A stretch of DNA of 64,000 nucleotides, from contig NZ_JAVJSQ010000020.1 in NCBI RefSeq assembly GCF_040219335.1, positions 62,001-126,000 of the forward strand. The letters run 5' to 3'. Source of the DNA: Gimesia sp. Its GTDB lineage: Bacteria; Planctomycetota; Planctomycetia; Planctomycetales; Planctomycetaceae. Below the pieces are notes generated by a model, which worked only from the letters and a program-made list of their open reading frames with translations, had not been told where the DNA came from and did no database searches. Numbering within the stretch: position 1 is the first letter of the stretch; the number at the start of each line of letters is the position of its first letter. The position numbers were made by a program, and so were the translations under genes. This document shows positions 1 to 64,000 of the stretch, in pieces.

Positions 1-894
1 GTAACGCAAAAACTGAATGAAAGCGAGCTGATGTTCGGCCTGGTTGATCTTGCGACCAAAGAGGGCGACACGAGCCCCGTATTTCCGGGCATCGTAGATC
101 AACTGGAAGGCATCGAGTGTCGTCCCTGCCGAACCGCCGAGAATACCGACGACGAGATGCGGATCATAGGCGACCAGTTCTTCCATGGCCCGCGGTCCGT
201 GGTAGACCATCTTCAGAAAGACGGGACGTCCCGGCGATGCGACGCCGGCCAGGGTTCGGGCGATCAGGTCGTTAATGAAACCGGGGGCCAGATCTGCAGC
301 GACCGCGTTACTGATGTTCGGATCGAAAATTTCCAGGAAGTGGCGGAACTTCTTACGTTCGGCTTCTTCGCGAAATTCCTTGTAGCGTTCAAGGGTCGCA
401 AGGTCTTCTTCGAGATTGTTATTAAAGGTTACTGAGTAAAGACCCAGGTCGGCACCATAGGCGCGTTCTTCAGGCTTGCAGTCAAGATGTCCGCACTGGA
501 TGTGATCCAGGCTGGCCGACCGGAATGGTTTGGCCGGCGGCAGATGCAGTTTGCCTCCACGGGGAACGTGCACGTCGGTGGTGTCGTTGGCCCGGGCGGC
601 GGGAGTGATCGGCGAGTTGTCGAACAGTCGTTCGTCGATCGTCAGTTTTTCACTGGTGCTGGCTGACATCAAGACGATGTCGACCACTTCCTGCTTGATG
701 ACTTCGCGAATCTGCTGACGGTATTCTGCCAGCGTTTTGTATTTGAGTTCCTGGTCGTGCCGTTCCGGAGAGAGTCCGGGGGCACCGATGCCGAAGGCCA
801 TGTCGGCGTCTTTGGCATCAGCAATGATAAACTCTTTTGAGCCGCTGGGGTCAGCGTGAATTGACTGAAGCTTCCTGTCGAGAGATTTTTCCAT
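1..894 (-). CDS. DhnA/class I aldolase-like TIM-barrel protein (3' end outside window)
   Basis: This reading frame is open from an ATG at 894 to the left edge, giving 298 residues without a stop. It begins MEKSLDRKLQ. The visible C-terminal part contains GGSAGTTLDAFQLI followed by GARVALFGRKINQAE, which resembles the phosphate-binding glycine turns near the end of class I (DhnA-type) aldolase TIM barrels. It is the last gene seen in the microcompartment operon, 73 bp after the dehydrogenase gene. A role in sugar-phosphate or aldehyde metabolism is inferred from fold and position. The substrate is unknown and the family call is tentative. No signal peptide or encapsulation peptide is evident in the visible part. 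Confidence 0.7.
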   Translation of the reverse strand, partial: MEKSLDRKLQSIHADPSGSKEFIIADAKDADMAFGIGAPGLSPERHDQELKYKTLAEYRQQIREVIKQEVVDIVLMSASTSEKLTIDERLFDNSPITPAARANDTTDVHVPRGGKLHLPPAKPFRSASLDHIQCGHLDCKPEERAYGADLGLYSVTFNNNLEEDLATLERYKEFREEAERKKFRHFLEIFDPNISNAVAADLAPGFINDLIARTLAGVASPGRPVFLKMVYHGPRAMEELVAYDPHLVVGILGGSAGTTLDAFQLIYDARKYGARVALFGRKINQAEHQLAFIQFLRY

Positions 895-957
895 CACACA
901 ATCATTTCAAAAACAAAACGCAAAAGCAGAACGCATAAAACACTTCAGGTGGTCACC

Positions 958-974
958 CGGCTGAGAATCAGCCG
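958..974 (-). promoter_or_regulatory. RNA hairpin overlapping the dehydrogenase stop codon
   Basis: A perfect 7-bp stem (CGGCTGA/TCAGCCG) with a 3-nt loop spans the end of the dehydrogenase gene. There is no U-run, so it looks like an mRNA-end or stability element and not an intrinsic terminator. Confidence 0.5.
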
Positions 975-1894
975 AGGACTTTGTCGACGGTTTCCCGCAG
1001 AACCCGGCCGGACTGAGTCAGAGCCAGCTGTTCTTTGGGCCAGAGTTCGATTTCCAGGTGCTGCATGACGCCGGTGCGGCCCATGACGGTCGGAACCGAA
1101 ATACAGACATCCCGCAGACCAAAGGCACCATCCTGCAGTGATGAAACCGGCAGTATACGACGCTGGTCGAGGGCGATACAGTGTACGACATCGGCGATAC
1201 TCACGCCGACAGCGAAACCAGCTCCGCCCTTTTTCTTGATGACTTCAGCTCCGCTGCCACGTGTTTTCTTTTCGACTTCAGCAATCAGACCGGCATTGAC
1301 ACCAGGGAACTTGTCCAGAGGGAGTCCGCCGACCTGGGCAGCTGACCAGACGGGAACCATACTGTCGCCGTGCTCGCCGAGAATCAGGGTGGAAACCTGT
1401 GTCGGAGGGACGTCCAGACGGGCTGCCAGCATGCTGCGAAGACGGGTGGTATCGAGAACGGTACCCAGACCGATGACCTGCTGAGGCGGCAGTCCGAGTT
1501 CTTTCATGGCCAGGTAGGTCAGTACGTCAACCGGGTTGGAAACGACGAAGACAATCGCCCCGGGTTTGGTGCCAACACGTTTGACGTCAGCCAGGATGTT
1601 TTTGAACAATTCGACATTGCGGTTAATCAGGTCCAGGCGGCTTTCATCGGGCTTACGACGCAGACCGGCGGTGATGACGATCACATCGCTGTCTTTCACC
1701 AGTTCGGTGCCCCCCGCATAAATCTTCTGATCTGCAGTCAAGGAGCTGCCGTGCAGCAGGTCCAGGGCCTGGCCTTCGACCAGTTCCTGATTGACGTCTA
1801 CCAGAGCGATTTCCCGGACGATGCCTCCGGCCTGTAATGCAAAGGCGGCACAGGAACCGACGAGTCCCCCACCACCGATAATACTGACATTCAT
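968..1894 (-). CDS. L-lactate/malate dehydrogenase family protein, BMC operon
   Basis: NAD-dependent 2-hydroxyacid dehydrogenase of 308 residues. The N-terminal Rossmann motif is IIGGGGLVGS. The NAD-ribose acidic residue is in LVDVNQE. The catalytic pair is in LDTTRLRS (Asp, Arg) and LGEHGDSMVP (His). In the substrate-specificity loop, TAGLRRKPDESR aligns with TAGxxRKPGxxR of malate dehydrogenases, placing Arg where lactate dehydrogenases have Gln (position 102 in LDH numbering). Malate/oxaloacetate specificity is therefore possible despite the lactate-centred pathway. ATG at 1894 is preferred over an upstream in-frame TTG at 1900. It follows the aldolase gene with a hairpin between them. It may recycle NADH made by the aldehyde dehydrogenase. 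The family is certain, the substrate is not. Confidence 0.9.
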   Translation of the reverse strand: MNVSIIGGGGLVGSCAAFALQAGGIVREIALVDVNQELVEGQALDLLHGSSLTADQKIYAGGTELVKDSDVIVITAGLRRKPDESRLDLINRNVELFKNILADVKRVGTKPGAIVFVVSNPVDVLTYLAMKELGLPPQQVIGLGTVLDTTRLRSMLAARLDVPPTQVSTLILGEHGDSMVPVWSAAQVGGLPLDKFPGVNAGLIAEVEKKTRGSGAEVIKKKGGAGFAVGVSIADVVHCIALDQRRILPVSSLQDGAFGLRDVCISVPTVMGRTGVMQHLEIELWPKEQLALTQSGRVLRETVDKVLG

Positions 1895-1951
1895 GATCAA
1901 ATCTTTTCTATATATGACGAAGTGAGCTGTGAGTAATTCTGCAAACGCGTG

Positions 1952-1970
1952 CCCGGGTGATTTACCCGGG
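1952..1970 (-). promoter_or_regulatory. Intergenic RNA hairpin between aldolase and dehydrogenase genes
   Basis: A perfect 7-bp GC-rich stem (CCCGGGT/ACCCGGG) closes a 5-nt loop in the 91-bp gap. No U-tract follows. It is one of a series of hairpins in the gaps of this operon. Confidence 0.55.
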
Positions 1971-1985
1971 ACGACGGCCCGGGGA

Positions 1986-2876
1986 TTACTGCCCCAGGGC
2001 TGACATGACCTGATCGGTGATCGCTTTGATCAGCTGATCTGAGTTACCGCCGGCAGGTGCTGCTGCAGGCTGGGTCGATGGTTTCTGCAGGTATCCCGGG
2101 TAACTGGGAGCCGGCTCAAAGGCTTTCTGCTGCGGCAGACCTTCGGTATAACCTTCCCGGAAGGCGCTGTTGCCACAGAGATCACAGTCTTCAACGTGGA
2201 AACGGGGATCATCGAAACCGAGCTTCTGCTTCAGGTCGAGCAGTTCGCGGGTTTCGTTTTCCGTAAAGTAGTTGATGCGTCCGAGCTGCTTGGAGAGCAG
2301 CAGGATTTTACAGTACGCATCCAGAATTTCGGTTTTCCAGTAAGCGTCTTCCAGGGACTTACCGAAGCTGACGGTACCATGACCGGTCAGGATGATCGTG
2401 TTGGTGCCCCCTTTGAGGAAAGGCAGTACGGTGTCGGCGAATTTCTGTCCGCCCGGTGTTTCGTAAGGAGCCATAGGTACTTCGCCCATGAAGACTTCGA
2501 CTTCGGGCAGCACACACTGTGGGATCGGCTCGCGGGCAACAGCGAAAGCGGTTGCGTGAGGCGGGTGACAGTGCACGACGGCTTTGACGTCGGGACGTTC
2601 TTTCATGATTGAGAGGTGCAGCAGGATTTCGCTGGTCCGCTTGCGGGTACCGGCGATCTGGTTGCCATCCAGGTCAACCGCACAGATGTCTTCGGGATTC
2701 ATGAAACCTTTGCAGATCATCGTGGGCGAGCAGAGTACTTCGTTTTCGCCGACACGAATCGAAATGTTGCCATCGTTGGCAGCCGCGAAGCCTTTGTTGT
2801 AGACGCGACGTCCGATTTCGCAGATCTCTTCTTTCAGTTTCCGGTCGTGAATTCCACTGTTCCATTGACTCGACAT
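1986..2876 (-). CDS. pvmN: Class II aldolase (fuculose/rhamnulose-1-phosphate type) with C-terminal encapsulation peptide
   Basis: Signature enzyme of the compartment: it is expected to cleave L-fuculose- or L-rhamnulose-1-phosphate to DHAP and L-lactaldehyde. The 296-residue protein has the aldolase/adducin fold at about 10-210. Zinc ligands are H102 and H104 (VHCHPPH) and H166 (TGHGTV). The probable catalytic acid is E83 in TSEILLH. A CxxC pair lies at 231-234. A Pro/Ala-rich linker (about 255-277) leads to the final amphipathic helix SDQLIKAITDQVMSALGQ, typical of BMC targeting peptides. The ATG at 2876 has GGGAG 8 nt upstream; an in-frame TTG at 2891 lies before that ribosome site and is unlikely. 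The symbol follows the PVM BMC literature from memory. Confidence 0.93.
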   Translation of the reverse strand: MSSQWNSGIHDRKLKEEICEIGRRVYNKGFAAANDGNISIRVGENEVLCSPTMICKGFMNPEDICAVDLDGNQIAGTRKRTSEILLHLSIMKERPDVKAVVHCHPPHATAFAVAREPIPQCVLPEVEVFMGEVPMAPYETPGGQKFADTVLPFLKGGTNTIILTGHGTVSFGKSLEDAYWKTEILDAYCKILLLSKQLGRINYFTENETRELLDLKQKLGFDDPRFHVEDCDLCGNSAFREGYTEGLPQQKAFEPAPSYPGYLQKPSTQPAAAPAGGNSDQLIKAITDQVMSALGQ

Positions 2877-2935
2877 GGTTTTGACTCCCAACGTAAATTT
2901 AAAAAGTATGTGTTTTCAGTTTGTGTGACTGGTCG

Positions 2936-3217
2936 TTAGTAAACTTCAACCTGATCCAGGATGGCCGACACATAGGCGTCGATCGGTTTGGTATCGGGAT
3001 TAAAGGGAGCCGCTGCTTCCGCTCCTTCACTGACAGCAATCAGGCTGCCAGGTGAAGCACCCAACTCATCGTAGATCACAAACGGTTCCGTTTTCTTTTT
3101 CTTGTTTGTGTTCAGTTCGTCGCTCTTTAAGGGAATCCCGATAATCCACCGCGCGCCGTCCAGACTCGGATGCTTGCGTGACAGTGTCACTTTGCCGATG
3201 ACTTCTGCGATTTTCAT
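2936..3217 (-). CDS. BMC-P (EutN/CcmL) pentameric shell vertex protein 1
   Basis: A 93-residue protein starting MKIAEVIGKVTLSRKHP, the usual opening of EutN/CcmL proteins, followed by the conserved ASPGSLIAVSEGAEA turn and ending IDAYVSAILDQVEVY. Pentamers of this family cap the vertices of microcompartment shells. The ATG at 3217 is preceded by AGGGAA at good spacing, so a longer in-frame extension to 3298 is rejected. A lysine-rich insertion (NTNKKKKTEP) falls in the variable loop. It is one of three divergent BMC-P paralogues here; three is the usual number in PVM-type loci. Confidence 0.95.
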   Translation of the reverse strand: MKIAEVIGKVTLSRKHPSLDGARWIIGIPLKSDELNTNKKKKTEPFVIYDELGASPGSLIAVSEGAEAAAPFNPDTKPIDAYVSAILDQVEVY

Positions 3218-3263
3218 AATCTGGTTCCCTGTGTAGTTCCCTGAATTCGAATTCTTTGCCCAC

Positions 3264-3953
3264 TCAGACTTCCGGATGCGGAGTGCCGGCGGAGACAAAG
3301 GCCTTCATCAGGTTTCTCAATTCAATGAATGATTTCTGCTCCGGGTTGATGCAAACGAGGTTTGGACTCATTTGCGACACAACCGTTCGCAGGTGATTCA
3401 CATCCTGGATGGCGGCGGCACAGATTTTCTGATTCCGATTCGCCAGGCAGGCTGCTTTCTCTGCTGCCGAGACAAACAGGACCACGCCTGCGGCATCGGC
3501 ACGACATAAACTGCTGACCGCCCCCTGGATCGCTTCGTCCAGAGAACCTGCCAGTTCCTGTGACCAGCTTGCGCCGGTCTGCTGTTCGATATTTGTCAGA
3601 GCCTGTTCCACCACGCCAGCCCGACTGAGGACTATCGCCCGCCAGGCGCCCCCCTGCTTCGCTTTTGTGGAAGCAGCGGCTGTCGCACGCTGAATCTCGA
3701 CTTTGTGTTCCCGCAGATAATCTTTAGCCGAAGGGGTCAGAATGGCCCCGGCGGTGACGCCGATGACGGTCTGTCCTTTGGCTTTCTCTGCGAGCAGGTC
3801 GGCCGTGATCACTTTCTCTGACAGGATGACTGAGGAACTGTTCCTGACCTGGGTCATACCGCTGCCTGTTGCCTGTGTGACCTGCCCCTGACGGGAGAGG
3901 GTCGACAAGACATCGGCGACGACCTGATTGACCAGTTCTTCAGAAATCTGCAT
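3264..3953 (-). CDS. Unknown BMC-associated protein with N-terminal encapsulation-peptide-like helix
   Basis: A 229-residue protein with no enzyme family I can name. Residues 1-20 (MQISEELVNQVVADVLSTLS) form an amphipathic helix closely resembling the first residues of the aldehyde dehydrogenase in this operon, suggesting luminal targeting. After a Gln/Thr/Ser linker comes KVITADLLAEKAKGQ and then VTAGAILTPSAKDYLREHKV, a block seen in several ethanolamine/propanediol microcompartment accessory proteins. The C-terminal half (about 105-225) is alpha/beta-like with cysteines in SSLCRADAAG, AACLANRNQKICAAA and LVCINPEQ. The start lies 4 nt after the stop of the BMC-P gene, so translation is probably coupled. 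An assembly factor or cargo protein is plausible. Confidence 0.85.
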   Translation of the reverse strand: MQISEELVNQVVADVLSTLSRQGQVTQATGSGMTQVRNSSSVILSEKVITADLLAEKAKGQTVIGVTAGAILTPSAKDYLREHKVEIQRATAAASTKAKQGGAWRAIVLSRAGVVEQALTNIEQQTGASWSQELAGSLDEAIQGAVSSLCRADAAGVVLFVSAAEKAACLANRNQKICAAAIQDVNHLRTVVSQMSPNLVCINPEQKSFIELRNLMKAFVSAGTPHPEV

Positions 3954-3957
3954 TAGT

Positions 3958-4242
3958 TTATTTCTTTTTCCTCGTAATCACCTGATCTTCATCGAGCACC
4001 CCCATGGTGGCCCAGCGGATGGGGGTATTGTCGGCCCCCACCATTTCCCGGACGGCAGCCCCGTCTGATGTCAACAGCACCAGATCGTGTTTGCCGCATC
4101 CGAGTTGATCGATGACCAGTTCAGGAAATCCATCTGCGTTGCCATCAATATCCAGTGTCTGGACGAGCAGCAGTCGCCAGCCTGCCAGACTGGGATGCTT
4201 TGCCGTGGCGGTTGCCCGTCCGATGACTCTGCCTGTCAACAT
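3958..4242 (-). CDS. BMC-P (EutN/CcmL) pentameric shell vertex protein 2
   Basis: A 94-residue protein beginning MLTGRVIGRATATAKHPSL and containing LLLVQTLDIDG and ELVIDQLGCGKHDLVLLTSDG, the canonical strands and central glycine turn of EutN/CcmL pentamers. The last residues are lysine-rich (ITRKKK). It sits 39 bp after the aldehyde dehydrogenase gene and 4 bp before the unknown 229-residue protein, within the same transcript. It would close vertices of the shell together with the two other paralogues. Confidence 0.94.
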   Translation of the reverse strand: MLTGRVIGRATATAKHPSLAGWRLLLVQTLDIDGNADGFPELVIDQLGCGKHDLVLLTSDGAAVREMVGADNTPIRWATMGVLDEDQVITRKKK

Positions 4243-4281
4243 ATGATTTCAGTCCTGAAGTGGTGATCCGCGAAACGTAAC

Positions 4282-5706
4282 TTAGATAATTCGTAAATGT
4301 CCGACGGTGGTGGAACGACGGAAGCGGGTGAAGGTCAGCGGGTTGGTGACCCCTTCCCCGGTGGGTGTCGCGATACTGAAGGAACCGTAGCCTTCACCAC
4401 CGTTGCCCAGGGCAGCTCCACAGGGACCATTCTGCACAAACAGAGTGGTGTCCATGACGCGACCCATTTTGGTAATGGTTTCAATATTGCGTGAGTGAAT
4501 CATGCTGGTGTGCCGGAATCCGTGTTCGAATTCTTTGGCCAGCTCGATTCCATGATCGGCGTTGCGACAGCGAACGAAAGGCACGAAGGGCATCATCTGC
4601 TCTTCAGGCACGAAGGGGTTGTTCGTATCGGTTTCACCGTAAAGTAACTGAGTTCCGGCCGGCACATTGACGCCGATCATCCCGGCGAGCACGGCGGCGT
4701 CTTTGCCGATCATGTCGCGGTTGAGCATAGCATGTCCGCCCGGTTCTTTGGGAGGAGCGAAGGCCAGCGATGTGAGTTGTGCGACCTGCTGAGCGTTCAG
4801 CTGGAATCCGCCATGACGTCCCATAGCTGACATCAGCTGGTCGAAGATACTGTCGACGGCGAAGACTTCTTTTTCGCCGATACAGAGCAGGTTGTTATCG
4901 TAGGCCGCCCCGATAATGATCGATTTGGCGGCGTTGTCGAGATCTGCGGTTTCATCGACGACCACGGGAGGATTCCCCGGTCCGGCGACGATGGCCCGTT
5001 TCTTGGCGGCCAGAGCAGCACGGGCAACGCCCGGTCCCCCGGTCACAACGAGCAACGGAATGCCGCGGTGATTGAAGATTTCGTCGGCGGTTTCCAGGGT
5101 CGGGTTACCGACGATGGTCACCAGGTTCTGCAGACCGGTCGCCTGGTAGATGGCCTGGTTGAAGCGACGCACCCCTTCACAGGCGATTTTCGCTCCGCTG
5201 GGGTGCGGGTTGACGACCAGCGTGTTGCCGGCGGCGACCATGTTGATGAAGTTACAGGCCAGAGTCGGCAGGGAGTGTGTTACAGGAGTAATGGCACCGA
5301 TGACGCCGAAGGGGGCGTATTCGGTAAGGCTGATCCCGTTGTCCCCGGAGACGGCTTCGGTCTTGAGGAATTCCATGCCGGGAATGCTTTTGATCAGATG
5401 CAGTTTTTCGATTTTGTGATCGAGGCGACCGATTTTGGTCTCTTCGAGTTCCATGCGGCCCAGTTCTTCCGCCTGGGTATCGCAGATCTGCCGCACGATT
5501 TCGAGTGCCTTGGCCCGGTCTTCCAGAGTGGCCTTGAGCAACTGCTGCTGACCTGCGGTGGCAGCGGCAACCGCCTGGTCAACACTGTTGAACACGCCCC
5601 AGTCGCCATCGCTGCCGGCGGGTGCGGAACCATAGCCACCCCGGTTATTGAGCTGCGATAACACTTCCTGAACGACACTGCGAATGGCTTCTTCTGTCGC
5701 CTGCAT
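4282..5706 (-). CDS. CoA-acylating aldehyde dehydrogenase (PduP/EutE type)
   Basis: A 474-residue NAD- and CoA-dependent aldehyde dehydrogenase, expected to turn lactaldehyde (or propionaldehyde) into the acyl-CoA inside the shell. The catalytic cysteine is C275 in [12 protein letters not shown]. The substrate/NAD region includes [16 protein letters not shown] and NPHPSGAK, and [11 protein letters not shown] is the glycine-rich cofactor turn. Residues 1-20 ([20 protein letters not shown]) are an amphipathic helix followed by a Gly/Ser/Ala linker, the standard N-terminal encapsulation peptide of PduP-like enzymes. The ATG at 5706 is preceded by a weak GGGGAGAG. It is transcribed after the membrane-protein gene. 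Confidence 0.95.
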
Positions 5707-5776
5707 AATCTATCTCTCCCCGAGTCGCCGGCTGTGAAAGCGGGTGTTTCCTGTGGCGGACTCAGTCTGTTTTATT

Positions 5777-6298
5777 TCAGTTTTGGTTTTCCAGGTTATA
5801 GTTTTCCATCTGGTTGCGAATCCATGCTTCCAGTTTTGATTTGGTCGGTACCGAAGCAATCATGACCAGCAGCAATATGCCGACAGCCACAAGCGAAAGT
5901 ACCTGGCTTTCTGTCATATAGGCCACCAGATTGAGCATCGCCGCTCCTTCCAGTAAGGCCAGTCCCACAATCAGACGAGTCATGAAAATCTGATCGTAGG
6001 TTGCCAGAACCTCGTCTTCGTCCTGAATATTCTCTGTCTTAATTCTCTCCATGGCCTGGTTGAACATGTTGCGTCCTACCAGATCCGGCACAAAGGTGCG
6101 TAATGCCAGCATGACCGCTGTAGCACCCAGTCCCACATATGTCAGGAGCGGCAGATCGTCGCCGGGTGCTTCGTCCTTTCCCAGGATTCCGACCACGACC
6201 ACTCCGAAGGTTACCACACCCATGATCAGGGCAAACCAGATGATGAACATCGTCCGGTGTCTCTGCTCTGGCGTTGCCTGTGGTAACTGTCTGGCCAT
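5777..6298 (-). CDS. Unknown four-helix membrane protein in the BMC operon
   Basis: A 173-residue protein with four predicted transmembrane segments at about 17-40, 48-67, 110-130 and 136-152. Two lie on each side of a hydrophilic central loop with charged residues (ERIKTENIQDEDE). The N-terminus (MARQLPQATPEQRHRT) and C-terminus are hydrophilic. I do not recognise a named family. It lies between a BMC-P gene and the aldehyde dehydrogenase with gaps of 26 and 70 bp, so it is probably co-transcribed. Membrane proteins are not standard BMC parts. Metabolite export, compartment-membrane tethering or chance insertion are all open. Confidence 0.82.
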   Translation of the reverse strand: MARQLPQATPEQRHRTMFIIWFALIMGVVTFGVVVVGILGKDEAPGDDLPLLTYVGLGATAVMLALRTFVPDLVGRNMFNQAMERIKTENIQDEDEVLATYDQIFMTRLIVGLALLEGAAMLNLVAYMTESQVLSLVAVGILLLVMIASVPTKSKLEAWIRNQMENYNLENQN

Positions 6299-6324
6299 GA
6301 TTTGATTCCCGTTCAGAACGAACT

Positions 6325-6636
6325 TCAGTCCTTCGAGTTAAAAATCTCCCGGTTGCCAATGTGTACCTGATCGACGATGCCGATGATGGCTGCATCGATG
6401 GGCAGTTTTTTGGTTTCCGGTGTGAAGCGGGCTGATGACCCCTGCACACACAGCACGACCTCACCCTGCCCTGCCCCCACGGTATCGACGACGATAAACG
6501 ACCGTCCGGTGGGAGTCAGATCACTCTGGTCTTTTTCATTGACGCGCAACGGTTCGACAATCAACAGTTTCTGACCGACCATCGCTTCGACTTTCTGAGA
6601 CGAAACGACGCTTCCGGTGATACGTCCTACAAACAT
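6325..6636 (-). CDS. BMC-P (EutN/CcmL) pentameric shell vertex protein 3
   Basis: A 103-residue protein opening MFVGRITGSVVSSQKVEAM with QKLLIVEPL and VDTVGAGQGEVVLCVQGSSAR, which match the EutN/CcmL strand and turn pattern. The conserved C-terminal strand is IDAAIIGIVDQVHI, followed by a short tail. It is the first BMC-P gene transcribed after the acetate kinase gene (51 bp gap). It is more divergent from the other two than they are from each other by eye. Confidence 0.94.
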   Translation of the reverse strand: MFVGRITGSVVSSQKVEAMVGQKLLIVEPLRVNEKDQSDLTPTGRSFIVVDTVGAGQGEVVLCVQGSSARFTPETKKLPIDAAIIGIVDQVHIGNREIFNSKD

Positions 6637-6687
6637 CGAACCAACTCCTGTTTAATCCCGTGAAAGGATACTTCTATTCTCGGGGCG

Positions 6688-7878
6688 TTACGCACGCCCT
6701 TCGATGGTTTCTACTGTCTGCCGTGCTACGACAATCTCCTCATTGGTAGGCACGACCCAGATCTGCACGTTACTGTCATCCGCCTGGATCTGTGATTCCT
6801 CGGACGCATTCTGATTGCGTTCCGCATCCAGTCGAATTCCCGCCCATTCCAGATTGCTGCAGACCTTTTCTCGCAGGCTGACACTGTTCTCACCGATTCC
6901 ACCCGTGAAAACAATCGCATCCACGCCGCCCAGAACCGTCATGTAACCTCCCAGGTAATGCCGGATGGCTGAGTGGAACACGCCCAGGGCCAGTTGAGCC
7001 CGCTCGTGTCCGTTGGCGGCCGCTTCTTCCAGATCGCGACAGTCGCCACTCAATCCGCTCATCCCCAAAAGACCACCCTTACTCGACAGGTCTTCCAGAA
7101 GTTCCTCCAGAGATTTTCCGGTGGCCTTCTGCAGAACCGGCAGAGCAAACGGATCAAAATCACCCACACGGTTGTTGTGGGGCAATCCTGTCTGAGGGCT
7201 CATACCCAGACTGTTGGCTTTAGAGACACCTCCGTGCATGGCACAGAGAGAACTGCTGCCTCCCAGGTGGCAGGAAATCACCTTCAGATCGTCTTTACCG
7301 GTGAGCTCGGCCATACGTGAGCCGATATACCGGTGACTGGCACCATGGAACCCCCAGCGTTTGACTTCGTACTCTTCGTCCCATTGGAACGGGATGGCGT
7401 AGGTACGATTTTCCGGCGGGATGGTTTCATGGAAGGCGGTTTCGAGTGCGGCAACCAGCGGGATATCAGGGAATGCCTGACGCAGTTGTCGCATGGCCCG
7501 GGCATACGGAGGATTGTGAGCCGGCGCGATGTCGGACAGGGCCTCCATTTTGGTCAGCAGGGTTTCTTCTACCAGGCGTACGCCACTCATGTTTCCGGCA
7601 AAGACCGCTTTGAAACCAATACCGGCAACTTCGTCGGCTGACTCGAGACAACCCCATTCGGGGTTGGTCAACTGAGACAGACATAGGTTGACGGCGGCTG
7701 CATGGTCGGGCACGTTCTGTTCGTGCTCTTCCCGATGCTCACCAATTTCAACGACGCAGTGCGACTGTTCGCCGCCGATCCGATCGATGCCCCCGCGTGC
7801 GAGCTGCACTTCTGCGGGCATATCAAACAGGCGATACTTGAAACTGGTGGAACCTAAATTGGCAACTAGTACTTTCAT
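6688..7878 (-). CDS. Acetate/propionate-type kinase (AckA family) of the BMC pathway
   Basis: A 396-residue ASKHA-fold kinase that would convert acyl-phosphate (probably lactyl- or propionyl-phosphate from PduL) plus ADP into the acid plus ATP. Motifs are [14 protein letters not shown] (nucleotide), the substrate-site histidine in [11 protein letters not shown], the adenosine turn in [13 protein letters not shown] and [16 protein letters not shown] near the C-terminus. The block [19 protein letters not shown] replaces the more usual TSMGFTPLEG...TRSGD of AckA, suggesting altered substrate choice. It follows the first BMC-H gene after a gap holding a hairpin. No encapsulation peptide was noticed. 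Confidence 0.93.
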
Positions 7879-7926
7879 TGCAGGAATCCATTCTGTGACT
7901 TGAGGACTGGTGTTTCGACTTCCCTT

Positions 7927-7956
7927 TTCCCGCAGTTCAATGGTGAACCCCGGGAA
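7927..7956 (-). promoter_or_regulatory. RNA hairpin between BMC-H and kinase genes
   Basis: An imperfect 13-bp stem (one mismatch, one G-U pair) with a CCAT loop lies in the 96-bp gap after the shell gene. No U-run follows. It could protect the 3' end of the abundant shell mRNA. Confidence 0.55.
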
Positions 7957-7974
7957 GAACCAACAGTACGTTTC

Positions 7975-8244
7975 TTAGATAAAGTTTGCCATCAGGCTTT
8001 CGGAGGGGCGTGCGATCACGTGAGCGCCAACCAGTTCTCCGATCTGAGAAGCGGCAGCAGCACCAGCGTCAACAGCAGCACGAACCGATCCGATATCACC
8101 CTGGATCACGGTGGTAATGTAGGCACCACCAATCTGAATCTGGTCAACCAGAGTCACGTTGGCAGCTTTCAGCATGGCGTCGGAAGCTTCGATTTGAGCG
8201 ACCAGACCTTTTGTTTCAATCAGACCAATTGCTTCGGAACTCAT
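7975..8244 (-). CDS. BMC-H hexameric shell protein 1
   Basis: An 89-residue single-BMC-domain protein: [39 protein letters not shown] and GDIGSVRAAVDAGAAAA are the standard facet-protein blocks, followed by HVIARPSESL. Hexamers tile the shell facets and their central pores admit metabolites. ATG at 8244 is chosen because AAAGAG lies upstream and homologues start here. An in-frame extension to 8364 reads through the intergenic hairpin and is not credible. It forms a tandem pair with the next BMC-H gene. Confidence 0.97.
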   Translation of the reverse strand: MSSEAIGLIETKGLVAQIEASDAMLKAANVTLVDQIQIGGAYITTVIQGDIGSVRAAVDAGAAAASQIGELVGAHVIARPSESLMANFI

Positions 8245-8297
8245 TATGTTATTCTCTTTCAATGTAATGGGTTGAGCTGAATCCTGTGTTGCTTCAT

Positions 8298-8318
8298 ACC
8301 AGTTGAACGTCAACTGGT
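8298..8318 (-). promoter_or_regulatory. Perfect RNA hairpin between the two BMC-H genes
   Basis: A perfect 9-bp stem (ACCAGTTGA/TCAACTGGT) with a 3-nt loop lies in the 137-bp gap. It has no U-tract. It fits a processing or stability element separating two highly expressed shell cistrons. Confidence 0.6.
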
Positions 8319-8381
8319 TATGTTCATCCTCAAAGCGTTCAGATTCAGGGACTTCAGCTGTCAAAGTTCAGAACCCGTTAA

Positions 8382-8681
8382 TTACTTTTTGGCAGCGGCA
8401 GTTTTACCGGGCAGTACATTAGCCAGTTCTTCGTGCGGACGAGGAATAACCTGTACGCTGACAACTTCGCCTACTTTGCTGGCAGCAGCAGCACCGGCAT
8501 CGATGGCAGCTTTCACAGCAGCGACGTCGCCGACAACAAATGCGGTTACCAGACCGCTACCGACTTTTTCCCAGCCAATCATCTGTACGTTGGCTGCTTT
8601 GAGCATTGCATCGGCGGCTTCAATCAGGCTGATCAGCCCTTTTGTTTCCACCATTCCCAGGGCTTCCATTGCTTTCGCCAT
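8382..8681 (-). CDS. BMC-H hexameric shell protein 2
   Basis: A 99-residue single-BMC-domain protein with [55 protein letters not shown] and [11 protein letters not shown]. It ends in a basic Ala/Lys tail (GKTAAAKK), which distinguishes it from its neighbour. A good ribosome site (AGGAG) lies 9 nt before the ATG. The two BMC-H genes together with three BMC-P genes and no BMC-T gene match the shell inventory of PVM-type compartments. Confidence 0.97.
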
Positions 8682-8731
8682 GAGTCAGTTCTCCTTGTTA
8701 GAGACAGTAAAAAAACAGTTCGTGATTTCTA

Positions 8732-8752
8732 CGGACCCGGCACCCGGATCCG
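8732..8752 (-). promoter_or_regulatory. RNA hairpin between PduL and BMC-H genes
   Basis: A 7-bp stem (CGGATCC/GGGTCCG, one G-U pair) with a 7-nt loop lies in the 127-bp gap upstream of the BMC-H gene. A run of seven T follows only after about 20 nt, so it is unlikely to be a full terminator. Attenuation or processing is possible. Confidence 0.5.
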
Positions 8753-8808
8753 CAACAGGAATTAAGCGATGCATCCGCATGACGCACCGGTGGCTGATCT
8801 GTTGAGGA

Positions 8809-9519
8809 TCAGCTGTGTTTGCATTTACAGGATTCCGGGACGAAGAGTTTGACCGAAGTCGCATGATCGAGGTCGACGGCGTTGCCTTCGTCGGTATCGA
8901 TGTGGACTTCCAGTTTGACGTCCGGGTTTTCGCGTACGACCACATCTTCGAGGACCGTCGTGCAGCCGGGGGAATCGACCCGCAGGTGCAGGCTGTCGCC
9001 GTTGGCACAACCGTAGTAAGCACAGTCAGCGGGTGACATGTGAACGTGACGGGCAGCCCGGATCACGCCGAAATCGAGTTCGACGACTCCCTGGGGTCCC
9101 ATCAGCACACAACCAGGTGTGCCTTTGATGTCGCCACTGATGCGGACGGGCAGATCCAGTCCGAGCGAGATGGAATCGGTGTAGGCCAGTTCGACCTGAG
9201 TATCGCCACGGCAAGGTCCCAGAACGCGAACGTTGGGGATCATCCGGCGGCGGGGGCCGACAATCGCCACGGTCTGAGTGGCGGCGAAGTAGCCATCCTG
9301 GTAGAGGTCTTTCTGGACTTCGAGTTCAGAGCCTTTGCCGAACAGGACTTCCAGGTGTTCCTGAGAGAGATGCACGTGTCGTGCTGAGATATTCACAACC
9401 AGGGGGTTCGGGGCCGTCTGCAGTCCCGGAGCTGATGTGCCCGGGAGTTGTTGAGATAAAGCCTGACGAACCAGTTGTTCAACCTGCGAGCGAGAGATGG
9501 AATTTTTCAGTTGTGTCAT
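8809..9519 (-). CDS. pduL: PduL-type phosphate acyltransferase
   Basis: A 236-residue phosphotransacylase that exchanges CoA for phosphate on the acyl-CoA, recycling CoA inside the compartment. It has the two PduL beta-barrel repeats. Zinc-ligand histidines lie in ISARHVHLS (H48, H50) and again in RAARHVHMS (H158, H160), with H206 in [13 protein letters not shown]. Residues 1-25 ([20 protein letters not shown]) form an amphipathic encapsulation-type helix, followed by a Pro/Ala linker. The ATG at 9519 is preferred to an upstream TTG at 9534. The C-terminus is unusual, ending in CKCKHS. It is first in the operon after the DeoR gene (51 bp). Confidence 0.95.
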
Positions 9520-9570
9520 AATATCTGATCTCAATTTATTGTATGGTCTCGATGATCGATTCAGAGATTG

Positions 9571-10332
9571 TCAGGTTTCGACAATCGTGAGTTTGATGCC
9601 GGCATCGCGGAGTACCTGCTGCCACTCTTCCGTGATCCCGTCGTCCACGACGATGTGATCGACGTCCGCCAGCGGGCAGAGGTAGGCCAGAGCCGAATGC
9701 CCGAATTTGGTACTGTCAGTCACCACGATCACTTCTTCTGCAGCGGCAAACATCTGCTGCTCCGTTTCCACCAGTAACATGTTGCTGTTGTACAGCCCGT
9801 CTTCCGTGATTCCGCCGACGCTGATAATGAGGCGACGCACATGGACGCTTTTCAGCGATTCCACAGCAGTCTTCCCCAAGGCAACGCCGGTTTTGGGAAA
9901 CAGGAAGCCTCCGATCAACATCAGATCGACCTTGGGCTGGTTGACCAGCAGATTGGCGATCGGCAGTGAATTGGTGACGACCTGTAGTTCTTTGCCCGCC
10001 AGTTGACGAGCGACTTCGAGAGTGGTTGTGCCTCCATCCATCAGCACAGCCTCTCCGGGAGCAATCAGATCAGCCACAGCTTGAGCAACCAGCCTTTTTT
10101 GCCTGGACGACATAAAAGACCGATCTTCAAAAGTAGCTAAGGACTCTCCCACGTAAGCAGCGCCACCACGAGTGCGACGAATCTGACCGATTCCGTCAAG
10201 ATACTCCAAATCCCTCCGAATCGTAGATTCCGAGGCACCGACAGAATCCATCAAATCCACAAGGGAGACAAACCCCTTGTTTTCGACAATCTTTAGGATG
10301 CTTTCCCGTCTTTCGTCAAGTAACATTGACAT
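9571..10332 (-). CDS. DeoR-family transcriptional regulator of the BMC operon
   Basis: A 253-residue DeoR/GlpR-type regulator. The N-terminal winged helix-turn-helix is ERRESILKIVENKGFVSLVD and ESTIRRDLEYLDGIGQIRRT. The C-terminal half is the sugar-phosphate isomerase-like sensor domain, with LMDGGTTTLEVARQL and VTNSLPIANLL. Such proteins usually repress and are released by a phosphorylated sugar; here fuculose- or rhamnulose-phosphate is a reasonable guess. It is the first gene of the locus. GGAGGAG lies 5 nt before the ATG at 10332. Two direct repeats upstream (10390, 10430) could be its operators. Confidence 0.94.
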   Translation of the reverse strand: MSMLLDERRESILKIVENKGFVSLVDLMDSVGASESTIRRDLEYLDGIGQIRRTRGGAAYVGESLATFEDRSFMSSRQKRLVAQAVADLIAPGEAVLMDGGTTTLEVARQLAGKELQVVTNSLPIANLLVNQPKVDLMLIGGFLFPKTGVALGKTAVESLKSVHVRRLIISVGGITEDGLYNSNMLLVETEQQMFAAAEEVIVVTDSTKFGHSALAYLCPLADVDHIVVDDGITEEWQQVLRDAGIKLTIVET

Positions 10333-10389
10333 GCAAACTCCTCCTGAGACGATCTATTTCCCTAAAGAATATGCCTCTCGTAGCGCTTT

Positions 10390-10441
10390 CTTTCAATCAA
10401 TATCTTCAAAATACACTCAATATATTTCACTTTCAATCAAA
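10390..10441. promoter_or_regulatory. Pair of CTTTCAATCAA direct repeats upstream of the DeoR gene
   Basis: The 11-mer CTTTCAATCAA occurs at 10390 and 10430, a 40-bp spacing, in an AT-rich stretch 58-108 bp from the regulator start. TTTC-containing direct repeats are typical DeoR-family sites, so autoregulation of the operon is inferred. Confidence 0.45.
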
Positions 10442-10826
10442 AACTGTCAGTTGTTTTGATATTTCCCAGAGACTTCATCTTTCCTAAAGCAAATATTCAT
10501 CTGAGAGCGGAATTCGCTAAAGTCCCGCCTGCTTACCTGGTTTGACGGAAGTCTATATCCCAAACTTACATCAGAACCGGGACTTGAGTCGCTTTTGGGA
10601 GACATTTCAGGGCCTGAATTCTCTGTTTCTTCACCCTGGATACCGGTCACTGCCAGTGGGACGGGTTCTGTCAGTTCTAGCGGTTCCCCGGTTTCAACGA
10701 TTTTGATCTGCACATTTGCTGTCTGTTTCAGTGATTGGTGATCACTCAGCCCCCTGCTCACGTCGATCACCTCCCATGGAAGGCTGCGCGAGGATCGCGC
10801 GGAAACGATCGTCAGGGAGGACCGGA
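10442..10826. other. Gap between divergent DeoR and TolC-like genes
   Basis: No convincing gene. A 107-codon minus-strand frame at 10447-10770 has no family resemblance and no ribosome site that I can see. The promoters of both flanking genes should lie here and just beyond, but no clear -35/-10 pair was identified. Confidence 0.5.
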
Positions 10827-12329
10827 GTGAAAGTCAAATCTTCGATAGCCGTTTCACTGCTCACGTGCACGCTCTGCGGTTGCGCTGCAGGTCCCGCCTC
10901 CTACCTGGCCCGGAAGTCTGAAACTCCCGCAGCTGAAAAACAGGAGGCGTCGTACACACTTTCCCTGGACGAAGAGACCGCGCCCACCCCAGAGACGCAG
11001 CAGGCTGCTGAGACAAAACTGGTGGCTCATGAAGAACCGGTGGAGCTGCCCCTCTCTGAGATCGCTGCGCCCCTGCCCCCCGAACCCGATCACACGACAG
11101 CGTTCCCCGCGAATTCCTGCTCTCTCGTGGAACTCGAAGCACTGGCCCAGGCACACAACCCGACCCTGATTCAAGCCCAGGCTCAGGTGGATGCTGCCCG
11201 GGGTGCCGCCTACCAGGCCGGCCTCAAACCAAATCCGGTGATGGGTTATAAAGCGGACCAGATCGGCATCGAAGGAACCCCCGGCGAGTTGCAGGGTGGG
11301 TTTGTCTCACAGGAGATCGTGACCGGTGGCAAGCTGAAGCTGAGTCGCGCCAAGTGGACGCAGCAGATGTGTATCGCTGAAACGAACCTGCAGGCACAAT
11401 GCACGCGGGTACTCAACGATGTGCAGATCCATTACTACCGGACCCTCGCAGCGCAGCAGTTACTGGCGGTACAGAAGCAGTTGCTGGCGAATGCGGAAGA
11501 TAACCTGCAGACCCATAAGGAGATGCTCAACCTGGGGCAGACCAATCAGGCGGGACTACTCCAGGCCGAGGTGGATCTGCAAAAGGCGCGTCTCAACCTG
11601 CAGACTGCAGAGAACGATCTGGAGCAGGAATGGCGTAAGCTGGTAGCGATGGTGGGTGTCCCCGAACTCGCATGCACGACCCTGGTTGGTTCGCTGGAAC
11701 CGCAGAGCGAACTGCTGGACTGGAATATGGTGCTCAATCAACTGCTGGAAAGCAGCCCGGAGATTGTGGCTGCCTGGGAACGGGTGCAGCATGATGAGAT
11801 CACCGTAGAACGGGAAAAGGTCCAGCCGATTCCGAATGTCCTGTTGAATGTGGACTTTGGTCACAACTATGAAACGGACAACTCGGTGGCGGGCGTGTCG
11901 GTCGGGCTGCCCATTCCGATCTTTGACCGGAACCAGGGGACGGTGGATCAGGCGCTGGCCGACCTGAATCAGTCGCGGGCCAATGTGAAAAGGTTAGAAC
12001 TCTCGCTGATGAGCCGACTTTCGCACACTTATCGCGATTACCGGACCTCCCGTCAGCATGTGGAAGCTTACCGGGACCGCATGCTGCCTAAGGCGAAACA
12101 GGCTTACGAAATTACGCACGACAGTTATTACAAACGCCGGGCTCCGTGGCTGGACGTGCTGATGGCGCAAAAGATGTATTTGAACCTGCAGCAGGATTAC
12201 ATCCAGAGTCAGCTGCAGAACCAGGAAACCGAAGTGGCGATTCGCGGAATGCTGTTGACGGGCGGACTGAATATTCCGCCGGCCCCCATGGGTGGTGGAC
12301 ACATCGACGCGGTGCCCAAGCCCCGCTAA
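10827..12329 (+). CDS. TolC/CusC-like outer-membrane efflux lipoprotein
   Basis: About 500 residues. The GTG at 10827 is chosen because GGAGG lies 6 nt upstream and the resulting N-terminus is a lipoprotein signal (VKSSIAVSLLTCTLCGC, lipobox LCGC). After a Pro/Glu-rich linker the body has the two outer membrane efflux protein repeats, with long Ala/Gln/Leu-rich helices (LEALAQAHNPTLIQAQAQVD and GLPIPIFDRNQGTVDQALAD). The GLPIPIFDRNQG block is typical of heavy-metal efflux outer-membrane factors of the CusC/CzcC kind. No RND pump or periplasmic adaptor is adjacent. The next gene is a multicopper oxidase, so a copper-tolerance role is inferred. Confidence 0.9.
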   Translation: MKVKSSIAVSLLTCTLCGCAAGPASYLARKSETPAAEKQEASYTLSLDEETAPTPETQQAAETKLVAHEEPVELPLSEIAAPLPPEPDHTTAFPANSCSLVELEALAQAHNPTLIQAQAQVDAARGAAYQAGLKPNPVMGYKADQIGIEGTPGELQGGFVSQEIVTGGKLKLSRAKWTQQMCIAETNLQAQCTRVLNDVQIHYYRTLAAQQLLAVQKQLLANAEDNLQTHKEMLNLGQTNQAGLLQAEVDLQKARLNLQTAENDLEQEWRKLVAMVGVPELACTTLVGSLEPQSELLDWNMVLNQLLESSPEIVAAWERVQHDEITVEREKVQPIPNVLLNVDFGHNYETDNSVAGVSVGLPIPIFDRNQGTVDQALADLNQSRANVKRLELSLMSRLSHTYRDYRTSRQHVEAYRDRMLPKAKQAYEITHDSYYKRRAPWLDVLMAQKMYLNLQQDYIQSQLQNQETEVAIRGMLLTGGLNIPPAPMGGGHIDAVPKPR

Positions 12330-12394
12330 AGCGAACGGAATCATCAGTTAAAGTGAATCAAAACCAGGCGAGCCGGCCTGATGAAAGAGGAATG

Positions 12395-13753
12395 ATGACA
12401 ACTCCCCACGATCGCAGAAATTTTCTGGCACAGGGTGCGGCAGCAACCGCAGGTCTGTTCGCGACCCGTTCGGTACTGGGCCAGCAGAACGACTCATTCG
12501 CGACGACCGAACAGCAGAATACGGATCAGAACGACGATGGGTACCCCCGCCTGCATCCGGGGCTGGGTGGTCCGATCGGCAGCGCGACCGACCGGGGTAA
12601 ACTGGTTCCGGGACTGGGGAAGACCGGCGAGCCTCCCGTGGGAATTACCGCACCGGACCTGAAGACCACCAGCGGTAAAGTCATCGACGGGGTTCGCGAG
12701 TTTCATCTGCACGCGATGCCCGTCCGTCGCGAAGTCCTGCCGGGAATCTGGATGGATGCATACGGTTACAACGGGGAGTTCCCCGGACCAGCTCTGGAAA
12801 TGTACCAGGGAGAGCGGGTACGGATTGTGTTCAAAAACGATCTCCCTGAAGCCACGACGCTGCACTCACACGGGCTGGAACTGCCGATCTACATGGACGG
12901 GATTCCTGCCGTCACACAACCCCTGGTCAAACCGGGGCAGACGTTCGTGTATGAATACGACGTGCACCAGGAAGGGAGTTATTTTCTGCATCCGCACGTT
13001 GCGATGCAGGAGGCGATCGGAATGGTGGTCCCCTTCATCATTCATCCCAAGGTGGCGTACGAACCGGTTGTGGATCGGGATTTCGTATTGATGACACAGC
13101 AGTTCTCAATGATGCCGAACGCCAGCATTCCCAACACGACTTCGATGGACTGGAACTTCCTGACCATCAATGGCCGCTGCGGCCCTTATACGACGCCGCT
13201 GGTCTGCAAACTGGGCGAGCGGGTACGAATCCGTTTTCTGAATTTCAGTACGCTGCATCAGCACCCGATGCACCTGCATGGGCACACGTTCTGGGTGACG
13301 GGAACAGAGGGGGGCCGCATTCCGGAGTCGGCGTGGATTCCGGGTAACACCGTGATTGTCGGCGTGGCCCAGGCGCGGGATGTGGAATTCATCGCCAACA
13401 ACCCGGGTGACTGGGTGCTGCACTGCCACATGTTCCATCACATGATGAACCATATGGTGACCCAGGTCGGACCGATTGTGCGCGAGAAGTGGAACGACGC
13501 GGAGGAAATTGTTCCCGGCTTTCCACAGATGATGTCGAGTGCGAAACTGACGAAGGAAGACATTCACAAACTGACCAGTCGCCGTGAAACGCAGGGGATG
13601 CGAGAGGGCTGGTATCATGGCGTGCATGGTCTGTTTACCGTCATGCGGGTGCTGCCCCCGGATCTATACGACAAGGTCATGCACACCAATGAGCCCATTC
13701 CGCCTTTCTCGAGCACGCCCAAGGGGCCGCCGCCGGGGAGTCAGTCGCTTTAA
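12395..13753 (+). CDS. Tat-exported multicopper oxidase
   Basis: A 452-residue copper oxidase, probably periplasmic. The N-terminus has a Tat-like signal (DRRNFLAQGAAATAGLFA). All four copper-binding blocks are present: HSHG (157-160), HPH (199-201), HQHPMHLHGH (288-297) and HCHMFHHMMNHM (343-354). M354 lies where the type 1 copper axial ligand is expected. Substrates could be Cu(I), Mn(II), Fe(II) or phenols; the upstream TolC-like gene favours copper detoxification. ATG codons stand side by side at 12392 and 12395. The second gives better spacing from AAAGAGG. The stop overlaps the convergent purN stop by 4 bp. Confidence 0.93.
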   Translation: MTTPHDRRNFLAQGAAATAGLFATRSVLGQQNDSFATTEQQNTDQNDDGYPRLHPGLGGPIGSATDRGKLVPGLGKTGEPPVGITAPDLKTTSGKVIDGVREFHLHAMPVRREVLPGIWMDAYGYNGEFPGPALEMYQGERVRIVFKNDLPEATTLHSHGLELPIYMDGIPAVTQPLVKPGQTFVYEYDVHQEGSYFLHPHVAMQEAIGMVVPFIIHPKVAYEPVVDRDFVLMTQQFSMMPNASIPNTTSMDWNFLTINGRCGPYTTPLVCKLGERVRIRFLNFSTLHQHPMHLHGHTFWVTGTEGGRIPESAWIPGNTVIVGVAQARDVEFIANNPGDWVLHCHMFHHMMNHMVTQVGPIVREKWNDAEEIVPGFPQMMSSAKLTKEDIHKLTSRRETQGMREGWYHGVHGLFTVMRVLPPDLYDKVMHTNEPIPPFSSTPKGPPPGSQSL

Positions 13754-14388
13754 TCTGCGATGACAGTACGACGCTCGACGACTTTGATTTTACCGGCAGC
13801 ATAGAGGCGCAGCACTTCGGGATAAAGGTCGCATTCGGCTTCAAAGACCCGGGCGGCGACATCGTCGGGCGAGTCAGTCCCTTTCACGGGGACTGCGGAC
13901 TGGGCGATGATGGGACCGTGGTCGTATTCGTTGTCGGCAAAGTGCACCGTACAACCGCTGACCTTTACGCCGCGTGAAACGACCGCTTCATGCACTTTGT
14001 GGCCGTAATAGCCGTGCCCGCAGAAAGAGGGAATCAGCGCGGGATGGATATTCATTACGCGGTACAGATAATCCTCGGGGATGTGAATCAGCGAGAGAAA
14101 ACCGGCAAGCGTCACCAGGTCGACTTCGCAGGCGCGACACCGTTCAAAGATCGCATGGCTAAAGGCTTCGATGTTCTCAAAATCCCGACGGGCAATGACT
14201 TCGCAGTTGAGGCCGGCGGCTTCCGCTTTGGCAATCCCGCCACAACCGGGACGACTGGCAATTACCAGGGGAACCTCAATATCGAGCTGGCCGGCGGCTT
14301 TCTGTTCCAGGAAGTTGGTCAGGGTGGTGCCGCCACCAGAAATCAGGACGGCCAGTTTCAGGGGACGGTTCAGGACAGGTGAAGTCAT
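13750..14388 (-). CDS. purN: Phosphoribosylglycinamide formyltransferase
   Basis: A 212-residue folate-dependent GAR transformylase of purine synthesis. It moves the formyl group of 10-formyl-THF to glycinamide ribonucleotide. The phosphate-binding turn is LISGGGTTLTNFL. The catalytic triad is visible as N113 and H115 in VMNIHPALIPSF and D156 in EYDHGPI. ATG at 14388 is used, not the adjacent TTG at 14391. Length is normal for the family. Its stop codon overlaps that of the convergent multicopper oxidase gene in the tetranucleotide TTAA. Confidence 0.95.
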   Translation of the reverse strand: MTSPVLNRPLKLAVLISGGGTTLTNFLEQKAAGQLDIEVPLVIASRPGCGGIAKAEAAGLNCEVIARRDFENIEAFSHAIFERCRACEVDLVTLAGFLSLIHIPEDYLYRVMNIHPALIPSFCGHGYYGHKVHEAVVSRGVKVSGCTVHFADNEYDHGPIIAQSAVPVKGTDSPDDVAARVFEAECDLYPEVLRLYAAGKIKVVERRTVIAD

Positions 14389-14431
14389 CAATTCCGTTTT
14401 CGTGCTGTTGAAATGTTGTGGGTGTATGGTT

Positions 14432-15403
14432 TCAGGACCGTGGTGAATCAGGGGGCGACGAGTCTGATTTTGAATCGCGTGCGGATCCGGTTTCGTTTGC
14501 AGGTGGTTTGATCTGAGGCGTTGTTTCGGAAGACGTGGTTTCGGAGGAGAGTTGATCGAAGCTGACTTCCCCCTGGCTGGTTTGCAGTCGTTTCTCGCGG
14601 AATTCTTTGTCCCGCTGATTATTCCGCCACATCATAATCCCGACGCCTGCGATCAGCAGGATGAACGTGGTTCCCAGAATCACGACGAAGAGTTGCCCGC
14701 CGGTTTCATCGGTTTGAGGGGGCGTCCATTCGAGTCGTTGTGCGAGAATCAGCGGTGCGATGCGCGAGGTATCCTGGGCTGAGTAGAGGTACATTTTGAA
14801 AACATAACCGGTGACGGTGACATGATCGATCACATCGGTCCCTTCCGGGAGTCCGTTTTTCAGAGCCGGGGGGACTTCGGTGCAGATGACCACGACGGGA
14901 TTCTGCTGCGAATCGTCGGTAAACATCCAGGCTTCGTAGAGTGTCTTAATGCCGAACTTGTTGTCCGCGGAGGCGGGATAATGGACGAGCTTACGAACCC
15001 GACCGGTGAGCGTGACCAGCCTCCCTTTCCAGCGGTTCATGTTTTTGAAGATATCGGGAAAAAGTGGGAGCTTGAGTTCGGGGTGTTCACGAAACGTTTT
15101 CAGTTCGGAGCGGCGGTTCTGCAGATTGAATTCCGCGGCTTGCTTCTGATCCTGCAGGCTGGTTTCCCGGAGGTGATTGAGGACGTAGTAGTAGAGCGTC
15201 TGTTCGTCATCCAGTACGCCGCCCAGGGCTTTGTCTTCCACTTCGTTGAACAGTGAGGGCTGCAATTGCTCCGGAAACGGTTTGAAGGGATCTCCGCCAG
15301 TTTTTTCATCCGCCAGGAGTGTCAGCGGGGCCAGCAGACTGACCAGTCCGACGAGCGTCCGGATTCGGCAAGAAGACAGCATATTTCGCTCCCAGGGTTT
15401 CAC
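14432..15403 (-). CDS. Unknown secreted membrane-anchored protein
   Basis: A 323-residue protein with an N-terminal signal peptide (about 8-31, LSSCRIRTLVGLVSLLAPL), an extracytoplasmic region to about 235 and one transmembrane helix (LFVVILGTTFILLIAGVGIMM, about 238-260). A charged, Ser/Thr-rich tail follows. The middle section (RWKGRLVTLTGRVRKLVHYP and DHVTVTGYVFKMYLY) has the look of two OB-fold-like beta barrels. No catalytic motif was recognised. It lies 44 bp upstream of purN on the same strand, so co-transcription is possible. An in-frame second start (MLSSCRIR) is also plausible. Confidence 0.8.
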   Translation of the reverse strand: MKPWERNMLSSCRIRTLVGLVSLLAPLTLLADEKTGGDPFKPFPEQLQPSLFNEVEDKALGGVLDDEQTLYYYVLNHLRETSLQDQKQAAEFNLQNRRSELKTFREHPELKLPLFPDIFKNMNRWKGRLVTLTGRVRKLVHYPASADNKFGIKTLYEAWMFTDDSQQNPVVVICTEVPPALKNGLPEGTDVIDHVTVTGYVFKMYLYSAQDTSRIAPLILAQRLEWTPPQTDETGGQLFVVILGTTFILLIAGVGIMMWRNNQRDKEFREKRLQTSQGEVSFDQLSSETTSSETTPQIKPPANETGSARDSKSDSSPPDSPRS

Positions 15404-15572
15404 TTCAATAAGTTCTTTAATATAACAGTATTATGGCAATTGCCTGTGAGCCCTATTTTGTCGACCCACGGACAATTTGTCGAGCTTAAATTATTTCACA
15501 GCCGAGTGGTAATGCGTGGCGTAATCCCTTATTTGATAAGAGTTTTTGGTCTTTTACGCCTCAGAGAGAGCA
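15404..15572. other. Gap upstream of the thioredoxin promoter
   Basis: AT-rich stretch between divergent genes. No reading frame, repeat or RNA gene was recognised; it should hold the promoter of the minus-strand membrane protein gene. Confidence 0.4.
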
Positions 15573-15600
15573 TTGACACAAAACAGAGTATCTCTATAAT
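15573..15600 (+). promoter_or_regulatory. Consensus sigma-70-type promoter
   Basis: TTGACA and TATAAT, both exact consensus, are separated by 16 bp. Transcription would start near 15607 and run rightwards, about 270 nt upstream of trxA. Confidence 0.75.
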
Positions 15601-15606
15601 TCCCTA

Positions 15607-15860
15607 GAATTTGACTGAGCGCAACTGGGGTTTTCTGCTGTGATTCTTGAGGATCAATCCGATCCTTGAGTGTACCAGTGATGTCATTGCAGGGTAAAGT
15701 CTTATCAGACCTGGAGTGACCTGAGATTGCCTGAAACCTTCCACTGGATTGTGGGAGTAACTCACCTGGCGTCGACACCCTGTTAATTCAGGATCAAGGG
15801 ACCTAAGGTCATACTGATATTATCTGCTTTTTTTAAAGTACCAACCGAATCCAAATAGTA
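15607..15860 (+). ncRNA. Candidate structured leader or small RNA upstream of trxA
   Basis: No credible gene lies in this stretch after the consensus promoter. A 10-bp stem with two G-U pairs (CTTGAGGATC/GATCCTTGAG, loop AATCC) lies near 15645. It could be a 5' untranslated leader of thioredoxin or an independent small RNA. I could not match it to 6S, SRP, tmRNA or RNase P signatures. Confidence 0.3.
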
Positions 15861-15876
15861 ACGGAGACAACCAGTA

Positions 15877-16203
15877 ATGGCGGAAAACGTATTGGAATTT
15901 ACTGATGCCAACTTCCAGTCTGAAGTATTGGAAGCATCTGAGCCTGTATTAGTCGACTTCTGGGCCCCCTGGTGTGGTCCCTGCAAAATGATGATGCCAA
16001 CCATCGAGGAAATTGCCAGCGACTACTCAGGCCGTGTGCGTGTTGGAAAGCTGAATACCGATGAAAACCCCGGTATTGCTTCCGCAAGCAGCATCAGCGC
16101 CATCCCGACCGTAAAACTTTATAAAGGTGGTCAAGTGGTTGAAACGTTTGTGGGTGTGACTCCCAAAGAACGTTTCGCAGCATCACTGGACAGCCAGCTG
16201 TAA
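15877..16203 (+). CDS. trxA: Thioredoxin
   Basis: A 108-residue cytoplasmic disulfide reductase with the active site WCGPCK (C33, C36) in VDFWAPWCGPCKMMMP, the cis-proline segment ISAIPTVKLY and a conserved C-terminal helix. No signal peptide. A ribosome site (GGAGA) lies upstream. It is preceded by the consensus promoter at 15573 with a long leader and followed by an intrinsic terminator at 16237, so it is probably monocistronic. Confidence 0.97.
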   Translation: MAENVLEFTDANFQSEVLEASEPVLVDFWAPWCGPCKMMMPTIEEIASDYSGRVRVGKLNTDENPGIASASSISAIPTVKLYKGGQVVETFVGVTPKERFAASLDSQL

Positions 16204-16236
16204 CCACAGTGTGTTGAGTGGTTATTGAACTCATGT

Positions 16237-16278
16237 GGGCAGAGAGGAGGAGCTGATCCTGCCTTTCTGCCCTTTTTG
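16237..16278 (+). terminator. Intrinsic terminator after trxA
   Basis: GGGCAGA pairs with TCTGCCC, with further imperfect pairing inside, and is followed directly by TTTTT. Confidence 0.7.
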
Positions 16279-16394
16279 TCGTTGAACCGACGCGCGTTCC
16301 CGATTGAACTGATTGCATAGTGGAAAGGGATTTCACAGCATCAGTCTCACACGGGAGCAACAGTCAGACGCTTCTCAGGGAAAGGAATCCCGGT

Positions 16395-18410
16395 ATGAGC
16401 GAAGAAACCAGCCCGGATCAGAAATCTCAGACTTCCCCGCCTTTTGCGGGTTTCAAGCCTCCTGCGCCGGAACCTGAAGAATCTCATCCCCTGCCCGGCC
16501 CTGACGGAATCCAGCGTCGTCTGGACGTTCCGCATCGCGATTCCGAACTCACCTCGGAAGCTGACTCCAGTTTCAGTGCAGAGAAACAGGCTGCGCTGGA
16601 AGCAAGCCTCTCCCATGCTGCGGGTGCGGGTGAGACACAGAGCCAGGGTGCGAACGAATCGGGAACCTCACTGACCGGCGCAGAACTGCTGAACCAGGCG
16701 GGTGAAATTGCAAACTACCTGAAAACCCAGTTCGCCGAAATCAGTCGACGGGAACAGACGCTCAACAGTCAGCTGGGTGAAATCGATAACGAACGTCGTA
16801 AGATCCGCATGTGGGTCTCGCAGATCGAAGAGCAGTACGACGAGCGGGAAGCCAGTATTCGGGATAAAGAAACCGAGCTGATCCGTAAAGCGGTCGAGTG
16901 CGAGAAGCTGGCGAAAACGGTTCAGCACGAACAGGAAAAAGTTTTCGAAGCCCAGGATCGGATCGAACAGGAACGCAGCGAAATGCGTGACCTGATCCTG
17001 ATGGAATTTGCAGAACAGCGAGAATCCCTGGAACGCCAGCGTCTGGATCTGATCAACGAACGGAAACGGATTCGCGAAGAAGTTCTGGAAACGCTGACCG
17101 AACAAATGCGCGAACTGGAACACGATCAGGACGAATGGCGGGGCGTGCGGCAGACCGAGTTGAATCATCTGAAGCGGGAACGCGAACTGCACGAAGAGAC
17201 GATTCGCAAGGTTGAAGCGGAACTCGAATCCCGCCGGGATAAATTCGAACTGGAACTGAAAACCCGCCAGGCCGACTGGGAATCGAAACGCCACGCCGAG
17301 GAAGAGGCGCTGGCCACACGTGAACGGGACTTCGTCATCCGTTCGGAAGAGATCGAACACCAGCTGTCGATTCAGCGTGAGGATCTGGAGCGCGAGTACG
17401 GCTCCCGGGAGGATCAGTTCGACCAGAAACGGACGCTGATCGAGAACCGGATCAAGTTCCAGGAGAATCACCTGCTGCGACTGCGGAGCCAGGTCGAAAA
17501 AGAACAGCATGAATTCCAGCGTCAGCAACAGATCCAGCAGCAGCAACACGAGCAGAACGAACGCATTCACCTGCTGCGGATGAAACAGCTGGACCGCTTC
17601 CGCGATTTACTGCAGCAGCGCGAGCAGTCGCTGAGTAAGGAACGGGCGCTGCATACCGAATTACGACGCTCTGTCGAACGGTATGAGAAAAATCAGAAAC
17701 AGCGGATGACTGACGAATACGAAGCCTGGCACAAGGAACGCGAATCGCAAAAGGCGGAACTCCGCCGTCAGCACGACATGCTGGCTCTGCATGCAGAGAA
17801 CCTGGAACGCCGACGCGAGCGGCTGGATACGCTGCGAGCGGAAGTCGAAGAGACGCATCGCGCTACGCTCGAAATGCGACTGGCGCTCGAAGAGGGCTGG
17901 GCTCAGCTGACCCAGGCGGAAGGTGAGGAAGCAGCCCGCCTGCGACTGGATAAGGCCCGCGATGCACTGGCTTCACATTACCGGCAGTTACGCGAATCGC
18001 TGTCGGTGGAGCGGCAGGAACTGGATCATTCACAGGAATTGTTTCATCGACACCGGGATGAATTCCGCCAGGAACGTCAGGCCTTGTCCGAATGGATTGC
18101 CGAGCGGGATGAGCAGTTACGTCTACGGAGTGAGCAGTTGCGGTTTGAAGCAGAACAGCTGGCAACACGCGACGCGGCCTGGGGTCAGAAACGGGAACTG
18201 TGGTTGCAGGAGAAGGTTCAGGCGGAACAGATTATTCGCGACCTGCTGCAACAGTTAACCGACCTGACGGGCATTGAAGGCACGTTGAAGGCGACGGCCC
18301 TGCAGGCAGCAGCGGAAGAAGAAGCGACGCTCGATACAGATGAGGAAACGGAAGCATCTGCGGAAGAGTTTGATGCGGAGACGAAGCTGGATCTGCGCGA
18401 CGAGGGTTAG
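16395..18410 (+). CDS. Large coiled-coil protein
   Basis: A 671-residue protein. Residues 1-100 are Pro/Ser/Glu-rich and disordered-looking. From about 100 to 640 it is an almost unbroken heptad pattern rich in Glu, Arg, Gln and Leu (for example REQTLNSQLGEIDNERRKIR and EKEQHEFQRQQQIQQQQHEQ), and an acidic tail ends it. There is no signal peptide or membrane segment, so it is probably cytoplasmic. A structural or scaffold role is inferred from composition only. The start at 16395 follows AAGGA at 8 nt; an in-frame extension to 16320 lacks this. It is downstream of the trxA terminator, so it needs its own promoter. Confidence 0.85.
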   Translation: MSEETSPDQKSQTSPPFAGFKPPAPEPEESHPLPGPDGIQRRLDVPHRDSELTSEADSSFSAEKQAALEASLSHAAGAGETQSQGANESGTSLTGAELLNQAGEIANYLKTQFAEISRREQTLNSQLGEIDNERRKIRMWVSQIEEQYDEREASIRDKETELIRKAVECEKLAKTVQHEQEKVFEAQDRIEQERSEMRDLILMEFAEQRESLERQRLDLINERKRIREEVLETLTEQMRELEHDQDEWRGVRQTELNHLKRERELHEETIRKVEAELESRRDKFELELKTRQADWESKRHAEEEALATRERDFVIRSEEIEHQLSIQREDLEREYGSREDQFDQKRTLIENRIKFQENHLLRLRSQVEKEQHEFQRQQQIQQQQHEQNERIHLLRMKQLDRFRDLLQQREQSLSKERALHTELRRSVERYEKNQKQRMTDEYEAWHKERESQKAELRRQHDMLALHAENLERRRERLDTLRAEVEETHRATLEMRLALEEGWAQLTQAEGEEAARLRLDKARDALASHYRQLRESLSVERQELDHSQELFHRHRDEFRQERQALSEWIAERDEQLRLRSEQLRFEAEQLATRDAAWGQKRELWLQEKVQAEQIIRDLLQQLTDLTGIEGTLKATALQAAAEEEATLDTDEETEASAEEFDAETKLDLRDEG

Positions 18411-18425
18411 CGTTTCTCGCTCAAG

Positions 18426-18448
18426 CACAGTTGGTCGAACCAACTGTG
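18426..18448. repeat. Hairpin repeat module E, copy 1
   Basis: A perfect inverted repeat, CACAGTTGG with CCAACTGTG around TCGAA. A second near-identical copy lies at 18674. A related sequence with GTTGGTGGGCCAAC occurs near 46940. Confidence 0.7.
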
Positions 18449-18458
18449 GCAGTCGGCG

Positions 18459-18546
18459 GGTTGGTGTGCTGGTTCCGAGTCGAGCGATTACTTTGGGACC
18501 TCTTGTTGCCTGAGGCAATCCCGGATTACATCCGGGAGCACCCGGT
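18459..18546. repeat. Dispersed repeat module B, copy 1
   Basis: Starts GGTTGGTG, then GACCTCTTGTTGCCTG, GGCAATCCCGGATTACATCC and GGGAGCACCC. The same block recurs near 44989, 47032 and 48166. It contains short palindromes (TTGCCTGAGGCAA, CCCGGAT/ATCCGGG). Confidence 0.75.
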
Positions 18547-18585
18547 CTAACAGAAAATGTAATTTTGCGAGAGCGTTTGAAATCT

Positions 18586-18644
18586 TGCTCTGTCAGTTTC
18601 CTGCTCGCTGCGCTCGGCCCGAATTGCATTCGGGCTTACCCGTG
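18586..18644. repeat. Dispersed repeat module A, copy 1
   Basis: CTCTGTCAGTTTCCTGCTCG, then CTGCGCTCGGCCCGAATTGC and ATTCGGGCTTACCC. Nearly identical blocks occur at 44832, 46775 and 48060. The core CCCGAAT/ATTCGGG forms a hairpin. Here module B precedes A, the reverse of the other loci. Confidence 0.8.
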
Positions 18645-18673
18645 ATTCTTGAATGGAAGTAGCATTGTGCGAG

Positions 18674-18696
18674 CACAGTTGGTCGAGCCAACTGTG
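18674..18696. repeat. Hairpin repeat module E, copy 2
   Basis: CACAGTTGG and CCAACTGTG around TCGAG, identical in the stem to copy 1, 248 bp away. The two copies bracket modules B and A. Confidence 0.7.
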
Positions 18697-18724
18697 GTAC
18701 CCGGTATCACAAAATGACCGGGGA

Positions 18725-18913
18725 TTAACGCAGGTCTTTCCAGGCATCCCAACAGAGGAAGAGTACCAGGCCGGCGGAGACCAGGAACATGATGTCCATC
18801 ATCATGCTGCCGCGAAAGGGGATGCCAATCGCGATATCAGCCAGTGCGAGGGCCGCCACGATTCCTGAAGCGGCCATCGAGCCCATGATCATTTTTTTGG
18901 GTGCATCTGACAT
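18725..18913 (-). CDS. Small two-helix membrane protein
   Basis: A 62-residue protein with a short polar N-terminus (MSDAPKKM) and two hydrophobic segments (about 10-30 and 37-56) separated by IPFRGS, ending WDAWKDLR. No family was recognised. Start at 18913 with ATG. It stands between a repeat cluster and a 233-bp gap before the VOC gene, so it is probably on its own transcript. The hydrophobic pattern and flanking charges make it credible as a gene. Confidence 0.65.
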   Translation of the reverse strand: MSDAPKKMIMGSMAASGIVAALALADIAIGIPFRGSMMMDIMFLVSAGLVLFLCWDAWKDLR

Positions 18914-19146
18914 TAAGATCCTCGTCTCTCTCTACCTCTGTCAAAGCTGTCTGCTTAATGGATGTCTTGTACTCGTCTTGAAATGACCTTCGATGAGCAC
19001 TCTCGTTTCAAGTATACCTTATCCTCTGGTGGAATTTCCAGTCGATTCTGAGAACTGATTCCTCGCGTCGTTGATCCCTGCCCCGCTGCGATCTGCGAGA
19101 CCTGAAAAACCGTTATAACAGTGCCAGCCGACACCTGCCGTGGGCT

Positions 19147-19563
19147 TCAGGACCCGAGCGAGCAGAGCTCGATGATGTGTCCGTCCGGATCGTTGACGAA
19201 GGTCTGAGTAGCTCCATCGGGCCGGGGTTTGGGAGGCGAAACGATGGGAATTCCCTGCTGCAGTGCCTGTGCATAGGCCTGATTCGCATTCTGTACCTGA
19301 AAGGCGAAATGGTGTGTGCGGGTGTTCGGTTCGACATCGGCCTGCCCAGCTGCGCCGGACTGATCGTGTTCGAGGATGAGGTGAATCTGCTGTCCGCCGA
19401 TCTGGTACCAGTGGCCTTCGAAGGAAAACGCAGGCCGAGGCACCTGATCCATGCCCAGAAAATCGACGTAAAACTTACGTGAGGCTTCCAGATCTTTGAC
19501 CACAAGAGTGATGTGATCGAAGGCTTGAACCTGCACACATTCTGTGGGGGCAACATTAGACAT
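19147..19563 (-). CDS. VOC/glyoxalase-superfamily protein
   Basis: A 138-residue single vicinal-oxygen-chelate module. FDHITLVVKDLEASRKFY and FLGMDQVPRPAF form the first beta-alpha-beta-beta-beta unit; THHFAFQVQNANQAY and NDPDGHIIELCS the second. Candidate metal ligands are the His in FDHITL, the His in QIHLILEHD, the His pair in THHF and the Glu in IIELC. It could be a lyase, dioxygenase or resistance protein, and the substrate cannot be told. It lies 30 bp after mqnE on the same strand and may be co-transcribed. Confidence 0.9.
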   Translation of the reverse strand: MSNVAPTECVQVQAFDHITLVVKDLEASRKFYVDFLGMDQVPRPAFSFEGHWYQIGGQQIHLILEHDQSGAAGQADVEPNTRTHHFAFQVQNANQAYAQALQQGIPIVSPPKPRPDGATQTFVNDPDGHIIELCSLGS

Positions 19564-19593
19564 GAATTCGCCTTTCTTGTTTCAGGTTGCTGA

Positions 19594-20739
19594 TCAGGAA
19601 ACGGAGGAGGCCAGGATTGGTTCCCCGATGCTCCAGGAAGCGCCGTCGCGGACAATGTGCCGATAGAGGGTATCGCGTTCGACGGGGATGCGACCTGCTT
19701 CCTTGATCAGGCGATGCAGCATTTCGACGGTCAGCCCTTCCGGCGTTTTGGCTCCGGCATCGTGATAGATCAGTTCGTGAACCACGGTTCCGTCCAGGTC
19801 GTCTGCACCAAAGCTGAGGGCGGTCTGTGCGGTCTTTTCGCCGAGCATGATCCAGTAGGCTTTAATGTGATCGAAGTTATCGAGCATGATCCGTGAGAGT
19901 GCGATCATCTTAAGGTCGGTGAGTCCGGAGGCTTTGGGGATTTCTGACATCCCGGTGTTTTCCGGATGGAAGGCCAGCGGGATAAACGTCTGGAATCCGC
20001 CGGTCTCATCCTGCAGTTCCCGCAGGCGGCAGAGATGGTCGACGCGGTGTTTGGCCTGTTCGTAGTGGCCGTAGAGAATGGTGGCGTTACTCCGCAGTCC
20101 GAGGTTGTGAGCTTCGCGGTGGATGTCGATCCAGCTCTGGGCGTCGGCCTTGTGTTCGCAGATTTTTTCGCGGACTTCGGGATGGAAGATCTCAGCACCG
20201 CCGCCGGGCATGCTGCCCAAACCGGCTTCCATCATCTGTTCGAGCACCCAACGGGTCGGCTTTTTGGTCATGAAGCTGAACCAGTTGATTTCCACGGGCG
20301 TCCAGGCTTTGATGTGCAGCTCGGGATATTCGTCGTGAATGGTGCTGACGACATCGAGGTACCAGTCGAATTTTTTCTGGTGATGCAGCCCGCCGACGAC
20401 GTGGATTTCCGTAGCGCCGCTGACGCGGGCTTCCTGAACACGTTCGCGAATCATGTCTTCGGTGAAGGTGTAACCGCGTTCTGATTTGAGGTCAGCCCGG
20501 AAGGCGCAGAACTTACAACGATAGACGCAGACGTTCGTCGGGTTCAGGTGGATGTTCGTGTTGTAGAACGCGAAATTCCCGTTCTTGCGTTCACGGACCT
20601 GGTTGGCCAGGCCGCCCAGCGTCAGGATGTCGACTTTCTCGTCCAGAAAAACACCTTCATCGAAGGTGATCCGCTCGCCGGTTTCGACTTTGCGGGTGAT
20701 GGTTGCGAGCTGTTCCTGTTCGTTTTGATTCAGATTCAT
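19594..20739 (-). CDS. mqnE: Aminofutalosine synthase (radical SAM)
   Basis: A 381-residue radical SAM enzyme that joins SAM's adenosyl radical to the chorismate-derived enol-pyruvyl benzoate, giving aminofutalosine in the futalosine route to menaquinone. The iron-sulfur motif CxxxCxxC is C71, C75 and C78 in VCVYRCKFCAF. Other family blocks are EIHVVGGLHHQKKFDWY, MPGGGAEIFHPEVR and FIPLAFHPENTGM. Length is typical. It lies about 100 bp after the UbiA-type prenyltransferase, consistent with a menaquinone gene pair. Confidence 0.95.
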   Translation of the reverse strand: MNLNQNEQEQLATITRKVETGERITFDEGVFLDEKVDILTLGGLANQVRERKNGNFAFYNTNIHLNPTNVCVYRCKFCAFRADLKSERGYTFTEDMIRERVQEARVSGATEIHVVGGLHHQKKFDWYLDVVSTIHDEYPELHIKAWTPVEINWFSFMTKKPTRWVLEQMMEAGLGSMPGGGAEIFHPEVREKICEHKADAQSWIDIHREAHNLGLRSNATILYGHYEQAKHRVDHLCRLRELQDETGGFQTFIPLAFHPENTGMSEIPKASGLTDLKMIALSRIMLDNFDHIKAYWIMLGEKTAQTALSFGADDLDGTVVHELIYHDAGAKTPEGLTVEMLHRLIKEAGRIPVERDTLYRHIVRDGASWSIGEPILASSVS

Positions 20740-20840
20740 CAGACTGTCTGTTGATTCGTTTCGCGTATCAGAAAAATGGTGTTTAGTCAGACCTGCCGTC
20801 CGCGCAGCAGGACTTCTTTATTATGACGTTTCAGGCTGGC

Positions 20841-21713
20841 TTATGCGAGCCAGACATCGATCAATCCCACAAAGAACAAACCAATACTGATTACGGCGTT
20901 CACGTGGAAAAAGGCCAGATTGACGCGTCCCAGGTCATCCGGATTGACCAGCAGGTGTTCATAGATCAGTAGTCCCGCGACCGCGAGGACGGCGATCAAA
21001 AAGGGGATGCCCAGGGCAGCGACGTACCAGAGGCTGAACAGGCAGACGATGGTCATGAGGTGGCTGAACATCGCGAAACGCAGGGCTTTTTTGATGCCCC
21101 AGCGGGAGGGGATACTGGAAAGCCGCTTGTCCTGATCAAAATGGACATCCTGACACGCATAGATAATGTCGAAACCGCCGACCCAGAAGAAGACCACCGC
21201 TCCCAGCAGAATGGGTTCCAGCGAGAGCGACCCGCGGATGGCGATCCAGGCGGCCAGGGGTGAGAGCATGAGGGCTGTCGAGAGCCAGTAATGGCACCAG
21301 ATAGTGAAGCGTTTGGCGTAGGAATAGCCGAGCAGAAACAAGAGCACCGGCACCGAGAGGTAGAGCGGCCAGCGATTGGGTAAAAACAGGAGTGTCGAGG
21401 CGATAAAGGCCAGTGAAGTCAGCAGGGTAAAAATGGTTACCGCGCGGACACTGATGAGTCCTGCCGGGATGTGTCGCCCTGCGGTCCGTGGATTTTCCGC
21501 GTCGATGTCGCGGTCGACCAGTCGATTGAAGGCCATGGCTGCCGAACGGGCAAACAGCATGCAGAGCAGAATCCCCACCAGTTCCTGCCAGCGAACGGTC
21601 TGACCGCGCCAGGCCAGTACGGCGGAGAGCAGCGCGAACGGGAGGGCAAAGATAGTATGGCTGAAGCGAATCAGTTCGAGTAACAGGCGCAGTCGGGCCA
21701 GCATTGAATTCAT
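20841..21713 (-). CDS. UbiA-family prenyltransferase, probably menaquinone MqnP type
   Basis: A 290-residue membrane prenyltransferase with eight or nine hydrophobic segments. The first Asp-rich motif is NRLVDRDIDAENPRT (N63, D67, D71) and the second is DIIYACQDVHFDQDKRL, both needed for Mg-diphosphate binding. It would attach a polyprenyl chain to the aromatic menaquinone precursor. The neighbouring mqnE favours the futalosine pathway over ubiquinone synthesis. ATG at 21713. The UbiA family is certain; the precise substrate is inferred from context. Confidence 0.92.
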   Translation of the reverse strand: MNSMLARLRLLLELIRFSHTIFALPFALLSAVLAWRGQTVRWQELVGILLCMLFARSAAMAFNRLVDRDIDAENPRTAGRHIPAGLISVRAVTIFTLLTSLAFIASTLLFLPNRWPLYLSVPVLLFLLGYSYAKRFTIWCHYWLSTALMLSPLAAWIAIRGSLSLEPILLGAVVFFWVGGFDIIYACQDVHFDQDKRLSSIPSRWGIKKALRFAMFSHLMTIVCLFSLWYVAALGIPFLIAVLAVAGLLIYEHLLVNPDDLGRVNLAFFHVNAVISIGLFFVGLIDVWLA

Positions 21714-21852
21714 CTCATCAGAGGAGGATTGAGCGGTCGGGGTTGATCACAGGATACGATCGCTGGCTTCATCTTAGCTGATGTGCTGCGGGCACCCAAG
21801 TCAGGGAGACGGGAAACTCAGGCGCAGAGACAGGAATCGGAGGTTTCCGAGC

Positions 21853-22725
21853 TTACCGGCTGGGAAAAGTGTTCAGCGAAGCGACGTAATTCACAAAGCG
21901 ATCTTCGACGCCGGGAATATCGCGGGGCAGCCGGGCACTGAGGACCTCGGGGGATTCGTTGGTCTTCAGCTCTGAGAGATATGCGAGCAGTGCATCCCGG
22001 GCTTCGGGCGTGCTGTTCAACATGAAATGCGTCCATGCCCAGGCTTCCTGGTAATCGACGCGTTGCATCTGCGAGACCTTCTCGAGCTGTTCCAGGCGTT
22101 TCATATCCGGCTTCCAGCCGTTGTTGAGGGCGGCGGTGAGTCGGGACGCGTGATCGCGATTGATCTGTCCGGGTGTATTGCCGGCGACTTCGAAGTATTC
22201 CGCGAGACCTTCGTCGAGCCAGAGCGGAACGGTCTTCAGGCTGGCGTGCAGGAGTCCGTGTGTAAATTCGTGGCGGAGATCTTCCTGGATGCGGTCACCC
22301 CAGAAGGTGTAGACGGCCAGCTCTTTGGGAGTGCCCACAAAGTAAGCGCGACGTGGAGGCAGTCCCGGGTAGGTCAGATCGAGATAATTGCGGTACTCTT
22401 CCTGGTTGGAAAAGAGATAGACGGTGACCTGCTCGCTGTTCAGGGGAATATTCAGGGTAGCGGCGACATCTTCCCGCAGCTGGATCAGATCCTGAAACAG
22501 GGGATGTTCCTGTCCCAGTTTGAAATCGCTGAGCACGATCAACTGTTCGGCACTGACGCTGTGTCGTGCGGGCAGATGGACGGCCTGATTTTTCGCGGCG
22601 GTCCGGCAGCCCTGGGCTGAGAACAGACAAAGTGTCAGACAGACATTCAGAGCGAGTGCTTTGAATGCGGGCCATGACTTCCGGTGGGGAGTCTGATCCG
22701 GGCTGACGGGTAATTCGGTTTTCAC
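21853..22725 (-). CDS. Lipoprotein gluzincin peptidase (DUF1570/peptidase MA-like)
   Basis: A 290-residue lipoprotein: a hydrophobic signal ending LFSAQGC with C40 as lipidation site. The zinc-peptidase motif is H152-E-F-T-H156, with a probable third ligand E172 in WLDEGLAEYFE. The start appears to be GTG at 22725, with no obvious ribosome site. It sits between a small membrane-protein gene and the prenyltransferase in the minus-strand run. The substrate is unknown. Confidence 0.85.
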   Translation of the reverse strand: MKTELPVSPDQTPHRKSWPAFKALALNVCLTLCLFSAQGCRTAAKNQAVHLPARHSVSAEQLIVLSDFKLGQEHPLFQDLIQLREDVAATLNIPLNSEQVTVYLFSNQEEYRNYLDLTYPGLPPRRAYFVGTPKELAVYTFWGDRIQEDLRHEFTHGLLHASLKTVPLWLDEGLAEYFEVAGNTPGQINRDHASRLTAALNNGWKPDMKRLEQLEKVSQMQRVDYQEAWAWTHFMLNSTPEARDALLAYLSELKTNESPEVLSARLPRDIPGVEDRFVNYVASLNTFPSR

Positions 22726-22778
22726 GGTGAGCAGTCGGGTCTCAGTAAGCGGGGATAGTATCTGTCAGTAAGTCGCAG

Positions 22779-23108
22779 TTATAAACGTTTCTGGGAGGAT
22801 TCCGGATTGGCGGCAGAGCGCTGCTTATCCGTACCGGGAAACAGACCGTCGAAGAATCCATTCGATGCGGACTGAATAATGAGGTTCCCTTTTCCATTAT
22901 CAATCAGTGACTGGGCCAGCCGGGGATGGTCTTTCCAGGTGGTCGCCTGCCATTTTCTGATGTCAGCGTAAGTATCGTGAAGACCGGCCTGTGATTTGGG
23001 GACCAGGTGCCAGCCTTCCTTTGACTGTACGATGTGATATTCAAATGCGGCATACATGCCACCCGCTCCGATCATCATGAAAATCAAAGCGGCTACGATT
23101 CGGCGCAT
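22779..23108 (-). CDS. Small membrane-anchored protein
   Basis: A 109-residue protein with one N-terminal transmembrane segment (RRIVAALIFMMIGAGGMYAA) and an extracytoplasmic region with GWHLVPKSQAGLHDTYADIR, WQATTWKDHP and an Asn/Gly-rich turn. The ATG at 23108 is preferred because AAGGAA lies upstream; a GTG three codons earlier (23117) is possible. No family was recognised. It is in the run between fmt and the peptidase gene. Confidence 0.78.
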   Translation of the reverse strand: MRRIVAALIFMMIGAGGMYAAFEYHIVQSKEGWHLVPKSQAGLHDTYADIRKWQATTWKDHPRLAQSLIDNGKGNLIIQSASNGFFDGLFPGTDKQRSAANPESSQKRL

Positions 23109-23237
23109 CTCACTCACTTCCTTGTGTGTTAAATCCAGGTTCGCCTGCTGATCAGGGGCGGGATCATCTCAGAAACCGGCAAATGCGGCAAGAGTGAACC
23201 TGAGGATTCAGCAGCAATGACGATACATAAAGCCACC

Positions 23238-24230
23238 TTAAGTGGCGGGAGTACCGAAAATGTCCCCCGGATGGATTTTTCGACCGCAGAGATATTCTTT
23301 AACCTGCATGGCTCGCTTACCTTGCGGCTGAATCTGGTTGAGCTGCAGCAGCCCCGACCCTGTACTGACGACAACGCGTCTGGTGTCGGCGAAGACGACT
23401 GTTCCGGGTGCGGCCGCCTGTGGATCGACTTCTGGTTCGAGGGCTTCCAGATCTTCTGGAGTGAGCGGGTCGACATCCAGGATCTGCAGACGCAGGGGAT
23501 CCTGTCCCGGATGCTGGAGGAAGGAGAACGGGCTGGGCCAGGGTTGCATGGCCCGGACGTGCCAGGAAATCTGTTCGGCGGTCTGGCTCCAGTCAATCGC
23601 GCCGACCTGTTTGTCCAGCGTAGGCGCGAAGGTGGCTTCCTCGTGGTTTTGTGGCGTTTCGACGAGTGTGCCGGCTTCGATGTCGGACAGTAACTGCATG
23701 GCCAGCGGTGCGGCGAGGTCGGCGAGACGATCCTGCAGCTGTCCCGTTGTTTCCTTGGGACCGATTTCGGTTTCGACCATGCCGGCGATCGGGCCGGAGT
23801 CGAGGGCGCGTTCGATCCGGAAGACCGAGACGCCGCTGCGGGTCTCGCCATTCTGGATCGCGTAGAGAATCGGGGCGGCGCCGCGATACTTTGGCAGCAG
23901 GGACGCGTGCAGATTAAAGGCACCGCAGCGGGGCATATCGAGCAGTTTCTGGGAGAGGATCTGTCCGTATGCGGCGACGAGGTACACGTCCGCCTGTAGC
24001 TGATCGAGTTCTTCGAGTGCTTCCGCGGTATTGATTTTTGGCGGCTGGAAGACGGGGATCTCGTGTTCCAGGGCGAGCTCTTTCATCGGGTTTTTGTGGC
24101 GGTGATGTCCGCGACCGGTCCGATCGGGCTGTGTATACAGGGCCAGAACCTCATGCTCGGAATCAATGAGCGCCTGAAACGCGGGAATCGCGAAGGTGCC
24201 GGTCCCCATCATGACTACTTTTAAAGGCAC
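23238..24230 (-). CDS. fmt: Methionyl-tRNA formyltransferase
   Basis: A 330-residue enzyme that formylates initiator Met-tRNA with 10-formyl-THF. The N-terminal formyltransferase domain has KVVMMGTGTFAIPAF, and FNLHASLLPKYRGAAPI carries the catalytic His and the SLLP motif. The C-terminal OB-like domain (about 210-320) begins near QVGAIDWSQTAEQI. The start is GTG at 24230 with GGAG 7 nt upstream. The peptide deformylase gene lies just upstream (125 bp), the common def-fmt pairing. Confidence 0.96.
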   Translation of the reverse strand: MPLKVVMMGTGTFAIPAFQALIDSEHEVLALYTQPDRTGRGHHRHKNPMKELALEHEIPVFQPPKINTAEALEELDQLQADVYLVAAYGQILSQKLLDMPRCGAFNLHASLLPKYRGAAPILYAIQNGETRSGVSVFRIERALDSGPIAGMVETEIGPKETTGQLQDRLADLAAPLAMQLLSDIEAGTLVETPQNHEEATFAPTLDKQVGAIDWSQTAEQISWHVRAMQPWPSPFSFLQHPGQDPLRLQILDVDPLTPEDLEALEPEVDPQAAAPGTVVFADTRRVVVSTGSGLLQLNQIQPQGKRAMQVKEYLCGRKIHPGDIFGTPAT

Positions 24231-24355
24231 GGGAAATCTCCTCCTGATGAGTCAGCCTCAGTCTTTACTCGCCCTGCTGCGCCGACTGGCATCAAAGACA
24301 GGGAAAGCGCAGTTGCCGAACGAAAACAGTATCTCGGTGCGGATGACGGGCTGTG

Positions 24356-24946
24356 TTAATCCAGTTCCAGTTCGAGCTGGGCCAGTTGTTTGCGAAGTTC
24401 TTCATCCGAAGCAATTTCGCCTCGATCCTGCTGATGACGGAACTGAGCTTCGAAGTCAGCGATCTGGGCTTCCAGTTCAGCCTTTTTGGCTTCGACCATG
24501 CGATCCGTAAACATGACGCCTTCGATGTGATCGTATTCATGCTGTACAGCGCGGGCGGCCAGATCGTCGAGGGTGATCTCAAACAGCTGTCCGTTGAGAT
24601 CGTAAGCTTCCACGGTAATTTCTTCGGAACGTTTGACGTCGCCGTAAAGCTGGGGGAGACTCAGGCAGCCTTCTTCCCCTTCGGCCGTCCCTTTGCGTTT
24701 GGTAATTTCCGGGTTGATGAAGACAAACTCTTCCTCTTTTTCGCCGGGATCGGAAGTCAGGTTGATCACAAACAGTCGATACGGAAGTGCGACCTGGTTG
24801 GCTGCCAGTCCGATGCCCCGTGCCTGATACATGAGCTCGAACATCGTTTTGACGATATCGCGCAGTTCAGGCGTGATGCTTTTAATGGGTTTGGATTTCC
24901 AGCGGAGGGCAGGATGGGGATAATTGACGATTTGCAACGCAGCCAT
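24356..24946 (-). CDS. def: Peptide deformylase
   Basis: A 196-residue metalloenzyme that removes the N-formyl group from new proteins. All three motifs are present: GIGLAANQ (44-51), EEGCLSLP with C94, and HEYDH (H136, E137, H140). A Glu/Gln-rich helical tail of about 35 residues extends beyond the catalytic core. ATG at 24946 (MAALQIVNYPHPALR) is the family's normal start; an in-frame extension to 25084 is rejected. Confidence 0.96.
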   Translation of the reverse strand: MAALQIVNYPHPALRWKSKPIKSITPELRDIVKTMFELMYQARGIGLAANQVALPYRLFVINLTSDPGEKEEEFVFINPEITKRKGTAEGEEGCLSLPQLYGDVKRSEEITVEAYDLNGQLFEITLDDLAARAVQHEYDHIEGVMFTDRMVEAKKAELEAQIADFEAQFRHQQDRGEIASDEELRKQLAQLELELD

Positions 24947-25232
24947 AATTTGATGTACCCGGCGGGGTATGATACACAGTTCAGAAATCAGTCGATGACG
25001 GTACTCCAGTCTCTGCGAAGAGCGCGCAGGGAGGGACGCCATATACATAACTAACTGTATAGCAAGGCCGTACGGGAGATACAATCCTTATCCCCGTGAA
25101 CAATGGCATTGTTCGCGTTTTTTCCAGCGTCTGGTCAGCCACGGCGCAGGCCACGAACGTGTTGTCGTGCCTGTCGACCCGTCTCAGGCCGAGACGACCA
25201 GACGCCACTGCACAGCCGCTACCACATGCATC

Positions 25233-25532
25233 TTAATACATGGGCAGCGGGTCAAGTGGAGCAGAAGCGGTAGCTGGTACTGATCCCTGGATGACAGGAG
25301 CAGCTGCAGTGGACTGATAAGTATCGTAGGTGTTGTAGGCTCCCTGAGGTGCGTAAGTCGGAGCACCGACACCACAGTTACCGGTTGAGCATCCACCGCC
25401 ACCAAAGGGCATGACTGGTGCCATGGAAGGACCGTAGTTACAGCTACCGCAGTTGCCGTAACGTCCACACTGGCAACCTGTTGTCAGAGCGATCAATGCG
25501 ATACCGAGCATTGTAATTCCGAAACGTTTCAT
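25233..25532 (-). CDS. Small Gly/Cys/Tyr-rich lipoprotein
   Basis: A 99-residue protein with signal MKRFGITMLGIALIALTTGC and lipidation Cys at 20. The mature part holds several Cys-Gly pairs (CQCGRYGNCGSCNYG, GGCSTGNCGVG) and then an Ala/Thr/Tyr/Pro-rich tail ending DPLPMY. Its low complexity suggests a surface or envelope structural role. No family was identified. ATG at 25532 is chosen since the longer frame to 25703 overlaps the next gene and has no signal peptide. Confidence 0.75.
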   Translation of the reverse strand: MKRFGITMLGIALIALTTGCQCGRYGNCGSCNYGPSMAPVMPFGGGGCSTGNCGVGAPTYAPQGAYNTYDTYQSTAAAPVIQGSVPATASAPLDPLPMY

Positions 25533-25617
25533 GAGTTCAATCCTTTTCTTCAACAATGGAGCGACTGAAAAATTCAATCGCTGATAATCATTCTTTGATG
25601 TGGAATAGTTCTTACGC

Positions 25618-26628
25618 TTAAGAGGCAGCCGATGCCGCCGATCGATTCCAGCCCAGAGGGAGTATGCTCGACTTTGAGCCGGCCCAATGCGCTGTAAAAC
25701 CACCGGGATGACGTTCTTGATTCATCGCCAGTGCGAGTAGTTCGTCTCTGATTTCATTCACACCCCGCGAAAGTGCCACGGTTGCGGAGTGGCGACCTTT
25801 CCAGATCTGCAGACCGGGGTGAAAGCCTTCAAACTGACCTGAGATAATCGTTTCCCAGGAGGCGTTCCGGCGGTTGATACTCACGGAGAGTTCGCGACGC
25901 AGGTTCCACCAGCGGAAAAACGTGGTCAGTGAAGTCACCCAGACCAGCGGCATCAGTTTGCGGTCCAGATTGATGTTTTCAAATAATGTCTTGAGTTGAT
26001 TCTGCGATTCGATTGAGGTCAGCGAGACCGGCAGTCCCTGACGGTAGCTGCTGACCAGTTCCACGCGAAGTTTGCGGGCCGATTCCTCGTTCGCCCGGTT
26101 CAACCAGGCCGCTTCTGCATTCAAATGCAGGTGATCGAGAGTCACCGGCAGGGGGCTCATGACATTTGTGTATTCAAGGAAGTCCCGTCCCAGATCGGAT
26201 TCGCCGTAGCAGATGACGCCCTGAAAGGGATAAGGAAAATCGCTGAGTCGAATCCAGACACCGCCGGTCTGCTGTAACCGGTCTTTGAGTCGGATGACAA
26301 ATGCAGCATTGAATTGTTCGATTCCGTGTGACGATTTCTGATGCATTTCGTCCCGGGTGCGTGCCTGCGCCTGTTTACTGGTGAATTCCGCCAGGTCAAT
26401 CAACGGAATCCGACAGTGAGAGAGTAACTGTCGATCTCGAACGTTGAAAGCTTTTTGTGACCCCACCAGCAACAGATTCCAGCTGGATGACTGATAGCCT
26501 GAGAGTTGGGCCAGGTCATCATGCAGCTCTGTGACAGGCAGTCCCATTTCGCGCAACCCCTTCACGACAGGAGCAGCTACTCCTGACAGCAATATCGGGT
26601 AATCCGGCAGTTGACGCGAAACAGACAT
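25618..26628 (-). CDS. Unknown cytoplasmic protein
   Basis: A 336-residue protein with no signal peptide or membrane segment. It begins MSVSRQLPDYPILLSGVAAP. Visible blocks include NLLLVGSQKAFNVRDRQLLSHC, GGVWIRLSDFPYPFQGVICYGE and LMPLVWVTSLTTFFRWWNLRR. I could not assign a fold or function. ATG at 26628 is favoured over an extension to 26712. It is transcribed towards the small lipoprotein gene (85 bp gap). Confidence 0.7.
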   Translation of the reverse strand: MSVSRQLPDYPILLSGVAAPVVKGLREMGLPVTELHDDLAQLSGYQSSSWNLLLVGSQKAFNVRDRQLLSHCRIPLIDLAEFTSKQAQARTRDEMHQKSSHGIEQFNAAFVIRLKDRLQQTGGVWIRLSDFPYPFQGVICYGESDLGRDFLEYTNVMSPLPVTLDHLHLNAEAAWLNRANEESARKLRVELVSSYRQGLPVSLTSIESQNQLKTLFENINLDRKLMPLVWVTSLTTFFRWWNLRRELSVSINRRNASWETIISGQFEGFHPGLQIWKGRHSATVALSRGVNEIRDELLALAMNQERHPGGFTAHWAGSKSSILPLGWNRSAASAAS

Positions 26629-27070
26629 GATTAAACAGTCTTTATATGTAAGAACGAGTATGGTGTCGCGCTGCGTTTCATTTTGAGAGTGAATGAAACA
26701 CGACTTTGACAAAAACGAAGTGCAATCTGAAATCGATTGATGGGAATCAGTGTGGGAGGTGTGTGATCAACCTGTGAACCAGGCGCAGTGATCACGAATG
26801 TGAGGCGGGAAGATATTGCTTTTTGAAATTGAGGTCAATACGAAAGAAAGCGCTCAAACCAAAAACCTTTAATCTTTTTTCTGATTTTAGATCCTTTTAA
26901 AAAAATATTTTCGTTTTCTCATATAAGACCTGCTGAATTCATGTCATTTCAGAACCGGTACAGACAGCTCCTGATAAGGAAATGATTCAGCAATGATTGA
27001 TGCAAGTCGCTTTCTGCCCCGGGCTGATCAGGGGGGAATTCGGTCGCAAAAATTCTCTTTCAAATTGGGG
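26629..27070. other. AT-rich gap, nothing recognised
   Basis: Between two divergent genes. There are A/T runs near 26880-26930 but no reading frame, repeat or RNA gene that I can support. Confidence 0.4.
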
Positions 27071-27100
27071 TTGGTGAAAATCGGGAGTGCCCTCTATAAT
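27071..27100 (+). promoter_or_regulatory. Putative promoter of the epimerase-like gene
   Basis: TTGGTG and TATAAT are separated by 18 bp. The leader to the start codon at 27272 would be about 165 nt and includes the hairpin at 27176. Confidence 0.45.
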
Positions 27101-27175
27101 CCGCCTCTCGCGAGTCAAATGGATTGACGGGCGAGACGGACTTTTGAGTTTCACCATCACCTATATGATGGGTCC

Positions 27176-27193
27176 CTCTCAATGAGTTGAGAG
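27176..27193 (+). promoter_or_regulatory. Leader hairpin upstream of the epimerase-like gene
   Basis: A perfect 7-bp stem (CTCTCAA/TTGAGAG) closes a TGAG loop, 79 bp before the start codon. A post-transcriptional role is possible. Confidence 0.35.
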
Positions 27194-27271
27194 AGATATG
27201 AGATTGAAAAGCAGATACGATTTAGAGTTTACTGACAGAAATACAACAACGTCTAAGCATGGAGGCGCGGC

Positions 27272-28216
27272 GTGGAAACAGTTCTGGTTATTGGACTTGA
27301 TACGGTTGCCGGAGCAAATATAGCAACCTGCTTATCCAGTCGATATCGGGTTGTCGGATTAACTTCAGCTACACCAGTTTCCCTGCAGGGATGCGAAACA
27401 CATACTTACCAGGAAGATGATGTCGAAACGACACAGCACTGGATGTCCGTGGTTCGTCCCGACTGGGTTGTCTATTGTGGAGTCGCAGCGAATTCTTCCT
27501 GGTCGGTTGACCCTGCGAAGTTTTCCACCAAAGATCCCGTACTGGCAGCACGGAACTGGGTCAGTGCAGCGGAACTGCATTCCGCCCGATTCACACATAT
27601 CTCGTCAGACGCCGTCTTCACCGGCCCCTGGATGTTCCACGAAGAGGACTGCCAGGGCATGTGCGAAAGCCCCGAAGCCGAACTGGTCCGGGCCATCGAA
27701 CGTGAAGTCAGTCTCTGCAACGATACATTAATCATCCGCACCAACGTATTCGGCTGGACTCCCGCCGCTTACGGTGCAGGACAGGTTGAGCAGCTGGTGC
27801 AGTCTCTGCAGGACGGAAGTTATTCCGAAATGGACTGCTATCGGCACGGCACTCCGCTGCTGGCCACCGACCTGGCCGCGATTATCGAACACGCTTACCA
27901 GGAACGTCTGACTGGCACCTTCCATGTGGCTGGTGGCGAACGCATCAGTCCGCTGGAATTCGTACAGCGTCTGGCCAAGCAATTCGAACTGACTGTTCCC
28001 CTGCTGCCCCGGGCTACCGTGATGAACGAACGGGCCACCGGTTTTGCCAACGGAGAAACTTCTCTGCACACCCGCAAAATCCGTCGGGCTCTGAGCATCT
28101 CGATGCCGATGCTGGATGACGGTCTGCAGCGTCTGTTCGACCAGCAGACTAACGGCTACCTGAATCGTCTGAACAACGAGCCGGTGCGTTACTACGAGCA
28201 GGAAATTGCCGCGTAA
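27272..28216 (+). CDS. NAD-dependent epimerase/RmlD-like short-chain reductase
   Basis: A 314-residue extended short-chain dehydrogenase related to dTDP-4-dehydrorhamnose reductase. The N-terminal NAD fold starts TVLVIGLDTVAGANIATCL, a degenerate version of GxxGxxG. FTHISSDAVFTG is the usual Ser segment of RmlD proteins, and FHVAGGERISPLEFVQRLA is the C-terminal substrate-domain signature. The catalytic YxxxK is not obvious, so activity is uncertain. The start is GTG at 27272 with GGAGG 6 nt upstream. A strong terminator follows. Confidence 0.85.
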   Translation: METVLVIGLDTVAGANIATCLSSRYRVVGLTSATPVSLQGCETHTYQEDDVETTQHWMSVVRPDWVVYCGVAANSSWSVDPAKFSTKDPVLAARNWVSAAELHSARFTHISSDAVFTGPWMFHEEDCQGMCESPEAELVRAIEREVSLCNDTLIIRTNVFGWTPAAYGAGQVEQLVQSLQDGSYSEMDCYRHGTPLLATDLAAIIEHAYQERLTGTFHVAGGERISPLEFVQRLAKQFELTVPLLPRATVMNERATGFANGETSLHTRKIRRALSISMPMLDDGLQRLFDQQTNGYLNRLNNEPVRYYEQEIAA

Positions 28217-28242
28217 CGCGAAGCAGTTTAAAACCAAAGACA

Positions 28243-28280
28243 AAACCCCTGGTGGATCGACACCAGGGGTTTGTTTTTTT
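28243..28280 (+). terminator. Intrinsic terminator after the epimerase-like gene
   Basis: A perfect 12-bp stem (AAACCCCTGGTG/CACCAGGGGTTT) with a 6-nt loop, followed by G and seven T. Confidence 0.93.
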
Positions 28281-28297
28281 GATACTGCAATAAACTG

Positions 28298-29731
28298 TTA
28301 AGCCAGGATTTTTGTAACGAGCTTCGCGGGATTCACGCCGATCAGTTTCTGATCGAGGCCCTGGAAACGGAAGGACAGCTGATGCGGATCCAGGCCCAGC
28401 AGATGCAGGATCGTGGCGTGCAGATCATAAACGGGAACTTCGTCTTCGATCACATTGAAGCCGAAATCATCGGAACGACCGATGGTCGTCCCCCCTTTGA
28501 TTCCACCGCCGGCGAGCCACATGGTAAAGGCATTGGGATGATGATCGCGACCATCATTGCCCCCCTGCACCATCGGCGTCCGTCCGAATTCGCCTCCCCA
28601 GACAACGAGGGTGTCATCGAGCAATCCCCGCTGTTTGAGGTCTTTAATGAGTGCTGCGGATGCCTGATCAGTGGCGGCACAGTTACTTTTGAGTCCGCCT
28701 ACCAGGCCGCCATGCTGATCCCATGATTCGTGGAAGAGCTGCACGCAGCGAACGCCCCGTTCGACCAGTCGACGGGCCAGCAGGCAGTTATTGGCGAATG
28801 AGGTCTGCCCCGGTTCTGCACCATACAGCTCCAGCGTTGATTTGGTTTCCTGCGAGAGATCCATCACATCCGGTGCGCTGGCCTGCATGCGGTACGCCAT
28901 TTCAAAGGAATTGATGCGGGTGGCAATTTCAGGGTCGCCCACCTGCTCCAGATGCCGCTGATTCAAGGCTTTGAGTGTATCGAGGGAATCGCGCTGGAGT
29001 TCCGTGGAAACCCCGGGAGGATTTTTGAGGTAGAGCACCGGTTCCTGTCCGCCACGGAACATGACTCCCTGATGCGTTGTGGGCAGGAATCCACTGCCCC
29101 AGCAGGAACTGCCCCCACTGGGACCTTTATTGCCGGAACTGAAGACCACGAAGCCGGGCAGATTTTTTGACTCGCTGCCCAGCCCATAGAGCGTCCAGGC
29201 GCCCAGGCTCGGTTTACCGAAGAGCTGAGAACCGGTGAGTGCCTGAATCTGCGCGGGGGCGTGATTGAAGGCATCGGTCTTCATACTTTTCACGATGGCG
29301 ATATCATCGACGACGTCCGCCAGATGGGGCAGGATCTCGGAGAGTTCCGCACCGCATTCTCCATACTTTTTGAATTTGAACTTCGGGCCCAGGAACTTCG
29401 AGTTTGGATTGATAAACGCAGCTCGATAACCTTTGAGCAGTTCTTCAGGCGGCAGCTTGCCATCGAATTTACTCAGTACTGGTTTATCGTCGAAGAGTTC
29501 CAGATGACTGGGTCCGCCCCCCATGAACAGGAAGATGATGTTCTTCGCTTTGGGCGAATGGTGGGGCTCACGAGGTGCCAGCGGGTCCTGTGGTGCAGAC
29601 GTGGAATTCGCCAGCAGGTCGCCGGATTCCTGAAGCAGTTGGGCGGTGGCGATTGCCCCAACGCCAACGCCGCATTGCTGTAGAAACCAGCGTCTGGCGA
29701 TCGGATGTGCGGGATGTTGTATTTGATTCAT
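28298..29731 (-). CDS. DUF1501 family protein (pair 1)
   Basis: A 477-residue exported protein of the alkaline-phosphatase/sulfatase-like DUF1501 family. The N-terminus carries a Tat-type signal (ARRWFLQQCGVGVGAIATAQ). Family blocks include NIIFLFMGGGPSHLELFDDK, VWGGEFGRTPMVQG, GRDHHPNAF and DLHATILHLLGLDPHQL. The biochemical role is unknown; the family nearly always accompanies a PSCyt/DUF1549/DUF1553 protein. Here that partner (29786-32893) lies 54 bp upstream on the same strand. Confidence 0.94.
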   Translation of the reverse strand: MNQIQHPAHPIARRWFLQQCGVGVGAIATAQLLQESGDLLANSTSAPQDPLAPREPHHSPKAKNIIFLFMGGGPSHLELFDDKPVLSKFDGKLPPEELLKGYRAAFINPNSKFLGPKFKFKKYGECGAELSEILPHLADVVDDIAIVKSMKTDAFNHAPAQIQALTGSQLFGKPSLGAWTLYGLGSESKNLPGFVVFSSGNKGPSGGSSCWGSGFLPTTHQGVMFRGGQEPVLYLKNPPGVSTELQRDSLDTLKALNQRHLEQVGDPEIATRINSFEMAYRMQASAPDVMDLSQETKSTLELYGAEPGQTSFANNCLLARRLVERGVRCVQLFHESWDQHGGLVGGLKSNCAATDQASAALIKDLKQRGLLDDTLVVWGGEFGRTPMVQGGNDGRDHHPNAFTMWLAGGGIKGGTTIGRSDDFGFNVIEDEVPVYDLHATILHLLGLDPHQLSFRFQGLDQKLIGVNPAKLVTKILA

Positions 29732-29785
29732 GATGATAACCTGTCGAGGTCAGGAAGCGACGGAAACACCGGTCTCTTCCCTCTG

Positions 29786-32700
29786 TTATTCTTTGGTAAT
29801 CGTTTCGTCCATGTTGAGCAGGATACGCGAAAGTGCGACCCAGGCGGCCAGTTCGGCGGTGGCGGGTTCCGGACTGTTATTTGTGGTTGTGATCTGCTTA
29901 ACCTCGTCCGGATGCGCTGCGAAATAGTCGCGTTGTTTCTGCAGGAAGCGGGTCAGCAGTTGAACTTCTGCCTGTGAAGGATACCGGGAGACACAGCGGC
30001 GGAAAGCGGTTTCGATTCGCTCTGCATCGGAGGCGCCCTTAGCAGCCAGAGTGGTTTCCGCGAGACCCGTGGCACATTCCATGAACAGTGTTTCATTGAG
30101 CGTGGTCAATGCCTGGAGCGGTGTATTGGAACGGTTGCGTTTGACTGTCGCGATATCGCCGTTCGGCGCATCAAAGGCCTGCAGCATGGGATACGGGACA
30201 GAACGGAAACGGAAAGTATAAATGGCTCGGCGGTAGCGATCGTCATTCTGATCGACGTGCCAGGTTTTGGGACCGTAGCTGGCCGGCTTTTCGAACAGGA
30301 AGGCCGGCGCGGGGGGATACACAGAGGGGCCGCCAATTTCGGAATTGAGCAGACCGCTGGCCTTGAGGGCGATGTCGCGTACGATCTCCGCATCGACGCG
30401 ATAGCGGGGACCGCGGGCCAGGAGTCGGTTGTAGGGATCCTGCTCCAGGAGTGCGGGAGTGACGCGGGACGACTGTTGATAAGTGTTGGAAGTGACGATC
30501 AGTGTATGCAGTTTTTTCAGATCCCAGCCTTCATCCATAAACCAGACGGACAGCCAGTCCAGCAGTTTGCGGTGTGTCGGCGCAGCGCCCTGGGAACCGA
30601 GGTCTTCACTGGTCGCAACAATGCCCTGACCGAAGTACGCCTGCCAGACACGATTGACAATGGCCCGGGCGGTTGTGGGGGACTTTCGATCTACGAGCCA
30701 GCGGGCGAAGGTCAGTCGATTGACTTCCGTTCCTTGCGGCAGTGTATTCAGAAAGTCGGGAACACCGGGATCGACCACCTGTTTCTGCTTGAGGAAGTCA
30801 CCACGTTCGAGCAGATGGGTCTCGCGCGGTGCCGGTCGTTCCTGGTAGACGAGCTGTGTTGTCCCTTCAGGGTGCTGTTTCCAGAGAGCGGCGATCTGTT
30901 CGTTCTGCGTTTTCCACTCCGGGACGAGCGTCCGCCAGTAGCTGAATATTTCGGCCTGCTGTTGCGGTGTGCGTTGAGCTTCAGACATCGTCAGCAGTTC
31001 GCGAACGCGATCGGGCACCTGGTCTGCGGTCGCGTTCTCATCTGTCGTATACGAGATGCGAAACCGTCCCAGGTTCATGGTCTGGTTATCATCGCTGTTC
31101 CAGCCGCCATGCATCTGAACCAGGCTGATTTTCAGCTTCGTTCCCTCAGCATAGCCAAATGGCTTCTCAGCGTTAAAGACCGCTTCGTGGGGCTGATTCA
31201 TCCGCCCCGGTCCCCCATCGATGCCCCAGGCGGTTGAGTTGTCACCATCAATGGCATACTCCACGGGGCCGGTAAATCCCCGCTCTCCTTTTTTATCTGC
31301 GTAGGGATTCTGGAGCTGTTGTCGCTCATTCGCGAAGTCTGCAGAAGCTTTTACGAATTTGATGTTGGCTTTCTGTTTTGCATCCTGGGGATTTTCGACA
31401 CTGAGCCTGATATCGGTAAGCGCACATAATCCTTCGGTCGATCGGCCGGGCCCTCCTGCAGGCAGGTTGGGATGATTCAAGAGTTCCAGCCGCAGGGCCT
31501 TGACCTGAGAGGCATCGACGGTCGCTTCAAAATTCGAGGTAAAGCGAGACGGTGCATAGCCCTGTGCCAGTTGTGAATGATCGGGCTGTTCGAAGTAACG
31601 CTGCGAGTTGCTGTCGATGTTTGTGAGCTTCAGCACGTGCCACTGGGGCTGGTTCTGCTTGACGCTTTGTTCCCAGGCAGCCATTTCAGCGGCCCAGTTG
31701 GGCTTCCCAGATTTCAGCTGTTCTTCAATCGCATGGATCTTGTGAAACAGTTTAGTGCGCTGCGTCTGTTCTTCATCCGTATAGCCGCGAATGCTGGCTT
31801 CGTAGGAGTTGTTGATGCAGGCAAAGATCTGGTAATAATTCTCCTGCGTCAGTGGATCGTATTTGTGCGTGTGACACTGGCCGCACTGCAGAGTGAGTCC
31901 CAGAACGCTTTTGCCGATCGTATCCATGCGGTCGAACATGGCCGCCATGCGAAACTCTTCGGGGTCGATCCCCCCTTCTTCGTTGAGCATGGAGTTCCGC
32001 ATGAAACCGGTGGCGACCTTTTGATCCTGTGTTGCCTGAGGGAGCAGGTCACCGGCGATCTGTTCGGTAATGAACTGATCGTAGGGTTTGTTTTCATTGA
32101 AGGCATCAATCACCCAGTCGCGATAGAGCCAGACATTCCGGGGCGCATCTTTTTCATAACCGTTTGAGTCTGCATAGCGGGCTGCATCGAGCCAGAGACG
32201 ACCCCAGCGTTCGCCATAGTGAGGAGATGCGAGCAAGCGTGTCACCTGTTTTTGCCAGGCTAAGGAGCTTGGATCGTTGACGAATTGATCGACCTCTTCA
32301 ATGGTGGGAGGCAGGCCGATCAGATCGAGACTCAAACGACGCAGACGTGTGATACGGTCTGCGGGTTCGGAAAACGTGAGGCGTCGCTGTTCAAGTTTTT
32401 CGAGGATGAATGCATCAATCGGATTCTGCACCAGCGACTGTTGTTTCACCTGGGGAACGGGTGGTTTTACGGGGGGCTGAAAGGCCCAGTGTGAAGCCCA
32501 GGGAGCACCGGCGGCGATCCATTGACGGATTTTTTCGATGTCTGCCTGGGAGAGTTTTTTACCCGAGTCGGCAGGAGGCATCCGCAGACTTTCATCGTCG
32601 GCGGTCATGCGCTGATAGATCAGACTCTCTTCCGGTTTGCCGGGAACAATCAATGCGTGCTCTCCCGCTTTGCCGAAGAGTCCTTCTTTGAGATCCATGC

Positions 32701-32893
32701 GGAAATCGGCTTCACGGTGTTCGTCATCCGGACCGTGACAGGCAAAACAGGCGTCGGATAACAGCGGGCGAATATCGGATGCGAAATCAAGGTCCGCAGG
32801 CGCTGCCCCTGATTCTGCAAAGGCGGAATTTCCGAGCGAGACTGTCAGCACGAGGCAAGCCAGTAGGAACAGTGAGCACGTTTGGTTGACCAT
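29786..32893 (-). CDS. PSCyt1/DUF1549/DUF1553 planctomycete cytochrome-like protein (pair 1)
   Basis: A 1035-residue exported protein. After the signal peptide (about 1-27) comes a cytochrome c-like heme site, C49-F-A-C52-H53, in the PSCyt1 domain. DUF1549 (about 150-360) contains RLRRLSLDLIGLPPT and GERWGRLWLDAARYADSNGY. A discoidin-like middle section (about 430-620) follows, then DUF1553 (about 720-990) with RAIVNRVWQAYFGQGIV and RRAIYTFRFRSVPYPM. Enzyme activity is unknown; a role in carbohydrate or sulfated polysaccharide use is often proposed. It is probably co-transcribed with DUF1501 at 28298. Confidence 0.94.
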   Translation of the reverse strand: MVNQTCSLFLLACLVLTVSLGNSAFAESGAAPADLDFASDIRPLLSDACFACHGPDDEHREADFRMDLKEGLFGKAGEHALIVPGKPEESLIYQRMTADDESLRMPPADSGKKLSQADIEKIRQWIAAGAPWASHWAFQPPVKPPVPQVKQQSLVQNPIDAFILEKLEQRRLTFSEPADRITRLRRLSLDLIGLPPTIEEVDQFVNDPSSLAWQKQVTRLLASPHYGERWGRLWLDAARYADSNGYEKDAPRNVWLYRDWVIDAFNENKPYDQFITEQIAGDLLPQATQDQKVATGFMRNSMLNEEGGIDPEEFRMAAMFDRMDTIGKSVLGLTLQCGQCHTHKYDPLTQENYYQIFACINNSYEASIRGYTDEEQTQRTKLFHKIHAIEEQLKSGKPNWAAEMAAWEQSVKQNQPQWHVLKLTNIDSNSQRYFEQPDHSQLAQGYAPSRFTSNFEATVDASQVKALRLELLNHPNLPAGGPGRSTEGLCALTDIRLSVENPQDAKQKANIKFVKASADFANERQQLQNPYADKKGERGFTGPVEYAIDGDNSTAWGIDGGPGRMNQPHEAVFNAEKPFGYAEGTKLKISLVQMHGGWNSDDNQTMNLGRFRISYTTDENATADQVPDRVRELLTMSEAQRTPQQQAEIFSYWRTLVPEWKTQNEQIAALWKQHPEGTTQLVYQERPAPRETHLLERGDFLKQKQVVDPGVPDFLNTLPQGTEVNRLTFARWLVDRKSPTTARAIVNRVWQAYFGQGIVATSEDLGSQGAAPTHRKLLDWLSVWFMDEGWDLKKLHTLIVTSNTYQQSSRVTPALLEQDPYNRLLARGPRYRVDAEIVRDIALKASGLLNSEIGGPSVYPPAPAFLFEKPASYGPKTWHVDQNDDRYRRAIYTFRFRSVPYPMLQAFDAPNGDIATVKRNRSNTPLQALTTLNETLFMECATGLAETTLAAKGASDAERIETAFRRCVSRYPSQAEVQLLTRFLQKQRDYFAAHPDEVKQITTTNNSPEPATAELAAWVALSRILLNMDETITKE

Positions 32894-33627
32894 AATCCTG
32901 CTTTCGGTCGTTCTTTCTGAGTCGAGAACCGACGCTGTGAGCAGTCAACGGGGCGGCGAAGTTTTTTTAAGCAGGTAAGACCTGGTCACAACCACTGCCA
33001 ACCGGAGTTTATTTGCTGCACGGGAAGGATTCTCGAGCCTCAACACAGACACGAGTGAATACCGGTCCGCCACTTTACCCAAAGTGGGGTAGCTCAAGAC
33101 TTCATCTAAAGCCATTTGAGCAGGTGACTTAGGTGCCAGGCAAGGTAGGTTTTTCCCCTGGCAGATCTTGTCTTTTATTATACGTCGTCAGTAGGGGTGA
33201 ATTCAAGTTTTGCCTGAAAGAGCGGGTTAGAAACGGATCACTTTTTATGAAGCCCCCCTTCAAAACCTGTCCGTATATTTAACAAACCTTAACACTAGGC
33301 CCGTTTTGTTCCATTTTGCCACACATTATTCATCTCTACTTAACATGTCAGGGAGAAAGATCTTCACATTATCTCGATATTGTACTCCCAACTGAGATTT
33401 GCAGCCGGCACCGCAAATTTCTGCACACGAGTCCGAGTTGAATTCAACCAGAAGCGAAGAGAGTAAATAGAAAAGAAGAGAGTTCAAGGGGGGCAGATCA
33501 TATTCGATCATCATCAATTGCCAGAGTGATGGGGGGATGACCTGTTTCTTAAAAAAGTAAACGTCAATCGTATTAACCTTCATTTGTTCGCGTCACTGTC
33601 AAACTTTTTAAACTAACAGGAATTGTA
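32894..33627. other. 734-bp gap with small hairpins, no gene recognised
   Basis: Between divergent genes. A 7-bp stem CCACTTT/AAAGTGG lies at 33070-33087 and a TGCCAGG/CCTGGCA pair at about 33140-33166. An 85-codon minus-strand frame (33326-33583) has no family features. No known riboswitch motif was recognised. Confidence 0.4.
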
Positions 33628-34785
33628 ATGAAAAAATCACGTGCTCGTAATCTGAAACGCTCAGGTTTTACCCTGATCGAACTTCTGGTGGTGATCTCGA
33701 TCATCGCTCTGCTGGCTGCCCTGCTGATCCCAGCTGTTTTCGCAGCCCGCGAATCTGCCCGCTCTTCACAGTGTAAGAGCAACCTGCGTCAGTTTGGTCT
33801 TTCCATGCACGCCTTCGCATCAACCGACCCCAGCGGTCGCTACTGCACCGGTGCTTACGACTTCCGTCGTGACGGATGTCCTGACACCTGGGGCTGGGTG
33901 GCTGACATGGTCAACAGTGGTGCTGGTCTTCCTCAGAAGATGCTGTGCCCTTCATCGACTCTGCTCGGTTCAGAAAAGCTGAACGACATGATCGGTGTGG
34001 CTAACACCAGTAACAAAGACAATGCTCCTCCAGCGCGTCTGCTGGATGGTGTCTGTGCAACCTGGACTTCCGGTACAGAAGGTACACCTGCCCGTATCTT
34101 ACAGGTCGCCAAGCTGCTGGAAGACGGTTATGGAACGAACTACGCTTCCAGCTGGTTCCTCGTACGCTCCGGAGCCAAGACTTCTGCAGGCGTGACTTCA
34201 TCAGGTCTGAAGGGTTTCGGCGGAAGTCTGGGACCGTTGACCATCCGTCGTCTGGATTCTTCTCGCGTGGCTTCCTCGGCTGTCGCTTTCATGGGTTGTG
34301 GAGCTCCTGGTGACGTCGGCGAAGCGGTTCTGTCTCACTCCGTTCCCGGATTCCTTGACGCTGGTGAGCGTCTGGCAGAGTCCTTCAACGATGGTCCCGG
34401 CACCTGGAATCCTTCCGCAGGAACGGGGGGAGCCATTGACCTGATGCCCGCTGGTACCAACGTTGTCGGTGCCATCCCTGCTGAACTGCCTGACCCCAAC
34501 CGTGCCGGAACTCCCGGTCCCGATGGTAACCTCTGGCTGCAGGATTCTCGTGACTGGTACGCATGGCACGGCCGTGGTACTAACAAGATCTGCAACATCC
34601 TGATGGCCGACGGCAGTGTCAAGGCAATCGTCGACCTGAACGGTGACGGCTTCCTGAACCCCGGTTTCACCGGTTCTGCTTCCGGTGGCTCTGGATACAC
34701 CGATGCGACTGTTGAACTGCGTCCTTCTGAGTGCTTCTCCGGTCCCTGGCTGGATGCTCAGCTGACCAAAGGTAACTTCGAATAA
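33628..34785 (+). CDS. DUF1559 prepilin-like protein (divergent)
   Basis: A 385-residue protein with a type IV prepilin N-terminus: a basic leader [13 protein letters not shown], cleavage before [20 protein letters not shown] and a hydrophobic helix. The usual DUF1559 block [18 protein letters not shown] is replaced by [20 protein letters not shown]. An H-x9-DG-like end is seen as [20 protein letters not shown]. It is exported and probably assembled or anchored through its pilin helix. Ribosome site AGGAA. A terminator at 34819 makes it monocistronic. Confidence 0.92.
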
Positions 34786-34818
34786 GCTTCGAAGCATCAC
34801 CTGAATGAGAGATGTTAC

Positions 34819-34853
34819 GAGTGGCCGGTCATTGACCGGTCACTCTTTTTTTA
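34819..34853 (+). terminator. Intrinsic terminator after the DUF1559 gene
   Basis: GAGTGGCCGGTC pairs with GACCGGTCACTC (one G-U) across a 3-nt loop, followed by a run of seven T. Confidence 0.9.
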
Positions 34854-34890
34854 TGCGCATGACAGATGATCTTCGAATTTGCTACCTGCT

Positions 34891-36339
34891 TCAGGCGATG
34901 ATCTCTTTTATCACGTGCCCATGCACGTCAGTCAGACGGCGGTCGATTCCGTTGTGCCGGAATGTCAGTTTTTCGTGATCGATGCCCAGCAGATGCAGAA
35001 TCGTTGCGTGCACGTCGTAGCACATCGTCGGGTTGGCAGGATCTGCGGGTTTGAAGGACCACTGATCTGACTCGCCATAAGTCGTCCCCCCTTTGATGCC
35101 ACCTCCCGACAGCCAGTTGGTGAAGACGAACGGATTGTGGTCGCGACCTTTGCTTCCCTGGCTGCAGGGCATTCGGCCGAACTCGGTCGTCCAGAGAATA
35201 ATCGTATCGTCGAGCATGCCCCTCTGCTTCAGATCCTGAATCAACGCTGCAGCTCCGATGGACATGCCGCGGCCTAAAGGCCAGTGATCGCGTTTGATGT
35301 CTTCATGCGAATCCCAGTTGCGCCGGGGAAAGCCGTTATCGGCGCCCGACCAGATCTGCACGAACCGCACACCCTGCTCCAGCAGTCGCCGGGCTACCAG
35401 ACAGTTGCGACCAAAGTAGGCAATCTCAGCTGCCTCGCTGATGCCTTCCTGCACTTCAAAGTCGACCGAGTCGAGACCGTACATATTGAGCGTGCTCTTT
35501 GTCTCGCCGGACAGGTCCAGTACTTCCGGTGCCTGCAGCTGCATTTTCGCGGCCAGTTCGTAAGACTTGATGCGGGCATTCAGCCGCGAATCGCCGGCTC
35601 TCTGCTCTTCATGTTTCTGATTGAGCTGTTTCAGCGCGGCGAGAACATCACGATCGCTCTGGCGGGTGATGAAATCATTATTGGACGGAAACAGATTGGC
35701 GATGGGCGTTTTGGAATTCGGACGAATCATGGTGCCCTGGTTACTGGCGGGCAGGAAGCCGGCTGACCAGTTGGCGGCGCCATTGGGTGCGAAGCCCCGC
35801 GGATCGGGAAGCACAACGAACGTCGGCAGGTTATCGGTCATGCTGCCCAGACCGTAGCTGATCCAGGCCCCCATGCCGGGAAAGCCGGGGAGAATAAATC
35901 CGGTGGCCTGCATGAAAGTCGCCGGGCCGTGAACGTTCGACTTGCTGACCATATTGTGAATGAAGGCCATGTCGTCAACACAGGCGCCCAGGGGGGCGAC
36001 ACAATCGTTGAGCCACTTTCCTGATTCGCCGTACTGTTTCCATTTCCAGGGTGCCTGCATCGTTTTACCGGGAGAGGACTGGAACAGCTGCACCTTTTCT
36101 CCCGGGTCCCATTCGTTGCCATTATCTTTGATGAGTTCGGGTTTATAGTCGAACGTATCACACTGACTCGCAGCTCCCGACATGTAGAGCTGGATCACGC
36201 GTTTCGCGCGGGGCGGATGATGCAGGACGTGCGTTCCAGCAGGGGCAGCGCTCAGCAGTTGTTCCTGTTTGAGCAGCGACGCCAGGGCGATGCTTCCGAG
36301 TCCCCCGCCTGAGTACAGCAGAAATTCACGACGATCCAT
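34891..36339 (-). CDS. DUF1501 family protein (pair 2)
   Basis: A 482-residue paralogue of the 28298 gene product. The N-terminus MDRREFLLYSGGGLGSIALA is a clear Tat signal. Conserved blocks are RVIQLYMSGAASQCDTFDYK, WTTEFGRMPCSQGSKGRDHN and DVHATILHLLGIDHEKL. It lies 19 bp after its PSCyt/PSD1 partner (36359-39346), so they form an operon. Function is unknown. Confidence 0.94.
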   Translation of the reverse strand: MDRREFLLYSGGGLGSIALASLLKQEQLLSAAPAGTHVLHHPPRAKRVIQLYMSGAASQCDTFDYKPELIKDNGNEWDPGEKVQLFQSSPGKTMQAPWKWKQYGESGKWLNDCVAPLGACVDDMAFIHNMVSKSNVHGPATFMQATGFILPGFPGMGAWISYGLGSMTDNLPTFVVLPDPRGFAPNGAANWSAGFLPASNQGTMIRPNSKTPIANLFPSNNDFITRQSDRDVLAALKQLNQKHEEQRAGDSRLNARIKSYELAAKMQLQAPEVLDLSGETKSTLNMYGLDSVDFEVQEGISEAAEIAYFGRNCLVARRLLEQGVRFVQIWSGADNGFPRRNWDSHEDIKRDHWPLGRGMSIGAAALIQDLKQRGMLDDTIILWTTEFGRMPCSQGSKGRDHNPFVFTNWLSGGGIKGGTTYGESDQWSFKPADPANPTMCYDVHATILHLLGIDHEKLTFRHNGIDRRLTDVHGHVIKEIIA

Positions 36340-36358
36340 GAGATGACTTTCTTGTGTG

Positions 36359-39346
36359 TTAATCGATAAAGATAAATTCGTTGCTGTTGAGAATCAGGCG
36401 ACAGACATTGGCCAGCCCGTGCTGCTCACCCACTTCGACGAGCAGCTTCACCTCGTCGGGTGTGGGGGCTCTGCCCAGCGCGGTCTCGAAAGCGCGGGCC
36501 ACCTGTATTTTCAGTTCGGATGCATTGCCTTTAACCTGCTCCGCGAAGAACCCGGACATGCTGACCATGAACTGATCGTTGAGCAGTGCGAGTGCCTGTA
36601 GAGCGGTCAGTGTCTGGATGCGTTTGGGAGTGATCTGCGAAGGGTCGGCACAGTCGAGCGATTCCATAAAGGGATCGGGGACCGAGCGAACGATGAAGCG
36701 GTAAATTGAACGGCGGTGTGTCTCTGCTGTTTTGGGATCGTATTTCTGGTAGAGGTAATGCGGCGAGTGCTGTGGTTTTTCGAGGACGAACAGGCGATCC
36801 CCGGGGCCATACATGTTGAGATCGAGTTTGCCGCTGATCTGCAGGACGGCGTCGCGAATGGCTTCGGCTTCCAGTTTGCGCCGGTTCATCCGCCAGAGCA
36901 GACGATTGTCGCCATCAATTCGGGTGCCCTTCTCGTTGGTCTGTGATGACTGTTGATAAGCGGTACTGAGGACGATCCAGCGGTGCAGCTGTTTCAGTGA
37001 CTGGCCTTCATCGCGGAAGCGACTGGCGAGATAGTCGAGCAGTTCCGGATGCGTTGGTTTCGCACCCATGCGGCCGAAGTCGTTGGGGGTTTCGACGATC
37101 CCTTTGCCGAAGTGATAGAGCCAGACGCGGTTCACAATCGAACGCCAGGTCAGCGGATTGCGGGGGCTGATAATCCAGTGGGCCAGCGCGGCCCGGCGGG
37201 CGCCTTCGTCTCCCGGATCGGGTAGACGCAGGTTCTGATCCAGGCCGTCAATCAGACCGGGGACGGCGGGTTCCACTTCACGAATCGGTGCCTTTTCGCT
37301 GCCTCGACTCAGCAGGAAGACTGGGCGCGGCTCGCCTTCTGTCGGACGGAAATTACCGCGACGGGGAAAATCGGTAGCTGCCGCAAAGACCTTTTTCTGC
37401 TGGGGGAGTTTGCCGAGCTCAGACTGCACACCTTTGATTTTAGCGGACCAGTCGCGGAGTGACTGTTTCTCTTCCTCGGATGAGAGGCTGGCCAGCAGGT
37501 CATTCCGTTTCTGTTTGAGTTGTGCGAGATCCTGATTGGAATCGAGGCTCTGATAAAATTTACCGTCGAACAGATTTTTACGGGACCAGCGGGGAGGTGC
37601 TTCGATGGAATCCAGCGAGGTAACCTGCGCCTGAGCGGCAAGGTTCCGTTCGTCCTGTGCGAGGACCTGAATTTCTCCCAGTGCGAAAATGAAATCATTT
37701 GAGCGGGGGGCGAGTTTTGTAGCCGTCAGTCTGAGATACTGAATTTTCTGGCCCTTCAGATCGAAGTGCAAAGGTTTTGTGCCGGGGTTCGCGTAGTCTT
37801 TGCGGGTCTGGTCGGCGATGATGGTGGACGCTTTGAAATCGGGTGTCGCTGAGATTTCCAGCTTGAAGCGTCGCGGGAATCCGAAGCCGGCACCAATGTT
37901 GTTGTAATTGTCATAAGCGGGAATCAGTGTGATCTTCTCCGCGCTGACCGGCTGCTTGAAGTTGAGCTGCACCCACTTGGCTGCCTGGGCGGACTTTTCA
38001 ATTTTACTGTGGTAACCATAGGCGACGCCCTGCCCTGCTTTGGCTTCCTGTGCCTGTTTGAGTTCGGCTTCCATGCGTTTCAGTTCCGCCCCGCCCCGTT
38101 TTCGGATCTCTGTGTCGAGGTTCTGGAGGAGCTTCTGAACACGGGCCTGTTCCGCCAGCAGGATGTTCCGTTTGCGGGCGGTTTCGGGATCCGGATCAAA
38201 GGAACGTTCGGCGCGGTCGATGCCGGCGAAGACGGCCTGCAGACCGTAATAGTCTGCCTGAGAGATCGGATCGAATTTGTGATTGTGACAGCGGGCACAC
38301 TGCACCGTGAGGCTGACCGTGGTATTCATGACGGTCGCCACCATATCGTCGCGGTCGAGGTTGCGGGTGATTTTCTTTTCGATCAGGTTTTCGCTGATCT
38401 CGATCTGGCCTACCCAGTCAAAGGGGCCTGCGACAATGAACCCGGTCGCGGGCACGCCGTCTGGTGAATGCGGGTTAATCACGTCGCCGGCAATCTGCTG
38501 TTGAATGAATTGTGCATAAGGTTTGTCCTCATTCAGAGCCCGGATGACATAATCCCGATACGGCCAGGCATTTTCACGGAGCTTGTCTTTGTCGTAGCCG
38601 TGCGTGTCGGCGTAGTGGACCACGTCCAGCCAGTGCCGCGCCCAGCGTTCCCCGTAACGGGGGGAAGCGAGCAGCTTATCGACGAGTTTTTCATAAGCCC
38701 GTGGATCGGGATCGTTAACGAAGGCGTCGATTTCAGCCGGTGCGGGAGGCAGGCCGGTCAGATCATAATAAACACGTCGAATCAGGGTCCGACGGTCGGC
38801 GAGAGGTGAGAACGTGAGTCCCTCTTTCCGCAGGCGGGCCAGCAGGAAGGCATCGACGGGAGTCCGTACCAGCGCGCGTTCTTTAGCAGTCAACTCCGGT
38901 AACGCTGGTTTTTCCAGTGGTTGAAAGGACCACCAGTCTTTCGCGGTCAGCTGGGCTTCGTGAATCCTCACTTCCGGCGGCCAGACCGCGCCTGCTTTGA
39001 TCCAGTTACGCAGCGTGGCGATTTCCTGCTCGTTGAGCGGCGTTCCCTTTTTAGGCATCTCCGGTTCGGGGCCGGTGACGTAATCGAGCAGCATGCTTTC
39101 CGCGACGACGCCGGGGACGATCACCCGCACATTCTCGCCCCCCTTGAGCGCGCTCTGTTTGGATTCCAGTGAGAGACCGCCATCTTTCGTGCTTTCGTTA
39201 TGACAGCGAATGCAGTGCTTTTGAAAGAGGGGGAGTACGTCTTGCTCAAAATCGGGTTCGGCGGCAACTATCGGTGCAGCGATGATCGGCAGGCAGCAGA
39301 CCAGGGAGAGTGCGAATTTCAGATTCCGTGAAATGAGAGAGCACAT
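36359..39346 (-). CDS. PSCyt1/DUF1549/DUF1553 planctomycete cytochrome-like protein (pair 2)
   Basis: A 995-residue exported protein with signal peptide (about 1-29) and heme motif C45-I-R-C48-H49. DUF1549 includes LIRRVYYDLTGLPPAPAEID and GERWARHWLDVVHYADTHGY. The centre has a coiled stretch (about 385-430) and a discoidin-like region. DUF1553 includes WRSIVNRVWLYHFGKGIVET and RRSIYRFIVRSVPDPFM. It shares domain order with the 29786 protein but differs in the middle. It is divergent from the ECF sigma factor at 39642 (295-bp gap). Confidence 0.94.
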   Translation of the reverse strand: MCSLISRNLKFALSLVCCLPIIAAPIVAAEPDFEQDVLPLFQKHCIRCHNESTKDGGLSLESKQSALKGGENVRVIVPGVVAESMLLDYVTGPEPEMPKKGTPLNEQEIATLRNWIKAGAVWPPEVRIHEAQLTAKDWWSFQPLEKPALPELTAKERALVRTPVDAFLLARLRKEGLTFSPLADRRTLIRRVYYDLTGLPPAPAEIDAFVNDPDPRAYEKLVDKLLASPRYGERWARHWLDVVHYADTHGYDKDKLRENAWPYRDYVIRALNEDKPYAQFIQQQIAGDVINPHSPDGVPATGFIVAGPFDWVGQIEISENLIEKKITRNLDRDDMVATVMNTTVSLTVQCARCHNHKFDPISQADYYGLQAVFAGIDRAERSFDPDPETARKRNILLAEQARVQKLLQNLDTEIRKRGGAELKRMEAELKQAQEAKAGQGVAYGYHSKIEKSAQAAKWVQLNFKQPVSAEKITLIPAYDNYNNIGAGFGFPRRFKLEISATPDFKASTIIADQTRKDYANPGTKPLHFDLKGQKIQYLRLTATKLAPRSNDFIFALGEIQVLAQDERNLAAQAQVTSLDSIEAPPRWSRKNLFDGKFYQSLDSNQDLAQLKQKRNDLLASLSSEEEKQSLRDWSAKIKGVQSELGKLPQQKKVFAAATDFPRRGNFRPTEGEPRPVFLLSRGSEKAPIREVEPAVPGLIDGLDQNLRLPDPGDEGARRAALAHWIISPRNPLTWRSIVNRVWLYHFGKGIVETPNDFGRMGAKPTHPELLDYLASRFRDEGQSLKQLHRWIVLSTAYQQSSQTNEKGTRIDGDNRLLWRMNRRKLEAEAIRDAVLQISGKLDLNMYGPGDRLFVLEKPQHSPHYLYQKYDPKTAETHRRSIYRFIVRSVPDPFMESLDCADPSQITPKRIQTLTALQALALLNDQFMVSMSGFFAEQVKGNASELKIQVARAFETALGRAPTPDEVKLLVEVGEQHGLANVCRLILNSNEFIFID

Positions 39347-39641
39347 GCAGGCGATTCAATCTATTCTCAGAGGGTGAGTCAATTCTCTGGCGGGACGATA
39401 CGAGGAAACATGCGGCTCCTGACCGAACGGCCCTCATTTATATATGGCGCGCCGGAGTGCGAATTGGTACCAGAACTTTTCCTCTTTTTAAGAAAATCCC
39501 GGGATCGACTGATTTTCGGGTACCAATCGGCGAGTCGAAGCGCCATTTATTACAGAAGGAGAAACCATGCTGCCCTGTATCCTGTTTCCGCCTGCAGCAT
39601 GATTCCCCGAAGCGCCTGCCATTGTTAGACTTAACTACGAA
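39347..39641. other. Divergent promoter region of PSCyt2 and ECF sigma genes
   Basis: About 295 bp. GGTACCA occurs at about 39468 and GGTACCAAT at about 39519, each followed by a CGxGT-like segment. These could be sites for the adjacent regulator, but no firm -35/-10 call can be made. Confidence 0.35.
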
Positions 39642-40181
39642 ATGAACACTCCCGCAGACCATCCCGAATCGAGCGAATCTTTTTTCCGCCAGTTTTCCCA
39701 GTCGGACCGTAAGATCTACGGATACATCCTGGCGCTGGTGCTCGATGTGGCGGCTGCGGAAGATATTTTTCAGGAGACGTGCGTGATCCTCTGGAAGGAA
39801 TATCCCCGCTATGATCCGGAACGGAGTTTTCTGAACTGGGCATACGGCATCGCTTTTAACCAGATCCGCAAGTACCGGCGGACATTCCAGAACCAGCGGC
39901 TGATTTTCAGTGATGCACTGGTGACCGTGCTGGCAGAGGATGTGTCCCAGATGGCAGAAGAACAGAGCGAACGCCAGCTGGCACTCACCCGTTGCCTGGA
40001 GAATCTGTCCTCCCCCGAGCGGGATCTGCTCGATTCCTATTACGGCGATCGACAGACCGCGGCTACGCTGGCCGAACGGGGGAACTGTTCGGTGCATGCG
40101 ATTTATAAAACGATTAAAAAACTGAGGCGGGCGCTGCACGAATGCGTCAGCCGTCGACTTTCGAGTGAGGCTTCATCGTGA
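39642..40181 (+). CDS. ECF-type RNA polymerase sigma factor
   Basis: A 179-residue sigma-70 family protein of the ECF group. Region 2 covers DRKIYGYILALVLDVAAAED through FLNWAYGIAFNQIRKYRR; region 4 covers LENLSSPERDLLDSYYGDRQ and CSVHAIYKTIKKLRRAL. It probably directs transcription of the downstream FecR/LamG protein and perhaps the divergent PSCyt/DUF1501 genes. Its TGA overlaps the GTG start of the next gene (GTGA), so translation is coupled. No good ribosome site was seen before the ATG. Confidence 0.94.
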   Translation: MNTPADHPESSESFFRQFSQSDRKIYGYILALVLDVAAAEDIFQETCVILWKEYPRYDPERSFLNWAYGIAFNQIRKYRRTFQNQRLIFSDALVTVLAEDVSQMAEEQSERQLALTRCLENLSSPERDLLDSYYGDRQTAATLAERGNCSVHAIYKTIKKLRRALHECVSRRLSSEASS

Positions 40182-41881
40182 CCCAACCCGATCCTGACAT
40201 CCGCGAACAGATTCTGGAACTGGCCGACGCCCAGTGTGCAGGCATCATCACGGAAGACGAACTCGCTGCACTGGAAGGTCTGCTCACCGCGCATCCCGAG
40301 TACCGCCGCGAATACCTGAATTACGTTTTCGTGCACATCGGACTGGCGGGAACCGCCCAGGCCCGCGTGTTGCAGGATCCCGAAGCTGAACTGCCACTCA
40401 ACATCAAACCTGCCACGGACCATACAAGCGAGCCCGTCGAACGGGGCTACCTGGTGATGCTGATTCCGATTGTCTGTTCGGCGATCTGCCTGGGCGCGGT
40501 GGGTATCTTTCTGTTAATGGGCGATTTTAAAGGGCTGTGGGAACCGGAGATGGTTCTGCAGCAGCGTTCTAAGTATTACTTCGATGACAGCGCCTCGCCG
40601 CCGGAAGAAATCGCCAGCGTCAACCAGGTCGCACGGGCCCGCTGGGAACTGCTGGGGAACAGCCCCGCTGTCACGGACCGCTTCCAGCCAGGCACGGTCA
40701 AAGTGACGTCGGGCGAAGTCGAGTTTGCCTTTTCGGGCGGTGCAGACATTAACGTGGCCAGCCCTTCCCTGTTTGGTTTTGAGCGTAAAGACCAGGGAAC
40801 CCTGTTTTCCGGCAGCGTTTCGACGCAGCGTTCCGATCGGAAGGCTCCCTTTCGGCTGGAGACGCCGAGCATCGAGTTGATCGACCAGGGAACCGAATAT
40901 GAAGTCAGTGTGAATGAAGCGGCTGAGACGTTCGTGCATGTGCTGGACGGTCAGGTCGCGGTCAAACCCCGCGGTCGGCTGCCGCGATTCTACTGGAACT
41001 TCGATGAGCCGCCCCAGACCGCGCTGTCCGATATGTTGAACCAGAGTCCGGTTCAGGCCGGAAAGAACGCGCTGCGGGTCCAGGGACTGATCGGACCGGG
41101 AGCCGTGCAGTTCAACAACCGGCCCGATGCGAGTCTGCGGCTGGGGAATGGCGGCGGACAGGAAGTGGGAACCGGCGATTACGCGGTCTCGACTGGGATC
41201 ACCATCGAAGCGCTGGTGGTTTCTGACTGGAAAGCAGCAGAGTCGCCTCAGACCCGGGCTCCCTTCGATTACGATGAAATCTTCCGTAAAGAAGATGGCA
41301 GCTATCGGATCCTGCTCAGCTTTCAGAATGATGACAAAGCGGGAATCACACAGATTCCGCAGGTGGGTGATGGTCCCTGTCTCTCGTTCGGACTCTATCT
41401 CTCCGGGTTGGGTTACAGCGAACTGGACATGCCTCTGGACGGGAAAGAGGGCCGCCCCACGCTGGCTGAAATGCGTGATGGTCAGCCGCACCATATCGTC
41501 GCCACCTATAATGGCTGGACGGGTGAGAAAGCCATTTACATCGACGGCATCATGCGGATGAGCCATCGCTTTCCGGTGGGGACGATGATCATCAGCGGAG
41601 GTGCAGCGCCCGCAGTGATCGGAAACCTGATCTCAGCACAATCGGCTACGCTGGTAGGCCGCGAACCGTTTAATGGTGTGATCGATGAAGTCGCTTTCTA
41701 CGACTATGCCCTCAATGCAGGCACGATCGCGACCCATTTCAGTCTGTTCAAAGCGGGTAAAGACTATTTCGACGGCCAGTTTCTGGACATCCTCCGCCAG
41801 GAAAAACAGGAAGATTACCTGTTAATCCACAAGGGACAGAAGATGAAATTCTCCGCGGAGACGGGCAAGCCGGTGCTTTAA
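40178..41881 (+). CDS. FecR/LamG-domain membrane protein, probable anti-sigma partner
   Basis: A 567-residue protein. Residues 1-90 are cytoplasmic and anti-sigma-like (ILELADAQCAGIITEDELAA). One transmembrane helix lies at about 92-114. A FecR-like region (about 165-270) contains LETPSIELIDQGTEYEVSV and VHVLDGQVAV. A concanavalin A/LamG-like domain (about 275-535) contains FNGVIDEVAFYDYALNAG. The arrangement fits a sensor that holds the upstream ECF sigma factor and reads an extracellular ligand, possibly a glycan. It starts at GTG 40178, overlapping the sigma stop. Confidence 0.9.
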   Translation: MTQPDPDIREQILELADAQCAGIITEDELAALEGLLTAHPEYRREYLNYVFVHIGLAGTAQARVLQDPEAELPLNIKPATDHTSEPVERGYLVMLIPIVCSAICLGAVGIFLLMGDFKGLWEPEMVLQQRSKYYFDDSASPPEEIASVNQVARARWELLGNSPAVTDRFQPGTVKVTSGEVEFAFSGGADINVASPSLFGFERKDQGTLFSGSVSTQRSDRKAPFRLETPSIELIDQGTEYEVSVNEAAETFVHVLDGQVAVKPRGRLPRFYWNFDEPPQTALSDMLNQSPVQAGKNALRVQGLIGPGAVQFNNRPDASLRLGNGGGQEVGTGDYAVSTGITIEALVVSDWKAAESPQTRAPFDYDEIFRKEDGSYRILLSFQNDDKAGITQIPQVGDGPCLSFGLYLSGLGYSELDMPLDGKEGRPTLAEMRDGQPHHIVATYNGWTGEKAIYIDGIMRMSHRFPVGTMIISGGAAPAVIGNLISAQSATLVGREPFNGVIDEVAFYDYALNAGTIATHFSLFKAGKDYFDGQFLDILRQEKQEDYLLIHKGQKMKFSAETGKPVL

Positions 41882-42889
41882 TCAACTGGCATCCTGCTTC
41901 GAAGCCCTGATTCGTCTTTTGAGAAACAAGCCGACGACAAGAAACAGACAGAGCTGCATCAGGCAATACAATCCCGCATCTACCGGATTGCGACTGACAA
42001 AAGCATAAAACACAAAGCCATTCGTAAGCAGGGTACTGACAACAGCCACGACTCTCGTGAAGATCCGTTTCGCCGTATTCAATGTTTGTAAGGGCAGGAT
42101 CCACATCAGCACTGCCAGCAAAGAAAACCCAACAGCCGGACTTTGTAACATAATTGTGCAAGACACCAGCAGGAACGTCACGACCAGTAAGAAAATGACA
42201 AGATGATACCGGCGGGTGCTCATCACTTCCTTGCGGGGTAGGTCGACTAATTCAAAGAACCTACTCCAGAGCAGTCGCTTCTCTGGAGTAAGACCACAGG
42301 CATAGCGGATTTCTTCAAACTCAAAGCGTTGCCAGTTCCAGCCCGATGCTTTTTCCAGAATCAGCGCGGGACGATTTTCCAGATAGAGATTGTCGACCGT
42401 GCGATTGGTATCACTCTCGTAATAATAGAACTCTGAAAGATGATAGCATTGCGATTCCTGCTCATGGACCACGATTAGTTGATTGTTTTGTACGACCAGT
42501 GTGCGTGGCAGTTCCTGAGCTGCCCGCCTGCCTGCAAAATCATACTTCCAGTCGAGTAGAGCTATCAGTCCGACAAAACCGATGGGAGCGAGCATCAATA
42601 AACTAAATGCCATCCAGATACCACTAGCCCAAAAACTGACCAGAAGTAAGATGAATAAAATACCAATCACCGGGTATAGATAATTTTTCTTGAAATATTT
42701 CTTACGGGAGATTGCTTCTAACGGAAGCGTTTCTTCGAGGTAAGCATGCTCTCTCGCCCAGTCGAGGAGTTCCGGCGCTACCGAACGGATACATTCGACG
42801 CAGTAATATTTACCATCCCACATTTTGAGCGAGCGCCGCTGCGGACCGAAGAGCGACTCGCAGCGGGCGCAGGCATCTGCGGTGTTCAC
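41882..42889 (-). CDS. Zinc-ribbon multi-pass membrane protein
   Basis: A 335-residue protein. Residues 1-35 hold two CxxC knuckles (ADACARCESLFG and YYCVECIRS), probably a zinc ribbon. Then come two transmembrane helices (about 72-112), a cytoplasmic or periplasmic domain of about 130 residues (RTLVVQNNQLIVVHEQESQC and RPALILEKASGWNWQRFEFE) and four more helices to the C-terminus. No family name can be given. The GTG at 42889 follows GGAGGAG by 7 nt and lies 4 nt after the transporter stop; an extension to 43084 would overlap the transporter gene. Confidence 0.85.
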   Translation of the reverse strand: MNTADACARCESLFGPQRRSLKMWDGKYYCVECIRSVAPELLDWAREHAYLEETLPLEAISRKKYFKKNYLYPVIGILFILLLVSFWASGIWMAFSLLMLAPIGFVGLIALLDWKYDFAGRRAAQELPRTLVVQNNQLIVVHEQESQCYHLSEFYYYESDTNRTVDNLYLENRPALILEKASGWNWQRFEFEEIRYACGLTPEKRLLWSRFFELVDLPRKEVMSTRRYHLVIFLLVVTFLLVSCTIMLQSPAVGFSLLAVLMWILPLQTLNTAKRIFTRVVAVVSTLLTNGFVFYAFVSRNPVDAGLYCLMQLCLFLVVGLFLKRRIRASKQDAS

Positions 42890-42893
42890 GATA

Positions 42894-44192
42894 TCACTCC
42901 TCCAGTGAGCAGCCTTTGGTTTCTTTGATTGTGAGAATGATGCAGAAGGAGATCGCGGCGATGCCGGAGAGGTACCAGGCGATGGCCAGTGGATTGCCGG
43001 TTGCTTTGACCAGCCAGGCGGCGACCATCGGGGCGGTCCCCCCGAAGATGGCGAAGGGGATATTATAACTGATGCTGGCGGCACTCACCCGCACACCCCT
43101 CCGAAAGAGTTCGGTGATCGTCGCGGGAATGGCCCCGGCGAAGCAGGCGACGAGGACAGCGAAGCCGATCTGGCCGGTGAGGATCAGGGCGAAATTGTGG
43201 TGGTGCATCAGGCGGAGCAGCGCGGGAGAGAGAATCGCGACGCCGGCGGAGCCGACGAGCAGCAGTGGTTTGCGTCCAAAGCGGTCGGCGAGTATTGCGG
43301 TGATCGGGACCAGCACGGTGAGGGCGGCCATGCTGAGCGTATTAATGTCGAGAGCTTCCGCGCGGGTTTCGCCAACTTCTTCGACCAGCCAGGTCGAGAG
43401 GTAGATGAAGACGGTGTAAAAGGTCACGGCGTTCATCATGTTGAGTCCGGCGGACTGCAGCATTTCCGTGCGGTGTCCGGTCCAGGCATCCTTGAGGGGA
43501 GAACTGGGTTCCTGTTCGGCCAGCTCTTCCGCCAGGGGTTGATCGGGAATGCCGTGCCGAATGAAATAGCCAACAAAAGCGACCAGGACGCCGGCGAGGA
43601 ACGGAATCCGCCAGCCCCAGCTCTGCAGTTGGATGTCGGTGGTGAAACTGTTAATCAGAGCGCCGACGGCTGAACCGAGCAGGATGCCGCAGGTGGCGCC
43701 GATCATACTCCAGGCCCCAAAGAAGGCCCGACGGTGCGGTGGTGCGTGCTCGACGAGGAACACGAACGAACTGGTGTATTCGCCGCCGACGGAGACGCCT
43801 TGAATCATGCGGAGCAGGATCATCAGGATGGCGGCGGAGATTCCGATCTCGGCATGGGTGGGCAAGAGTCCCACGAGCATCGTGGGAACCGCCATCATCA
43901 TCACGGACAGGGTGAGTGCTTTCTTGCGGCCGATGCGGTCGCCGATATGTCCGAAGAGGACGGCTCCCACCGGTCGCATCAGGAAGCCGGCGGCAAAGGC
44001 ACCGAAGGCGGCGATCAGCGAAGTGCGGGCGTCTTCGGCGGGGAAGAAGAGTTTGCCGATGGTGGGTGCAAAGAAGCCGTAGACGGCGAAGTCGTACCAT
44101 TCGAGAATGTTCCCGATGAATCCGGCCGCGAGCACGCGCGTTTTTTTGCCTGCGGTTGCCTCTGCATCGATTTCCTGTGCCACAGTCGACAT
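42894..44192 (-). CDS. MHS-family major facilitator transporter
   Basis: A 432-residue, 12-helix proton symporter of the metabolite:H+ symporter group. The signature FIGNILEWYDFAVYGFFAPT is in helix 1. The loop 2-3 motif is GHIGDRIGRKKALTLSV and the second-half counterpart is ILADRFGRKPLL. Relatives carry citrate, alpha-ketoglutarate, proline/betaine or shikimate, and the substrate is not evident here. ATG at 44192 with AAGGTGA upstream is preferred to an extension to 44252. The zinc-ribbon membrane protein follows 4 bp later. Confidence 0.94.
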   Translation of the reverse strand: MSTVAQEIDAEATAGKKTRVLAAGFIGNILEWYDFAVYGFFAPTIGKLFFPAEDARTSLIAAFGAFAAGFLMRPVGAVLFGHIGDRIGRKKALTLSVMMMAVPTMLVGLLPTHAEIGISAAILMILLRMIQGVSVGGEYTSSFVFLVEHAPPHRRAFFGAWSMIGATCGILLGSAVGALINSFTTDIQLQSWGWRIPFLAGVLVAFVGYFIRHGIPDQPLAEELAEQEPSSPLKDAWTGHRTEMLQSAGLNMMNAVTFYTVFIYLSTWLVEEVGETRAEALDINTLSMAALTVLVPITAILADRFGRKPLLLVGSAGVAILSPALLRLMHHHNFALILTGQIGFAVLVACFAGAIPATITELFRRGVRVSAASISYNIPFAIFGGTAPMVAAWLVKATGNPLAIAWYLSGIAAISFCIILTIKETKGCSLEE

Positions 44193-44279
44193 GAACGATT
44201 CACCTTCTGTATTGGGGTTGCAGCAATAGCGTTCTCTAACCAGGAATTTCAAACCTTATGAATTTCAGCTGGGGTACGG

Positions 44280-44576
44280 TTACTCAACAGGCGCTCCAAT
44301 ATTTAAATGGAGATCAGGGTATATATAAAAGTAGCACAGCACAGAAACCTCATCTGGATCGCCGATTGTTGAATAAATCTGACGGACTGTGAGGTGAAAC
44401 GTGTTACTGGATTCTGCCAGTTCAAATACTGGAAAATAGAGATCATGAATGAGCCACATGCGATCAAATGCCAGGCCTGACTGCTCGCCCTTAAATGCGA
44501 AAGGAACTACGAAAAAGAAAGACGCCACATAGACACAGCAACCTGTCAGGATTCCAAGAATGAATTTGCGAATCAT
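44280..44576 (-). CDS. Small membrane-anchored protein
   Basis: A 98-residue protein with an N-terminal hydrophobic helix (FILGILTGCCVYVASFFFVV) and a soluble part with MWLIHDLYFPVFELAES and HLTVRQIYSTIGDPDEVSVL. No family was recognised. It ends 88 bp upstream of the transporter start on the same strand. Gene status rests on the well-formed signal/anchor and open frame only. Confidence 0.6.
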   Translation of the reverse strand: MIRKFILGILTGCCVYVASFFFVVPFAFKGEQSGLAFDRMWLIHDLYFPVFELAESSNTFHLTVRQIYSTIGDPDEVSVLCYFYIYPDLHLNIGAPVE

Positions 44577-44725
44577 AAGGATTGTACCGTGGCAATGAGA
44601 TCGTGAGCAGTATTTTGAAGCGTGGGTAGTTTATGTGATTCGAAGTGGTGGGGGAATATTGATTTCACGGTCTGATCAGAATGCCTGTTCGAAACTGGTG
44701 AGTTGGGATGGTACGTTACCGTTGT

Positions 44726-44800
44726 GATTTTCTACCACGAAAAGCACGAAAGACACGAAATTTCCTGGTAGGGCGATTTACCTGTGATTAGTTGAATGAC
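44726..44800. repeat. Dispersed repeat module C, copy 1
   Basis: TTTTCTACCACGAAAAGCAC, then GAAAGACACGAAATTTCCTG and GATTTACCTGTGATTAGTTG. CACGAAA recurs three times in tandem. Copies lie at 46668 and 47951. Confidence 0.75.
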
Positions 44801-44831
44801 TGATGGTTCGTGTTTTGTTGATCGGGGTTGG

Positions 44832-44913
44832 GGACCTGTTAATCCATTCAACTTTTGCTCTGACAGTTTCCTGCTCGCTGCGCTCGGCCCGAATTGCATT
44901 CGGGCTTACCCCG
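44832..44913. repeat. Dispersed repeat module A, copy 2
   Basis: GGACCTGTTAATCCATTCAA leads into the conserved block with CTGCTCGCTGCGCTCGGCCC and the CCCGAAT/ATTCGGG hairpin. It is nearly identical to the copies at 18586, 46775 and 48060. Confidence 0.8.
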
Positions 44914-44988
44914 TGGATGCCTTTGATTGTTTACTTGTATTGAATCTCGCCAGGCGGGCGGCCACACAGGGCCGCATCCTGCGATGTG

Positions 44989-45075
44989 GGTTGGTGGGCT
45001 GGATCTCAATTGAATATTTGCGCTGCGACCTCCTGTTGCCTGCGGCAATCACGGATTGCATCCGCGACCACCCCG
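44989..45075. repeat. Dispersed repeat module B, copy 2
   Basis: GGTTGGTGGGCTGG, then GCTGCGACCTCCTGTTGCCT and GCGGCAATCACGGATTGCAT, ending GACCACCCC. It is preceded by CTCGCCAGGCGGGCGG (module D), which recurs near 46989. Confidence 0.8.
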
Positions 45076-45099
45076 CACCCTAAATATTTCTTTTTTTGA

Positions 45100-45127
45100 T
45101 TGACACATTTGTAGCACTGGCTACAAT
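45100..45127 (+). promoter_or_regulatory. Promoter of the DUF1559/lipoprotein operon, overlapped by dyad 1
   Basis: TTGACA at 45100 and TACAAT at 45122 are separated by 16 bp. The first TGTAGC/GCTACA dyad occupies most of the spacer and the -10 box, an ideal repressor site. Confidence 0.75.
45110..45125. promoter_or_regulatory. Operator-like dyad 1 (TGTAGC-N4-GCTACA)
   Basis: TGTAGCACTGGCTACA, two-fold symmetric in its outer 12 bases. First of three related sites. Confidence 0.7.
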
Positions 45128-45138
45128 ATCGGAGTATA

Positions 45139-45154
45139 TGTAGCCCAGGCTACA
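45139..45154. promoter_or_regulatory. Operator-like dyad 2
   Basis: TGTAGCCCAGGCTACA, symmetric over 14 of 16 bases, 29 bp from dyad 1. Confidence 0.72.
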
Positions 45155-45172
45155 TTTTGCCGCTCACTGATT

Positions 45173-45188
45173 TGTAGCCTTGGCTACT
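45173..45188. promoter_or_regulatory. Operator-like dyad 3
   Basis: TGTAGCCTTGGCTACT, one base short of full symmetry in the outer arms, 34 bp from dyad 2 and 44 bp before the start codon. Confidence 0.68.
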
Positions 45189-45231
45189 TTTTAAACACAC
45201 CTATTCTCCTGCCCTGTAAAGGTTTACCGTA

Positions 45232-46314
45232 ATGAGCTACCCGCCTGCCCGACTGTCCCGCCGGGGTTTTACGTTGATTGAGCTACTGGTGGTGATCGCG
45301 ATTATTGCCACGCTGATTGCCCTGCTGTTACCTGCGGTGCAACAGGCGCGGGAGGCGGCGCGGCGGAGTCAGTGCAAGAATAATCTGAAGCAATTGGGGC
45401 TGGCGTTACACAACTATCACGACACGCATTCCTGTTTTCCCGCGGGTTATTATTCGTATGGAACCAGCGATGGTTCGGGGCCGGGCTGGGCGGAGATTGA
45501 TGCGAATACCTGGGATGCGGCACCGGGCTGGTCCTGGAGTATGATGCTGCTGCCTTACCTGGATCAGGCGAATATCTACAATGCGCTGGACGTCAACAGG
45601 CCCTGCTGGAACCTGGCGAATGCGGGGGCTGTGCAGACAAAGCTGCCGGTCTTTCTGTGTCCCTCAGCCTCGGGCGGCGATGAACCGTTTCTGGTGCGGG
45701 ATAGTGCCGGCAGTCCGCTGGTGAAAGGGGGCGCACAGCTGCTGTTCGGTCGGTCGCATTATGTCGCCAGTCACGGTCAGGAATCGTGCTGGGGGGAATG
45801 CGGGGCGAGTACAACGGGCGTGATCTTCACGGATATTTACACCAAGACAACCAAGACGGTGACGATTAACGGCGATGCTTCGAAGGTAGCGGATGGACCG
45901 TTCTTCCGTAATTCACGCACACGGATGCGGGACGCCACCGATGGTCTCTCGAATACGATTTTCCTGGGCGAACATTCTTCGCGACTGAGTGATAAAACCT
46001 GGGTGGGTGTGGTGCCGGGGGCGTTTACGCATCCCCAGTTTTCGACACCCGAAAACGGACCGGACGCCGCGGCGACACTGTCGCTGGTGCATGCGGGACC
46101 TTCGGGAGGCGAGCTGGACATCACCGGGTTCCCGATTATCCATCCGGTGAACTTTCCGACCTACCACGTGGGGCAGATGTATTCCGAACATGTGGGGGGC
46201 GGGCATATCTGTCTGGGCGATGGTTCGGTGCGGTTTGTTTCGGAGAATATCGATCTACTGCTGTGGGCCTCCCTCTCAAGTATCAGTGAGGGTGAAGTGA
46301 TCGGGGAATTTTAG
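45232..46314 (+). CDS. DUF1559 prepilin-like protein
   Basis: A 360-residue exported protein with prepilin leader ARLSRRG and helix [20 protein letters not shown], the DUF1559 signature [20 protein letters not shown] and [18 protein letters not shown], and the C-terminal H-x9-DG block [16 protein letters not shown]. It probably sits in the envelope and may form part of a pseudopilus. It is behind a promoter carrying three identical-type dyads and is followed 1 bp later by a small lipoprotein gene, forming a two-gene operon. Confidence 0.95.
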
Positions 46315-46315
46315 T

Positions 46316-46627
46316 ATGAAGTATCGCATGTGTTTCACACTGGCGGTGTTACTGGCTGGAAGCCTGCTCCTTACGGGTTGCGGGTATCCCGAGGTTTCGC
46401 CGAAGACCTATGAACTTTCCAAGACCCTGTATTCGGTCTGTAATCAGAAGAGCAGCGAGCGGCTGAAAAAGGTGCAAGCGCTGATTCAGAGTTCGCTGGA
46501 GCAGGAAGAGATCACCTCGCGGGAGGCGGACTGGTTGAACGGGATTATCAAACAGGCGGAGGCAGGCGAATGGGACGAGGCATTGCGGGAGTCCCGACAG
46601 ATCATGGAAGATCAGGCGGGGCGGTGA
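46316..46627 (+). CDS. Small lipoprotein co-transcribed with DUF1559
   Basis: A 103-residue lipoprotein with signal MKYRMCFTLAVLLAGSLLLT and lipobox LLTGC (Cys about 22). The mature part is helical and charged (SSERLKKVQALIQSSLEQEE, EADWLNGIIKQAEAGEWDEA). No family was recognised, but small lipoproteins often follow DUF1559 genes in planctomycetes. The ATG is 1 bp past the upstream stop, with GGGGAA as ribosome site. Confidence 0.87.
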   Translation: MKYRMCFTLAVLLAGSLLLTGCGYPEVSPKTYELSKTLYSVCNQKSSERLKKVQALIQSSLEQEEITSREADWLNGIIKQAEAGEWDEALRESRQIMEDQAGR

Positions 46628-46667
46628 GCTGGTACCGCTCGGGGGGTGAGAGCGGTTCGTGACTGGA

Positions 46668-46747
46668 ATTGTTTTCTACCACGAAAAGCGCGAAAAACAC
46701 GAAATTTTCTGGTGGGTGTGATTTACCTGTGATGGGTTGAATTACGG
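46668..46747. repeat. Dispersed repeat module C, copy 2
   Basis: TTTTCTACCACGAAAAGCGC, then GAAAAACACGAAATTTTCTG and GTGATTTACCTGTGATGGGT. It closely follows the copy at 44726, including the flank after the CACGAAA units. Confidence 0.75.
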
Positions 46748-46774
46748 GCGCCGAATGTCCGACCACTCATTATT

Positions 46775-46859
46775 GGAACCTGTTGATTCATTCAACCTTT
46801 TCTCTGTCAGTTTCCTGCTCGCTGCGCTCGGCCCGAATTTTATTCGGGCTTATCCCGTC
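46775..46859. repeat. Dispersed repeat module A, copy 3
   Basis: GGAACCTGTTGATTCATTCA, CCTTTTCTCTGTCAGTTTCC and the CTCGCTGCGCTCGGCCCGAA core. The hairpin loop is changed to TTT (CCCGAAT TTT ATTCGGG), preserving the stem. Confidence 0.8.
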
Positions 46860-47031
46860 ATGTGAGCGGAATGCCGCTCGCCACCGGTGAGTGGGATCAG
46901 CGCTGGAGATTTTACCGGCGTCTAGCGCCTTGCCGCTCAAGGTTGGTGGGCCAACTTTGTGCCTTTGAAGGATTGACCGATCTTGATTCTCGCCAGGCGG
47001 GCGGACACGTGGGTCCGCCCCTTACTAAGAG

Positions 47032-47119
47032 GGTTGGTGGGGTGGTTGTGGTTTGAGAGTGTTGTGCTGCGACCTCCTGTTGCCTGCGGCAATCTCGGAT
47101 TGCATCCGAGACCACCCGG
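47032..47119. repeat. Dispersed repeat module B, copy 3
   Basis: GGTTGGTGGGGTGG, then GCTGCGACCTCCTGTTGCCT and GCGGCAATCTCGGATTGCAT, then CCGAGACCACCCGG. The stem CTCGGAT/ATCCGAG has changed on both sides compared with CCCGGAT/ATCCGGG in copy 4, a compensatory change. Confidence 0.8.
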
Positions 47120-47628
47120 CACGTTTTAATTAAACGCTGCTCACGGTCATTGCTTTTCACCGGTGTTGCTTTGGCACTGGTTTTATTTTCTCTGTCCTCG
47201 CTGGTGCCGATGTGTAGGATTTCCCTCTGTACTGCGTTTGGATCGCGTTGTCTGTGGCCGTTTCTCGTTTCTGAATTCGGCTGTCATCTACCGAAGTCGT
47301 TTCAACCGGGGCTAATGCCCTGCGGCTAATTTAGCTTTACTGTTGTTGAAGTTCTGAGAACAAGAGTAACAGCATACCTTCGGTCAAGATGAATACTTAC
47401 AAAGCGAACGCCATCGAACCCATTATCACGCTGAAAACTATTCAATAAACGTTACCTGACAGGTTGCTCTGGTTGGGAGCGTTTCTGAAATCAGATTTGT
47501 TGCGAGGAGATCATTCTCATGGACAGAACCTGTTCTGTTTTCTGGTTGCTGCAATTGCTGTCGGGCATGGTATTGTTGTTGTTTCATGCTGCAGATTCTG
47601 TCGAAGGGCGTGGGGGAGTCAAGACAGA
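47120..47628. other. Gap, nothing recognised
   Basis: No supported gene. Short frames here have no ribosome site and no recognisable family. Confidence 0.4.
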
Positions 47629-47702
47629 ATTTTGTCCCAATGTGGCCGGATTTTGTCCTGCTGTGTCCGGGATTTTGTCCCACTCTGACCGGGGTTTGTC
47701 CG
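47629..47702. repeat. Degenerate 21-22 bp tandem repeat with TTTTGTCC core
   Basis: Cores ATTTTGTCC at 47629, 47650 and 47672, and GTTTGTCC at 47694, each followed by a variable part ending CCGG. About three and a half units. Confidence 0.7.
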
Positions 47703-47950
47703 CAAGTGCCCTGCTCTGCGGGCGATTATTTCGCAGGGGTGCGCAGTGTTCCGGTGAAAAGCAGGTGAAGAGTGAGGAGTTTGGTGGTGCAGATGTGAGA
47801 GTTGTGCTGGAGATGCAGTGCTCAGAAGACGCGCCTCGCGCGCGAGCCAGATGGGAACCAGGATACGCTTCGGGAGGCGTGGATCAAGGTCAGTCTGTTC
47901 AGGCGGCGGTGGTGGATTTTCAGTGGGGGAGGAAGCTGGATTTCAGGTGG

Positions 47951-48003
47951 GATTATTTTCTACCACGAAATTCACGAAAGGCACGAAAATTCCTGAGTAA
48001 GGG
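47951..48003. repeat. Dispersed repeat module C, copy 3
   Basis: GATTATTTTCTACCACGAAA, then TTCACGAAAGGCACGAAAAT and TCCTGAGTAAGGG. Same three-fold CACGAAA design as the other copies. Confidence 0.7.
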
Positions 48004-48059
48004 CGACCAGCTGTATTCGGTCATATTACCGACGGCTGGCGTTTTGTCCCTCAGAGTTG

Positions 48060-48142
48060 GGAACCTGTTTAACGATTCAACCTTTTCTCTGTCAGTTTCC
48101 TGCTCGCTGCGCTCGGCCCGAATTGCATTCGGGGGCACCCCA
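48060..48142. repeat. Dispersed repeat module A, copy 4
   Basis: GGAACCTGTTTAACGATTCA, CCTTTTCTCTGTCAGTTTCC and the CTCGCTGCGCTCGGCCCGAA core with the CCCGAAT/ATTCGGG stem. Confidence 0.8.
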
Positions 48143-48165
48143 TCTTTATTTATTATTGTGAAGCG

Positions 48166-48251
48166 GGTTGGTGGGCTGGTTCAGGATCCCGAGTTTGTGC
48201 TGCGATCTCTTGTTGCCTGCGGCAATCCCGGATTGTATCCGGGACCACCCA
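48166..48251. repeat. Dispersed repeat module B, copy 4
   Basis: GGTTGGTGGGCTGG, then GCTGCGATCTCTTGTTGCCT and GCGGCAATCCCGGATTGTAT, ending CCGGGACCACCC. It lies just 18 bp from the sulfatase stop codon. Confidence 0.8.
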
Positions 48252-48269
48252 GGGAATGTCATATTGAAA

Positions 48270-49859
48270 TTAATCAGCGGAGTTGGGGCGGAACTGTTTT
48301 TGCCAGGTCTTGGATTTGACGCTGATGTCGGTGTTATCTTTGTAGGATTTGCGGAGGTCGGTGAGTTGGATTTTGAGCTTGTTAATCGTGTCCTGGTAAG
48401 CGGGATTGCCGTACTGGTTGGACATCTCTTGGGGGTCGTTCTGCAGATCGTAGAATTCCCATTCGTCGAATTCGTAGAAGCGGATCAGTTTATACCGGGG
48501 AGTACGGATGCCGAAATGCTTGGCGACTTTGTGGACGCTGGGGAAATCGAAATAGTGGTAGTAGAGGGAATCGCGCCACTCGGGGTTTTCCCCTTTAAGA
48601 AGCGGTACGAGCGAACGGCCCTGCATGTCGTCGGGGATGTCGGCACCGGCGATGTCGAGGAAGGTTTCCGCGTAGTCGAGGTTCTGGACCAGGTTGGTGT
48701 TGACAGTGCCGGGCTGGGTGACGCCGGGCCATTTGACGATCAGCGGCATGCGGAAGGATTCTTCGTACATCCAGCGTTTGTCGTACCAGCCATGATCGCC
48801 GAGGTAGAAGCCCTGGTCGGAGGAGTAGACGATGATGGTGTTTTTATCGAGGCCGGTCTCCTTGAGCCAGGCGAGCATGCGGCCGATGTTTTCGTCGACA
48901 CCTTTGATGCAGCGGAGGTAGTTTTTGATGTAGCGCTGGTATTTCCAGCGGACGAGTTCTTTGCCGGTGAGATTCGCTTTGCGGAGAGCTTCGTTTTTGG
49001 GATCGAAGGCGGCATTCCAGGCTGTGAGCTGTGCGGGTGTCATGAACTGCAGATTGCGGAAGCCGGATTTGTCGAGCGACTTGCCGGCGTTGGGATCCCA
49101 GCCTTCCAGCCTGGGACCAAAGTTGTCGTAGACCAGGTTCATGTAGTTTTCGATGGACATCTCCGCGTGTCGGGCCGGGCTGGCGTTGTCTTTCCAGTCG
49201 TCGAAGAGGGTAGTCGGTTCGGGGATGGTAATGTCGTCGTAGAGATGCAGATGGCGGAGCGCGGGCATCCATGTGCGGTGGGGCGCCTTGTGCTGGCACA
49301 TGAGCATGAAGGGTTTGCCGGAGTTGGCGTTCTGCTTGAGCCAGTCGAGTGCCATGTCGGTCACGATGTCGGTGCAGTAGCCTTCGATGCGTTCGCGGCC
49401 CTGGGCGGTTTTGAATTCGGGATTGTAGTAGTAGCCCTGCCCCGGGAGGATTTTCCAAAAGTCGAAGCCCTGGGGATCGGAGGTGAGGTGCCACTTGCCG
49501 ATCATGGCCGTTTTGTAGCCGGCTTTCTGCAGGAGCTTGGGGAAGGTCTGCTGATCGCCGTCGAAGCGGTTGCCATTCCGCATGAAGCCGTTGATGTGGC
49601 TGTGTTTGCCAGTGAGGATGACGGCGCGACTGGGTCCACAGATGGAATTCGTGCAGAAGCTGTTCTGGAAGAGCATGCCTTCGGAGGCGATTTTGTCGAT
49701 GTTGGGCGTCGGGTTAATCTTCTCGAGGAACCCCTTGTAGGCACCGATGGCGTGGGGTGCGTGGTCATCGGTGAAGAGGAAGAGAATGTTGGGCCGCTGG
49801 GCCGCGTGGGACAGCGAAGGAAGAATGAGACAACAGAGCAACACGAGCGCGCGAATCAT
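48270..49859 (-). CDS. Exported sulfatase (formylglycine type)
   Basis: A 529-residue alkaline-phosphatase-superfamily sulfatase. Signal peptide about 1-19 ([19 protein letters not shown]). Metal ligands D31 and D32 are in [10 protein letters not shown]. The modified cysteine is C74 in the CxPxR motif ([11 protein letters not shown]). Further metal-site residues lie in [20 protein letters not shown]. It would remove sulfate esters, probably from algal polysaccharides, in the periplasm. The C-terminus (about 440-525) has the usual sulfatase end domain. ATG at 49859 with AAAGGTG upstream replaces an implausible longer frame. A sulfatase-maturing enzyme is not in this window. Confidence 0.95.
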
Positions 49860-49993
49860 GAAAGCACCTTTGCAGAATTTCGATATCCAAATAGAGGCGG
49901 GTGTTTTCAGAATAGCGGCTGGCGGGGTCAGATGCCAGTCGGCGTGCGGCGGGAAGCTGGGAGGGAATTTGTTTGGGAGCTTAAGGAAACCCG

Positions 49994-50218
49994 TCAATCA
50001 GCGTGGTCGTCATCCCCCTTGAGGATGATGGCCAGGAAAATGGGAATCAGGATGATCAGGCAGAGGCCAAAGAAGATGGCGTAAGCGGGAATGTCGGGAG
50101 TGGCGAAGATAAAGACAGTCATTCCGAGCTGGAAGAAGAGATAGAGGAGGAACGCCAGGCTGGCGAGACCAATGCTGATGAAGAGCGTGAGATGCAGAAT
50201 TCGTTTGCGGCGTTGCAT
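49994..50218 (-). CDS. Small two-helix membrane protein
   Basis: A 74-residue protein with basic N-terminus MQRRKRI, two hydrophobic helices (about 8-34 and 42-66) and an acidic end (KGDDDHAD). It follows the 50239 gene by 20 bp on the same strand. No family was recognised. Confidence 0.65.
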
Positions 50219-50238
50219 GGTGCGATCGTCCCTCTTGC

Positions 50239-50523
50239 TCAGGAGGCCTGGATCTCCTCGGTATCTGGTTCGGGAGGGGTATCCGGGTTTTCTTTCAACA
50301 GGTTGATCGCGGCGATCAGAGTGCTTTGACTTGAGAAATCAGCGCCAACCAGAGCGATGACGGCCCCGAGGTTAACGAGGGAGAGCGTCGTCAGGTTGGC
50401 ATCACTGGAGGAACAATAGACGAGTAGCATGACAACGTACCAGAGCACAAACAGAATGGCGTTTCGTTTGCGGATCTTTTTCATGTGCTGAATGAATTTG
50501 TCCAATGACTGTTCCCGTGGCAT
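50239..50523 (-). CDS. Small membrane protein
   Basis: A 94-residue protein with a basic amphipathic start (LDKFIQHMKKIRKRN), two hydrophobic segments (about 22-38 and 46-62) and an acidic Pro/Glu tail (NPDTPPEPDTEEIQAS). It is probably co-transcribed with the next small gene. No family was recognised. Confidence 0.65.
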   Translation of the reverse strand: MPREQSLDKFIQHMKKIRKRNAILFVLWYVVMLLVYCSSSDANLTTLSLVNLGAVIALVGADFSSQSTLIAAINLLKENPDTPPEPDTEEIQAS

Positions 50524-51168
50524 GTTGACTTTCCCATACGAAGGTGAGGTCTGGTATGTCAGACAAAAGAATGCAAGGCGTTGCTTTTATTTTACAAGTT
50601 GGAACTATGAATTTCAGGAGTAGATTGCGGATGGATTTTGGAATGGGGGAAGAATGGACATCGATGTTTCAAAAACTTTACAGGCGGCGTGCTTGCGAGC
50701 AAGGAGTGTCAGGACAAGCGTTTTTGAGTCGTCTAAAGTGATGAACACTGCGTGAAAGTAGGACAAAATCGGAAGTAATGTCGTAGCTCGGCTTGTGGTC
50801 ACAGAGGGAATTCACTACAAAAGATACGTGGAATTAGTCGCTTTCGCGGGAAATTGTAGTCCCGGGAAGCCGTTAGTTGATTGCTTCAACTCGTCCACTC
50901 CGTTTCACACAATGTGCTCCCTGATTCAATTCAGCGCAGCTTTGAAAGGTTCTGTTTGAAGTAAACAGATAACAGATTGTGTCATGAAACTCTGTCTTTC
51001 CGGGATCTTTTGAGATCAGGACGGGAAGGCGGGCCCGCTTTTGCACTCGAGCGAACTGTTTCCTGTGCGCCCCTGTTCCATGTCGGCATGGACTGTCTGC
51101 AGACGAATGCGTTCGTCTTACAGGCTGACCGTGCGGATTCCACTTTGAAAGAGATATCTGGAGTATTG
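50524..51168. other. 645-bp gap upstream of the SulP gene, nothing recognised
   Basis: Short frames only, without ribosome sites or family features. The promoter of the SulP gene should lie here but could not be fixed. Confidence 0.4.
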
Positions 51169-52851
51169 ATGTTAGAGTTTTTCACGAAGCATAAAGCTTC
51201 AGTCAAGGATGATGTCTTGTCAGGCCTGACGGTGGCACTGGCGCTGGTACCGGAAGCCGTGGCGTTTGCATTTGTGGCGGGTGTTCCCCCCACGGTGGGT
51301 CTGTACTCGGCTTTCTGGATTGGACTGATCAGTGCGCTGGCAGGTGGCCGACCGGGAATGATCTCGGGAGCGACCGGAGCGATGGCCGTGGTTGTCGTGT
51401 CGCTGGTCGCGCTGCACGGAATTGAATATCTGTTTCCCGCGGTGATTCTCTGCGGGTTGCTGCAGATCACGGTGGGGCTGTTGCGGATGGGGAAACTGAT
51501 CCGGCTGGTGCCTCATTCGGTGATGCTGGGATTTGTGAACGGACTGGCGATCGTGATTGGTCTGGCCCAGATCGGCAGTTTCAAAACACTGGGTTCTGAC
51601 GGAACGATGACGTTTCTACAGGGCCCCTCAATGATACTGATGCTGGCCCTCGTCGGATTGACGATGGCGGTAATTGTACTGTTGCCACGATTTACGAAAG
51701 CGATCCCCAGTTCGCTGGCGGCGATTATTCTGGTCTCGATGATTTCGATCGGCTTTAACCAGTTCGCTCCTGCGACGTGGAAACCAGCCGGACAGGAAAA
51801 TGTTGTACAGACGGTCGACGACCTGATGATGAATAACCTGCGGGCCAAAGCAGTTCAGGAAGCTGCGGACCAGCAGACTGGAGCGGAGCTGAGTGGAGAA
51901 CAGGTTGCGGCTGCTGTCGCTTCCGTCCAGCCGGCTGCGGAGCCATTGCCGATGTTGTTCTTCCTGGACTCACGGTACGTGCTGGCCCCGTTTAACTGGG
52001 AAACGCTGTGGATCATCTTCCCCTTCTCGTTGATTCTGGCGGGCGTGGGTCTGATTGAATCGCTGATGACGCTGACTCTGATTGACGAAATTACCGAGAC
52101 CCGGGGAAGCGGTAACCGGGAATGTATTGGCCAGGGGGCTGCGAATGTGGTCTGCGGTCTGTTTGGCGGGATGGGCGGCTGTGCGATGATTGGACAATCT
52201 CTGATTAACGTCAATTCGGGTGGTCGGGGACGGTTGTCCGGGGTTGTCGGAGCTGTGGGCCTGATGATCATGGTGGTTCTGCTCAAGCCGGTGATCTCGC
52301 TGGTGCCGATGGCGGCGCTGGTGGGTGTGATGTTTATGGTGGTAATCGGAACCTTCGAATGGAGTACCCTGCACACCTGGAATAAAGTCCCCAAGAGTGA
52401 TGTGCTGGTCATGGTGCTCGTCGCCGGTTACACGGTACTGTTCCATAACCTGGCTGTTGCCGTTCTGCTGGGGATTGTGGTGCAGGCGTTGATTTTCGCC
52501 TGGCATCATGCCACGCACATGATGGCAGATATTCACTTTGAAGGGGAAGACAAAAAGGTCTACCAGTTACATGGTCCGTTGTTCTTCGCCTCGGTGAGCA
52601 GTTTTCGCGAGTTGCTGGATCCGGTGAACGATCCACCAATCGTGGCAATCGACTTCTATTTTTCACGTGTATATGACCAGAGTGCGATTGAAGCGATCAA
52701 CAAGATCGCTGAACGCTATCGTCAGGAAGGCAAATGTCTGCAGTTGCGGAACCTGAATGCTGACTGTCGACACTTGCTGGAACGGGCCGGTGATCTGGCC
52801 GAGGTGGATATTGCCAACGATCGGCATTATCACATCACAGAGATGATCTAA
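51169..52851 (+). CDS. SulP-family anion permease with STAS domain
   Basis: A 560-residue inner-membrane transporter. The transport domain starts [20 protein letters not shown], the SulP signature, and has about ten to twelve helices with [15 protein letters not shown] and [22 protein letters not shown]-terminal STAS domain (about 455-560) contains [20 protein letters not shown] and [20 protein letters not shown]. Sulfate, bicarbonate or other anions are possible; its genomic vicinity to a sulfatase is suggestive only. A long insert ([20 protein letters not shown] and following, about 205-250) lies in one loop. ATG at 51169 with GGAG upstream. Confidence 0.93.
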
Positions 52852-52890
52852 GAGCACGATACCGGAATGAAGCGGGGCATTCGATCCGTT

Positions 52891-53352
52891 TTATTTCGAA
52901 CTGGAATTTCGGGCTTTCGTCAGCCAGCGATCGAGCTGGTTGGCGAATTCCTGTCGGTCTTTGGCATTGAAGCCTGCAGGACCGCCGGTAATCTGGCCTT
53001 CCCCGCGGAGGTCGTCCATCAGGTCGCGCAGGGCGAGACGCTCGCCGATGTTGGCTTCGGTGTAAAGGGCACCACGGGGGTTGAGAGCCTGAGCGCCTTT
53101 GTCCACAACCTGTGCGGCAAGAGGTATGTCAGCGGTGATGACCAGGTCGCCTGGTTGTGCGAGTTCGACAATCCGTTGATCGGCTACATTCAGTCCGGGC
53201 GGGACGAGGAGCGAGCCGATAAAGTTGGAGCGTGGGACGGACAGAGGCTGATTGGCTACGAGCGTCACTTTGATTTCAGTGCGTTTGGCAGCTTTGAACA
53301 GCAGCGATTTCACTTCCGCCGGACAGGCGTCCGCATCAACCCAGATTTGCAT
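52891..53352 (-). CDS. YaiI/YqxD (DUF188) family protein
   Basis: A 153-residue protein of the PIN-like DUF188 family. [20 protein letters not shown] is the family opening with acidic residues that probably bind metal. [20 protein letters not shown] and [14 protein letters not shown] follow. Relatives are predicted nucleases but function is not established. ATG at 53352 with GGAGG just upstream is better than an extension to 53376. It is convergent with the SulP gene. Confidence 0.94.
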
Positions 53353-53459
53353 TCCGCCTCCTGATGGTGGGGCCATTTTAGTGATAAGGTACAGATGATT
53401 CGTCTGTTTGCTTCGATTTCACAGACCATGATTAATCTGATATAACGGGTGTTGAGCAG

Positions 53460-53490
53460 TTTGACAGTGTCAAACCGGAACGATTAGAAT
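53460..53490 (+). promoter_or_regulatory. Promoter with palindrome upstream of the small lipoprotein gene
   Basis: TTGACA (53461) and TAGAAT (53485) are 18 bp apart. The -35 box lies inside the palindrome TTTGACAGTGTCAAA (53460-53474), which could bind a regulator. Confidence 0.5.
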
Positions 53491-53566
53491 TCGTTTCATC
53501 AATTCTTCATTATAGCAACACTTCATTCTCAAGTTGCTGTCAACACTTTTAGCGCCAGGAGTAATC

Positions 53567-53977
53567 ATGAAATACTGGAAGTTGTTCTGCCTGTCTACAC
53601 TCAGCCTGTGTTTAACTGTCGGATGTGGTGACAGTGCCGGCAGTGATCAGCCCGATCTGGGAACCGTCAGCGGTGTCGTCACCATGGATGGCAAACCGCT
53701 GCCCGCCGTGACCGTGACCTTCACGCCGACCGAAGGACGTCCCTCAAACGGCGTTACCGACGAGGAAGGACGCTACGAGCTGGGATATTTACGAGACACA
53801 CAAGGTGCTGTCATTGGAACTCACAAGGTCAGTATCTCCACACCGCAGGACGCACCGACTCCGCCGGGACAGACTTATAAAGACCCCATCCCAGCCAAGT
53901 ACAACACCCAGACCACGTTGACCGAAGAAGTGAAAGCCGGCGACAATACGATCGATTTCAAACTGGAATCCAACTAA
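53567..53977 (+). CDS. Small lipoprotein with carboxypeptidase-regulatory-like fold
   Basis: A 136-residue lipoprotein. Signal MKYWKLFCLSTLSLCLTVGC has lipidation Cys at 20. The mature part is a transthyretin-like beta sandwich (GVVTMDGKPLPAVTVTFTPT, NGVTDEEGRYELGYL, GTHKVSIST), a common planctomycete envelope family. ATG at 53567 follows AGGAG. A terminator at 54021 ends the transcript. It lies upstream of the tandem DUF1559 genes, a frequent neighbourhood for this family. Confidence 0.93.
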   Translation: MKYWKLFCLSTLSLCLTVGCGDSAGSDQPDLGTVSGVVTMDGKPLPAVTVTFTPTEGRPSNGVTDEEGRYELGYLRDTQGAVIGTHKVSISTPQDAPTPPGQTYKDPIPAKYNTQTTLTEEVKAGDNTIDFKLESN

Positions 53978-54020
53978 GCCACACCTTAAGATCTCCAGGA
54001 TCTGCAAATCATATAAACTG

Positions 54021-54065
54021 AAGAGCCCTGACGACTTACATCCAGTCGGCCGGGCTCTTTTTTTA
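54021..54065 (+). terminator. Intrinsic terminator after the lipoprotein gene
   Basis: AAGAGCCC pairs with GGGCTCTT around a long loop with a possible inner stem, followed by a run of T. Confidence 0.8.
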
Positions 54066-54412
54066 TGGATGGAAGTGCGGGCAGCCGACTTTTCACTGTC
54101 AGGATTCAGAGTTTCAAACGTCTTAACTCTGAAGGCAAGTTTTCAGCCCCCACTCAGTTCACATTTTCTAACCATCGTTAATTAACTCGTGGTATCCTCT
54201 TTGCCGATCTGTTAGCATTAGATAAGTATGTTTAAATATGACGATATAACGACAACAGGAAATAGATAGCAGGCTTTGGTCCCGCCAATGTAATTCATCC
54301 GAATTACGTTCCAATCACCGAAATCATCATTGTTTCCCACAGAGCTCAATCTCATGTCGCGAGGCATGCAGATCTGTTTTTGTTTTTTTATATTTCAGGA
54401 GAGATGAAGAAC
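54066..54412. other. Gap and leader upstream of DUF1559 gene
   Basis: AT-rich. No gene. A T-rich stretch before the start includes AGGAG as ribosome site. Confidence 0.4.
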
Positions 54413-55387
54413 ATGAAACGTTTACCTTTGGGGATCCGGTTCAGGTGGAAGCTGGGATTCACGCTGATTGAATTGCTGGTTGTGATCGCGATTATCGCAA
54501 TTCTGATCGCGTTGCTCTTACCGGCAGTTCAGCAGGCACGCGAAGCAGCACGCCGCAGTACCTGCAAAAACAGTCTTAAACAGATTGGACTGGCCCTGCA
54601 CAACTACCATGAAACCCATGGTGTTTTCCCGCCCGCCTATATCGACAGCGATCCGGGTTTGAACACTCCAGCGGCTGCCGCTTCCAACCTGAATGGTCTG
54701 GGATGGGCCACCATGATTCTGCCGTTCATGGACCAGGCGCCACTTTACAATCAGATTGGAACACAGACGGCCGGGTTCACATATAACTGGCTGGATTCCA
54801 CTCACAGCGGTTCTCTGACCAGTGCGATTCCTGCGGCCAAGGTTGTATTGCCGGTCTACAACTGCCCCTCTGATCCCATGGGAGGCATCAATACTGATTG
54901 CAGCAGCTATGGGAAATCAAACTACCTGGTTTGTGCGGCCACAGGGGCTAACAGCCGAAACGGTGCTTTCTATGTGAACTCGAAAACACAGATGAAATCC
55001 ATCACCGATGGCAGCAGCAACACCCTGTTTGTTGGAGAGCGGACCACGGCGAATGATCCCAGCAGTTCAACTGCCTGTGGTGGTTCCCCCTGTAACTGGG
55101 CGGGCGGATTGTGGATTGGTCCCCGGAACTACACTGCTCCTGCCGGCTGGCATACCAGCCTGCGTGGACTGGATGTGGCTGTGAACGGTGGTTCGAGTAC
55201 CATTTACATGATCAATGGATCCAGCATCAACTGGGGTCCTGCCTGGAATGCTGGAAGTACACACGTCGGTGGTGCTCACTTCCTGCTGGGCGACGGTCAG
55301 GTTCGATTCCTCTCCGAGAACATTGACCTGGCAACCTATCGCGGACTCTACACCCGCAGTGGTGGTGAAGTGCTCGGCGAATTTTAA
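54413..55387 (+). CDS. DUF1559 prepilin-like protein, tandem copy 1
   Basis: A 324-residue protein with prepilin leader and helix ([20 protein letters not shown]), [37 protein letters not shown] and the end block [16 protein letters not shown] (H-x9-DG). It is strongly similar to the following gene in most blocks. AGGAG lies 11 nt before the ATG at 54413; an alternative ATG at 54404 lies only 2 nt after it. A terminator follows, so the two tandem copies are separately transcribed. Confidence 0.95.
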
Positions 55388-55427
55388 TCCTGAATCAATA
55401 CAGGATCATTGTTGAACGATAAAAACT

Positions 55428-55461
55428 CGGTCGCTTCTCTCAGGGAAGCGGCCGTTTTTTT
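55428..55461 (+). terminator. Intrinsic terminator after DUF1559 tandem copy 1
   Basis: CGGTCGCTTC pairs with GAAGCGGCCG (one G-U), followed by a run of seven T. Confidence 0.9.
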
Positions 55462-55840
55462 ACCCATACGCACACTTACTTATCTTTAATAATTATCGTA
55501 CAGAACTGTGCAGACCCAACACTAAGCCAGCTCTTAATTCACATGTTCACACCCCCCCGTTATTCATGTGATCACATTCCTGCTGATACATCTATTGTAT
55601 CGTCTTATATTCTCTATAGTTGAGACTATTCTACACTGGCAGAAGCATCCGATTCCGTATAATAATAGAGCATTGTCATCCTGACTGTGATACTGGGATT
55701 TTCCCAGTCACAACGTTGTTTGAGTTACGAGTATTCTCTCTGACGACAACAGTTCTGCACACGGCTGAGCTTATCATTTCGGGCCTCCAGGATGATCTGA
55801 ATCCATTCATTTTTTTTCGTTACTAGTAAGGATGTAAAGT
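55462..55840. other. Gap between tandem DUF1559 genes
   Basis: AT-rich with no gene recognised. It must hold the promoter of the second copy. Confidence 0.4.
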
Positions 55841-56812
55841 ATGAGACGACCTACGTTCCCGCTCCGATTCCGGTGGCGGCTCGGCTTCACACTGATCGAA
55901 CTTCTGGTGGTAATCGCGATTATTGCCATTTTGATCGCGCTCTTGTTACCCGCTGTGCAACAGGCACGTGAAGCAGCCCGTCGCAGTACCTGTAAGAACA
56001 ATCTGAAGCAGATCGGACTGGCCTTACACAACTACCATGAGACGCATGGCGTCTTTCCTCCCGGTTACATGGACAACGACTTGAACTTTACCGCATCCAA
56101 AGGTTCCGGAACCGCTGCCAACAACAACGGCATCGGCTGGGGAGCCATGATTCTACCGTTCATGGACCAGGGACCGCTGTATAACCAGTTGTCATCCCAG
56201 ACGAATCAGTTTGGCGAACACTGGAGTGTCAGCGCAGGTACGCTGGCGAAAACCGTTCTGCCTGCCTATGTCTGTCCGTCTGACCCCATGGGTGGTATCA
56301 ACACCGACAAGAGCAGCTTCGGTAAGTCCAACTACCTGGGCAGCCATGGAACTTCAGCGGCAAATGCAACCAACGGGATTCTGTTCGGTAACTCGAAGAC
56401 CCGCATCCGCGACATCACCGATGGAACCAGTAATACCATTCTGGTTTCTGAACGTACCACCAAAAGTGAAGGTTCCGGCACAACCGGTTGTGGTGGTTCG
56501 GCCTGTAACTGGGCCGGTGGTCTGTGGGTTGGCCCACGTTACACTTCGAGCATGTCAACCTGGCATCCCGGGATGTACCATTTCGATGTTTCCAACTTTG
56601 GTGGAGCTAACTCGACCTATCTGATTAACAGCTCAGCTGCAACCTGGGGTGATGACTGGACTGCATCCAGCGCTCACGTCGGTGGCGTGCACATGCTGTT
56701 GTGTGACGGTCAGGTTCGGTTCATCAGCGAGAACATGAGCAGTGGCAGCACAACTTCAACCTACTATCAACTCGTCACCCGCAGTGGTGGTGAAGTAGTC
56801 GGCGAATTCTAA
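55841..56812 (+). CDS. DUF1559 prepilin-like protein, tandem copy 2
   Basis: A 323-residue paralogue of the preceding gene product with the same leader, [20 protein letters not shown] helix, [20 protein letters not shown], cysteine-containing [18 protein letters not shown] and H-x9-DG end [16 protein letters not shown]. Differences concentrate in the middle region (about 80-200), suggesting duplication followed by change in the exposed part. AAGGA lies 8 nt before the ATG. A terminator at 56838 ends it. Confidence 0.95.
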
Positions 56813-56837
56813 ACGCCTCTGTTTTATTTGAGATCAG

Positions 56838-56873
56838 GCGACTCACGATCATCGATTGTGAGTCGCTTTTTTC
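56838..56873 (+). terminator. Intrinsic terminator after DUF1559 tandem copy 2
   Basis: GCGACTCACGATC pairs with GATTGTGAGTCGC (one G-U) around ATC, followed by six T. Confidence 0.92.
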
Positions 56874-56934
56874 TTGCGCTCAATCTGAGAGAAGGCTTAC
56901 ACGCCGAGAGTCACCTCGGACTGCCAATATTAAC

Positions 56935-58314
56935 CTACTGGGTTAACAGCTTAAGCTCGTCAATGGCCCGACCATGATTCGGATTCAGCTTGAGGCATTT
57001 CTCGTATGCCTCCCGGGCGGCCTGCCTGTCTTTCTGGAGCCGTTTGATTTCGGCAAAGTAAAACCAGGCCTGAGGGTCGTTGGGATTCTTATCAACAGAC
57101 TGCTGAATCGCTTCCTCGGCTACCACGAGGTTGTCATTGCGAAAACTCATCATGGCTGCCAGTAATGCCATCTTGCCTTGATGGTAATCACGTTTTTCTG
57201 CGTCATTCCGATCGTTGTAAATATTGGCAAGCGTCTCGTGGATCTCAATTGTGGGGGACATTTCTGCCACCCGCAGCAAATATTCCTCTGCGGTTTTCAG
57301 ATCGCCCTTCAGGAGATAAACGCCCCCTTTGAACTGAATCGTATCGGGTTCTTCGATGCCAAATTCATTCAATTTATTCAACAGCAGCAGCATTCGCTCG
57401 GGATTCTTACGTTGGAACTCCACTTCGATCATCCGCATCACGGTCGCTTTGACCTGCGGAGTTCTGCGATCCCCCATCAGCGTAAACACTTCATCCAGTT
57501 TCTTCGCGAGATGATCCATGTCATCCCGATCCAGCATCTGGTTATAGTCTTCAATGGCCTTGGAGACGCCCAGTCGCTTGCTGTAGGGCATAATAAATTC
57601 CGTATTGAAATTCAGGGGAACGACATACATCGCCCGCTCCACCTGGTCGGCAGCCTGTTTTGCCTCAAAGTCACGTCCGAGTTCTTCCAGCGCCAGGTAA
57701 TTCAGAAAGTTGAAGTAGAGGGAGTTAGGGGATTCCTTCAAATTACGCTCAACGATCAACAACGCTTCTTCAGTCCGACCGGAACGCAACAGCAGCTTGG
57801 CCCGCTGGAAATCGGCAGGTTGAAAATCGGTATTCTGCAGAAAAGCCTGCTCGGCTTCATCTGGTTTTTCCTGTCGCAGATAATTTCTGCCGATGGCATA
57901 CAGATAATGTTTGGGGCTGGTAAATGGAACAGACGTGTCCGCCTGCATGTCTTTTAGTTTTTCGTATTCCAGAGTACTGTCTGCCATACGCCCGGTACGT
58001 TCCAGACAGAATGCGTAGCTGGATTGAGCAACTGCACTCTCAGGATCCTGTCGGGCCGCTTCGGCGAAACAGTTCTCGGCGTAGGCATACATCCCCTGCC
58101 CCAGAAAGGCCTGCCCTAACCTGATCCATTCCGGTGCATACCCGGTCTCCGCTTCCCGAGCCAGTTCGCGATATTCTTCCATAATCAGAGTATCGGTACT
58201 CTCCGCATTTGGCAGAACGGGAAGCGGACGAGACATCCGCTTGGCAACAAGATATCCACAATAGCCTGTCTCCACGACAAGCAGAATCAAGAGCATACGA
58301 ATAATCTGAATCAT
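56935..58314 (-). CDS. TPR-repeat membrane-anchored protein
   Basis: A 459-residue protein with an N-terminal hydrophobic anchor (IIRMLLILLVVETGYCGYLV) and then TPR-like helical pairs throughout: YAYAENCFAEAARQDPESAV, RAKLLLRSGRTEEALLIVER, KTAEEYLLRVAEMSPTIEIH, VAEEAIQQSVDKNPNDPQAW and AREAYEKCLKLNPNHGRAID. It is a likely scaffold for protein contacts. Its ATG overlaps the stop of the upstream FG-GAP gene (ATGA), implying coupled translation. Confidence 0.93.
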   Translation of the reverse strand: MIQIIRMLLILLVVETGYCGYLVAKRMSRPLPVLPNAESTDTLIMEEYRELAREAETGYAPEWIRLGQAFLGQGMYAYAENCFAEAARQDPESAVAQSSYAFCLERTGRMADSTLEYEKLKDMQADTSVPFTSPKHYLYAIGRNYLRQEKPDEAEQAFLQNTDFQPADFQRAKLLLRSGRTEEALLIVERNLKESPNSLYFNFLNYLALEELGRDFEAKQAADQVERAMYVVPLNFNTEFIMPYSKRLGVSKAIEDYNQMLDRDDMDHLAKKLDEVFTLMGDRRTPQVKATVMRMIEVEFQRKNPERMLLLLNKLNEFGIEEPDTIQFKGGVYLLKGDLKTAEEYLLRVAEMSPTIEIHETLANIYNDRNDAEKRDYHQGKMALLAAMMSFRNDNLVVAEEAIQQSVDKNPNDPQAWFYFAEIKRLQKDRQAAREAYEKCLKLNPNHGRAIDELKLLTQ

Positions 58315-59615
58315 GGTTTCACCTCCTGTCCCAGATTCAGCCAGGCAGAAACCCGGCCAATCCGCTGATAAGGCTTTCTCATATTCAGAGCCCCCGCCAC
58401 CAAGTCTGTTTTCCCATCCCCATCCAGATCTCCCGTGTCGACGGTGACCAGGTGAATGGGATCACTGGCGATCTGCCAGGTTTTGAAATTCTGTTTACCA
58501 TCATTTTCCAGCCAGACGACGCTGGCCGTTGTTGGATCGTACCAGTCATTGGTCATACTCACCAGAACCACATCCAGGTCGCCGTCAGCATCCATGTCGG
58601 CAACGTCGGCCGCATAGGTACCTGCCAGATCCGAAATTCGCTTCAATTCGAATTCCCAGTTGCCCTTGTTCTCGAACCAGTAACAGCCATGATAGGGTTG
58701 CGGGTAAGCATCCAGGTCTTCCAGGTTATCACCGGCAGGGAGAATCAAATCCTCATCTCCATCCTGATCCAGGTCTGCTTTGACAAGTCCGGCGCCCCCC
58801 AGGTCGAGGTTGACCGTGTACCACAGACGCCGCTTTTTGAATTTCCCCTCGCCCAGATTTTCAAAAGCCCAGAGTTCCTCCTCGTCCTGAGTGACAATCG
58901 CAGCGATATCCAGGTCGCCATCCCCGTCATAGTCGGCCACTGGAACGTGAATGGTACCCGGAGCATTTAAGAGTTCGTGATCTCGAAATTTGAAATCGCC
59001 CCGGTTCTCCAGCCAGAGAACCCGACCGCGATTGTATCCGAATACCGCGACAGCCAGATCGAGGTCGCCGTCACCATCAAAATCGCCCGGCTGCACATCA
59101 GCCACACGACGGACATCATCCAGGATCACGTGCTTGATGTATTTGTCGCCTTGTCGCTCATAAAGTTCGACGCGACCGATCACCCGATCGTCGGGTGTCA
59201 GATTCCCCAGAATGGAAATGATGATATCCTGGTCGCCATCCTGATCGATGTCGACGACGGTCGCATGGCCGGGTGCGGCCAGATCTTTTAACAGGACTTC
59301 CTCATCCCAGCCCCCCTGTGGATTCGATCGGAAAACGGAGAGCACACTCTGGGCTGAGTCACAGGCCAGCACTTCATTCTTACCATCCCCGTCGATATCG
59401 ACAATCTGCACGTTGGTGATCAGGGGCAGCCCGGGTGGGTCTGCCGCCAGCTTCAACGGTTTCCAGGCAACCGGGGACGCGGGATAGGATTTTCCTCCCG
59501 AAAAGACTTCCGGTGCCTGCCCCAGTGAGGGGAGGGTAGGTAAAAAGAACCAGGTTAATACCGGGATCAGCACCACCAGTATCAACAGCAGACAAACAGT
59601 GACTTTCTGGGACAT
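58311..59615 (-). CDS. FG-GAP/VCBS beta-propeller protein
   Basis: A 434-residue exported protein with signal/anchor helix (VTVCLLLILVVLIPVLTWFF) and at least seven repeats with calcium-binding DxDxDG loops: VDIDGDGKNEV, VDIDQDGDQDI, GDFDGDGDLDL, ADYDGDGDLDI, ADLDQDGDEDL, ADMDADGDLDV and GDLDGDGKTDL. It forms an integrin-alpha-like propeller, probably for ligand or glycan binding on the cell surface. First gene of a two-gene operon with the TPR protein. Confidence 0.95.
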   Translation of the reverse strand: MSQKVTVCLLLILVVLIPVLTWFFLPTLPSLGQAPEVFSGGKSYPASPVAWKPLKLAADPPGLPLITNVQIVDIDGDGKNEVLACDSAQSVLSVFRSNPQGGWDEEVLLKDLAAPGHATVVDIDQDGDQDIIISILGNLTPDDRVIGRVELYERQGDKYIKHVILDDVRRVADVQPGDFDGDGDLDLAVAVFGYNRGRVLWLENRGDFKFRDHELLNAPGTIHVPVADYDGDGDLDIAAIVTQDEEELWAFENLGEGKFKKRRLWYTVNLDLGGAGLVKADLDQDGDEDLILPAGDNLEDLDAYPQPYHGCYWFENKGNWEFELKRISDLAGTYAADVADMDADGDLDVVLVSMTNDWYDPTTASVVWLENDGKQNFKTWQIASDPIHLVTVDTGDLDGDGKTDLVAGALNMRKPYQRIGRVSAWLNLGQEVKP

Positions 59616-59975
59616 AAAGTTTCGTCAATTCCATAGATGAAAAAATGGAGGGTGGCAGGCCGGAATGCCCGCAGGATTATTCTAGAACGGGAGGGTGCAC
59701 TCCGCCATTAAGTCCTTACGACAAAACGGAATGAGACACGAGAAAAAACTGAAAGTTTGCTGAATTTTGACTAAAACCTGTCTATTTAACCCCTTACCTC
59801 CGGTTTCGTTTTGCAAAAGCGGAGAGCAGATCGCAAAAATCAGCTCAGGGAAACAGGCCGTGATTTTGCGATCAATCCAGCCTGTGCTCCTTCGCGGATT
59901 AGTCGGGAAAGAGATTCCCTCTGTTTCCCCAACTATAGCCCAAGCCCCCGATTCTGAACATCATCGCCACCCAAT
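59616..59975. other. Intergenic region with a long inverted repeat
   Basis: GATCGCAAAAATCA (59829-59842) and TGATTTTGCGATC (59861-59873) form a 13-bp stem with one bulged A and an 18-nt loop. No gene. No U-run follows, so a regulator site or RNA structure is more likely than a terminator. Confidence 0.5.
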
Positions 59976-59993
59976 CATCTAATTATTTAGAAG
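59976..59993. promoter_or_regulatory. BlaI-type operator-like palindrome 1
   Basis: CATCTAATTATTTAGAAG, just upstream of the -35 box. It shares 16 of 18 bases with palindrome 2. Confidence 0.72.
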
Positions 59994-59999
59994 AATAGA

Positions 60000-60027
60000 T
60001 TGACAAACGGCACTCATCGATTAGGAT
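60000..60027 (+). promoter_or_regulatory. Promoter of the blaI/M56 operon
   Basis: TTGACA at 60000 and TAGGAT at 60022, 16 bp apart, lie exactly between the two palindromes. The start of transcription would fall within palindrome 2. Confidence 0.75.
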
Positions 60028-60045
60028 CATCTAATTATTTAGATG
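60028..60045. promoter_or_regulatory. BlaI-type operator-like palindrome 2
   Basis: CATCTAATTATTTAGATG, symmetric except at the centre, immediately after the -10 box. Centre-to-centre distance to palindrome 1 is 52 bp, about five DNA turns. Confidence 0.78.
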
Positions 60046-60107
60046 TTACTCCGGTATCACCGTGCATCTGCCCCTTCAACCAGACGTCAAACACAGGACC
60101 AATCACT

Positions 60108-60506
60108 ATGGCACGCCCTGGTTCAGAACACCCGACTCAACTGGAACTGGAAATCCTGAAAGTGCTCTGGGACGAATCGCCTCTCCGCGTGCGCGAAGTG
60201 CGGGCTCGCCTGGAAACTCAGGCCCAGCGTCCACTGGCACACAGTTCGGTGATTACGATGCTGAATATCATGTTTGACAAAGGATTTCTGAACCGGGAAA
60301 AAGTAGGCAAATCATTTCACTTTTCCCCCAAGGTCCGGAAAGAAGAAGTCGCCGGCGGCATCATGAATGATCTGCTGTCACGTCTATTTGATGGCTCTCC
60401 CTCGGCGATGATGTTGAATCTGCTGGAAACCAGCAATGTCGATGCCACCGAGATGACAGAGTTACGCAAACTCATCACACGCAAAGCACGGGAGCAGGAA
60501 AAATGA
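60108..60506 (+). CDS. BlaI/MecI/CopY-family repressor
   Basis: A 132-residue winged helix repressor. PTQLELEILKVLWDESPLRV and AHSSVITMLNIMFDKGFLNR are the DNA-binding domain. The C-terminal dimerisation part is SAMMLNLLETSNVDATEMTE. By analogy with BlaI it binds the palindromes at 59976 and 60028 and is cleaved or released when the downstream M56 protease senses its signal. ATG at 60108 with AGGA upstream; the frame extends to 60000 but that would include the promoter. Overlaps the next gene by ATGA. Confidence 0.95.
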   Translation: MARPGSEHPTQLELEILKVLWDESPLRVREVRARLETQAQRPLAHSSVITMLNIMFDKGFLNREKVGKSFHFSPKVRKEEVAGGIMNDLLSRLFDGSPSAMMLNLLETSNVDATEMTELRKLITRKAREQEK

Positions 60507-63500
60507 ATGACATTTTCTTTCTTCATTCGGACTTCAATCTCTGGCTCTGTCTGACACTGTTGCATTCTCTGTGGATCTGGACCGTGATCGCACTGTTTGT
60601 ATACACTACTGACTGGTTCATGAAACGAGTTCGCGTCGAAAAGCGTTATGGTTTTCATCTCGCTGCCCTGTTAATCGGACTGGCCAGTCTGCCACTCTCT
60701 TTTTATTACGTCATGCTTCGTACGACACCCGTCAATTCCACGGTGACTCAGATCTCCGCTCCCCGTTCGACTCCTCTCCCGACTGTGACGCCTGCAGAGA
60801 AACCTGGTGACCACACTCTTAAGCCTGCTCTCCCCACGACAGCACCTGCGGCCGACAATCAATCAAGGGAAACAGCTCAACGGCTCTCTCCCCTGACCGA
60901 CCAGCAAGCAGACGCGTTGCTTACCCAGTCGAACTGGAACCGTTACCTGCCCTGGATCGCCGGTGGCTATCTGTTGGGAGTCGGCATCATGCTGTTCCGC
61001 CTGTTGAGATCCATGCTGCAGGTGAACCGCTTGAGCTCACGCGCGATACAACTCACGAATGGCCCTCTGGTGGAAATCGTCAGCACGCTCGCCACCCGGT
61101 GGTCTCTCAAACTGGCTCCCCGGATTGCAGAGACGAAAGAACTCATTGTGCCGACTGTCGTCGGCCTCTTCCGCCCGCTGATCCTGCTGCCCACGTCGAT
61201 GCTGAGTGGCCTCACCCCGGCTGAACTGGAACTGATTCTGACCCACGAACTGGCGCACATCCGACGCTGGGACATGTGGATCAACCTCTTACAGCGTCTG
61301 GCGGAGACCATCCTGTTTTTCAACCCCGGTCTCTGGTATGTGAATCGCAAAATCAACGTGCTGCGTGAGTTCTGTTGTGATGAAATGACCTGCAATTATG
61401 AGCCCTGTGATCAGCACACTCAGCGGGTCAACTATGCGAGTGCCTTACTGCGCGTTCTGGAACTGGCACAACCCCAACATCCCCGGACCGCGGATCTCTC
61501 TTCACTGGCCGTCAGTGGTGCCTCGCCCTCTGAAGTCCGTCGGCGGGTCGCACGACTGTTCGGGGAACCATTGTCCGAACCGCTTCGGCTGTCCAGAGGG
61601 TTGATTTATCTGACTCTGCTACTCTGTGTCATGTTGGGCTCTGCGATCTGGGCCAGCCAGTCCCCGTCCGAAGAGTCGGACAAGAAAGCTGCTGAGTTGG
61701 AGCCCCGTGATTCATTCCAGTTGAAGGGGAATGTCGAAGTGATTGCTCTGGGAACTTACGATACTCCAGAGCAGCGCTGGTGGAATCTTACCGGGAAGAG
61801 GCTGAATTCGGTTCCTTATCAGCAGCAACCACGGATGATCGCCGATAATCCTGGTGAAACAGGTCGTCAGATCATATACAGAATTCGAAATCTGCCTGAA
61901 GGGTCCAGCGTCCGGGGAGCTTTGATTCGGCAGGATCCTGTGACCGGAAAACAGTACGTTTCACGAATGGGCAGTTCTCCATTTCAGAAAGATCAAAAAG
62001 CATTTCCCCCCGGGATCTTTGGAAATGCTTTTGCTGTCAAAGAGAAGCAAATCAAAGCCAATGTACGAATCAGTGTTGCCAGCGGTTCCTGGGACACCAA
62101 GATCAGACTCCCCGCAGATAACACCTATGGAGATCAGGGTCTTTCAGAATCGGGTGGTTCTGGCGAAACGTATCACATGCAGATGTCCGGTCCTTATCAG
62201 CAACAGGACCGTATTGTTGTGGTGGCGACACACAATAATCATGATCGTGAGGTTCGTATCATCGCCGTCGATAAGACAGGGAAAGAACACCGCACCTCAC
62301 AGTCTGCCAATTCGAGTATCTCCCAGAATAGCTACTTTACATACCGAGCCTATTTTAAGAATCTCAAACTGGAAGATCTCGATTATTTCGAATTCCAGGC
62401 ACGTCCTTATGAATTTATCGAGATTAATGACGTCCCCCTGAATCCCGTTGAAACAGCCTCCAAAACACCCCAAAAACCTCGAGTAAATAACACTGCAGAA
62501 CGGGTCAAAGTCTCAGGCAAAATCCTGCTTGAAGATGGTTCTCCTGTTGAATCAAAGGGCCTCCTCCTGCACAGGAGCCCGGGTGTTTATGGTACAGTGG
62601 GCTACTTTACAGACACCTTTGAAGGATTGTTCCCCGAGGGACCTCTGGTACTCTTTTATCATCCCAATCAATATGCCCCGGTTCGCCTGGATGTCGGGTC
62701 CCTGAAAGCGGGCGTTTCCCGCAATGATTTGCAGATGATCCTCAAACCCGGACATGCACATCAACTCAAAATCCACAATGAGCAGGGGGAGCCGATCTCA
62801 GGTGCAACCATTGTGATTCACCCAACCTGGGGGGGCTCAGCAGGTGGACCGAATTATCCCCTGCAGTCAGATGAGCAGGGAAACGTTCAACTGATCCATC
62901 TGGCCGATACCTCGTATAATGTCAAAGTCTCAGCCCCCGGATACGAGCCCAGTCAGTCGAAGAAACTTCCCGTCAAAGCAGACGGCACCAGCACGATCAC
63001 GCTGAAAGCCAGCCAGAAAACGACGGGGCGGATTCTGGACGAAATGGGCCAGCCGGTCGAAGGCGTAAAACTCTACCTCAAGCATCAGTTTGGTGGCCAG
63101 CGTTCCCACGCTTATTCTGGATCCGGCAGAGGCACCTACTGGGGCAGCCCCTTAACAAAGACAGACGTGGATGGTCGATATGAACTGACAGAGATGACGT
63201 CAGGTGCCCAGTACCTGTTCATAATCGAGGCCCTCGATGGCCGGCGGGCGATCGTGCAGAGCATCCAGGCAGGACAGAATCAGGAATTTGTGATTCCCGA
63301 TCGGCGGGACCTGCGCATCACGTTTTCCAAAGACTTCATTGAAAAGTATTCCATTAAAAATGATTCGAAAGTCGCCGTTCGCCAGAGTGTCGTCTGTGTA
63401 CCAGAAGACAAGTCACGGTATACAGAATTGATTGGCGCGGATGTTCCCATCAAGGTCACGGAATCAAGAGGAACGGCCCTGCTCCCGGGGCTCGCCATCG

Positions 63501-64000
63501 ATCTTGACCCGGCAGGCAAACCTCAGAAAGTGGAAGTCATCCTGCAATATCACAAAGGGCCCAGGCAGGATGTGCAGATCAACCCGAATGGTGAGACCCA
63601 AGTGAATTTTGAGCTGGCCCAACGTGATTCCACGAAAGAAGAAACGACAGACGCCCAACCAGCGATTGAGAAAATCCCCGTTGTGATCGCGCAACATCTG
63701 ATGTTGCTCAACGGTCGGCAGCCGATCACCTGGGAGGAGTTGGACCGGCATTTTGCAAAGCTGAAAGATCCTGCAGCGGTACAGCCTGCCTTTTATTTCA
63801 CACGTGGTGCGCTGTCAGCTCAAAAAGCTGTCGTCAATTTAAATCCTCAGATTCGAAAACTACAGCAGAAATATCATTTTCGTGGTTCCAGCCAGGGGGC
63901 TCTTTCAGCTCGGGCTGATTATTACTATGACCACATCAAGACAGACGCAGACCTGCATCCTGATCCAGCTGATAAACTGACCGGACGGATTGTGGATCTC
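60503..64000 (+). CDS. BlaR1-like M56 metallopeptidase with long C-terminal extension (partial)
   Basis: Open to the right edge: 1166 residues without a stop. Transmembrane helices lie at about 13-36, 49-70, 152-171 and 365-384. The zinc-protease motif is H248-E-L-A-H252 in LILTHELAHIRRWD, with a third ligand E294 in FCCDEMTC. In BlaR1 this cytoplasmic protease inactivates the repressor. After the last helix, where BlaR1 has a penicillin-binding sensor, this protein has an extracytoplasmic part with several carboxypeptidase-regulatory-like beta modules (VKVSGKILLEDGSPVESKG, HQLKIHNEQGEPISGATIVI, TTGRILDEMGQPVEGVKLYL) and then IPVVIAQHLMLLNGRQPITW. The signal sensed is unknown. Confidence 0.93.
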   Translation, partial: MNDIFFLHSDFNLWLCLTLLHSLWIWTVIALFVYTTDWFMKRVRVEKRYGFHLAALLIGLASLPLSFYYVMLRTTPVNSTVTQISAPRSTPLPTVTPAEKPGDHTLKPALPTTAPAADNQSRETAQRLSPLTDQQADALLTQSNWNRYLPWIAGGYLLGVGIMLFRLLRSMLQVNRLSSRAIQLTNGPLVEIVSTLATRWSLKLAPRIAETKELIVPTVVGLFRPLILLPTSMLSGLTPAELELILTHELAHIRRWDMWINLLQRLAETILFFNPGLWYVNRKINVLREFCCDEMTCNYEPCDQHTQRVNYASALLRVLELAQPQHPRTADLSSLAVSGASPSEVRRRVARLFGEPLSEPLRLSRGLIYLTLLLCVMLGSAIWASQSPSEESDKKAAELEPRDSFQLKGNVEVIALGTYDTPEQRWWNLTGKRLNSVPYQQQPRMIADNPGETGRQIIYRIRNLPEGSSVRGALIRQDPVTGKQYVSRMGSSPFQKDQKAFPPGIFGNAFAVKEKQIKANVRISVASGSWDTKIRLPADNTYGDQGLSESGGSGETYHMQMSGPYQQQDRIVVVATHNNHDREVRIIAVDKTGKEHRTSQSANSSISQNSYFTYRAYFKNLKLEDLDYFEFQARPYEFIEINDVPLNPVETASKTPQKPRVNNTAERVKVSGKILLEDGSPVESKGLLLHRSPGVYGTVGYFTDTFEGLFPEGPLVLFYHPNQYAPVRLDVGSLKAGVSRNDLQMILKPGHAHQLKIHNEQGEPISGATIVIHPTWGGSAGGPNYPLQSDEQGNVQLIHLADTSYNVKVSAPGYEPSQSKKLPVKADGTSTITLKASQKTTGRILDEMGQPVEGVKLYLKHQFGGQRSHAYSGSGRGTYWGSPLTKTDVDGRYELTEMTSGAQYLFIIEALDGRRAIVQSIQAGQNQEFVIPDRRDLRITFSKDFIEKYSIKNDSKVAVRQSVVCVPEDKSRYTELIGADVPIKVTESRGTALLPGLAIDLDPAGKPQKVEVILQYHKGPRQDVQINPNGETQVNFELAQRDSTKEETTDAQPAIEKIPVVIAQHLMLLNGRQPITWEELDRHFAKLKDPAAVQPAFYFTRGALSAQKAVVNLNPQIRKLQQKYHFRGSSQGALSARADYYYDHIKTDADLHPDPADKLTGRIVDL

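Follow-up and report, generated by a model that had tools for sequence, protein, structure and literature searches.

The PVM locus and its 229-residue protein

The window analyzed here, a 64,000-nucleotide stretch of Gimesia sp. DNA, contains a microcompartment (BMC) locus of the PVM (fucose/rhamnose) type, with all genes on one strand (minus). The locus encodes, in order, a lactate/malate-type dehydrogenase, a class II aldolase as the signature enzyme (1986-2891; profile match), a BMC-P pentamer, a protein of 229 residues, a second BMC-P pentamer and a CoA-acylating aldehyde dehydrogenase (AldDH) with an N-terminal encapsulation peptide (EP) (4282-5706; profile matches). These are followed by a small membrane protein, a third BMC-P protein (6325-6636; profile match), acetate kinase, two BMC-H proteins (7975-8681), which alone in the genome match PF00936 at E <= 0.001, a PduL-type phosphotransacylase (8809-9534; PF06130, E 3.4e-69) and a DeoR-type regulator, identified by eye from its ORF. 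Apart from the 229-residue protein and the membrane protein, these genes make up the full PVM set, in agreement with the locus composition described in PMC4207490. The putative membrane protein (173 residues; 5777-6298, minus strand), encoded between the AldDH and BMC-P genes, has no Pfam or NCBIfam match above cut-off. A homolog occupies the same place in locus L096 (1.1e-12), and a single-sequence search did not find it in the BMC operons of loci L072-L080.

At the position given in the preliminary description (3264-3953), the 229-residue reading frame lies on the minus strand and starts with ATG, with both peptides quoted there present letter for letter; the plus-strand reading is broken by stops. 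It is flanked directly by two pentamer genes: upstream at 3958-4242 (PF03319, E 1.5e-22), 4 bp away, and downstream at 2936-3217 (PF03319, E 1.7e-19; scanned as ORF 2936-3298), 46 bp away if the start is the ATG at 3217. With such short gaps on both sides, the gene looks operonic. Its dN/dS of 0.11-0.24 over seven Gimesia pairs indicates purifying selection on the whole reading frame, which comprises an EP-like helix, a putative docking module and a pseudo-RpiB domain.

The N-terminal element is an amphipathic helix at residues 4-20 (3894-3944, minus strand), predicted as helix over residues 5-22 in an AlphaFold2 model. It is followed by a variable linker of low model confidence (residues 21-42; 3828-3893, minus strand; pLDDT <50 at 22-39, mean column identity 0.30). 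In both sequence and model, this short amphipathic terminal helix with its flexible linker resembles that of EP-bearing luminal proteins. Counted by eye, 10 of the first 20 residues are identical to those of the AldDH N-terminus, a likeness already pointed out in the preliminary description and borne out by scoring. On an EP matrix built from the AldDH N-termini of 11 other loci, with near-identical Gimesia copies left out, the N-terminus scores 14.8 bits, second only to AldDH among 108 termini of 54 window genes called by a simple longest-ORF rule. None of 14,994 background 17-mers from the 50 other genes reaches this value (maximum 8.9), and 14 of 20,000 shuffles of the first 25 residues do. 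The hydrophobic moment of the helix, 0.34, is reached by 4.6% of shuffles.

It is AldDH in particular that the N-terminus resembles, since the C-terminus of the window aldolase (weakly EP-like, 2.1 bits) and the N-terminus of PduL (-0.1 bits) are unremarkable: the matrix, trained on PVM AldDH, scores neither better than a non-BMC terminus. With the window AldDH added to the matrix, 19 of the 22 family-alignment sequences score above every background 17-mer, as do just 4 of 9 PVM relatives from outside the family and 1 of 11 FRAG-like sequences from the non-PVM loci described below. The matrix also fails to pick out a Rahnella flavoprotein, Enterococcus EutQ and most FRAG-like RpiB N-termini.

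The LTPxAxD module and the RpiB-like domain

Residues 43-90 (3684-3827, minus strand) form a beta-alpha module with the motif LTPxAxD, a putative shell-docking element, which is connected to the C-terminal domain by a second low-confidence linker in the AlphaFold2 model (residues 91-101; 3651-3683, minus strand). The block LTPSA, noted earlier as common to accessory proteins of other microcompartments, proves to be part of a module of about 48 residues that recurs in EutQ, EutT and BMC-locus flavoproteins, with a weak likeness in PduM. The final ~45 positions of NCBIfam TIGR02536 align with residues ~46-88 (E 1.2e-5), the only match of this model in the genome at E <= 0.001, and 20 of the 22 family members match it over the module (best 7.7e-7). 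The protein is not itself a member of TIGR02536, as it scores 25 bits over positions 162-205 only, against a cut-off of 152.6 bits over 207 positions. Among the 22 members, the module is also matched by the models of PduM (4 members, best 0.0062), EutQ (3, best 0.025) and Pfam PDU_like (4, best 9e-4). All four FRAG-like relatives scanned match EutQ, PduM or TIGR02536 across the module stretch, and an Ilyobacter flavoprotein encoded where pduM would be matches both the PduM model (1.8e-6) and TIGR02536 (1.1e-7).

PVM and FRAG-like sequences were used to build a profile of the module, which was searched unfiltered against 3,218 sequences: 1,609 ORFs, drawn from eleven loci of which eight belong to E. 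coli or plasmids, and the shuffles of these ORFs. In the first round the first 11 matches are all module proteins and the first decoy (E 0.24) comes after them; the 11 comprise the 229-residue protein, which is a training sequence, two unlinked homologs, two RMM-like proteins, two BMC-locus flavoproteins, EutT, two EutQ and PduM. Taken singly, E. coli EutQ (E 0.043) and PduM (E 0.22) are both marginal in this round. After one iteration EutQ improves to 0.013, while PduM, at 0.82, falls behind the first shuffled decoy (0.39). The module link to EutQ is therefore the firmer one, and that to PduM rests on the chain of NCBIfam matches. The match in E. coli EutQ covers residues 3-49 and spans its helices H1/H2.

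The two RMM-like loci, so classed by eye, carry the module in different forms. In Methylibium (L121, 9688-10986) it is the N-terminus of an annotated malate dehydrogenase, and in Rhodococcus (L122, 9568-9954) it is a separate protein of ~128 residues encoded beside malate dehydrogenase.

The C-terminal part, residues 102-222 (3288-3650, minus strand), is a degenerate domain of the RpiB/LacAB fold, placed by profile alignment from about residue 138 onwards and by the structural model for its first part. Single-sequence searches of Pfam and the PDB with the 229-residue protein returned nothing useful. The earlier statement that no known enzyme signature is present thus holds for the single sequence in Pfam; it does not hold for the family, at which level the RpiB domain emerged. 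PF02502 (LacAB_rpiB) matches 10 of the 22 family members (best 1.3e-4) and does not match the 229-residue protein itself, which falls short of the Pfam gathering score. When 31 PVM sequences are compared with 14 RpiB domains profile to profile, the probability is 96% (E 2.9e-9, score 63, 85 columns), with about residues 138-223 aligned; comparison with three ordinary RpiB alone gives 94% and 1.5e-7. The real score of 63 compares with at most 19.5 in 50 column-shuffled controls and with 13.6 in the reversed one. The AlphaFold2 model, calculated from a shallow alignment of 9 sequences (pLDDT 71, pTM 0.50), also has the RpiB fold in a structure search: all 39 PDB chains found at E <= 1e-3 are isomerases, 37 of them named ribose-5-phosphate or galactose-6-phosphate isomerases and two belonging to 4u8f, a ketol-isomerase.

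Little of the RpiB active site is left in this domain. The pair N172-R173 (3435-3440, minus strand), corresponding to the AN(K/R) pair of RpiB, is kept in all 31 PVM sequences. In terms of E. coli RpiB, the residues retained in all of them are the equivalents of Asn76, Lys77 (as Arg) and Asn103. The equivalents of Asp9, Gly67, Gly69, Gly71, Asn100 and Arg133 are kept in none of the 31, His10 and Arg137 in one each, and Cys66 and His99 in two each; the Asp9 and His10 columns lie outside the profile alignment, where the alignment is less certain. V161-A164 (3462-3473, minus strand) occupies the position of the catalytic CGTG loop, which is lost. With V161 at the position of Cys66, Q194 at that of His99 and neither Arg133 nor Arg137, the protein lacks the catalytic Cys (or Glu), the ring-opening His and the phosphate-binding Arg of RpiB. 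By its residues it looks like a dead sugar-phosphate isomerase in which canonical catalysis is presumably gone, and its dN/dS indicates that it has been maintained despite this presumed loss. Two ordinary RpiB are encoded elsewhere in the genome, with Cys at position 66 in one and Gly in the other.

Compared with the RpiB/LacAB isomerases (PF02502), which are known from SPU and SPU-like loci (PMC8217296, PMC4207490), the 229-residue protein shares the fold and the three conserved residues; it differs in lacking the catalytic and phosphate-binding residues and in carrying the helix and the module in front. Structure prediction and remote homology lead to a general, non-BMC family, an outcome that the preliminary description had named as counting against its reading of the protein as looking like microcompartment cargo. 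As the match sits in a BMC-specific architecture and gene position, the identity of the protein changes and its BMC link stays.

Relatives and gene position

The gene was found in 42 of 59 relatives, including 16 of 17 genomes of the genus and 19 of 20 of the family. A genus member with a single-contig genome (G001, locus L016) shows it as two overlapping pieces, owing to either a frame change or a sequencing error. No relative was found in the plasmid collection at E <= 0.01. A profile search detects the gene in 84 of 392 Planctomycetota genomes and BMC-P in 134 of what we take to be the same 392. Within the class of the window genome, the gene is present in 46 of 47 sampled genomes with BMC-P (the exception is G037) versus none of 5 without. 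Outside the class, 30 of 38 gene matches fall in BMC-P genomes, and 57 of 87 BMC-P genomes have no gene match. The remaining 8 of the 38 matches are in genomes lacking a BMC-P match; the profile region they cover suggests ordinary RpiB segments. Segments of this kind may also be present among the 30, and in one of the 30 (G060) the sole BMC-P match is below cut-off.

In 82 of 88 loci the gene has a BMC-P domain no more than 435 nt away on each side, which corresponds to 60 of 66 distinct genomes (30 from the relatives, 16 more from the profile search and 20 hand-picked from the profile-search list). The six exceptions are two genomes of a single genus and four RpiB-type genes whose genomes have BMC-P elsewhere. 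In the two former genomes (loci L094 and L095) the PVM locus is scattered, with three BMC-P genes apart from one another and the homolog of the 229-residue protein in yet another place; in the draft genome the BMC-P genes are on separate contigs. The gene is kept in these genomes, complete with helix and module.

In several non-PVM loci (L062, L063, L066, L068-L071) the slot between BMC-P genes is filled by a protein consisting of the module and a near-complete RpiB. The nearest published class is FRAG, an assignment by likeness and not a formal classification; FRAG loci are described with a BMC-P triplet and with shell genes that for the most part lie far from known enzymes (PMC8217296). These FRAG-like proteins, together with those of L104 and L113-L115, share the module-RpiB order and the BMC-P slot with the 229-residue protein, and most have a helical-looking N-terminus by eye, which is not evident in L104. 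They differ in that the EP matrix mostly misses this N-terminus and that the RpiB domain is near-complete, with Asp in place of the catalytic Cys in all 11 aligned sequences and, by eye, in four more. The Asp-for-Cys RpiB (L061-L071, L104, L113-L115) represents a variant active site.

Another 20 BMC-P-triplet loci were examined; outside the class, these are the places with the highest BMC-P scores among those not already included. Four carry a module-RpiB gene in the slot, with Asp when read by eye; in the other 16 the pentamer genes enclose no isomerase gene, and a class II aldolase follows the triplet. The layout of the latter (L097-L103, L105-L112, L116), three BMC-P genes and then the aldolase, is like that of the ACI type, which has been reported as exclusive to Acidobacteria (PMC8217296). 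From their common architecture and gene position, the PVM protein may descend from a BMC isomerase.

A probable shell-cargo adaptor

The closest functional parallel is EutQ. In Salmonella, deletion of EutQ residues 9-41 (H1/H2) leaves the protein with the cargo, deletion of residues 62-99 (H3/H4) leaves it with the shell, and both deletions separate shell from cargo; H1/H2 was placed at the EutL-EutM interface, with EutM and EutL as partners (PMC12487888). The module of the 229-residue protein corresponds to this shell-associated region, and both proteins have an EP-like or cargo-binding helix region and a folded C-terminal domain, which in EutQ is dispensable for assembly. In E. coli EutQ the EP matrix scores residues 86-102 highest, a window within H4 and slightly past it; its 9.6 bits exceed the best value among the 14,994 background 17-mers, 9.4. 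Because the Salmonella protein is shorter by 4 residues, the two numberings may be slightly out of register. The differences lie in the C-terminal domain, a cupin acetate-kinase domain in EutQ and pseudo-RpiB here, in the order of the parts, module then helices in EutQ and helix then module here, and in gene position, eutQ being away from eutN in E. coli and our gene beside BMC-P. The protein is not an EutQ, as the cupin PF06249 is absent from both protein and genome.

PduM offers a second parallel. It has an N-terminal signal sequence, is located in the core and helps to join shell and core, which partly separate when it is lost (PMC12108088, PMC9132943). A 2025 paper still states that no sequence homology of PduM is known beyond Pdu compartments (PMC12108088). 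PduM (PF15953, TIGR04493) resembles the 229-residue protein in its signal helix, in a similar module at its C-terminus and in its BMC-P neighbor, pduM directly preceding pduN, and would share with it the core location and shell-core role; it differs in an unmatched middle part, and the module match is weak when taken singly. Membership in PduM was rejected, with the TIGR04493 cut-off of 50 bits not reached and no match in the genome. TIGR02536 and the BMC-locus flavoproteins, from a Rahnella glycyl-radical and an Ilyobacter diol-dehydratase locus, likewise have the module and a gene directly before BMC-P, with the differences of a flavoprotein-like middle domain and a C-terminal module. The Ilyobacter protein also begins with an amphipathic-looking helix, which scores 0.8 bits on the EP matrix (8 of 14,994 background 17-mers are as high).

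A search of the window genome for known linkers, with EutQ, PduM and BMC-domain profiles, gave no EutQ, PduM or tandem-BMC (PduB/EutL-type) match at E <= 0.001; just two single-domain BMC-H and three BMC-P proteins were found. A cargo-type helix and a putative shell-docking module in one protein suggest that it ties enzymes to the shell. As both elements are present and the genome has no EutQ, PduM or tandem-BMC match, we infer that the 229-residue protein is probably a shell-cargo adaptor of the PVM microcompartment, built on a pseudo-isomerase. The guess of an assembly factor in the preliminary description is in line with this reading. As an adaptor, the protein would join the enzyme core through its helix, by packing with enzyme EPs, that of AldDH first. 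The flexible linker would space the helix from the LTPxAxD module, which would dock on the inner face of the shell as reported for H1/H2 of EutQ. The pseudo-RpiB domain, a folded, non-catalytic and probably oligomeric body in place of the dimeric cupin of EutQ, would make the adaptor multivalent. Shell binding, cargo binding, oligomerization and a need for the protein in assembly are thus expected properties, whereas the three parts and their homologies, the loss of the canonical active site, purifying selection, co-occurrence with BMC-P and the absence of EutQ, PduM and tandem-BMC matches are computed. Against an adaptor, the EutQ partner EutL has no counterpart found in this genome, and the parts stand in another order than in EutQ. 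The marginal single matches of the module to E. coli EutQ and PduM, the failure of most relatives outside the family to exceed the EP background, the gene in pieces in G001, its absence from G037 and from many BMC-P genomes outside the class, and the shallow structural model count against it as well.

Catalytically dead homologs often regulate. The protein could accordingly be plain cargo, an encapsulated pseudo-isomerase that regulates the aldolase or AldDH or senses a metabolite, with the module merely helping encapsulation. A regulatory role of dead homologs has been argued for other BMC proteins (PMC4207490), and the module is present on real enzymes, EutT and the RMM-like malate dehydrogenase, so it may simply dock cargo or be a general docking tag. 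We nonetheless consider this unlikely: the phosphate-binding arginines of RpiB are lost, in more than one type of BMC the gene is grouped with those of the shell pentamers and not with those of the enzymes, and the three profiles reveal no other candidate linker in the genome.

A little less probable still is a luminal enzyme with a new active site (Cys169-Asn172-Arg173) on the RpiB fold, acting on lactaldehyde, lactyl-phosphate or a sugar phosphate. C169, N172, R173 and N198 are invariant in 22 sequences, and in the FRAG-like relatives most catalytic positions of RpiB are still present, Cys being replaced by Asp, so that the ancestor was probably an enzyme. Against this, the canonical positions are nearly all lost in the 31 PVM sequences, and the equivalents of N172, R173 and N198 are kept in ordinary RpiB too and need not mark a new site. 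The pathway steps after the aldolase, moreover, require no isomerase (PMC8857213).

About as unlikely, finally, is a partner of the BMC-P vertices that would set closure or size by binding pentamers through its module or pseudo-RpiB domain, without linking cargo: the BMC-P neighbors in most genomes, the pduM-pduN and flavoprotein-BMC-P gene pairs and the oversized compartments of some pduM mutants (PMC12108088) would suit it, but EutQ H1/H2 was placed at an interface of EutL and EutM (PMC12487888), E. coli eutQ does not adjoin eutN, and adjacent genes do not amount to physical contact.

The adaptor reading leads to a broader proposal, which is plausible though still short of probable. One docking module would have been reused on bodies as different as cupin (EutQ), PduM, EutT, flavoprotein, malate dehydrogenase and RpiB, often beside a pentamer gene, and in PVM loci an encapsulated isomerase bearing the module would have lost catalysis and become a dedicated adaptor. 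In openly licensed PMC text we recognized no publication linking the PVM protein to RpiB and none joining the EutQ, PduM and PVM modules, though an earlier mention is possible.

To our knowledge, carboxysomes and two enteric metabolosomes are the only microcompartments in which the tie between cargo and shell is understood in detail. If the module is shared, it would provide one testable rule of shell-cargo linkage across microcompartment types. The adaptor, if true, would be a candidate for the missing linker of PVM microcompartments and a source of a short docking tag for engineering, and it would exemplify how an enzyme inside a microcompartment can turn into a structural pseudo-enzyme.
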